Assembly: GCA_030650495.1 (NCBI GenBank)
Contig: JAUSEB010000320.1
Location: forward strand, 1 to 33,377
DNA: 33,377 nucleotides
Source: Armatimonadota bacterium
GTDB taxonomy: Bacteria > Armatimonadota > UBA5829 > JAUSEB01
Reading direction: 5' to 3'
Shown: positions 1 through 33,377 of the stretch, piece after piece
Numbering within the stretch: position 1 is the stretch's first letter
How the letters are laid out: the number at the start of each line of letters is the position of its first letter
Program-made: the position numbers and the translations under genes
The notes under the pieces: generated by a model
Seen by the model: only the letters and a program-made list of their open reading frames with translations
What the model was told of the DNA's origin: nothing
Databases searched by the model: none

Positions 1-84
1 TTGCTGGCGTATCATCTCGCGCTGACCAAAGGCTATGATCCCGACCGTCCGCGTGGGCTTTCCAAAGTGACTTTGACGAGGTGA
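1..84 (+). CDS. C-terminal fragment of a SIS-domain protein (GlmS-like sugar isomerase), truncated at the window edge
   Basis: Frame 1 reads LLAYHLALTKGYDPDRPRGLSKVTLTR*, resembling the conserved 'AYH.A...G.D.D.PR.L.K' tail of GlmS/AgaS-type SIS proteins. The downstream nagA is consistent with this. Confidence 0.7.
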   Translation: MLAYHLALTKGYDPDRPRGLSKVTLTR

Positions 85-87
85 AGC

Positions 88-1215
88 GTGGTAAACCGTG
101 ACCGGCTCCTGAAACTTTTTCTTGATTTGGCGCGGATAAACAGCCCGTCGAAATCCGAGCGGCGCGTGGCTGATTTGCTCATCCCGCAGTTGAAATCCCT
201 TGGCTATGAGGTTTATGAGGACGACGCGGGAGCCAAATCGGACGGCGATACGGGTAACATCTATGCTTACAAAGAGGGTTCGAGCAAAAGCGGCGCTCGA
301 TTGATGCTGAGCGCGCACATCGACACGGTACAACCAACGGACGGCTTGGAGCCGATTATAGGTCAGGACGGAGTCATCAGGAGTGGCGGAAAGACCATAC
401 TCGGCGCTGACGACAAGGCCGGTGTGGCCGCGATTATCGAAGCGCTGCGCGTGGTCGAGGAGGACGGAGTTCCTTATCGCAGTGTCCAAGTCATCTTTGA
501 TATTGCCGAAGAAATTGGGTTGGTTGGGGCTAAATTGATCCCGAAAGATTCGATCAAAGCCGACTACGCTTACGTGTTTGACACAGAAAAGCCGGTCGCG
601 TCGATTGTCGTGGCCGGACCATCGCACGAAAACATAAAAGCCGTTTTCACGGGCAAGGCGGCGCATGCGGGCATGAAACCGGAGGCGGGAGTGAACGCCA
701 TCGTCGCCGCGAGCAAAGCCATCGCCAATATGAAAATCGGCAGGATAGACTTCGAGACCACTGCGAACGTCGGAGTCATCCATGGCGGAGTTGCGCGGAA
801 TATAGTGCCGGACAAAGTCGAAGTACTTGCTGAGGCTCGCAGCCGTAATGAAGACAAGCTCGCGGCGCAAAGCCGGCATATGGTTGATGCTTTCCAAAAG
901 GGCGCCGCCGAAGTCGGGGCTTCCGTCGAGATAGAGGTCCAACGTGAATATAACTCCTTCCGGTGGAGTCCCAATGACCCAATAATCAAGCTTGCCGCTT
1001 CCGCTGCCCAGTCCATCGGAATCGAGCCGGAGTTGATCGAAGCCGGAGGCGGAAGCGACGCCAATATCTTGAATGAGATCGGCGTTCCAACAGTTTTGAT
1101 TGGCGTAGGCTACGAAGGCGCACATTCGACCAGCGAGCAAATAGCAATTGACGATCTTGCAAAGTGCGCCGAATTTGCCGTAGCGCTTATCCGCAAAAGC
1201 GCGGAAGTGAGCTAG
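88..1215 (+). CDS. M20-family metallopeptidase (peptidase T-like)
   Basis: Metal-site motifs SAHIDTV, GADDKAGVAAI, EEIGLVGAK and GGGSDAN...GAHSTSEQI. GTG start 3 nt after the previous stop. Confidence 0.9.
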   Translation: MVNRDRLLKLFLDLARINSPSKSERRVADLLIPQLKSLGYEVYEDDAGAKSDGDTGNIYAYKEGSSKSGARLMLSAHIDTVQPTDGLEPIIGQDGVIRSGGKTILGADDKAGVAAIIEALRVVEEDGVPYRSVQVIFDIAEEIGLVGAKLIPKDSIKADYAYVFDTEKPVASIVVAGPSHENIKAVFTGKAAHAGMKPEAGVNAIVAASKAIANMKIGRIDFETTANVGVIHGGVARNIVPDKVEVLAEARSRNEDKLAAQSRHMVDAFQKGAAEVGASVEIEVQREYNSFRWSPNDPIIKLAASAAQSIGIEPELIEAGGGSDANILNEIGVPTVLIGVGYEGAHSTSEQIAIDDLAKCAEFAVALIRKSAEVS

Positions 1216-1223
1216 AGGCCGCC

Positions 1224-2324
1224 GTGCTGAAAAAAGCGATTGGAACCGTAACCTCGATAACCACCGAACGTGGGGACACTTTGGAACTGGAAGTGGATAT
1301 CCACGGAACCGGCGCCCGCGCCATTTGCTACACATCACTGACCGGCCAAGTTGAAACTGGCGACCGCGTTCTGCTGAACACCACAGCGGTCGAACTTGGC
1401 CTAGGCACGGGCGGTTATCACTTCGTAATTGCAAATCTATCCCGCGAACCGGAGGATGAGCCATCAACGCCCGGCCACATAATGAAACTGCGTTATACGC
1501 CTCTACAGAACTCAGTCTTGTCCGTTGAAGAAGAGGAAAGCCCTCATCGCGCCGCGATAGACAGCTTCAAATCTCTCGATGGCCTGCCTGTTATGATCGG
1601 CCAACTGCACAGCCAGATCGGTCCCGCCGCCGCGGCGGTCAAGCGGTTGAGTCATGTTCCCACTAAGGTAGCGTACGTCATGACCGACAGCGCGGCTTTG
1701 CCTATTGGCTTTAGTAAATTGGTGTCGGAACTGAAGTCAGCCGGACTAATCGATGTGACGATCACTGCGGGGCAGGCGTTTGGGGGAGATTTGGAGGCGG
1801 TGAACGTCTACACTGCGCTAATCGGGGCGAAAGAGGCTGCCAAAGCGGACGCTGTGATAGTCTGCCAGGGGCCCGGAAACGTCGGCACAGGGACAACTTA
1901 CGGATATTCGGCAATCGAGCAGGGTGAAATAATAAACGCGGTCAATACTTTGGGCGGGCGAGCTATCGCAATTCCCAGGGTTAGTTTTGCCGACCCCCGG
2001 CCACGGCATCGCGGCGTGAGCCACCACACAATTACCGCATTGACGAAAATCGCCCTGACTCCGGCGATGATCGCGCTTCCGGTCATCGAGGAAATGAAGC
2101 TGAATTTGCTGGAAGAGCAGCTTGCTCACAGCGGCGCAACGTTGAAGCACAGAGCAAGGGTCTTTGACGGCTCAGCGGCAATTGATGAGTTGAAAAGCAA
2201 GGGGATTAAACTAAGCACGATGGGCCGGAGTTACGAAGAAGATAAAGAGTTCTTCCTGGCAGCCGCAGCAGCGGGCACGGCGGCTGCTCAGATAGTCGTG
2301 GAACGGGCGGCAAGGAGAAGTTGA
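1224..2324 (+). CDS. DUF3866 family protein
   Basis: ORF 1164-2324. The likely GTG start at 1224 lies just after the peptidase stop (VLKKAIGTVTSITTERGDTLELEV). GQLHSQIGPAAAAVK and GPGNVGTGTTYGYSAIEQGE resemble DUF3866. Confidence 0.8.
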   Translation: MLKKAIGTVTSITTERGDTLELEVDIHGTGARAICYTSLTGQVETGDRVLLNTTAVELGLGTGGYHFVIANLSREPEDEPSTPGHIMKLRYTPLQNSVLSVEEEESPHRAAIDSFKSLDGLPVMIGQLHSQIGPAAAAVKRLSHVPTKVAYVMTDSAALPIGFSKLVSELKSAGLIDVTITAGQAFGGDLEAVNVYTALIGAKEAAKADAVIVCQGPGNVGTGTTYGYSAIEQGEIINAVNTLGGRAIAIPRVSFADPRPRHRGVSHHTITALTKIALTPAMIALPVIEEMKLNLLEEQLAHSGATLKHRARVFDGSAAIDELKSKGIKLSTMGRSYEEDKEFFLAAAAAGTAAAQIVVERAARRS

Positions 2325-2343
2325 TGATTGAGAGTTGAGAGAA

Positions 2344-2362
2344 AGCTGTCAGCTGTCAGCTT
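2344..2362. repeat. CAGCTGTCAGC-type intergenic repeat preceded by TTGATGATTGAGAGTTGAG
   Basis: AGCTGTCAGCTGTCAGCTT between DUF3866 and the Nudix gene. Confidence 0.7.
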
Positions 2363-2390
2363 GGGTTGGGGTCTAATAAGGACTTTAGTT

Positions 2391-2933
2391 ATGGAACTGC
2401 GTGAGAAAACAATCGAATCCAAAAGAATATACGAAGGCCGGATACTCAATCTTAGAATTGACACGGTTGAGATGCCCGGCGGGCGCAGGGCTACAAGGGA
2501 GATCGTCGAGCACAAGGGCGCCGTGGCGATTGTGCCGTTGATCGATACGGACGTGGTCGTAATGGTTCGCCAGTACAGACAGCCGACGGGTGAGGCGCTT
2601 CTTGAAATACCTGCGGGGACTCTCGACAAGAATGAAGACCCGGACGACTGCGCGTCGCGAGAACTTATCGAAGAAACAGGCTACAAGCCCGGCAATCTGC
2701 AAAAGATGTTCAGGTCGTATCTCGCTCCGGGCTATTCCAGCGAGATGCTGCATACATATTTAGCTACGGATTTGGAGAAGGTCACAGCGGCGCCGGAGGA
2801 GGACGAACTGCTTGAAGTCGTCACATTCGATCTTGATGAAGCTGTAGCGATGACTGGCTCCGATCAGATAAAGGACGCCAAGTCTATCTGTGGGCTGCTG
2901 ATGGCTTACAAGTTACTGCGCTCCGGCGCTTGA
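2391..2933 (+). CDS. Nudix hydrolase, ADP-ribose pyrophosphatase type
   Basis: Complete Nudix box GX5EX7REUXEEXGU: GTLDKNEDPDDCASRELIEETGY. ATG at 2391 (MELREKTIESKRIYEGRILNLRIDTVEMPGG). Confidence 0.93.
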   Translation: MELREKTIESKRIYEGRILNLRIDTVEMPGGRRATREIVEHKGAVAIVPLIDTDVVVMVRQYRQPTGEALLEIPAGTLDKNEDPDDCASRELIEETGYKPGNLQKMFRSYLAPGYSSEMLHTYLATDLEKVTAAPEEDELLEVVTFDLDEAVAMTGSDQIKDAKSICGLLMAYKLLRSGA

Positions 2934-2956
2934 AAATCAGAATGGAGATGGCAGCT

Positions 2957-4087
2957 ATGAGAATATTGTGCGGGCAGGTCATAACTCCTGACGAGGTAAT
3001 AGACCGCGCGGTCATTACTATTGATGACGGCAAAGTGATTGGAGTCGGTCCTGCTGACGGGTCGCCTGTGGATATTGATGCGCCGGACAAGACCGCAGCG
3101 CCGGGCTTCATTGACATTCACATCCATGGAGCCGCCGGGCATGAGGTTACGGACGGCACGGTCGAAGCGATCAGGGGGATGTCGGCGCACATTGCGGCGA
3201 ACGGCGTGACTTCCTGGCTTCCGACTGTCCTTACTAATCCCTGGCCCACCGTAAGGACCGCGGTATCCTCCATAGCTCAGGCAATGCAAGAGGGCAGTGG
3301 CGGAGCGGAGGTTCTCGGCGCCCATTTGGAGGGTCCATATCTCAACCCATCCAAAACCGGCGCGCAGCCGCCGGACAGCCTGCGGCCACCTTTGTGCGGC
3401 GAACTTGCCAGGGAGTTGGGCGACCTGACGTCGATCGTCAAGTACATTGCCGTTGCGTGCGAGCTGCCGGGCGCTATGGATTTGATCCGCGAGCTTGTGT
3501 CCATGGGAATCAACGTATCAATCGCCCACACCGAAGCGTCTTATGAGGAAGCCCAATTAGCTTTCGACGCCGGAGCGACCAGCCTGACTCACATTTTCAA
3601 TGCGATGCGCCCACTGCACCACCGCGAGCCGGGAGTACTCGGCGCGGCGCTGCATGATGATCGTGTGATCACAGAACTCATTTGGGACAATTTCCACGTT
3701 CATGAGGCGGTCGCTCGTTTAGTGGTCAAAGTAAAAGGGCCGGATAGAGTTGCGCTTATATCAGATTCAGTCAGCGCTTGCGGGTTAAGCGACGGCAACT
3801 ACTTCCTCGGCGGGCAACAGATACGCGTCGAAGGCGGACTTGCAAGGCTGATGAACGGCACAATTGCCGGAAGCACGATTACCCTCGATCAAGCCGTGAG
3901 GAACGCGGCTAAGTACTTCCCAATTCAGGATGTAATCAAGATGGCGACAATCGCGCCGGCGAGATCTACCGGAGCGGCTGATCGTAAGGGAAGGATTGCG
4001 CCGAGCTTTGACGCGGATATCGTTTTGCTCAACCCGGGTCTGAGCGTTGACACGGTCTTCTTAAAGGGCAAGATATTCAAAAAATAA
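2957..4087 (+). CDS. nagA: N-acetylglucosamine-6-phosphate deacetylase
   Basis: GFIDIHIHGAAGHEVTDG, AHLEGPYLNP, THIFNAMRPLHHREPG and LISDSV motifs. GGAG ribosome-binding site upstream of ATG 2957. Confidence 0.93.
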   Translation: MRILCGQVITPDEVIDRAVITIDDGKVIGVGPADGSPVDIDAPDKTAAPGFIDIHIHGAAGHEVTDGTVEAIRGMSAHIAANGVTSWLPTVLTNPWPTVRTAVSSIAQAMQEGSGGAEVLGAHLEGPYLNPSKTGAQPPDSLRPPLCGELARELGDLTSIVKYIAVACELPGAMDLIRELVSMGINVSIAHTEASYEEAQLAFDAGATSLTHIFNAMRPLHHREPGVLGAALHDDRVITELIWDNFHVHEAVARLVVKVKGPDRVALISDSVSACGLSDGNYFLGGQQIRVEGGLARLMNGTIAGSTITLDQAVRNAAKYFPIQDVIKMATIAPARSTGAADRKGRIAPSFDADIVLLNPGLSVDTVFLKGKIFKK

Positions 4088-4100
4088 CGCAAAAATATTT

Positions 4101-4128
4101 GTAACTTTCCCTCGTGAGATTTGTCTGA
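4101..4128 (+). promoter_or_regulatory. Candidate ECF sigma-factor promoter
   Basis: GTAACTT (4101-4107) and GTCTGA (4123-4128), with exactly 17 nt between AAC and GTC. This is ECF-like spacing, ~60 nt upstream of the anti-sigma-like ORF. Confidence 0.5.
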
Positions 4129-4187
4129 ATAAACGGAACATATTCCTAGGTGGGCCGGCAGGCGGCTTACCCGAGGGGGCGTGGTTC

Positions 4188-5306
4188 TTGGATTGCGATT
4201 ACGTTCGGGAAAAACTTTCAAGTTATATGGACGGGGCGGTGGATGAGGCGGCCCTGGAGATGATCGAGGGGCATCTGGCTGATTGCGCCGAGTGCCGCGC
4301 CGAACTGGCCGCTTTGGAAGCTATCACCGGGACAATTCGCAATGTCGAGGAAATCGAATCTCCAGCCGATCTGAAATTTTCGATTCGTGACGCAATCGAC
4401 CGGGCAACGAAGGCGCCGTCGGCCGATTGCGAGCGGATCGAAGTATTGCTCTCGAATTACCTGGATAGAGAGTTGGCGAATGAGCAGCTTGCCGTTGTCA
4501 GCGAGCATCTCGAATCCTGCCGAATTTGTGAAGCCGAGTTAGCTTTGATGCGGAAGACAGTGAGACTGGTTGGCTCGATAGATACTGTCGAGCCTCCAGG
4601 CGGGCTGAGGAGCCGCATCATAGCAGCGACGGTTGAGACTCCGTCTTCCGCGCAAAGACTCGCCGGAGTGGCAGCCCAAATCCTCAGGCCCGTGGGTATG
4701 AGGTGGGCGGCGAGCGCCGCCTTAGCGCTGGCTCTTGTGCTTATGTTCGCATTGCCTGATAAGCAAACTCCGGTCCGCAAGGTTGCGAAAACTCCTGTTG
4801 TAGAGACACCCAGGCTATCCATTAAGCCGGTTGCAACCGAAAGTCCATCAATTGCCAAAGTAGATGTGGAAAAAACTACATTGGCTGCCGCAAACGGCGA
4901 TCAATCTCGCCGCAGGTCGCATCGCAGAATATTGACAAATCCGAGGACAACGAAATCGGCTGCGCATGTGCCAGGTTCGGTCGCTGCCGTGAAGACGTCG
5001 GCAAAGAATACAGCGCCGGAAGCTGTGGCTTCCAGCGTGGTAACGACAAATATGCCCGCGAACTCCGACGGAAGCGAAGCCGCAAAATCTTCTGAAATAT
5101 CCGAGGAGGTGGCAAAGGCTTCCGCGGATAATAAGAAAGAAGCAGGCGAGGGAACGTCAGCCAAGCCGGCTCCCGTGAAAGTCGCGGGCCAGGGCATATT
5201 CACGGCTGAGGATGACGCCGCGATGATTCAGAACATCAAGCGGCAGATGAAGATGAAGAACAGGGATGGCGGAGTATCCGTCAGCCTTTTTGACGTTAAG
5301 TTTTAA
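4188..5306 (+). CDS. Membrane-anchored anti-sigma-like protein with two zf-HC2 zinc-finger motifs
   Basis: Two HxxxCxxC motifs (GHLADCAEC, EHLESCRIC), a single TM segment WAASAALALALVLMFALP, then a low-complexity region. Apparent TTG start preceded by GAGGGGG. Confidence 0.82.
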   Translation: MDCDYVREKLSSYMDGAVDEAALEMIEGHLADCAECRAELAALEAITGTIRNVEEIESPADLKFSIRDAIDRATKAPSADCERIEVLLSNYLDRELANEQLAVVSEHLESCRICEAELALMRKTVRLVGSIDTVEPPGGLRSRIIAATVETPSSAQRLAGVAAQILRPVGMRWAASAALALALVLMFALPDKQTPVRKVAKTPVVETPRLSIKPVATESPSIAKVDVEKTTLAAANGDQSRRRSHRRILTNPRTTKSAAHVPGSVAAVKTSAKNTAPEAVASSVVTTNMPANSDGSEAAKSSEISEEVAKASADNKKEAGEGTSAKPAPVKVAGQGIFTAEDDAAMIQNIKRQMKMKNRDGGVSVSLFDVKF

Positions 5307-5350
5307 TATAACGTTGGTATTCCGCTGCCTGAGAGCGGATTGAGCAGTAT

Positions 5351-7756
5351 ATGATAGTAAGCGCCGGGAAAAGATTTGCCGCGATAATTGCGGTGGTTTT
5401 GTTGATAAGCGCCGTGCCTCTGTGGGCGGACGGACAAGGAGTCGCCAAGACTCTGTCCGGCCGGCTTGAGGGGTTTTTAGGCGCATTCGGCGATCCTCGT
5501 CTTCTCACAGATCCATTACCAACAGGGAATCAGCAGGCAAAATCCGACTACGAGATCATATACGGCAACGGCACCGCAACAGAATATCTCCTCGCACACA
5601 CCAAGCTCGTGCCGAACAGCGATTACGCCGTCGTTGGCGGCATTTCGCAAATCCGCGATGTGGACTATCATATCGACTACGAGCGCGGTATGATTATGTT
5701 CAACCGCCCTATCCGAACCAGCGAGTATTTTGTCGTAGGGTACAGTTATACGAAGGGCGGCACGGGCGAGCGAAAATTGTTGAATATTCCCGGCCTTGCG
5801 CTGACGGGGAATGGTAAACTCTCAGTGGATTTGACCTACGGCTCGCGCGCGGTTCAGAGGGTTGGAAACAGCGTCACTCCGAACATAGCCACCTACGGCC
5901 TGAACACAACCGCCAAGATAGGCTCGAACTCCACTATCAAGAGTATGTTCTATACATCCAACCCGCAGCGGCCTGACACGTCGGGGCTTGGTGTGTTGAG
6001 CCTTCTGCCGACTACGCCGATTGCGCCTGCCGTGAAATCCGACCGGATAATAGTTCAGAACGCTGACTTGGCTTTCGGCAAGTTCAAACTCCAGCTTGGT
6101 TACCAGGATGTCGGCCCGAATTTCAGCGGGTTCCTGGAGCTTAGGGACAGCGACGCCGCGCCTGACGCCATGCTGAGAAGGTTTGAATACGAAAAGGGCA
6201 TGAAGCGAACCAACATAGCCATGCAATTCGCTCCCGGTGGAACTGCCAACCCGGCGCTTCCCGTAAGCGACTTTTTCTGGAACACGATACAGGACACAAG
6301 CGGTGAGTTCCGGGCAAAGGGCTTCAATTTCAATACAAAGAACCTCGGTCTTTTCGCTGAAACCCGCGGCTCCGATCCCACATTTGCTAAACTCGCGTAC
6401 CTGGCTTACGGCACGGAGTGGTCGGACACTGCTCTGCAGATCAGGCGGCAGTTCGACCCCAACGCCGCGGCGGGGAATGTCGCGTATATGGACATCTACC
6501 AGACTATTTACGCCCCCGGAATAGAGCGCAGCAGATATGGATTGAAGTTCGGTTCAGGACCATCAACCGGATGGCTGCAGGCGGTCAATATCAGCGACCA
6601 TTACGGCGAGATAGAACGCTACGGCTTTAAGGTCGCGGGAGAAAAATACAGCTTATCCGGCTTCAAGCAGTCCGTAGACAAGACATTCACCAAGCTGCCT
6701 TATCTGATCGATGTCGAAAAGGAGCAGTTCGGTATCTATCCCGGCACGGAAAGGCTCGACATAGGCGGCTCATACAAGCTGAAGAACGGCCTGGACGCGA
6801 TAGCCGCAATGGAGAGTTTCTCCGATCAGTACGGTTCAGTCGCCACGCAGAGTTTTGGCGTTAAGGGCAAGACCTGGGATGTGAAAGCCAACTTCAAGGA
6901 TGTCACCCGGATAGACACCGTAGTTCCTCCGGTCCCACAGTTGATACCGACAGGCAGCCTGGCGTACGAAGAAGGCAATACGATTACCCTGGAAGCGGGG
7001 ATGGAGCGCGGCCTGTTTAAGAGCTTCGCCGGACTCACGAACGGCAAATTGAAAGCGCGTGTCTCCACGGAACAAAGCTCAGGCAGGAACAAGTCCGCCA
7101 CATTCGAGGCTGGAATACTGCGCGGAACGATGGGAATAGATTACGCTGATCTTCAATCTTCTTACGGGACTCAAGTCGAATCCAAAGGGTTGAGATTTAT
7201 CAGCGACCGAACCGCCAACAAGTGGCTCTACTATGATGCGCTGTATAAAATTCGCCGGGATGGAGTAGCCGGCCCGGTAATTGTCCGCGCTTATAACGCC
7301 ACCGCCAAGATCAATGACCGAACGAATCTGAGCTATAACTATTCCACCAACACAGAGTATTATGACGCGAAGATCGTCAGCCCGGTGGCGCTGGAGACGC
7401 TCCAACTAACAAGCTCTCTCAAGAACGGCTACAGCCTCATGGGATACTTCAAGAGATATGAGTACTTGAGCTATAGATATGGTGTAAATTCCTACAGCCT
7501 TGCGTTGAGCGGCAAGCTCAAGTCCGGGGCGTCGGTCGCAGCCGGTCTGGGACAAAACGTAGCGCTATCTACCTTGGGGGATGTGGACGGGAAGACGCTG
7601 TGGCTAAGGTACGACCATCAAGTGTCTCAAGAGAATTACCTCAAATTCTCCGTTTTGGCGACTCGATGGGATGGCGTAAATCCGATCACCCAAAGTGAGA
7701 ACGACTTGGAATTCCGCATAGATTTCGCTTCGCGGTTCGATTTACTTTCTCGCTAA
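5351..7756 (+). CDS. Exported beta-rich, predicted outer-membrane protein of unknown function
   Basis: N-terminal signal peptide (MIVSAGKRFAAIIAVVLLISAVPLWADG), a 'VGGISQIRDVDYHIDYERGMIMFNRPI' module, then alternating hydrophobic/polar strands to the C-terminus. Confidence 0.7.
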   Translation: MIVSAGKRFAAIIAVVLLISAVPLWADGQGVAKTLSGRLEGFLGAFGDPRLLTDPLPTGNQQAKSDYEIIYGNGTATEYLLAHTKLVPNSDYAVVGGISQIRDVDYHIDYERGMIMFNRPIRTSEYFVVGYSYTKGGTGERKLLNIPGLALTGNGKLSVDLTYGSRAVQRVGNSVTPNIATYGLNTTAKIGSNSTIKSMFYTSNPQRPDTSGLGVLSLLPTTPIAPAVKSDRIIVQNADLAFGKFKLQLGYQDVGPNFSGFLELRDSDAAPDAMLRRFEYEKGMKRTNIAMQFAPGGTANPALPVSDFFWNTIQDTSGEFRAKGFNFNTKNLGLFAETRGSDPTFAKLAYLAYGTEWSDTALQIRRQFDPNAAAGNVAYMDIYQTIYAPGIERSRYGLKFGSGPSTGWLQAVNISDHYGEIERYGFKVAGEKYSLSGFKQSVDKTFTKLPYLIDVEKEQFGIYPGTERLDIGGSYKLKNGLDAIAAMESFSDQYGSVATQSFGVKGKTWDVKANFKDVTRIDTVVPPVPQLIPTGSLAYEEGNTITLEAGMERGLFKSFAGLTNGKLKARVSTEQSSGRNKSATFEAGILRGTMGIDYADLQSSYGTQVESKGLRFISDRTANKWLYYDALYKIRRDGVAGPVIVRAYNATAKINDRTNLSYNYSTNTEYYDAKIVSPVALETLQLTSSLKNGYSLMGYFKRYEYLSYRYGVNSYSLALSGKLKSGASVAAGLGQNVALSTLGDVDGKTLWLRYDHQVSQENYLKFSVLATRWDGVNPITQSENDLEFRIDFASRFDLLSR

Positions 7757-7814
7757 TCGACTGTCCGTAACCGTCGCCAGGCCATTCTAATAAAGGAACA
7801 TAGAGATATATGAT

Positions 7815-7845
7815 GGCGTCCAACCAAAAGGTTGGGCGCCGTCTT
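7815..7845 (+). terminator. Possible terminator hairpin
   Basis: GGCGTCCAACC-AAAA-GGTTGGGCGCC (11-bp arms with one wobble/mismatch) 59 nt after the stop. Only a weak T-tract follows (GTCTT). Confidence 0.4.
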
Positions 7846-7865
7846 GCTATTAGCCTGAATTATTC

Positions 7866-7943
7866 ACGTCATTTCGAGAGTAGCGAGAAATCTGCTTTTC
7901 CTGAAGCTAAAAAGCAGATTCCTCACTTCGTTCGGAATGACGG
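7866..7943. repeat. Intergenic palindromic element (GTCATTTCGAG...AATGAC type)
   Basis: Arms GTCATTTCGAGAGTAGCGAGAAATCTGCTTTT and AAAAGCAGATTCCTCACTTCGTTCGGAATGAC form a long imperfect inverted repeat. Related copies at 19026-19154 and 30824-30930. Confidence 0.8.
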
Positions 7944-8077
7944 TCCGCGGTGATTTTGCTCTATTCGCGAGTAATCCGGGTTAGCGCCATTGGTTTCAGC
8001 GGATGATGGGATCATGTCACATTCATGCGCAATCTCTGGTAATAATACCTGTTTTCGTCCAAATCACGTCAAATGTC

Positions 8078-8107
8078 TTGACCAGGCAAGCTTGGATGCT
8101 TTATACT
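8078..8107 (+). promoter_or_regulatory. Candidate sigma70 promoter for the beta-helix gene
   Basis: TTGACC (8078-8083) and TATACT (8102-8107), 18-nt spacer, 45 nt upstream of ATG 8153. Confidence 0.55.
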
Positions 8108-8152
8108 TCAATATCCGCTATACGTTTTTCACACCACCAAAAGGAGACCCTA

Positions 8153-11100
8153 ATGAGAATGCGCCGCCTTTCGGAAGTGGTTGTATTAACATTCCTTTGC
8201 CTTTTGTTTCTATCCTGCGCAATTCTTCCGGCCCATTCTATTTCCATCTATGTAAGCCCTACCGGTGATGATGGGAACAGCGGCTTTGATTGGGGTTCCG
8301 CCAAAAGGACAGTCCAGGCCGCCATTGATACAGCCAATGCGGGCGATCAAGTATGGGTGGCTGCCGGGACTTATTTGGAACGCATCACCCTCAAGGCAGA
8401 TGTCGCCGTATACGGCGGTTACTCCGGAGGCGGGGGATCGAGGGACCCAGTCGCAAATGTTACAATTCTTGACGGAGAGAATGGCAACAGCGTTGTAACG
8501 GTTCCATCCGTCGCTGACGAAGATACTATAGTGGACGGCTTCACGATCAGAGGAGGCATTGGAAGGCCTGTATGGGATGGTTTCTCATTCACTTACTACG
8601 GCGGAGGCGTATACTCAAGTGGAAGCTCGGCGGTAATATCGAATAACATAATCACCGGTAACGACGCCGACTATGGCGGAGGAATATACTGCTCAGGCGG
8701 CGCTCCAACAATAAAAGGCAATAGAATCATTAACAACCTTCCGGAAGGAATTCGCTGTGAATCATCCACCGCGGTGATACTCGATAATACCATCAGTGGC
8801 AACACGTTTGATGGTATCTATTGTTACAGCTCTTCAGCGAAGATAGTTAATAATGTAATCGTCGCAAATCCAGGCAGTGGCATTCTTTTTTACTCCAGCG
8901 CTTCAGCAATAGTCACTAACAACACCATATCAGGCAATGGCTCAACATTAGGCAATGGTATCTATTGCAGCGGCTCCACGGTGAGCATTTATAACAACAT
9001 CATAACCTCCAACTATGCCGGGATCACCAAGTCAGGCGGCACGCTAACGCTCTACTGCAACAACGTCTTCCAGAATACTTCCATGAACTACTCGGGGGTA
9101 TCCGCCGCGACTGATGACATTTCAATTGATCCGAAATTCGTTGACGCGGCTTTCGGGAACTTTCATATCCAGCTCGACTCCCCTTGTCGAAACACCGGTT
9201 ATGACACCGCGCCTCAGCTACCTTCAACTGATATGGATGATCAGAACCGCATCGAAGGCGTACATGTTGACATAGGGGCGGATGAATCCTATGGTGAAAT
9301 ACGCTCGCAAGGGCCGTATGTGATAGTCCGAGTCGATGAAAACGGGGACGACGCAAACAACGGATCATCATGGGCTCTTGCGAAAAGGACCGTGGGAGCC
9401 GCCATAGAGGCGGCCTCGGCGCTTGGTGGAGAAGTGTGGGCAAAGTCAGGAGTGTATAACGAGCGCGTCACGCTTCGTCCGTTCGCTTATCTCTATGGCG
9501 GGTTTTTGGGCGTGGAGACATTGAAAAGCCAAAGGAACTGGACGGCAAACCCAACCATACTGGACGGCCAGCAGGGTGGACCTGTTGTAACCGCTGAAGC
9601 CTGCCACATTTGGAGCGGCATCGATGGTTTTACAATTCGCAATGGCGGCTCGGCTGGCGGAGTCACCTGTTCCTATTCTTCTCCTGCTATCGTTAATAAT
9701 ACGATCATAGGAAACGTCGGCCCGGGTGTGGACTGTAATAGAGCTACTCCGGCCATTAGAAATAATCTTATACTTGGAAATACGGGAGATGGGGTGAACT
9801 GTCTATACTCCAGCTCAGCTATATGTAACAACACCATACTGGGAAACATAAGCAGCGGAATCAAGGCTTCATATTCATCTCCGACAATATACAACAATAT
9901 CATCGTGAACAACAGTAAATATGGCGTGAATAAGATGAGCGGAACCGGCTCCCCGGTTCTCAAGAACAATTGCGTTTATAACAACCTCGATAACAATTAC
10001 TTCGGAATATCCGCCGGCCTGAATGACATTCAACAAGACCCTCAGTTTGTTGATGTTGGTTATGGTAACCTGCACATTCAGCCAACGTCTCCCTGCTTTA
10101 ATGCAGGATATGGCAGCGCGGTGGTAGCCGGAGATTTGGACATGGACGGCCAGAACCGTATTCAGGGGGCGCAAGTCGATATTGGCGCCGATGAGTCGGA
10201 TGGTTTGCACGGCGAAACGGGTCCGCAAAAGATTGTGAGAGTAAGCCCGACCGGGAATGACGGAAACGACGGTTCATCCTGGGGTCTGGCGAAAGGAACG
10301 GTGCAGGCGGCGATCGACTCCGTATCAGGGCAGGGCGGCGAGGTGTGGGTGAAAGCCGGAACTTATAATGAGCGAATAAGGCTTCTTGCTTTTACCTATG
10401 TATACGGCGGATTTGCCGGCAGTGAAACAGCAAAGGATCAGAGAGACTGGAAGATAAATCGAACGATACTCGACGGCCAGGGCGCCGGCAGTGTAGTCTC
10501 CGCGTATGACTGTGCTTCATGGAGCTGCATTGACGGATTCACAATTCGGAATGGAAAGGGGACGCCGGATTCTTACATGAGCCAGAGTCCCTGCGGCGGA
10601 GGAATCTACTGCGTCAATGCTGCTCCAACTATTTCAAATAACATAATCACTGACAACGCCGGAACAGTATACGGCGCCGGGATTTATTGCTATAACAGCC
10701 CCGCCATTATTAAGAATAACTTGATACTTGGCAACTTGGCTGTATGGACTGACGCCGGTAAAGGCGCAGGTATTCTCTGCTGGAATTCCGCCGCGACCAT
10801 ATCCAACAATGTGATTACATCAAACGTTGCATCGAACCAGGGCGGCGGGTTGTACTGCTATATGTCCGCGGCCAAGGTTGTGAACAACACTTTTGCCGGA
10901 AATAGCGCCTCCTCAACCAATGGCGGAGCTATTCACATTGACAACTCTTCGCTGAGCTTATCAAATAATATAATCGCCCTCAATACCTCCGGCATATACA
11001 AATCCTCAGGAACTCCGACGCTCAGGAACAACTGCGTCTATGGGAACGTTAATTTCGCCTATTCGGGACTGTCCGGCGGCGTCGGCGATATAACGACTGA

Positions 11101-12958
11101 CCCTCTATTAGCAAGCGCCGATTACGGCAATCTGCACATCCAGCCGGGATCGCCATGCCGTGAAACGGGTTACGACACGGCGGTGGAAGCGGGGTCTCTT
11201 GATATGGACGGCCAGAACCGGATTCAGGGAACGCAAGTCGATATTGGCGCCGATGAGTCGAACGGAAGCAGTTGGTCCGCGGGACCGTATGTCACCATCT
11301 ATGTCAGTTCCAACGGCAACGATGCCAATAACGGTTTGTCCTGGATTCGCCCGAAAAAAACGGTGCAGGCGGGGATTGACGCGGCGGCGGCGCTGGGCGG
11401 AAACGTTTGGGTCAAGGCTGGGCTATACAGGGAACGGATCGCGCTGAGTCCCTATGTCTATGTGTATGGCGGGTTTGACGGGCACGAAGTGGAGATTTCG
11501 CAAAGAGATTGGGTTTCCTCCCCGACCATTCTGGATGGGCAGCAGGGAGGAAGCGTGGTAACATCGAAAGTGTGCCATATTTGGAGCCGTATCGACGGAT
11601 TCACAATAAAAAATGGAAACGCCGTACGCGGCGGCGGAATCTACTTGGTTGGCGCATCTCCAACCATAGCGAATAACGTGATTACCGGCAACGCTGTCTA
11701 TCCTGCGACAACCGGCTCAGCCCGGGGCGGCGGAGTATATTGCGCTTATTCTTCTTCTACTGTGATAAACAATATCATAAACGCGAACACCGCTACCGGA
11801 GACGCCACTTACTCAGCTACGGGCGCTGGGATATACTGCCACGGTTCACCTGTGGTAATCTCCAACAATAGAATAACCGGAAATATCGCTTCTATTGACG
11901 GCTCCATGGGCGCCGGAGTTTATCTCTCTAACTCCTCGGCGGTTGTAACCAACAATACGATTGCCGGCAATACGTCTTCACAGGCCGGCGGTATTGATAC
12001 CTACAACAGCTCTCCCATGATCTCCAATAATATCGTGGCCTTTAACTCATCTGGAATTCGCAAAACCGGCGGCGCTCCCGTGCTTAAGAACAATGACGTT
12101 TTCTCCAACGGCGGCATTGATTATACCGGCATCACCGACCCGACGGGAACAAATGGCAATATAAAACAGGATCCACTGTTCGTTGGCATGGCGGCGGGAG
12201 ACTACCATATTATGGCGTTATCTCCCTGTAAAAACGCCGGTTTTAACACTGCTTCGGGAATGACTCTGCTTGACATGGATGGGCAGGTGAGAATTCAAGG
12301 GGCTAATGTGGATATAGGAGCAGACGAGTACTGGCCCGCGACCACAATCGCGTCTGCAAAGCAGGGATGGGATGATCTTGAAGTGGATATAAACGGGATG
12401 ACAGTCTCCGCTTCTTTTACCGATTTCTTCTATATCGAGAACGACCTCCGTACGATAGGAATCAGGGTGGATAAGACCGGACACACATTGACTGATGTAA
12501 TGAGAGCGCACGTGGTTGGCGTAATGAAGACCCATCCTTCCGGCGAAAAGTATATTGAAGCGTCCACGGCCGTTCAGAGCGATCCCCCAAATGACGCAGG
12601 TAGCGTCGATCCCTTCATGCTGCCGAATACCCAACTCGGCGGTGGCGCTTGGCAATACAATGACATTACAGGCTCGGGGCAGGTTGGTGTCACCGGAGGC
12701 TTCGGCCTGAATAACATGGGCCTGTTAGTGACGCTGATTGGCAAAGTGATTCCGATCGATAATACGACATGCTTCTATGTTTCCTATGGCTCCGTCAACG
12801 TCAAGGCTCTCGTTCCCGCGAGCGTGACCGACCTTCCGGATGAGAATACCTGGGTGACAGTAACAGGGATAAGCTCCATCGAAAAGGACGGCGAGAATTA
12901 CCTGCGATTATTAAGGGTGCGAAAGCAGTCGGATATACAACCAGTTCCGGGAACATAA
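8153..12958 (+). CDS. Very large secreted parallel beta-helix protein with four tandem modules and a C-terminal OB-like domain
   Basis: AAGGAG ribosome-binding site and ATG 8153 (MRMRRLSEVVVLTFLCLLFLSCAILPAHS signal). Each module opens with '.V...GNDGN.GSSW..AK.TVQAAID' and closes with 'LDMDGQNRIQGAQVDIGADES'; between them are many 'NN.I..N' beta-helix rungs. Confidence 0.9.
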   Translation: MRMRRLSEVVVLTFLCLLFLSCAILPAHSISIYVSPTGDDGNSGFDWGSAKRTVQAAIDTANAGDQVWVAAGTYLERITLKADVAVYGGYSGGGGSRDPVANVTILDGENGNSVVTVPSVADEDTIVDGFTIRGGIGRPVWDGFSFTYYGGGVYSSGSSAVISNNIITGNDADYGGGIYCSGGAPTIKGNRIINNLPEGIRCESSTAVILDNTISGNTFDGIYCYSSSAKIVNNVIVANPGSGILFYSSASAIVTNNTISGNGSTLGNGIYCSGSTVSIYNNIITSNYAGITKSGGTLTLYCNNVFQNTSMNYSGVSAATDDISIDPKFVDAAFGNFHIQLDSPCRNTGYDTAPQLPSTDMDDQNRIEGVHVDIGADESYGEIRSQGPYVIVRVDENGDDANNGSSWALAKRTVGAAIEAASALGGEVWAKSGVYNERVTLRPFAYLYGGFLGVETLKSQRNWTANPTILDGQQGGPVVTAEACHIWSGIDGFTIRNGGSAGGVTCSYSSPAIVNNTIIGNVGPGVDCNRATPAIRNNLILGNTGDGVNCLYSSSAICNNTILGNISSGIKASYSSPTIYNNIIVNNSKYGVNKMSGTGSPVLKNNCVYNNLDNNYFGISAGLNDIQQDPQFVDVGYGNLHIQPTSPCFNAGYGSAVVAGDLDMDGQNRIQGAQVDIGADESDGLHGETGPQKIVRVSPTGNDGNDGSSWGLAKGTVQAAIDSVSGQGGEVWVKAGTYNERIRLLAFTYVYGGFAGSETAKDQRDWKINRTILDGQGAGSVVSAYDCASWSCIDGFTIRNGKGTPDSYMSQSPCGGGIYCVNAAPTISNNIITDNAGTVYGAGIYCYNSPAIIKNNLILGNLAVWTDAGKGAGILCWNSAATISNNVITSNVASNQGGGLYCYMSAAKVVNNTFAGNSASSTNGGAIHIDNSSLSLSNNIIALNTSGIYKSSGTPTLRNNCVYGNVNFAYSGLSGGVGDITTDPLLASADYGNLHIQPGSPCRETGYDTAVEAGSLDMDGQNRIQGTQVDIGADESNGSSWSAGPYVTIYVSSNGNDANNGLSWIRPKKTVQAGIDAAAALGGNVWVKAGLYRERIALSPYVYVYGGFDGHEVEISQRDWVSSPTILDGQQGGSVVTSKVCHIWSRIDGFTIKNGNAVRGGGIYLVGASPTIANNVITGNAVYPATTGSARGGGVYCAYSSSTVINNIINANTATGDATYSATGAGIYCHGSPVVISNNRITGNIASIDGSMGAGVYLSNSSAVVTNNTIAGNTSSQAGGIDTYNSSPMISNNIVAFNSSGIRKTGGAPVLKNNDVFSNGGIDYTGITDPTGTNGNIKQDPLFVGMAAGDYHIMALSPCKNAGFNTASGMTLLDMDGQVRIQGANVDIGADEYWPATTIASAKQGWDDLEVDINGMTVSASFTDFFYIENDLRTIGIRVDKTGHTLTDVMRAHVVGVMKTHPSGEKYIEASTAVQSDPPNDAGSVDPFMLPNTQLGGGAWQYNDITGSGQVGVTGGFGLNNMGLLVTLIGKVIPIDNTTCFYVSYGSVNVKALVPASVTDLPDENTWVTVTGISSIEKDGENYLRLLRVRKQSDIQPVPGT

Positions 12959-12989
12959 GAGGAAAGTTGAGGGTTGAGTGAAGAGAGTC

Positions 12990-13022
12990 CCTATGCTTCG
13001 GCTTGTTCTTTGAAGCCGAAGC
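12990..13022. repeat. GCTTCGGC hairpin repeat, copy 1
   Basis: CCTATGCTTCGGCTTGTTCTTTGAAGCCGAAGC is an exact 33-nt reverse complement of 15751-15783. Internal 10-bp stem GCTTCGGCTT/AAGCCGAAGC. Lies between convergent genes. Confidence 0.9.
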
Positions 13023-13058
13023 CGGACCTTAAACCCTCAACTATCCCTCGGACTCCCT

Positions 13059-13541
13059 CTACATATTCTCTATAATCTCCCCGACGCCCTCGATGCTGAC
13101 TATGCGCCACTCGTGAGTGGAAAAGATGAGATACCTCCTCAACTTTTCTCTTCGTAAATGCAGCGTGAGATCACGAGTGAATATAGCTTCATCATTCTTG
13201 CGATCTATTACACTGAACTGGGCGTCCAGGGTGGCGTTGTCTCCGTTGATTCTAATGCTCGGTTTCAGGATGGTTACATCGGGCTGCACATCAGACCGAA
13301 GCGCGTCGTATGTGCGGATGCGAAGAAAGGTGTAAGTCATCCCGGCATCGTCTTTGTAGTTTTTGGAGACTATTGAGACTGCTTGCCGGGGGTCGTTCTT
13401 CTCAACGCCGCCAATCCCCCATTGTAAAAGCTCAGCAATCTGCCTATCGTCGGGCAGTCTCTGCCGATTCAGGGAAACTTGGTATATAATACCGGCTGCA
13501 ACGGCAACCATAAGGACCAATAATATTATTCTTGTTCTCAT
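13059..13541 (-). CDS. Conserved hypothetical membrane-anchored/exported small protein
   Basis: MRTRIILLVLMVAVAAGIIYQVSLNRQRLPDD... N-terminal hydrophobic anchor and a small alpha+beta domain. Start set at the internal ATG with the signal-like sequence. Confidence 0.6.
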   Translation of the reverse strand: MRTRIILLVLMVAVAAGIIYQVSLNRQRLPDDRQIAELLQWGIGGVEKNDPRQAVSIVSKNYKDDAGMTYTFLRIRTYDALRSDVQPDVTILKPSIRINGDNATLDAQFSVIDRKNDEAIFTRDLTLHLRREKLRRYLIFSTHEWRIVSIEGVGEIIENM

Positions 13542-13616
13542 CTTCTGGATTGTACACCGTCCTCTTGTAGCGCGCAAGCAGGAATTTAGCGCCCAGAAGG
13601 CAAAACGCATAGTGTG

Positions 13617-14681
13617 ATGTCAACTCCGCAGTGGCAAGAATGTATATCGTCGATAATCGAGAACCCCGGCTTGGTAGTTGTGGTTGGAAACACTGACACG
13701 GGTAAAACTACCTTTTGCATGGAGCTTGTGAACGCGGCGGCGGCATTGGGCTTGAAGTCCGCGCTTGTCGACGCCGACATAGGACAATCGGACATCGGCC
13801 CTCCCGGCACAATCGGCCTGGCTCTTCCTACTGAACCGGTCGAAAGGCTGAGCGATCTCCATATTCGGCGGATGTACTTCGCCGGAGCCACATCGCCGGT
13901 TGGCAACATGCTTCCAAGCGTGGTCGGCGCGAAAAAGATGGCGGACGAAGCCCGGGAACACGGAGCAAGTCTGATAGTCGTCGACACCACCGGCCTGGTT
14001 CGGGGAATTATCGCGCGGAAGCTGAAAACACTAAAAATCGACCTTCTTGCGCCTCAGCACATAGTCGCCATTCAACGCGATCGCGAGATAGAACCGCTGA
14101 TCACGGCCTTCAGCAAAGTGGAAAAGAATGTCATCCATACTCTGAGTGTTCCTCCGCTCGTCAGGCAGAAATCACTGGAACTCAGGGCCGCCCGGCGGCG
14201 TCTCAGGTATGCGAAACATTTCGAGGGCGCGGAGTCGCACGTGATCAGGCTCGATGACGTGGGCTGCTGGGGAACCTGGCTGAACACCGGAACACCTCTA
14301 CCATGGCAGCGTGTTCGCTTTCTGGAGCGGGTTCTGAAGACGCGAGTTTTACATGCGGAGTCCGTCGGACGCGGGTTCTATATCGTGGTTGACCGCGCGC
14401 CGGAACCGCCTGAAGCGGCGCTGATCGAGGAACAATTGGGAACAAGAGAGATCAGCATTGTTCCAGGCTCAACGTTTACAAACGCATATATTGGTCTCGC
14501 CGACTCCCGCGCGAATACGATGGATGTAGGAATCGTGCAGGCCATAGAATTCCGGCAGCGGTATGTGTCGATCATCACGAAGCTCAAGTCCATTGCGCCG
14601 GTGCGCATAATACAGTTTGGGTTGATGCGGGTGAAGCCGGACGGAACGGAACTGGCGAAACTCAGGCCTGGGGAAATATAG
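13617..14681 (+). CDS. Clp1/Grc3-type polynucleotide 5'-hydroxyl kinase (P-loop)
   Basis: Walker A GNTDTGKTT with the T-D-x-G-K-T form typical of Clp1/Grc3, then DADIGQSDIGPPGTIGL. The C-terminal beta-rich part fits the family. Confidence 0.82.
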   Translation: MSTPQWQECISSIIENPGLVVVVGNTDTGKTTFCMELVNAAAALGLKSALVDADIGQSDIGPPGTIGLALPTEPVERLSDLHIRRMYFAGATSPVGNMLPSVVGAKKMADEAREHGASLIVVDTTGLVRGIIARKLKTLKIDLLAPQHIVAIQRDREIEPLITAFSKVEKNVIHTLSVPPLVRQKSLELRAARRRLRYAKHFEGAESHVIRLDDVGCWGTWLNTGTPLPWQRVRFLERVLKTRVLHAESVGRGFYIVVDRAPEPPEAALIEEQLGTREISIVPGSTFTNAYIGLADSRANTMDVGIVQAIEFRQRYVSIITKLKSIAPVRIIQFGLMRVKPDGTELAKLRPGEI

Positions 14682-15322
14682 TGGATTTGATCTTTGTCCG
14701 GCACGGCCAGACGGTCTGGAACGCCGAAGACCGAATGCAAGGCCAATCGGATACTGAATTGAGCGAGCTTGGCTTACGCCAAGCCAAACAGGTTGCCAGG
14801 GTTTTGGCGGGCGAGGACATCTCGGCATTTTACTCCAGCGATCTTCAACGCGCGTCAGTGACCGCTGAGATTATTGCCGAAGAGCATAAGCTGCCGGTAG
14901 TTAAGACGCCGCTCTTGCGAGAGGTAAACCTTGGCTTCTGGCAGGGCTTAAACACAACGGAGATACAGGAGCAGTATCCCAACGAGTACGCGGCGTACCG
15001 CACTGACTCTGTTTTGAACCGTCCACCGGGCGCGGAGCGTATAGAAAGTGTAATTGATCGAGCGCGCCGGTTCATAGAGATGGTTACGGCGCGCGAAGCG
15101 GCGGGAAGAATTGTAGTGGTCGCGCATGGGGGTATCATCCGCGGGGCTTTGTGCTGGAGCCTTGACGCCGGACCTGAATTGTACAGGCGCGTCAGGCTGG
15201 AAAACGCCGGCATAACAACCATACGTACAAATGCTTCAGGCTGTCCCTCGTTGGTTTTGGCGGTGAATGACACATGTCATCTACGGTCTATGAATGATTC
15301 CGAGAATATCGAGGAGATGTAG
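14681..15322 (+). CDS. Histidine phosphatase family protein
   Basis: LIFVRHGQTVWN (RHG motif), YSSDLQRASVTAE, E at LREVNLGFWQG and VAHGGIIRG. GTG start overlaps the upstream TAG by 1 nt. Confidence 0.93.
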   Translation: MDLIFVRHGQTVWNAEDRMQGQSDTELSELGLRQAKQVARVLAGEDISAFYSSDLQRASVTAEIIAEEHKLPVVKTPLLREVNLGFWQGLNTTEIQEQYPNEYAAYRTDSVLNRPPGAERIESVIDRARRFIEMVTAREAAGRIVVVAHGGIIRGALCWSLDAGPELYRRVRLENAGITTIRTNASGCPSLVLAVNDTCHLRSMNDSENIEEM

Positions 15323-15324
15323 AT

Positions 15325-15639
15325 TTGGGAAAAATAAGCAGGCAATTCGGTGTATTTGACATAGTCCGATTTATATACCATTTACCAAACTTCGCCAGCC
15401 TTTACTGGAGGCTCTGGAAAGACCCGCGCGTGTCATGGCTGGCAAGATCGATGCTGATCCTGGCTCTATTGTACGTGCTTTTGCCGTTGGACGCTATAGT
15501 CGATTGGGCTCCTCTTGTGGGGCAAATCGATGATCTGGCGGTGATTGCCCTGGCTCTACGCGCATTCATACGCTTGATCCCAAAGGATGTGGTAAAGGAG
15601 CACGTAGCCGCGATTGACAAGAAAACGATTGCCGGTTGA
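15325..15639 (+). CDS. DUF1232 (YkvA-like) membrane protein
   Basis: DPRVSWLARSMLILALLYVLLPLDAIVDWAPLVGQIDDLAVIALALRAFI matches the DUF1232 'Y..sPiDliPd..p.iG.lDD' pattern. TTG start 2 nt after the previous stop. Confidence 0.88.
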   Translation: MGKISRQFGVFDIVRFIYHLPNFASLYWRLWKDPRVSWLARSMLILALLYVLLPLDAIVDWAPLVGQIDDLAVIALALRAFIRLIPKDVVKEHVAAIDKKTIAG

Positions 15640-15658
15640 CGGTTGTCAGTAAACCTAT

Positions 15659-15783
15659 GCGTCGGAAGGCTTTTTACACCGACGCTGGCTTTAGGCCCAT
15701 AGCTGCTCGCTTCGGGGTAAAAAGCTTCCCGAAGCATAGAAATTACGTTCGCTTCGGCTTCAAAGAACAAGCCGAAGCATAGG
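15659..15783. repeat. Triple hairpin intergenic element containing GCTTCGGC repeat copy 2
   Basis: GCGTCGG/CCGACGC (15659-15685), GCTTCGGG/CCCGAAGC (15709-15735) and GCTTCGGCTT/AAGCCGAAGC (15751-15778). The last hairpin is an exact inverted copy of 12990-13022. Confidence 0.85.
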
Positions 15784-15988
15784 AATTCCCTTCTCTCAAT
15801 TCTCAACTCACCCCTCAACTCTTTTGGAACAACTCCGCATTAACACACGTATATTAAGTACCGCGCGCAGTAGGGTATAAGTTTACTAGATGGGCTTAGA
15901 CAAATATGCTCATTTGGGAGTGTTATATCCGACGCAGCTACAAGGCTGTCGGCGATCCCGGCGGCTCGTTGGAAAGAAGGAACCAAAG

Positions 15989-16156
15989 ATGCTTTGCAGG
16001 TGTGGAAATGAGATAACTAACGTGCCGGAACACCTTCGCGGCCTGGTTTCGTGGGTCTGCCAGAAGTGCACGAACACCGCGCCAAAGGCAGCGCCTCTAC
16101 CTTTTGAGGTAGCGCCTAGGCGTATGTTTCTGAGGAAGTCTAAGAAGGCGGCATAG
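15989..16156 (+). CDS. 55-aa putative zinc-ribbon protein
   Basis: MLCRCGNEITNVPEHLRGLVSWVCQKCTNTAPKAAPLPFEVAPRRMFLRKSKKAA with CxC...CxxC. AAGGAA ribosome-binding site upstream of ATG 15989. Confidence 0.6.
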   Translation: MLCRCGNEITNVPEHLRGLVSWVCQKCTNTAPKAAPLPFEVAPRRMFLRKSKKAA

Positions 16157-16184
16157 TTAGTCCTTAGGATTGTAACGGATTCCT

Positions 16185-16217
16185 GCCCGGCTTCGCTTAA
16201 AGCGAGGCCGGGCTTAA
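16185..16217 (+). terminator. Terminator-like hairpin
   Basis: GCCCGGCTTCGCTT/AAAGCGAGGCCGGGC strong stem followed by TTAATT, 29 nt after the small ORF. Confidence 0.6.
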
Positions 16218-16354
16218 TTCATTTGTAATCCCCCGCAAATTTACTGTTATTGGTTGATAGTTGATGGTTAAGGGAGAGTTTAGATGGCTCCGGATTGCAA
16301 ATCCAGGGCTATCGGTTACCTGCTAAAGTCAAACTTTCTTAATATCCACGCGCA

Positions 16355-16383
16355 TTGACACACAAACTGGTGGGAACTATAAT
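16355..16383 (+). promoter_or_regulatory. Perfect-consensus sigma70 promoter
   Basis: TTGACA (16355-16360), 17-nt spacer, TATAAT (16378-16383). Upstream of the H+-PPase. Confidence 0.8.
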
Positions 16384-16481
16384 CTTAAGGAAGCCGCTTT
16401 CATTCGCTAAAGGGCGAGCGAGGCGGCGTTTTGATTGTGTGGCCGGTTAAGAAAAGCGGCCTAATCAACAGGGAGGAGTTA

Positions 16482-18992
16482 GTGAGTATGCGAAAAGCGC
16501 CATCTTTGGCAGCCGGGTTCCGGCGATGGTTATTGGCGCCGGCAAGTGTTGCGGCGGTGTGGGCGTTGTCGTCCACTCCGGCGTTGGCAGGAGAGGCGAT
16601 AGATCTGCCAAGTTTTAACGAGCTTAGCCTGGTAAGGCCCGCCATCTGGATTGTTTTCTTCTCCGCCATTTTTGGTCTCTTGGTAGGCGGTATGTGGTTG
16701 AAGGCAATTCTGAAGGAGGATCCGGGTTCACAGGGGATGCGCAGTGTCGCCGCCGCGATTCAAGACGGGGCATTGGCCTATCTGAAGAAGCAGGTTAAGA
16801 CGATGAGCGTCTTCGTTGCCATAGTGTTCGTGGGCCTTGTGCTACTGTATAAAGGCATCCCGGAGTTCCAGGTCACTAAGAGCGGCATTCCGATTTACTT
16901 GGGCGTTGGCGTCGCTTTTATATTAGGTGTCGCTGCTTCCTATATTGCGGGATTCGTCGGAATGATGATGGCGGTCCGCGCAAATGTACGAACCGCGAAC
17001 GCTGCCCTGACCAGTTTCAAGAAAGCTTTGTATATAGCCTTCAGAGCCGGAGCGGTTTCGGGCATGGCTACCGTCGGCCTCGGACTTCTTGGCGCATGCA
17101 TAGTCTTCTTCATATTCCAGGAACAGTCGATGAAGGTTCTGATCGGATTCGGATTCGGTGGATGTCTCGCCGCTCTCTTCATGAGGATCGGTGGAGGTAT
17201 CTACACCAAAGCCGCTGACGTTGGCGCGGACTTGGTTGGTAAAGTCGAGAAAGGTATTCCCGAAGACGACCCGCGAAACGCGGCGACAATCGCCGACAAC
17301 GTCGGCGACAACGTCGGCGACTGCGCCGGTATGGCGGCGGACGTTTTCGAGTCTTACGAAGTCACTTTGGTGGCAGCGATCATACTCGGCGCCGCGGCCT
17401 TCCCGATGTTCCAGAGCATGGCCGCCGCAGGCAAGATCGCAAGCGCAAATGCGGCTGTCCTATCACTGGTTGTTTACCCGCTGCTTGTCAGAGCGGTCGG
17501 CGTTATAGCGAGCATCATCGGTGTTTACATGGTTCGCGGTGAAGACCGGATGGATATGGACCCGATGCGCCCGATCAACGTAGGTTTCTGGGGTTCCGCC
17601 ATTATCGCGGCCATTATGTTCTCAGGCGTCAGCTATTGGCTGTTCAATAAGATCGAGACAGGTTTCCAGTGGTGGCAGTTCGCAGGCGCGAACTTTATGG
17701 GTATTCTACTCGCGCTGGTTATTGGCAGGCTGACTGAGTACTTCACTTCGACTTCCAAGCCCCCGGTGATTGAGACCGCTTATGCGGCCAGAACCGGCCC
17801 CGCGACGGTCATTCTGACTGGTTTCGCGCACGGTCTTGAGTCCAGCGTTTGGGGAATAGTCGCCATCGCCATTGCGATTTTAGGCTCAATGCTTCTGTTC
17901 CAGGGCAACGCGGCTATGGCGGCCTACGGAATTGCTCTTTCAGGTCTTGGCCTGTTGACTACCACAGGCTTCATCCTTGCGATGGACACCTACGGACCGA
18001 TTTCCGACAACGCTAACGGCATCTTCGAGATGTCCGGCGCGCTCAAGGACGTGGGCGAAGACAGCAACGCGCACAAGATAGTCGCCAAGCTGGATGCGGT
18101 CGGCAATACCACCAAGGCTCTTACAAAGGGATTTGCAATCGCCACGGCGGTCATCGCGGCAACGGCTCTATTCCGTTCGTTCCTGGCGGACGCCGGTCTG
18201 CTTCCAGTAGAGGGCACGAGAGTCCTTGCCGAAGCTCTGAACGGAATCCAGTTGAACATCACTGAGGTGTTTGTTGGCTTCCTGATCGGAGGCGCGGTTC
18301 CGTTCCTGTTCTGCTCATTTGCTATCAAGGCAGTTTCCCGCGCGGCGTTCCAGTTGGTTGAAGAAGTCCGCAGGCAGTTCCGAACGATCCCCGGAATTAT
18401 GGAATATGATCCTCGTTCCGGTTCCGATAAGGGTAAGCCGGATTATGAGCGGTGCGTAGCAATATCAACTTCGGCGGCGCAGAAGGAGCTTCTCAGCCCG
18501 GCGATTCTGGCAATCGCTTCTCCGATTCTGGTCGGATTCGGACTTGGATTCACAGAGCCTCTTCGCGGAGCCGCCGCGTTGGGCGGATTCCTTGCGGGCG
18601 CAATTCTTTCCGGGCAGCTCATGGCGGTGTTCTTGAGCAACACTGGTGGAGCGTGGGACAACGCTAAGAAGAAGGTTGAAGACGGCATGCTCGGAGGAAA
18701 AGGCTCCGACGCCCACAAGGCTACAGTCGTCGGCGACACGGTCGGCGATCCGTTTAAGGACACAGCCGGACCCGCGCTAAACCCGCTGATTAAGGTTATG
18801 AACTTGGTCGCGATTCTTATCGCCCCGGTGGTTATTCAGAAAATGCCAACTGCGATCCGCGCCGCGATAGTTATCGCCGCTGTGATCGCTCTCACCATCG
18901 CTGTTATGTTCAGCAAGCGCGGCGGTATCGAGAAATCCTCCGAAGAGCCTGTAGGGGAATTGGAAGAGGAAAAAGTAGGAGTTCCCGTATAA
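16482..18992 (+). CDS. hppA: Membrane-bound proton-translocating pyrophosphatase, K+-independent type
   Basis: DNVGDNVGDCAGMAADVFESYEVT, TEYFTSTSKPPV, GNTTKALTKGFAI and GDTVGDPFKDTAGPALNPLIK. GGAGGAG ribosome-binding site; start at GTG 16482 or ATG 16488. Confidence 0.96.
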   Translation: MSMRKAPSLAAGFRRWLLAPASVAAVWALSSTPALAGEAIDLPSFNELSLVRPAIWIVFFSAIFGLLVGGMWLKAILKEDPGSQGMRSVAAAIQDGALAYLKKQVKTMSVFVAIVFVGLVLLYKGIPEFQVTKSGIPIYLGVGVAFILGVAASYIAGFVGMMMAVRANVRTANAALTSFKKALYIAFRAGAVSGMATVGLGLLGACIVFFIFQEQSMKVLIGFGFGGCLAALFMRIGGGIYTKAADVGADLVGKVEKGIPEDDPRNAATIADNVGDNVGDCAGMAADVFESYEVTLVAAIILGAAAFPMFQSMAAAGKIASANAAVLSLVVYPLLVRAVGVIASIIGVYMVRGEDRMDMDPMRPINVGFWGSAIIAAIMFSGVSYWLFNKIETGFQWWQFAGANFMGILLALVIGRLTEYFTSTSKPPVIETAYAARTGPATVILTGFAHGLESSVWGIVAIAIAILGSMLLFQGNAAMAAYGIALSGLGLLTTTGFILAMDTYGPISDNANGIFEMSGALKDVGEDSNAHKIVAKLDAVGNTTKALTKGFAIATAVIAATALFRSFLADAGLLPVEGTRVLAEALNGIQLNITEVFVGFLIGGAVPFLFCSFAIKAVSRAAFQLVEEVRRQFRTIPGIMEYDPRSGSDKGKPDYERCVAISTSAAQKELLSPAILAIASPILVGFGLGFTEPLRGAAALGGFLAGAILSGQLMAVFLSNTGGAWDNAKKKVEDGMLGGKGSDAHKATVVGDTVGDPFKDTAGPALNPLIKVMNLVAILIAPVVIQKMPTAIRAAIVIAAVIALTIAVMFSKRGGIEKSSEEPVGELEEEKVGVPV

Positions 18993-19025
18993 CAGTCGGG
19001 GGAGTTCACTCTTAGTAATTACACC

Positions 19026-19154
19026 GTCACCCCGAGCGAAGTCGAGGGGTCTGCTTTCTCCAAGCCGTCAGCTATCGGCTTTCAGCTGATAGCTGACGGC
19101 TGATAGCTGAAAGCTATTCCTAAAAGCAGATTTCTCACTTCGTTCGAAATGACG
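19026..19154. repeat. Composite intergenic repeat: GTCAC/GACGG palindromic element containing a nested CAGCTGATAGC-type repeat
   Basis: Outer GTCACCCCGAGCGAAGTCGAGGGGTCTGCTTTC... and AAAAGCAGATTTCTCACTTCGTTCGAAATGAC. Inner 14-bp perfect inverted repeat AGCCGTCAGCTATC (19063-19076)/GATAGCTGACGGCT (19088-19101). Confidence 0.85.
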
Positions 19155-19246
19155 GGTTACCAATGGCCGGGCAGGAGTTTTTCCTCCCGGCCATAAATCT
19201 TTATGGAGTGCGGTCTGTAATTTACCAAGTGAGGTGCGCGGTAATT

Positions 19247-20056
19247 ATGCCTTATGACTTAGTTGTGCGATTTTGGAAGAACTTGTTCGAATCCGTTCTC
19301 GTTTCAGCTGTCGGTCTGGTTAAGATCGTCCTGCTGTATTTAATAGCAAGAGCCGTCATCTTCAGCCTGATAGACAAATCGATTGCGCCTGTAATAGCTC
19401 GACAGGTCGCGGGTGGCGACGAGCATCGCGCCGCGCGGGCAAGAACGCTCCAGGGACTTCTAAAAAGCGTCATAGGCTATGTCCTGTTCTTCATTGCAGT
19501 CGTGATGACGCTAAACGCTTTCAAAATAGAAACGGCCTCCGTGCTGACAGCAGCCGGGGTTGTCGGCCTTGCGGTCGGATTTGGAGCGCAGAGGCTGGTC
19601 CGAGACGTTATCGCGGGTTTCTTCATCCTGCTGGAAAACCAGTTTGCTGTTGGCGAGTATATAACCGCCGCCGGAGTCACTGGGACTGTGGAAGAGGTCG
19701 GGATGCGAATCACACGTATTATCGATGACGCCGGTAAGCTGAACATCATCGCAAATGGCGACATCACGAATATCTGCAACCATTCCCGTGGCGCCGTGGC
19801 CGTGTTCATGGACATATCCGTTCCTGCCGACACCGATATAGATAAGGTCACTTCGGTTTTGGACAATGCCGGACTTTCCGAAAGCGAGGGCTTGGTTTCT
19901 CCTCTTAAATACACTGGTATAATAGCCGCTGACGCAGGCAAGGTGACACTTAGATTTTCCGGCAAGTGCGACGCCAAATCCGTGGAAACCGTGCAAATGG
20001 CCGCACGCGAACGATTCAGGGACGCCCTCCGCGAGGCGGGTATAAATCTTGCTTAG
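19247..20056 (+). CDS. MscS-family small-conductance mechanosensitive channel
   Basis: TAAGVVGLAVGFGAQRLVRDVIAGFFILLENQFAVGEYI is a typical MscS pore/beta-domain junction. ATG 19247 preceded by GAGGTG. Confidence 0.93.
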   Translation: MPYDLVVRFWKNLFESVLVSAVGLVKIVLLYLIARAVIFSLIDKSIAPVIARQVAGGDEHRAARARTLQGLLKSVIGYVLFFIAVVMTLNAFKIETASVLTAAGVVGLAVGFGAQRLVRDVIAGFFILLENQFAVGEYITAAGVTGTVEEVGMRITRIIDDAGKLNIIANGDITNICNHSRGAVAVFMDISVPADTDIDKVTSVLDNAGLSESEGLVSPLKYTGIIAADAGKVTLRFSGKCDAKSVETVQMAARERFRDALREAGINLA

Positions 20057-20870
20057 TGGTAGAGCGGACCTGCATATTCACTCTACCGCTTCAGACGGCG
20101 CTATGACGCCTGCCGAAGTTGTTCAAGAGGCGGCGCGAGTGGGTCTTGCCGCAATCTGTCTTTCCGATCACGATACAGTAGACGGCTTGCGGGAAGCGAC
20201 AATTGCGGCTAAATCGGCTGGAATCGAGTGTGTTCCAGGCGTTGAGATCAACACGGATTTCGGCGACACTGAGCTGCATATAATGGGCTACTTTATCGAC
20301 CCCGATTGCCCGGAACTGGCGAAAGCCCTCAGCAGACTTAGAGACGCCAGGGTTGAGAGGACAGATAAAATCGTGCAAAAGCTACGCGGCCTTGGCGTGA
20401 AGGTAACCATGGATAGAGTGCTGGAAATCGCCGGGCATGGGTCAATTGGGCGGCCGCATATAGCCCAGGCGATCTGCGAATCAGGGGCAACAAGTGGAAT
20501 GGCCGCCGCTTTTGGGAAATATCTGGCCCGTGGCGCGGCGGCTTATGTGCCTCGGTCCAAGATGACGCCGGAAGAAGCCGTAAAGATTATCATCGCCGCA
20601 GGCGGCGCAGCCGGATTGGCGCATCCCGGCAAGATCGGAAATGACGGCATTATTTTAGATTTGATGAACGCCGGGCTTCGCGCTCTGGAAGTATACCATA
20701 CTGACCACAAACGCAGTGTATCCAGGCGTTACAAAAAGCTGGCAAACAAGTATGGACTGATACCAACGGGGGGATCGGACTGTCACGGAGAGCGGCCGGT
20801 TTCAATTGGTATTGTAACCGTTGACATAGAGATAGTGGAACAACTGCGGCAAGCCGCGCGCGGGCGTTGA
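20049..20870 (+). CDS. PHP-domain metallophosphoesterase
   Basis: RADLHIHSTASDGAMTPAEVV, CLSDHDTVDGL, GVEINTDF and GGSDCHGERPV. TTG start overlapping the mscS stop. Confidence 0.92.
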   Translation: MLSGRADLHIHSTASDGAMTPAEVVQEAARVGLAAICLSDHDTVDGLREATIAAKSAGIECVPGVEINTDFGDTELHIMGYFIDPDCPELAKALSRLRDARVERTDKIVQKLRGLGVKVTMDRVLEIAGHGSIGRPHIAQAICESGATSGMAAAFGKYLARGAAAYVPRSKMTPEEAVKIIIAAGGAAGLAHPGKIGNDGIILDLMNAGLRALEVYHTDHKRSVSRRYKKLANKYGLIPTGGSDCHGERPVSIGIVTVDIEIVEQLRQAARGR

Positions 20871-20906
20871 CAAAATCGCAATAGAAATGGTTTGGCTGCG
20901 TTTGAT

Positions 20907-21827
20907 ATGAATAGAGAACAAACAGCCCTCCGGCGCATGTTCGCGGGCTTTATATATGTCTTACTGGCAACTTTCGTATGGAGCATAGTCCCGGTCGGGA
21001 TAAAGTATTTGCTTGGCCGGGGGATGGAGCCGTTCGCCATCGCCTTTACACGATTCGTCCTGGCGTCGGCGTTCCTATGGCTGGTCTCACGGGCAAGAGG
21101 AAAAGTCCAGCCTATCACTCGCGGAGCGCTGCCGCTTCTGCTGCTCGGCGGACTGGGTATGGGCGGCAACTACTCGCTCTATTCCGTCGGACTACAATAC
21201 ACCACGGCGTCCGCGACGAACATAATCGTTCAAGATGAAGTGATAGCTCTCGTCATACTGAGCCATTTCATTTTGGGAGAGCGCATCGGATGGGTGAAAA
21301 TCGCCGGTATGCTCGCGTCCCTCGCTGGAATTGCAATCGTGTTCTGGAACGGGCAGAGTATGGCGGCGCTGCTGGGATCGAAGCATCTCCTTGGCAATAT
21401 AATTATATTCTTCGCGGGTTTATCCTGGCCGCTTTACGGACTGGCGCAAAAGCTGCTGTCCAAGAAAGATATTTCCAATACAAACGGTTTGATGTATATT
21501 TTCGCCATAGCGGCTGTAGTTGCGGCAGTCCCGGCTTTCTTCAGATTGGGTTCGCAAGGGTTGCATGTGGAACCGGCGCCAGCGGTGTTCGTGTGGCTTT
21601 TTATCGTGGGAGTGATCAGCACCGGCGTCGGATACGTGCTTCTCGCCAGGGCGTTCGACCGGCTGACGGCGTCTACGGTCGGTGTTGTGACATGCATGCT
21701 GCCGATTTTTACGCTCATAATGGCAAATGTCTTCCTGTCCGAGCCATTGACCACGAGTATTGCAATAGGCGCGGCGTTCGTCGTAGCCGGAATAATCCTG
21801 ATCGGGCGAGAGGAAGCTATGCGGTAG
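20907..21827 (+). CDS. EamA/DMT-family transporter
   Basis: Two EamA-like halves, ~10 TM segments (TFVWSIVPVGIKYLL; FFAGLSWPLYGLAQKLL). ATG 20907. Confidence 0.9.
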   Translation: MNREQTALRRMFAGFIYVLLATFVWSIVPVGIKYLLGRGMEPFAIAFTRFVLASAFLWLVSRARGKVQPITRGALPLLLLGGLGMGGNYSLYSVGLQYTTASATNIIVQDEVIALVILSHFILGERIGWVKIAGMLASLAGIAIVFWNGQSMAALLGSKHLLGNIIIFFAGLSWPLYGLAQKLLSKKDISNTNGLMYIFAIAAVVAAVPAFFRLGSQGLHVEPAPAVFVWLFIVGVISTGVGYVLLARAFDRLTASTVGVVTCMLPIFTLIMANVFLSEPLTTSIAIGAAFVVAGIILIGREEAMR

Positions 21828-21853
21828 TCGTGGACTCGGTGCCTTCGGCGCCG

Positions 21854-21877
21854 GCTTCGGCAGCAGGCTGCCGAAGC
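21854..21877. repeat. GCTTCGGC hairpin
   Basis: GCTTCGGCAGC-AG-GCTGCCGAAGC, 11-bp perfect stem. Shares the GCTTCGGC arm with the elements at 12990 and 15659. Confidence 0.65.
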
Positions 21878-21983
21878 AACAAGACACGTTATTCCGCGAG
21901 GAAATAGCAGGTTATTTTCCAACCAATAGTTAAAGTTTATGTAGCGCCGAATATATGTCGAGAGACACTTGAAGGAGAAATCA

Positions 21984-23279
21984 ATGCGAAGAGCAGTCTT
22001 ATGCGCGTTGGTGACTATCGCGCTAACGCCGGCTTGTATGGCTGAGACGGCGGTCAAGCCTCTAATTGCCAAACCATCACCCAACTACCGCTGCATTTCC
22101 GTCAAAGAGTACCGGGACAAGATGATGGCCGGGTGGATCGGCCAGATCGCGGGAGTGTCGTGGGGAGGTCCTACGGAATTCAGCTCCCGAGGCGTGATTA
22201 TGCCGGTAGACAGAATGTCTGCGTGGACCGGCGACATGATCAACAACGCCTTCGATCAGGACGACCTGTATGTGGAGATGACTTTCCTGCGCTCGTTGGA
22301 ACAGTATGGCTTGGGTGTGTCGATCAAACAAGCGGGTCTGGATTTCGCGAACAGTAAATACGATCTTTGGCATGCCAATAAGTTCGGACGGAACAACCTG
22401 CGAAAAGGCATTGCGCCACCTGACTCCGGACATCCTAAGTTCAACGGCCATGCGGATGATATAGACTACCAGATCGAAGCCGATTTTTCAGGACTGGTTG
22501 CGCCGGGTTTGCCCAACACTGCTATCGCGATGGGCGAGAAGTTCGGTCGGCTGATGAACTATGGTGACGGCCTGTATGGCGGCCAGTTCGTCGGCGGAAT
22601 GTACGCGGCGGCATTTTTCGAGAACGACCCGGTCAAAATCGTCGAGGCTGGTCTCACGTGCATCCCGGTCGGCAGCCAGTACGCAGAGGCAATCCGCGAC
22701 GTGCTCAGATGGTATAAGGCCAACCCCGACGATTGGGAGAAGACGTGGAATCTCATAAATGAGAAGTATCAGAAAAACCCCAATTACCGCAAAGCTTCCT
22801 GCAAGAACGACAAAATGGATCAGTTCAATATAGACGCTAAGATCAATGGGGCGTTCATTGTAATGGGCTTACTCTACGGCAAAGGTGATCTCGACCAGAC
22901 GATAATCATCTCTTGCCGCTGCGGGCAGGATTCCGACTGCAATCCTTCGAGCGCGGGTGGCGTGCTGTTCACCACGGTGGGTTACTCCAACCTGCCTGCC
23001 CGCTTCAAAACGAACTTGAAAGAGCAGAAAAAGTTCAGCTATACAAGCTACAACTTCACGACATTGTTGGATGTATGCGAAAAAATAGCGCGTCAAGCCG
23101 TGGTCGAAGCCGGTGGAATGGTCGTTAAGGATCCCCATGGTGAAGATTTCTTCGTGATTCCGGAACTTGCGCCAAAGACAAGCAAACTGGAGCAATGCTG
23201 GAAGCCGGGTCCAATCACGAACAGCGTATATAGCCCCGAAGAAATGAAAACCATCCAGGTAGGAGAAGCCAGAAAATGA
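21984..23279 (+). CDS. Exported ADP-ribosylglycohydrolase-fold protein (ARH/DraG superfamily)
   Basis: Signal peptide MRRAVLCALVTIALTPACMA. YRDKMMAGWIGQIAGVSWGGPTEF, FDQDDLYVEM and the C-terminal metal-site motif CGQDSDCNPSSAGG. GAAGGAG ribosome-binding site. Confidence 0.83.
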   Translation: MRRAVLCALVTIALTPACMAETAVKPLIAKPSPNYRCISVKEYRDKMMAGWIGQIAGVSWGGPTEFSSRGVIMPVDRMSAWTGDMINNAFDQDDLYVEMTFLRSLEQYGLGVSIKQAGLDFANSKYDLWHANKFGRNNLRKGIAPPDSGHPKFNGHADDIDYQIEADFSGLVAPGLPNTAIAMGEKFGRLMNYGDGLYGGQFVGGMYAAAFFENDPVKIVEAGLTCIPVGSQYAEAIRDVLRWYKANPDDWEKTWNLINEKYQKNPNYRKASCKNDKMDQFNIDAKINGAFIVMGLLYGKGDLDQTIIISCRCGQDSDCNPSSAGGVLFTTVGYSNLPARFKTNLKEQKKFSYTSYNFTTLLDVCEKIARQAVVEAGGMVVKDPHGEDFFVIPELAPKTSKLEQCWKPGPITNSVYSPEEMKTIQVGEARK

Positions 23280-24238
23280 AAAGAAACCGCAAATTGTTTT
23301 TCCTGTTGCTAACGTGCATATTGGCAGCTTCGGTTATACTAGCCGGTTGCGGCAAGACAAATAAGAGTTCGACGGCCAAGAAGCCCAAAATCGCTTTGGT
23401 GATGAAGTCGCTTGCAAACGAATTCTTCAAAACGATGGAGGATGGGGCCAAAGCGCATCAAAAATCTCATGAGTCTGAATATGAACTGATCGCCAATGGG
23501 ATAAAAGACGAGCAGGATGTTGCTAAACAGATCGACTTAGTAGAGCAGATGATCGCGCAAAACGTTGACGCCATTGTAATCGCTCCGGCTGATTCAAAAT
23601 CGCTTGTGCCGGTTTGTAAAAGGGCAATTGACGCGGGGATTGTGGTCGTGAATATAGATAACAAGTTCGATGCGGGCGCGCTAGCTGATAAGAAGGTTAA
23701 AATACCGTTCATCGGCCCGGATAACCGAAAAGGCGCAGAATTGGCGGGTAAAACGCTGGCCGAAAAGCTGAAGGCTGGGGACAAGGTTGCGATTGTCGAA
23801 GGAGTGCCGAACGCATTCAACGCCACTCAGCGCAAACTTGGTTTTGAGGACGCGGTGAAGTCCGCGAAGTTGAACGTAGTTACCTCTCAGACAGGTAATT
23901 GGGAAATGGATAAAGCGAATCAGGTTGTGTCGGGCATGGTCACCGAGCATCCCGATATAAAGGCCATCCTCTGTGCTAACGACAATATGGCTCTTGGGGC
24001 TGTCGCGGCTCTTAAAGCGGCGGGCAAGTCTGATAAAGTTTTCGTCGTAGGGTTTGACAATATCTCAGCCGTTCGGCAGTTGGTGAAAGACGGAAAAATA
24101 CTGGCGACTGTGGATCAGCACGCGGATAAGCTGGCTGTCTTCGGCATAGAATACGCGCTCGAAATGGTCAAGGCGAAGAGCAAACCGGCAGACCGTGAGA
24201 CGCCGGTTGACCTGATTACCAGACTGAGCCTTAAGTAA
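23276..24238 (+). CDS. RbsB-type sugar ABC transporter substrate-binding lipoprotein
   Basis: Lipobox LAGCG. Periplasmic-binding fold type I motifs IDLVEQMIAQNVDAIVIAPADS and CANDNMALGAVAALK. ATGA overlap with the upstream gene. Confidence 0.93.
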   Translation: MKRNRKLFFLLLTCILAASVILAGCGKTNKSSTAKKPKIALVMKSLANEFFKTMEDGAKAHQKSHESEYELIANGIKDEQDVAKQIDLVEQMIAQNVDAIVIAPADSKSLVPVCKRAIDAGIVVVNIDNKFDAGALADKKVKIPFIGPDNRKGAELAGKTLAEKLKAGDKVAIVEGVPNAFNATQRKLGFEDAVKSAKLNVVTSQTGNWEMDKANQVVSGMVTEHPDIKAILCANDNMALGAVAALKAAGKSDKVFVVGFDNISAVRQLVKDGKILATVDQHADKLAVFGIEYALEMVKAKSKPADRETPVDLITRLSLK

Positions 24239-24244
24239 AGCTAT

Positions 24245-25234
24245 ATGGGCAGAGAGTCGCTTAAAGACCAAAGGGAAAAGCTGCGCTCGCTGATCGCCGA
24301 CTATCTCGGCATGGTGGTTGTCCTCATCGGGCTGATAGCCGTTTTTAGTCTCAGCGCGGAGAATTTCCTCACGCTCACCACATTCAGGACCAGCGCCAAC
24401 CAAATACCGGCGGCGATCATCATCGCAGTCGGTATGACTTTTGTTCTTATCATCGCCGAGATCGACCTTTCGGTAGGTTCCGTGCTGGCTCTGTCCGCCG
24501 CTGTTTTAGGCGTAATCCTTGTTCAGTTTAAGCTCCCGCTGCCTTTGGCTGTGTTGGCTTGCCTGGTTGTGGGCTTGGGCTGTGGTCTCCTAAATGGATT
24601 TGTAACTGTCCGCTGGGCGCTGCCTTCCTTCATCGTCACACTCGGCATGATGGAGGTCGCCCGCGGCGGAGCTTATCTTGTCACAAATTCACAGACAAAG
24701 TATATAGGTTCAGTTGTTGAGAGAATCGCCGAGACCTCATTGTTCGGACTATCGTTCCCATTCCTATTGGCTATTGTAATAGTTTTTTGTGGACAACTTA
24801 TACTATCTTGCACAAGATTCGGGCGTCATGTGGTCGCAATTGGGGCAAATGAAGAAGCCGCCAGGCTGTCCGGTATAAACACGAAATCATTGAAGTTGGC
24901 GGTGTTTTCTCTGTCCGGGCTGCTATGCGCGGTTGCCGCGATCATCAATACTTCTCGCATGGGCGCGGCAGACCCAAACGCGGGCAGCGGTTTTGAGCTT
25001 CAAGCAATCGCCGCCTGCGTAATCGGCGGGACGAGCCTGATGGGCGGTCGCGGCTCTATCATCAGCACGTTTTTCGGTGTGATAATCATCGCGGTATTGG
25101 GAGCGGGACTAACGCACGTTGGGGCGCAGGAGCCGACCAAAAGGCTGATAACCGGCCTTGTCATCGTAGCGGCGGTTATACTAGATCATTACCGGCATCG
25201 GTTGAAGAAGCAGGGGCGAAGCATCTGCTCGTGA
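24245..25234 (+). CDS. RbsC-type sugar ABC transporter permease
   Basis: AAIIIAVGMTFVLIIAEIDLSVGSVLALSA and AIAACVIGGTSLMGGRGSIISTFFGVIIIAVL motifs. Confidence 0.94.
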   Translation: MGRESLKDQREKLRSLIADYLGMVVVLIGLIAVFSLSAENFLTLTTFRTSANQIPAAIIIAVGMTFVLIIAEIDLSVGSVLALSAAVLGVILVQFKLPLPLAVLACLVVGLGCGLLNGFVTVRWALPSFIVTLGMMEVARGGAYLVTNSQTKYIGSVVERIAETSLFGLSFPFLLAIVIVFCGQLILSCTRFGRHVVAIGANEEAARLSGINTKSLKLAVFSLSGLLCAVAAIINTSRMGAADPNAGSGFELQAIAACVIGGTSLMGGRGSIISTFFGVIIIAVLGAGLTHVGAQEPTKRLITGLVIVAAVILDHYRHRLKKQGRSICS

Positions 25235-25278
25235 ATCAGATACAAGGCATGGCGTCATTGGGCAGATGCTTCGCCCCT
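25212..25278. repeat. 17-bp perfect inverted repeat spanning the 3' ends of convergent genes
   Basis: AGGGGCGAAGCATCTGC (25212-25228) and GCAGATGCTTCGCCCCT (25262-25278). Confidence 0.95.
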
Positions 25279-26751
25279 ACACCAATCGATCCGCCCGGTT
25301 GCGGAATGGCGGATGGGTGAGTCTTCGGTTCCTGGTAAACGACTTCCCTCGAAGAAGGTCAACAGGGGGTCATGTGTTTCAACAAGGAGTCTACGCAAAA
25401 TTTGCCTCATTTCAGCCAACAATGCAACGTAAGCTGGAGCGCCAACCACATTATTAAGCTCATACGGGTCATTTTGAAGATCGTAAAGCTCATCCACATC
25501 CGGGACGTTGAAGATATACTTGGCTGTCCGCGTCCGAATCATCCGCTGCTCGTACGGGGCCTGATGGCCGTGGAACTCCACATAGACAGGCTCATTCTCG
25601 TCTCTTACGGATTTTCGCTCGCCTCTCAGAATCGGCGCAAGTGAGACCGCGTCGAGATCGTCAGGAGTATTTACCCCGGTCAGATCGAGTATCGTCGGCA
25701 TCAAGTCCATGTTATAAGTCAGCGCGTTCGACCGCTTGCCTCCGGGTGAGTTTGGCATATAGCCGATGAGAGGTATACGGCAAATTTCGTCATATAAATA
25801 CGGCCCCTTGTCTTCAAGGCTATGCGCGCCGGTCATTCCTCCATGATCTGATGTGAAGAATAAGGCTGTATCATCCGCAACGCCCAACTCCGCAAGAGCG
25901 GTTCTGAGCCGGGCTATCTGATCGTCCATCAGCGCAATCTCTCCGTAACACATCGCAACCAGCCGCGCCCATTCATCCCAGGTGAAATCTTCAATTCCCC
26001 AATAACGCTTATAAACACTCTGGATTTCCGGCTTTCCGGCCAGATCGTCCGTGGCATTTGGCCAGGGTTGTATGTCCGACGGATCGTACATTTTCGCGTA
26101 ACGCTCAGTTACGATATACGGAACGTGCGGTCCCCAGAAGTCCAATCTGATAAAGAACGGCGTGTTTGTCTCAGCGGCGCGTTTAACGGCGTCAATGGCC
26201 TGTGTTGTGAGGTAGTAGGGGACGGTCGCCTCTTCCGGGCCGTCTTGAACCGCCGACATGCAGTATTTCGGAGAACCGTCAGGCCGCCTCGACCACATCT
26301 GGTCCCGCAGCTTGAATTCGACTCCCAGCTTTTTCAAATAGGCTTGATAATGCGGATGCTGGTCCGGGTAGCCATAGCGGGGATAGAATACGCCCTCAAA
26401 ACCACAATCTTGGGGAGTCAGATCAGTTCCGACATGCCATTTGCCGCAGAGGGTGGAGCGATACCCTCGTTCCGACAATAACTGGGCAACCGTTGCTTGA
26501 TTACCAGTAAAGTCTTTGCCCGCCGCCAGTCCTGACTCGCAGTTGACCAAAATACCGTGGTTCAGCGGGCGTTTGCCGGTGATGAGTGAAGCTCTTGCGG
26601 GGGCGCAAATTGGGGTGGGAGTGAAGGCGTAGTCAAAGACCACGCCTTCACTTGCCAATCTATCAATGGCTGGAGTCCTGGCGGTTTTGTTGCCATAAAC
26701 GCCAAGCATATCCCGCCGCAGTTGGTCTGCTTGTATGAGTAGGATGTTCAC
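25255..26751 (-). CDS. Sulfatase (arylsulfatase family)
   Basis: NILLIQADQLRRDMLGVYGN and the sulfatase Cys motif PICAPARASLITGKRP (C-x-P-x-R). FFTSDHGGMTGAH. Confidence 0.94.
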   Translation of the reverse strand: MNILLIQADQLRRDMLGVYGNKTARTPAIDRLASEGVVFDYAFTPTPICAPARASLITGKRPLNHGILVNCESGLAAGKDFTGNQATVAQLLSERGYRSTLCGKWHVGTDLTPQDCGFEGVFYPRYGYPDQHPHYQAYLKKLGVEFKLRDQMWSRRPDGSPKYCMSAVQDGPEEATVPYYLTTQAIDAVKRAAETNTPFFIRLDFWGPHVPYIVTERYAKMYDPSDIQPWPNATDDLAGKPEIQSVYKRYWGIEDFTWDEWARLVAMCYGEIALMDDQIARLRTALAELGVADDTALFFTSDHGGMTGAHSLEDKGPYLYDEICRIPLIGYMPNSPGGKRSNALTYNMDLMPTILDLTGVNTPDDLDAVSLAPILRGERKSVRDENEPVYVEFHGHQAPYEQRMIRTRTAKYIFNVPDVDELYDLQNDPYELNNVVGAPAYVALLAEMRQILRRLLVETHDPLLTFFEGSRLPGTEDSPIRHSATGRIDWCRGEASAQ

Positions 26752-26764
26752 GCTTGGCGAAATC

Positions 26765-27817
26765 CTATATTCCCTTCCAAAGTCTCATATACTCCCTTGC
26801 CACCTTGAGGTCTTCCAGCGCTTCTTCGGCTTCGCAGGGCGGCTTGGATTCGCCCTTTATAGCGCTTATGAAGTTAACAGCCTGCCGGCGCATCGCATGT
26901 ATCCAGGGCATCTGCGGGATAATCGTTTCGGGAGTGGCGCCATTGCCGGGATCGCGAAGGATTTCGACCCTGCCGGGCCGGTTGAGCGCCACCGGAGCCG
27001 GAAGTTCGAGCTTTACGTAGCCTTTTTCAAAACAGACCAGCGCCGACTCCTGCCAGTCTATCGTTGTGCTGTAAGGCGTCATCTCGATAATACCGGCGAC
27101 TCCGCTTTCACTTTGCGTGGTCAACACCGCGCCGGAAGGGTCGGCGTATGTGACTTTATAAGGTTCGCCAAACAAGTGCCGCATCAAATTGACTTGATGA
27201 ATATAATAGTTCACGAATTCAAAGAATTGCCTGAACTGGTCATCGTTCATATCGCTTGGATTCGGATCGCGTTCTAATTCAGGCCATGGGTCATCAGACT
27301 TTATGAAGTCACAGAATCCTTCCGCTCTCCAGTCACCGGCGGGCATGGATATGCGCACGTAACGCATTTTACCAAGTTCGCCGGTTTTTGTAAGCCGGTC
27401 GATCTCAGCTTTTGCGTATATCGTGGCAGGGTCGCTGCGCTTGTGATAACCTACCATATGCCACGTCCCGCTTTGCTTCAACGCCTTTAAGATTTTCTCT
27501 GCCGTCTCAATCGTCGCGGCCAGTGGCTTTTCGGTGAAAACCGGAACTCCCGCCTTGTAAAGATCGGGAACCAAAACTCCATGCCGGTTGAACGGCTGCG
27601 ACGCCACAATACCGTCCAGCTTCTCATTAGCCAGCATTTCCTGGTGTGTCTTATATACCTTTGGGATGCCATAACGCTCACCGACCTTCTTGCCAAGCCC
27701 CTCACGAATCTCCGCCAGCGCGACGACTTCGCAATCCGGCAAAATAACGTAGTTCCTCAAATGGGCGCACTGCCCCATCCCGCCAACGCCAACAAAACCG
27801 ATTCTTACCTTGTCCAT
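26765..27817 (-). CDS. Gfo/Idh/MocA-family oxidoreductase
   Basis: VRIGFVGVGGMGQCAHLRNY Rossmann motif, FTEKPLA. ATG at 27817 (MDKVRIG). Confidence 0.92.
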   Translation of the reverse strand: MDKVRIGFVGVGGMGQCAHLRNYVILPDCEVVALAEIREGLGKKVGERYGIPKVYKTHQEMLANEKLDGIVASQPFNRHGVLVPDLYKAGVPVFTEKPLAATIETAEKILKALKQSGTWHMVGYHKRSDPATIYAKAEIDRLTKTGELGKMRYVRISMPAGDWRAEGFCDFIKSDDPWPELERDPNPSDMNDDQFRQFFEFVNYYIHQVNLMRHLFGEPYKVTYADPSGAVLTTQSESGVAGIIEMTPYSTTIDWQESALVCFEKGYVKLELPAPVALNRPGRVEILRDPGNGATPETIIPQMPWIHAMRRQAVNFISAIKGESKPPCEAEEALEDLKVAREYMRLWKGI

Positions 27818-27838
27818 ACCTTTCCTCTCTTTTCTCAA

Positions 27839-27863
27839 AGCTGTCAGCTGACAGCTGACAGCT
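27839..27863. repeat. CAGCTGTCAGC-type intergenic repeat
   Basis: AGCTGTCAGCTGACAGCTGACAGCT. Related copies at 2344-2362 and nested at 19063-19115. Confidence 0.8.
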
Positions 27864-27875
27864 CAATCCTATCAT

Positions 27876-29294
27876 TTAACTCGACGCCAACTTCCCAAAC
27901 CTATTTGCAATCGCCAAAGCCGGGTCGAGCGGGACTTCCGCCGGGATCGTGCCGGACGGTGTGCTGATAATCGGCTTTGGCTCTAAGTTCTTGCCCGCGA
28001 ACTGTGGCAGCCACTGGGCTTCGGCGGCGAACAACTCCCGCGTCATCTCGCGTATCTCGTGCAGCGTCAACACAGCCGAAGTCAACGGGTCCATCGTAAT
28101 CGCCTGGAACGCCAATTCGGGATCGCCCTTAATCGCGGCTTCGACCGTCAAACCCTGAGCGAGGATATTGGTCATATTCAGCGCGGCGCACTGGGACGGC
28201 AGGTTACCCACGACCGTCGGGTGCAGACCCATGCTGTCCACGAATATCGGAACCTCCACACAGCAGCCGTTCGGCAAATTGGAGATCAGACCGTCGTTCC
28301 TGACGTTACCATTGAGCCTGAAGACTTTATCCATCTCTATTGCTTCGATTATATGCGAGCAATACTCCGCGCTTCGGGCCGCGAGCTTCTTCGACTCCAT
28401 ACTCAGCAAATCTTTCTGCTCGAACTTCTCCGCAATCATCCGGCAATAATGATAATACGCCCCGCTTGCGCCGCCGAAATCGGGCTGGTCGCAATAGAGG
28501 TCGAGAGCCTTCTTATTCTTCCTGAACCACGGCACGTATTCGGAAAGATGCCCCGTGCTCTCGGTCATAAAGTAACCGAAATGGCGGAAAACCTCCCCGC
28601 GCACCTTCTCATTGATGTAGTATTCGGGAAGCTCGAACTTCTCTCTGAGAATCGGATAAAGGTCCCTGCCGTCCTTCTCCAGCTTGAGGAACCAGGCCAT
28701 GTGGTTGATACCGGCGCAGAGGTAATCGATGTCTTCCTTCTTCTCGCCGACGTAACCCGCGATGAGGTCCATCGTGGTCTGAACGCCGTGGCAAAGGCCG
28801 ACGAACTTCAAACCCTCGACCGTGCCCAGCGCCCAGCAATTTGCAGCCATCGGATTGACATAGTTGAGCAGCAGGGCATTCGGGCAAAGCTCCTTCATAT
28901 CATTTGCGATATCCAAAAGCACGGGGATAGACCTCAGCCCCCTGAATATACCGCCCGGCCCCATGCTGTCGCCGATGCACTCATCCACGCCGTACTTCAT
29001 CGGTATTTCATAATCAAGCTGAAAAGCGTCAACGCCGCCGACCTGAATCATCACAACCACATAATCCGCGCCGTCCAAAGCCTTACGGCGGTCGGTGGTC
29101 GCCTCTATCTTCGCCGGCAGATTGTTCTCTTTCACAACCTCCCTGGCGAACGCCTCCATCTTGCGCAATTTAGGCTCCGTGCGGTTCATAAGGACAAAAG
29201 TACTGTCTTCCAACCCCTCCGTCGCCATAATATCCATCATAAGAGTCTTACAAAATATGACGCTCCCCGCGCCAATCATTGCGATTTTAGGCAT
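27876..29294 (-). CDS. Glycoside hydrolase family 4 (alpha-galactosidase/alpha-glucosidase type)
   Basis: MPKIAMIGAGSVIFCKTLMMDI (NAD-binding), VGLCHGVQ and NYVNPMAANCWAL GH4 motifs. Start at ATG 29294 behind GGAGGAG. Confidence 0.92.
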   Translation of the reverse strand: MPKIAMIGAGSVIFCKTLMMDIMATEGLEDSTFVLMNRTEPKLRKMEAFAREVVKENNLPAKIEATTDRRKALDGADYVVVMIQVGGVDAFQLDYEIPMKYGVDECIGDSMGPGGIFRGLRSIPVLLDIANDMKELCPNALLLNYVNPMAANCWALGTVEGLKFVGLCHGVQTTMDLIAGYVGEKKEDIDYLCAGINHMAWFLKLEKDGRDLYPILREKFELPEYYINEKVRGEVFRHFGYFMTESTGHLSEYVPWFRKNKKALDLYCDQPDFGGASGAYYHYCRMIAEKFEQKDLLSMESKKLAARSAEYCSHIIEAIEMDKVFRLNGNVRNDGLISNLPNGCCVEVPIFVDSMGLHPTVVGNLPSQCAALNMTNILAQGLTVEAAIKGDPELAFQAITMDPLTSAVLTLHEIREMTRELFAAEAQWLPQFAGKNLEPKPIISTPSGTIPAEVPLDPALAIANRFGKLASS

Positions 29295-29355
29295 GTTAGT
29301 TGTCTCCTCCATCCAGATGATAATCGCAGGAATGGGAAGTGATTGTCAAGATGTG

Positions 29356-29385
29356 TTGACAGGGAAGGGCGAGCATGGGTACAAT
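29356..29385 (+). promoter_or_regulatory. Candidate sigma70 promoter of the MNT/HEPN module
   Basis: TTGACA (29356-29361), 18-nt spacer, TACAAT (29380-29385); 65 nt upstream of ATG 29450. Confidence 0.55.
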
Positions 29386-29449
29386 CTGCTGTGACGCTTA
29401 GGGAAAAATCGACCGTTACGTAATTTAGCGAAAGGCGCGGGGACATCGG

Positions 29450-29764
29450 ATGACAATAGCGGAATCTCTTGAGAAAAGCAAGGCTGCTCTTCGGGCGCAC
29501 TACGGCCCACGGTTTGAGGGGCTTGTGCTCTACGGCTCCCTGGCGCGTAATCAGAGTGAGCCGGGCAGCGACATCGATCTTCTTGTTCTGTTGAATGATC
29601 CTTTTGACTACTTTCGTGAGCTTCGCCTGATAGTGGACCTGCTGTACCCCATACAACTGGAGACTGAACGGCTGATTTCCGCAAAACCCGCCCCAGTTGA
29701 TGAGTATGAACGCGGCAGTTTGCAGCTTTACCGCAACGCGCGGCGGGAAGGATTAAAGGTGTGA
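29450..29764 (+). CDS. Minimal nucleotidyltransferase (MNT; MntA-like antitoxin)
   Basis: LYGSLARNQSEPGSDIDLLV = GSX10DXD motif; 104 aa. Confidence 0.92.
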   Translation: MTIAESLEKSKAALRAHYGPRFEGLVLYGSLARNQSEPGSDIDLLVLLNDPFDYFRELRLIVDLLYPIQLETERLISAKPAPVDEYERGSLQLYRNARREGLKV

Positions 29765-30144
29765 CCGGATACGAATTAGAGATAGCCGCGAACCTTGAGC
29801 GAGCCGAGGAATCACTTTGTGCCGCCAGGGAGCTTGCCACTGCTGGATTTCACGATATCGCAGCTTCGCGGGCGTATTACGCGGCTTTCTATGCAGCCAC
29901 CGCTGCTTTACTAGGTGAGGGACTGGAGCTAAGCAAGCATAGTGGGGTGATTTCCTCTGTCCATCAGCAATTGGTTAAGACGGGACGGTTGGACAAGGAA
30001 CACGGAAAACATCTGAACTGGTTATTTGAGCTGCGAAACGTGGGAGACTATGGCGTAACTGTACACGTCTCATCGGAAGATGCGGAACAGGCCATTCAGG
30101 CGGCTGGGGGTTTTGTGGCCGCTATCAAAGGTCTGATGCGGTAG
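29761..30144 (+). CDS. HEPN-domain protein (COG1895/UPF0332-like, HepT-like toxin partner)
   Basis: SRAYYAAFYAATAALL and LFELRNVGDYG. GTGA overlap with the MNT gene. Confidence 0.9.
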   Translation: MTGYELEIAANLERAEESLCAARELATAGFHDIAASRAYYAAFYAATAALLGEGLELSKHSGVISSVHQQLVKTGRLDKEHGKHLNWLFELRNVGDYGVTVHVSSEDAEQAIQAAGGFVAAIKGLMR

Positions 30145-30145
30145 C

Positions 30146-30197
30146 TGGTTTTGCGAATATGACGGCTCCCCGCGCCAATTAGTGCGATTTTGGGCAT
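30146..30197 (-). pseudogene. Decayed 5' remnant of a GH4 gene
   Basis: Minus strand from ATG 30197: ATGCCCAAAATCGCACTAATTGGCGCGGGGAGC (MPKIALIGAGS), then a 1-nt shift into GTCATATTCGCAAAA (VIFAK). 30 of 33 nt match the gh4 start at 29294. Confidence 0.85.
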
Positions 30198-30198
30198 T

Positions 30199-30699
30199 TT
30201 ATTTCTCCTCTGCACTTTGGATAAGTGCCTTTAACTCTTTTTCTACGAGTTCTTCTGTGATACCGACTTTCCTTGCCCACTTTTCGTATGTAAGAGTGAG
30301 ATGGGAATCCAATTTTGAGAAGAACTCTGATAGCATTGTAAGTTCATCTATCATCTTTTCTCGCCCTGGTATTGTTAGCAATTCTGCAGCTCTATCCCAG
30401 AAGTATTCGTGAGCAAGCCAGTTTCGTTTTCGGAGTGCCTCGGCAAGATTATGATCAAGATTCGGGGGTACAGCGATCTGTTTTCTAAGATAACTTAGAA
30501 GATGGCCGAGTGTCTTAGCGAACACCTTCTCCTGGATTATCTCTCGATGATCTGGTCCGCTTGGTAGAAACTCTTCATTAAAGACATTTGAGACGAGAAT
30601 TGCTATGCTCTTTTCAACACATTGCGCTTGGTACATCGCAAGACCATAACGGGCAAATGTCTCACGTCGTTGCTGTGCGTTAGTATCCAATTCTTCCAT
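30199..30699 (-). CDS. Hypothetical protein with HEPN-like Rx4H motif
   Basis: MEELDTNAQQRRETFARYGLAMYQAQCVEKSIAILVSNVF...EALRKRNWLAHEYFWDRAAELLT. The all-alpha character and RNWLAH motif are suggestive of the HEPN superfamily. Confidence 0.65.
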   Translation of the reverse strand: MEELDTNAQQRRETFARYGLAMYQAQCVEKSIAILVSNVFNEEFLPSGPDHREIIQEKVFAKTLGHLLSYLRKQIAVPPNLDHNLAEALRKRNWLAHEYFWDRAAELLTIPGREKMIDELTMLSEFFSKLDSHLTLTYEKWARKVGITEELVEKELKALIQSAEEK

Positions 30700-30823
30700 T
30701 TTTGATTTCCTCAGGCAGTGTCCTTTGCTGCGGAACGGTCTCTTAAGCCTGACGTTTGATTGAGACGGGGCTAGTTCCCGCGAAATACAAAAGTTGCATC
30801 CTCTAAAATAACGCCTCGAACAA

Positions 30824-30930
30824 GTCATCCTGAACGAAGTGAAGGATCTACTCAGGTATCGGTATACACCAATAGTTGTGGTAATAGTAACCGATTAGAT
30901 TCTTCGTCGCTTCACTCCTCAGAATGACGG
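30824..30930. repeat. Intergenic palindromic element (GTCATCCTGAACGAAGTGAAGGATCT type)
   Basis: GTCATCCTGAACGAAGTGAAGGATCT... and AGATTCTTCGTCGCTTCACTCCTCAGAATGAC are imperfect inverted arms. Confidence 0.8.
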
Positions 30931-30953
30931 AGCGCGGCGCCCTCAACCAATCT

Positions 30954-32045
30954 CTACTTCACTCCCACCTGCTCCGTCCCTAAATTCTTAAATATAAACA
31001 GCCCTTCCTTGCCTGGAGCTACTATGTCCAGCCGTCCGTTGCCGTCCAGGTCTATGACCTGGAACATTATCCCGGTTCCTGAGCAATTGGGGATTTTGCC
31101 GTGGTCGATGACGACTTTGGTGAACGACTCACCGTTCCATTTGAAATAGTAAAGGCCGACTATGTCCGTCTCGCCCGGCTCACGGCCGCAGTGCGCGCGG
31201 TAGCGGTTGCCGGTGACCAATTCGCCCACACCGTCACCGTCAATATCCGCCCAGATCATATCGTGATACTGGGAGAAATAGGGGTCGATTGGATGCTTGG
31301 TCCAGTTCCGCAGGCCGTTACCGTCGATGTCGAGGCTCTGCGCGTAATAGTCCAGACCGTAACCGTGGGCCTGGCCGACGATGATCTCGTTCACGCCGTC
31401 ACCGTTGCAATCGACAACAAGCATCGGCACGCTGGAGTTGCCGGTCTGGAACTCCGGGTGGAAGGTCCATTTGCCGGTCAACGGGTCGCCTTGGGGTTCC
31501 CACCACCCTTTGGGCGTGACAAAACACCCTTTGCCGTTGCTCTTTATATCGCCGAAGCCGAGTCCGTGACCTTGCGGTTCCTCGGAGATAACATACTTTT
31601 TGAAGCTGCCATTGACCAGTTTATAGATCGCAAGAGGCTTTCCGGGCGTATTCGGCACGATCTCAAGCTCCCCATCGCCGTCAACATCCCAGGCGCGTGT
31701 GCTCTCGATATTGCCGCATTGAGCTATGTCGTGAGTCTTCCACTCGACAGGCCGGCCTTTGGGGTTTTCTCTCCAGACCAGCGTTCCACCCCACCAACCG
31801 CCGGTGATAAAATCCAGATAACCGTCTCCGTTGACATCTATCGGGATCGTGGAGAAGTCATCGTAATACTCGTCTTCCTGCCGAACATCGCAAATCTTAT
31901 GTTTTTTCCAGTCAGGACCTTCATACCAATAGGCGCCGCAGACGATGTCGAGAATCCCATCGTTATTTACGTCGAAGACCCCAGCGGACTCATAAGCTCC
32001 GTTATCTATCTTAATCTTTTCCCACTCTATACGTCTCAGGCTCAT
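30954..32045 (-). CDS. FG-GAP/VCBS-repeat protein
   Basis: Repeated D-x-D/N-x-D-G motifs: FDVNNDGILDIVCG, IDVNGDGYLDFITG, WDVDGDGELEIVP, VDCNGDGVNEIIVG, ADIDGDGVGELVTG, IDLDGNGRLDIVAPG. Confidence 0.9.
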   Translation of the reverse strand: MSLRRIEWEKIKIDNGAYESAGVFDVNNDGILDIVCGAYWYEGPDWKKHKICDVRQEDEYYDDFSTIPIDVNGDGYLDFITGGWWGGTLVWRENPKGRPVEWKTHDIAQCGNIESTRAWDVDGDGELEIVPNTPGKPLAIYKLVNGSFKKYVISEEPQGHGLGFGDIKSNGKGCFVTPKGWWEPQGDPLTGKWTFHPEFQTGNSSVPMLVVDCNGDGVNEIIVGQAHGYGLDYYAQSLDIDGNGLRNWTKHPIDPYFSQYHDMIWADIDGDGVGELVTGNRYRAHCGREPGETDIVGLYYFKWNGESFTKVVIDHGKIPNCSGTGIMFQVIDLDGNGRLDIVAPGKEGLFIFKNLGTEQVGVK

Positions 32046-32131
32046 TTCGACCTCCAATTATTCTCTTGCGCTCAAGCCCCACTTATCCGAAAGGCGAACG
32101 CATACCTCTGAAAAATGATTCGGTGGATAAG

Positions 32132-32161
32132 AAAAAACCCTGGGCGATGATTCGTCCAGGG
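32132..32161 (-). terminator. Intrinsic terminator downstream of lpdA
   Basis: Minus strand CCCTGGACG-AATCAT-CGCCCAGGG-TTTTTT: GC-rich hairpin plus T-tract 33 nt after the lpdA stop. Confidence 0.88.
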
Positions 32162-32193
32162 CTAAGATGCAATATTTAATTTGATAGTATGCG

Positions 32194-33377
32194 CTATGCT
32201 TTATGTATCGCCCTGCCAAGCGCGTCCATTGCAGCTTCCTGTATCGGCTCCGAAAGCGTCGGGTGCGGGTGAATCGCGGCGGCGATTTCCTCCAAAGTGG
32301 CTTCGTTTTTCATCGCCACAACGGCTTCGCTGATCAAATCCGTGGCGTGCGGGCCGAGGATGTGGACGCCTAATATCTCGTCATAACGAGGTTCGGCAAT
32401 CACCTTTACGAAGCCTTCCCGCTCTCCCATTCCCATAGCCTTGCCGTTTGCGCTGAATGGGAAAGTCCCAATCTTCAGTTCGGGATATTTCTCCCTGGCC
32501 TGCTCTTCGGTAAGTCCCACCGAAGCAAGTTCCGGCGCGGTGTAGACGCAGGCGGGGAAAACGCGATAGTCCATGCGAACGTCTTGCCCCATGGCGTGCT
32601 CAACGGCCACTTCACCTTCTGTCCAGGCAACATGGGCAAGCATCGGCTCGCCGATAACGTCCCCGATTGCGTAGATATTAGGCACGGCGGTCTGCATGCG
32701 CTCATTAACGAGAATCTTGCCGCGCTCGGTCTTGATGCCAAGGGACTCTATGCCAATGCCTTCACTCACAGGTTTGCGCCCAACAGCGACAAGAACTTTT
32801 TCAACTTCTATGGATTCCTCGCCGGATTGCGTCTTGATGAACACCCGCTTGCCGGTTTTCGTGTCTTCGGCTTTGCTGACGCTTGTCTTGGTCATGATTT
32901 TAATACCGGCTCGTTTGAGGCTCTTTTCAAGCTCATTAGCCATTTGGGTGTCTGCCGCCGGGACGACCTGGGACATAAGCTCGACTATCGTCACCTGTGT
33001 TCCGAGCATTGCAAACGTGTAACCGAACTCAAGACCTATTGCGCCTGCGCCGACGATGAGCATGCTGCCGGGGATTGCCTTGACCTCCAGAGCCTCATTG
33101 CTTGTCCAGACCGACTCACCAATTTCAAAGCCGGGTAGGGGAAGCAATGAGGGCACGGATCCAGTGGCAATGATGATGTTGCGCGCCGTTATGCTGCGGG
33201 AACCGCCATCATTCAGAGCTATATCGACAGTGTGCGCATCCTTAATTCGGGCTGTTCCGCGCACGTGCTCGACATTATTCTTTTTGAACAAAAGCTCGAC
33301 TCCGCCGCGCAACTGGGCAACTACTTTGTCCTTCCGGGCCATCATCTTGGCAACGTCAATGCTCGTATCGCCAACTT
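32194..33377 (-). CDS. lpdA: Dihydrolipoyl dehydrogenase, N-terminus outside the window
   Basis: The frame stays open to the window edge (VGDTSIDVAKMMARKDKVV...). GAGAIGLEFGYTFAMLGTQVTIVE, YAIGDVIGEPMLAHVA and AAIHPHPTLSEPIQEAAMDALGRAIHK. Confidence 0.95.
   Translation of the reverse strand, partial: VGDTSIDVAKMMARKDKVVAQLRGGVELLFKKNNVEHVRGTARIKDAHTVDIALNDGGSRSITARNIIIATGSVPSLLPLPGFEIGESVWTSNEALEVKAIPGSMLIVGAGAIGLEFGYTFAMLGTQVTIVELMSQVVPAADTQMANELEKSLKRAGIKIMTKTSVSKAEDTKTGKRVFIKTQSGEESIEVEKVLVAVGRKPVSEGIGIESLGIKTERGKILVNERMQTAVPNIYAIGDVIGEPMLAHVAWTEGEVAVEHAMGQDVRMDYRVFPACVYTAPELASVGLTEEQAREKYPELKIGTFPFSANGKAMGMGEREGFVKVIAEPRYDEILGVHILGPHATDLISEAVVAMKNEATLEEIAAAIHPHPTLSEPIQEAAMDALGRAIHKA

Follow-up and report, generated by a model that had tools for sequence, protein, structure and literature searches.

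The closest described relatives of the repeats treated here belong to the CGTC-tagged REP superfamily, which includes dRS3 of Neisseria and some RPEs of Rickettsia, and whose four families mostly carry a short CCA tail and occur in five listed phyla (Di Nocera et al. 2013, PMC3733652). These repeats are widespread, but they were reported without a linked transposase and their spread was left unexplained; REP dimers within palindromes were noted in a few species (PMC3733652). Some insertion sequences (IS1397, IS621, ISPpu9 and others) target REPs and insert in hairpin repeats (PMC1525189). In the IS66 family, the ISBst12-group element ISDge4 carries an 8-bp repeat along with GTAACTGCTCAGCA ends (PMC12898284), and Paracoccus elements also have 8-bp repeats (PMC3281130); YTAR is the duplication motif of IS5 (PMC10359306). 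Period-7 intergenic arrays (TAACTGA and others) are dispersed in Cyanobacteria, Beggiatoaceae and Geobacter (PMC4679880, PMC2700814). REP palindromes as IS targets, REP dimers inside palindromes and heptamer repeats in other phyla are each already known. What is different here is that the layers are stacked in one genome, that CGTC dimers lie in frames with readable duplications and that there is evidence for loop exchange. In the open-licence literature searched, we found no report of stacked layers, framed CGTC dimers or loop exchange.

The window (the whole stretch of 33,377 nucleotides that was analysed, contig C160) belongs to a 3.59-Mb draft metagenome assembly of 464 contigs (95.5% complete, 5.8% contamination). 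A relative with the same hairpin is annotated as Armatimonadota. Five sets of figures are genome-wide: the AATCTGCTTTT matches, the listing by a directional pattern, the 27-locus junction search, the 353 array matches, and the array and junction searches in genomes G001 and G011. Copies were otherwise drawn from stretches fetched around known matches, so that counts from those stretches are biased, and all comparisons of cores, loops and frames are among paralogues of one draft assembly.

We interpret the element at 19026–19154, with a probability of roughly 60%, as a decayed composite miniature transposon of three layers that was moved by IS transposases, exchanged its filled loops and changed its heptamer number in steps. 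In this reading, (i) the outermost layer is a frame with IS66/ISBst12-type ends that generates 8-bp target duplications; (ii) its cargo is one long hairpin, a heterodimer of two CGTC-tagged REP-like palindromes placed head to head; and (iii) a palindromic AGCT-N3 heptamer array occupies the apex of that hairpin. That these layers exist and are independent, that target duplications flank the frames and that filled loops are decoupled from arms is shown by the sequences. Beyond this, IS transposases would move whole elements in trans, recombination or gene conversion via the identical AATCTGCTTTT/AAAAGCAGATT clamp would transfer filled loops from one hairpin to another, and heptamers would be gained or lost in 7-bp steps at AGCT repeats, as replication slippage in a palindrome predicts. 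The first heptamer array may have entered a loop by insertion, or may have grown locally from a single AGCT.

The original prediction described this element as two arms (GTCACCCCGAGCGAAGTCGAGGGGTCTGCTTT and AAAAGCAGATTTCTCACTTCGTTCGAAATGAC) with a palindromic block in the loop, and this description is correct. The block, AGCCGTCAGCTATCGGCTTTCAGCTGATAGCTGACGGCTGATAGCTGAAAGCT, is of the same array type as the two stand-alone arrays to which it had been likened (Table 1). The hairpin near 7866 has the same outer arms, as had been claimed (D13, 94%; I2, 88%). It is, however, not the simple hairpin it was taken for, being the interior of a 127-bp element with TTAG duplications. The larger frame, i.e. 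the small transposon-like elements around the outer hairpin, was overlooked. At 19026–19154, intact frame ends are absent and no target duplication is visible.

Table 1. Positions of repeat features in the window.
Feature	Position	Strand	Remarks
Stand-alone AGCTGTC heptamer array	2344–2361		
Frame C element, CCTGAATTATTCAC...GAGTAATCCGGG	7854–7980		127 bp; TTAG at 7850–7853 and 7981–7984
CGTC-tagged core within frame C, loop CCTGAAGCTA	7868–7941		Hairpin of the original prediction
Empty frame-B target hairpin CTTCGGCTTGTTCTTTGAAGCCGAAG	12996–13021		
Empty frame-B target hairpin	15752–15777		Opposite orientation
Left remnant of frame A, GAGTTCACTCTTAGTAATTACACC	19002–19025		Intact copies start GTAAGAGTTCACTCTCGGTGATTACACC
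Left arm of CGTC-tagged core, CCCC subtype	19026–19057	+	C of the tag at 19025
Inner palindromic AGCT-N3 heptamer array	19063–19115		In core loop
Right arm of core, TTTC subtype	19122–19153	-	
Right remnant of frame A, GGGTTACC, then truncated	19155–19162		Compared with L186 and L026
Stand-alone AGCT heptamer array	27839–27863		Partly palindromic
Further GTC-tagged dimer (GTCATCCTGAACG...AGAATGAC)	30824–30928		Other palindromic filling in loop; read by eye

The hallmark of the outer hairpin, AATCTGCTTTT, has 242 matches in the 3.59-Mb genome compared with three for a reversed control, which is far above what chance would give. The genome contains about 120 outer hairpins, and a search with one directional pattern yields 83 complete copies genome-wide. 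In the fetched stretches, where counts are biased towards known matches, we delimited 83 complete cores and 39 single arms. The outward arm ends (n = 166) read CGTC in 149 cases and TGTC in 15; AT follows directly after GTC in 158/166 arms, and the CCCC subtype starts with AC. Differing arm subtypes, which the original prediction had suspected at 19026–19154, are in fact the rule: 82 of the 83 complete cores are heterodimers (TTCC+TTTC in 74, CCCC+TTTC in seven and CCCC+TTCC in one). Several loop types occur (i.e. CCTGAAGCTA, a 21-base AAGCAC... type, CGATGAATGGTCCCAGA-like, unique and heptamer-filled).

Two CGTC-tagged REP-like repeats, placed head to head, make up the outer hairpin. The hairpin resembles the CGTC superfamily in its outer CGTC/TGTC tag, its AT-starting stems, its head-to-head dimers that are mostly heterodimers and the lack of a dedicated transposase gene. 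It differs in its tail (CTGCTTTT, present in essentially all copies, rather than CCA), its longer arms and weaker hairpins, and its host phylum, which lies outside the five listed; moreover, it rides in frames with target duplications and can hold heptamer arrays in its loops. Taken singly, the arms form stems that are shorter or shifted and loops that reach seven bases, compared with an 8–9 bp stem and a 4–5 bp loop in the superfamily. Because of the tail and the different stem, we place the core in none of the four described families (CGTC-1 to 4). The intergenic mosaic of CGTC-type repeats and other families is reminiscent of the dRS3-flanked repeats of Neisseria, but discrete frames can be delimited here by end repeats and target duplications. 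Two related hybrids or variants were also seen. The dimer at 30824–30928 is of a CCTGAACG subtype, with an imperfect palindrome (ATCGGTATA...ACCGAT) in its loop, and in E14 bin.108, from a sister lineage (L193–L237), a GGAAATCCCGAAACGGGGCGCTTTCTTAGGAG element often substitutes for the left arm of the core, which makes a hybrid of two palindrome families.

The clearest result came from a scan for inverted ends, in which three pairs of ends delimit three frames. Frame A (GTAACAGTTCA) has terminal inverted repeats that begin with GTAA, and a search with GTAASAGTTCA/TGAACTSTTAC at ≤1 mismatch yielded 15 copies of 125–168 bp. The flanking 8-bp duplication is exact in nine of the 15 and matches at 7/8 positions in four; L186 and L013, which are two of the copies with a 7/8 duplication, carry both core and heptamers. 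Several coreless copies carry another GTC-tagged dimer (GTCACCCTGAACTC...TTCAGCATGAC) instead. Frame A resembles ISs and MITEs of the ISBst12 group in the IS66 family (e.g. ISDge4, PMC12898284) in its GTAAC-type ends and 8-bp duplications, but it is short and non-coding and carries a REP-like dimer or other palindromes as its cargo. In two genomes, frame-A elements abut AGCT heptamer arrays (L129 near 2987; L255, G001:C76), a possible target preference. Frame C (CCYGNATTATTCAC) has 12 copies, mostly of 127 bp, with an exact YTAR duplication in eight, and it often lies within heptamer arrays of TTAGTGG or GGAGTTA units, where TTAG or CTAA is abundant.

Frame B (GGGAGTGTTCAAAAA ends) has 15 copies, which measure 141 bp with a CGTC core and 120 bp without one; 11 have an exact 4-bp duplication. 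By eye, the 120-bp coreless copies carry a GTAG...CTAC (GGGCCTTGTGCCC) dimer (L098, L110, L115, L128, L163, L168, L029 and L055). Most frame-B copies are centred exactly in the hairpin CTTCGGCTTGT-TCTT-TGAAGCCGAAG, and the sample contains 36 empty target hairpins, of which the window has two. Many copies lie at contig ends, where the assembly is broken. Frame B resembles the REP-targeting ISs in being inserted in a hairpin repeat, but differs from them in being non-coding, in occupying the exact centre of a 26-bp hairpin and in carrying a REP-like dimer as its own cargo. Elements do insert at hairpin apices in this genome, as this other element pair (frame B in the CTTCGGCTT hairpin) demonstrates; frame B proves it for itself and not for the heptamer block. 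Taken together, the frames look like carriers of exchangeable palindromic cargo. A candidate fourth frame has ends like TTAGTAAAACGTA.

We also looked for enzymes that could move these frames. One IS66 transposase (470 aa) is encoded at C395. Its element end matches coreless frame-A ends at 16–18 of 20 positions, compared with at most 13/20 for 5,000 random 20-mers, but core-bearing frame-A ends at 12–13/20, near the top of the random range. Since the core-bearing ends match weakly, the link to IS66 goes via the coreless relatives. For frame C, the search for an IS5-like partner turned up one good PF01609 gene, at C423, but its ends do not match and no other gene fitted; for frame B there is no candidate transposase. 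Two RAYT-like Y1_Tnp genes are each flanked by a palindrome of their own (GCTTCGGTAGCCTGCTGCCGAAGC and TTTCGGGATTT...TCCCGAAAC) and are located at 1325–1801 of L061 (C324) and 1237–1767 of L062 (C114).

The inner block consists of AGCT-N3 heptamers in palindromic order. A strict two-unit array pattern (AGCTNTCAGCTNTCAG) has 353 matches genome-wide compared with two for the control; the first hundred matches listed form 59 clusters, four of which lie within cores, and 44 arrays lie outside any core in a part-genome sample. Most arrays are mirror-ordered, with right-pointing units followed by left-pointing units around a central AGCT, and the commonest stand-alone array is the perfect palindrome AGCTGTCAGCTGTCAGCTGACAGCTGACAGCT. 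Like known heptamer (STRR-like) repeats, these arrays are dispersed, intergenic and of period 7; unlike them, they have an AGCT-N3 unit, form mirror-wise palindromes and lie partly in hairpin tips. Other period-7 families occur in the source genome (TTAGTGG, GGAGTTA, GATGAGT and GGTTGAG; L033, L036, L045, L062, L113 and others), and in genome G043 the reversed control of the heptamer search gave 21 matches, which suggests another heptamer family there.

A genome-wide junction search, in which distinct loci were counted by hand, found 27 loci where a core runs into AGCT heptamers. All joined arrays seen lie between CTGCTTT and AAAGCAG and none inside the arms. Genome G001, from a sister genus of the same family, has 57 array matches but no core–heptamer junction in the junction search; cores are plentiful in E14 bin.108, which we take to be G001 or a close relative. 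Genome G011 (same order, other family) has two heptamer-bearing cores with different loop flanks (L251 and L252). From the absence of the joined form in G001 and the different flanks in G011, we conclude that core and heptamers were probably joined on two or more occasions and that their union is not ancestral. The heptamer block is no fixed part of the outer hairpin, being joined to it at 27 loci among about 120 hairpins. An invariant inner block, which would have refuted the original prediction, is thus not what the genomes show, and the proposed nesting stands.

How filled loops spread can be read from the relation between loops and arms. Among unfilled pairs with loops >80% alike, arm identity averages 0.988 (minimum 0.962), compared with 0.85 (minimum 0.72) among filled pairs at the same threshold (11 complete copies); L187 and L188, for example, have loops 97% identical and arms 74–76% identical. 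We base the argument on this threshold comparison rather than on the Spearman correlation of loop and arm identity, which is weak and not significant over all filled pairs (0.15) and weak in the unfilled set (0.12). The flanks of the loop-alike filled pairs are 0.49 identical, compared with 0.47 for random sequence. Composites moving solely as units would put similar loops on similar arms, and the filled copies break this pattern, which argues for loop exchange. Faster divergence of arms than of loops is still conceivable, but the unfilled cores speak against it. In the CCCC-arm subfamily, the filled loops lack the unfilled-loop sequence (consensus TYGAACTCA...GG), i.e. it has been replaced, so swapping via the invariant clamp fits better than insertion. 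Loops hold a ladder of one AGCT (C352 and C445), two units (C222 and C360), three, four and so on up to nine. Aligned with each other, C352 and C210 are almost the same in the right arm and in both loop flanks, which surround a gap of heptamers, although a 10-base block also sets their left arms apart. In many filled copies one of the arms is gone, as expected from recombination or deletion at the arrays. From these sequence comparisons we infer that filled loops were spread for the most part through exchange at the conserved clamp and that the heptamer count shifts in 7-bp steps.

Three other explanations deserve consideration. A small mobile heptamer palindrome could have inserted directly into the outer hairpin, at an AGCT of the hairpin's single-stranded tip, and duplicated this AGCT, independently in many copies. 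Filled loops indeed read flank-AGCT...AGCT-flank and the two simplest loops flank-AGCT-flank, about 200 arrays stand alone, the joined forms of G011 have other loop flanks and frame B demonstrates apex insertion in the source genome. We nevertheless consider this unlikely: the flanks GRAAT and TATAA outside AGCT recur with different arm types and in different frames, a feature that repeated insertions would not reproduce, the unfilled loops of CCCC arms are replaced and not interrupted in filled copies, and single-AGCT loops could equally be deletion products. Alternatively, the array might have grown in place by slippage and fold-back copying from a single loop AGCT, with no element entering. 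The 7-bp length ladder and the mirror-image unit order centred on AGCT in most arrays would follow, and polymerase slippage has been proposed for heptamer repeats in literature cited in PMC4679880. However, hundreds of same-unit arrays in unrelated flanks would require parallel births or dispersal, and long arrays in different cores are 96–99% alike, which is unexpected from separate growth and makes this route improbable.

It is least probable, and in our view very much so, that the outer hairpin moved as a REPIN by RAYT-type tyrosine transposases. In favour of this route, the core does consist of two inverted REP-like hairpins, and the REP-type tyrosine transposase that the original prediction recommended looking for is present twice. 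However, both genes are flanked by other palindromes and not by the outer hairpin, the tag is CGTC and not GTAG, and the 8- and 4-bp duplications around the frames are at odds with what is known of RAYT transposition.

The mobile unit appears better explained by IS66-like and IS5-like ends, and the frames suggest that ordinary IS transposases move CGTC repeats. Within the preferred reading of a composite with exchanged loops, apex recombination, which had been offered as an alternative to insertion, is the better supported route for heptamer loops; direct insertion of the heptamer block is the weaker candidate, because the single-AGCT 'empty' loops that came to light are all paralogous and the comparisons yielded no orthologous empty site.

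More tentatively, CGTC- and GTAG-tagged REP-like dimers might be exchangeable cargo of DDE miniature transposons, with the hairpin tip a general site of insertion and exchange at which palindromes are layered. If true, this would explain the spread of CGTC repeats that were reported without a transposase. CGTC palindromes lie in three frames whose ends and duplications can still be read, and two of these frames point to known IS transposase families, so that the spread of the palindromes can now be tested. For hairpin-apex insertion, frame B is a clean case, its target hairpins occurring both filled and empty within one genome, and loop exchange shows a way in which mosaic intergenic DNA can grow.

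The 19026–19154 element adjoins hppA, in the hppA–mscS spacer, and folds strongly on either strand; as RNA it reaches −77.2 kcal/mol (z −12.2), a value as good in 0 of 200 shuffles. The window has no Rfam match to a known structured RNA and no tRNA that could serve as a target, and no Rho-independent terminator was scored at the element. We think that the element is mainly selfish DNA, but as a transcript the hairpin beside hppA may stop exonucleases or transcription. The element near 7866 adjoins a gene for a 1651-aa right-handed beta-helix protein (PF13229 and PF05048; 8003–12955 of the window).
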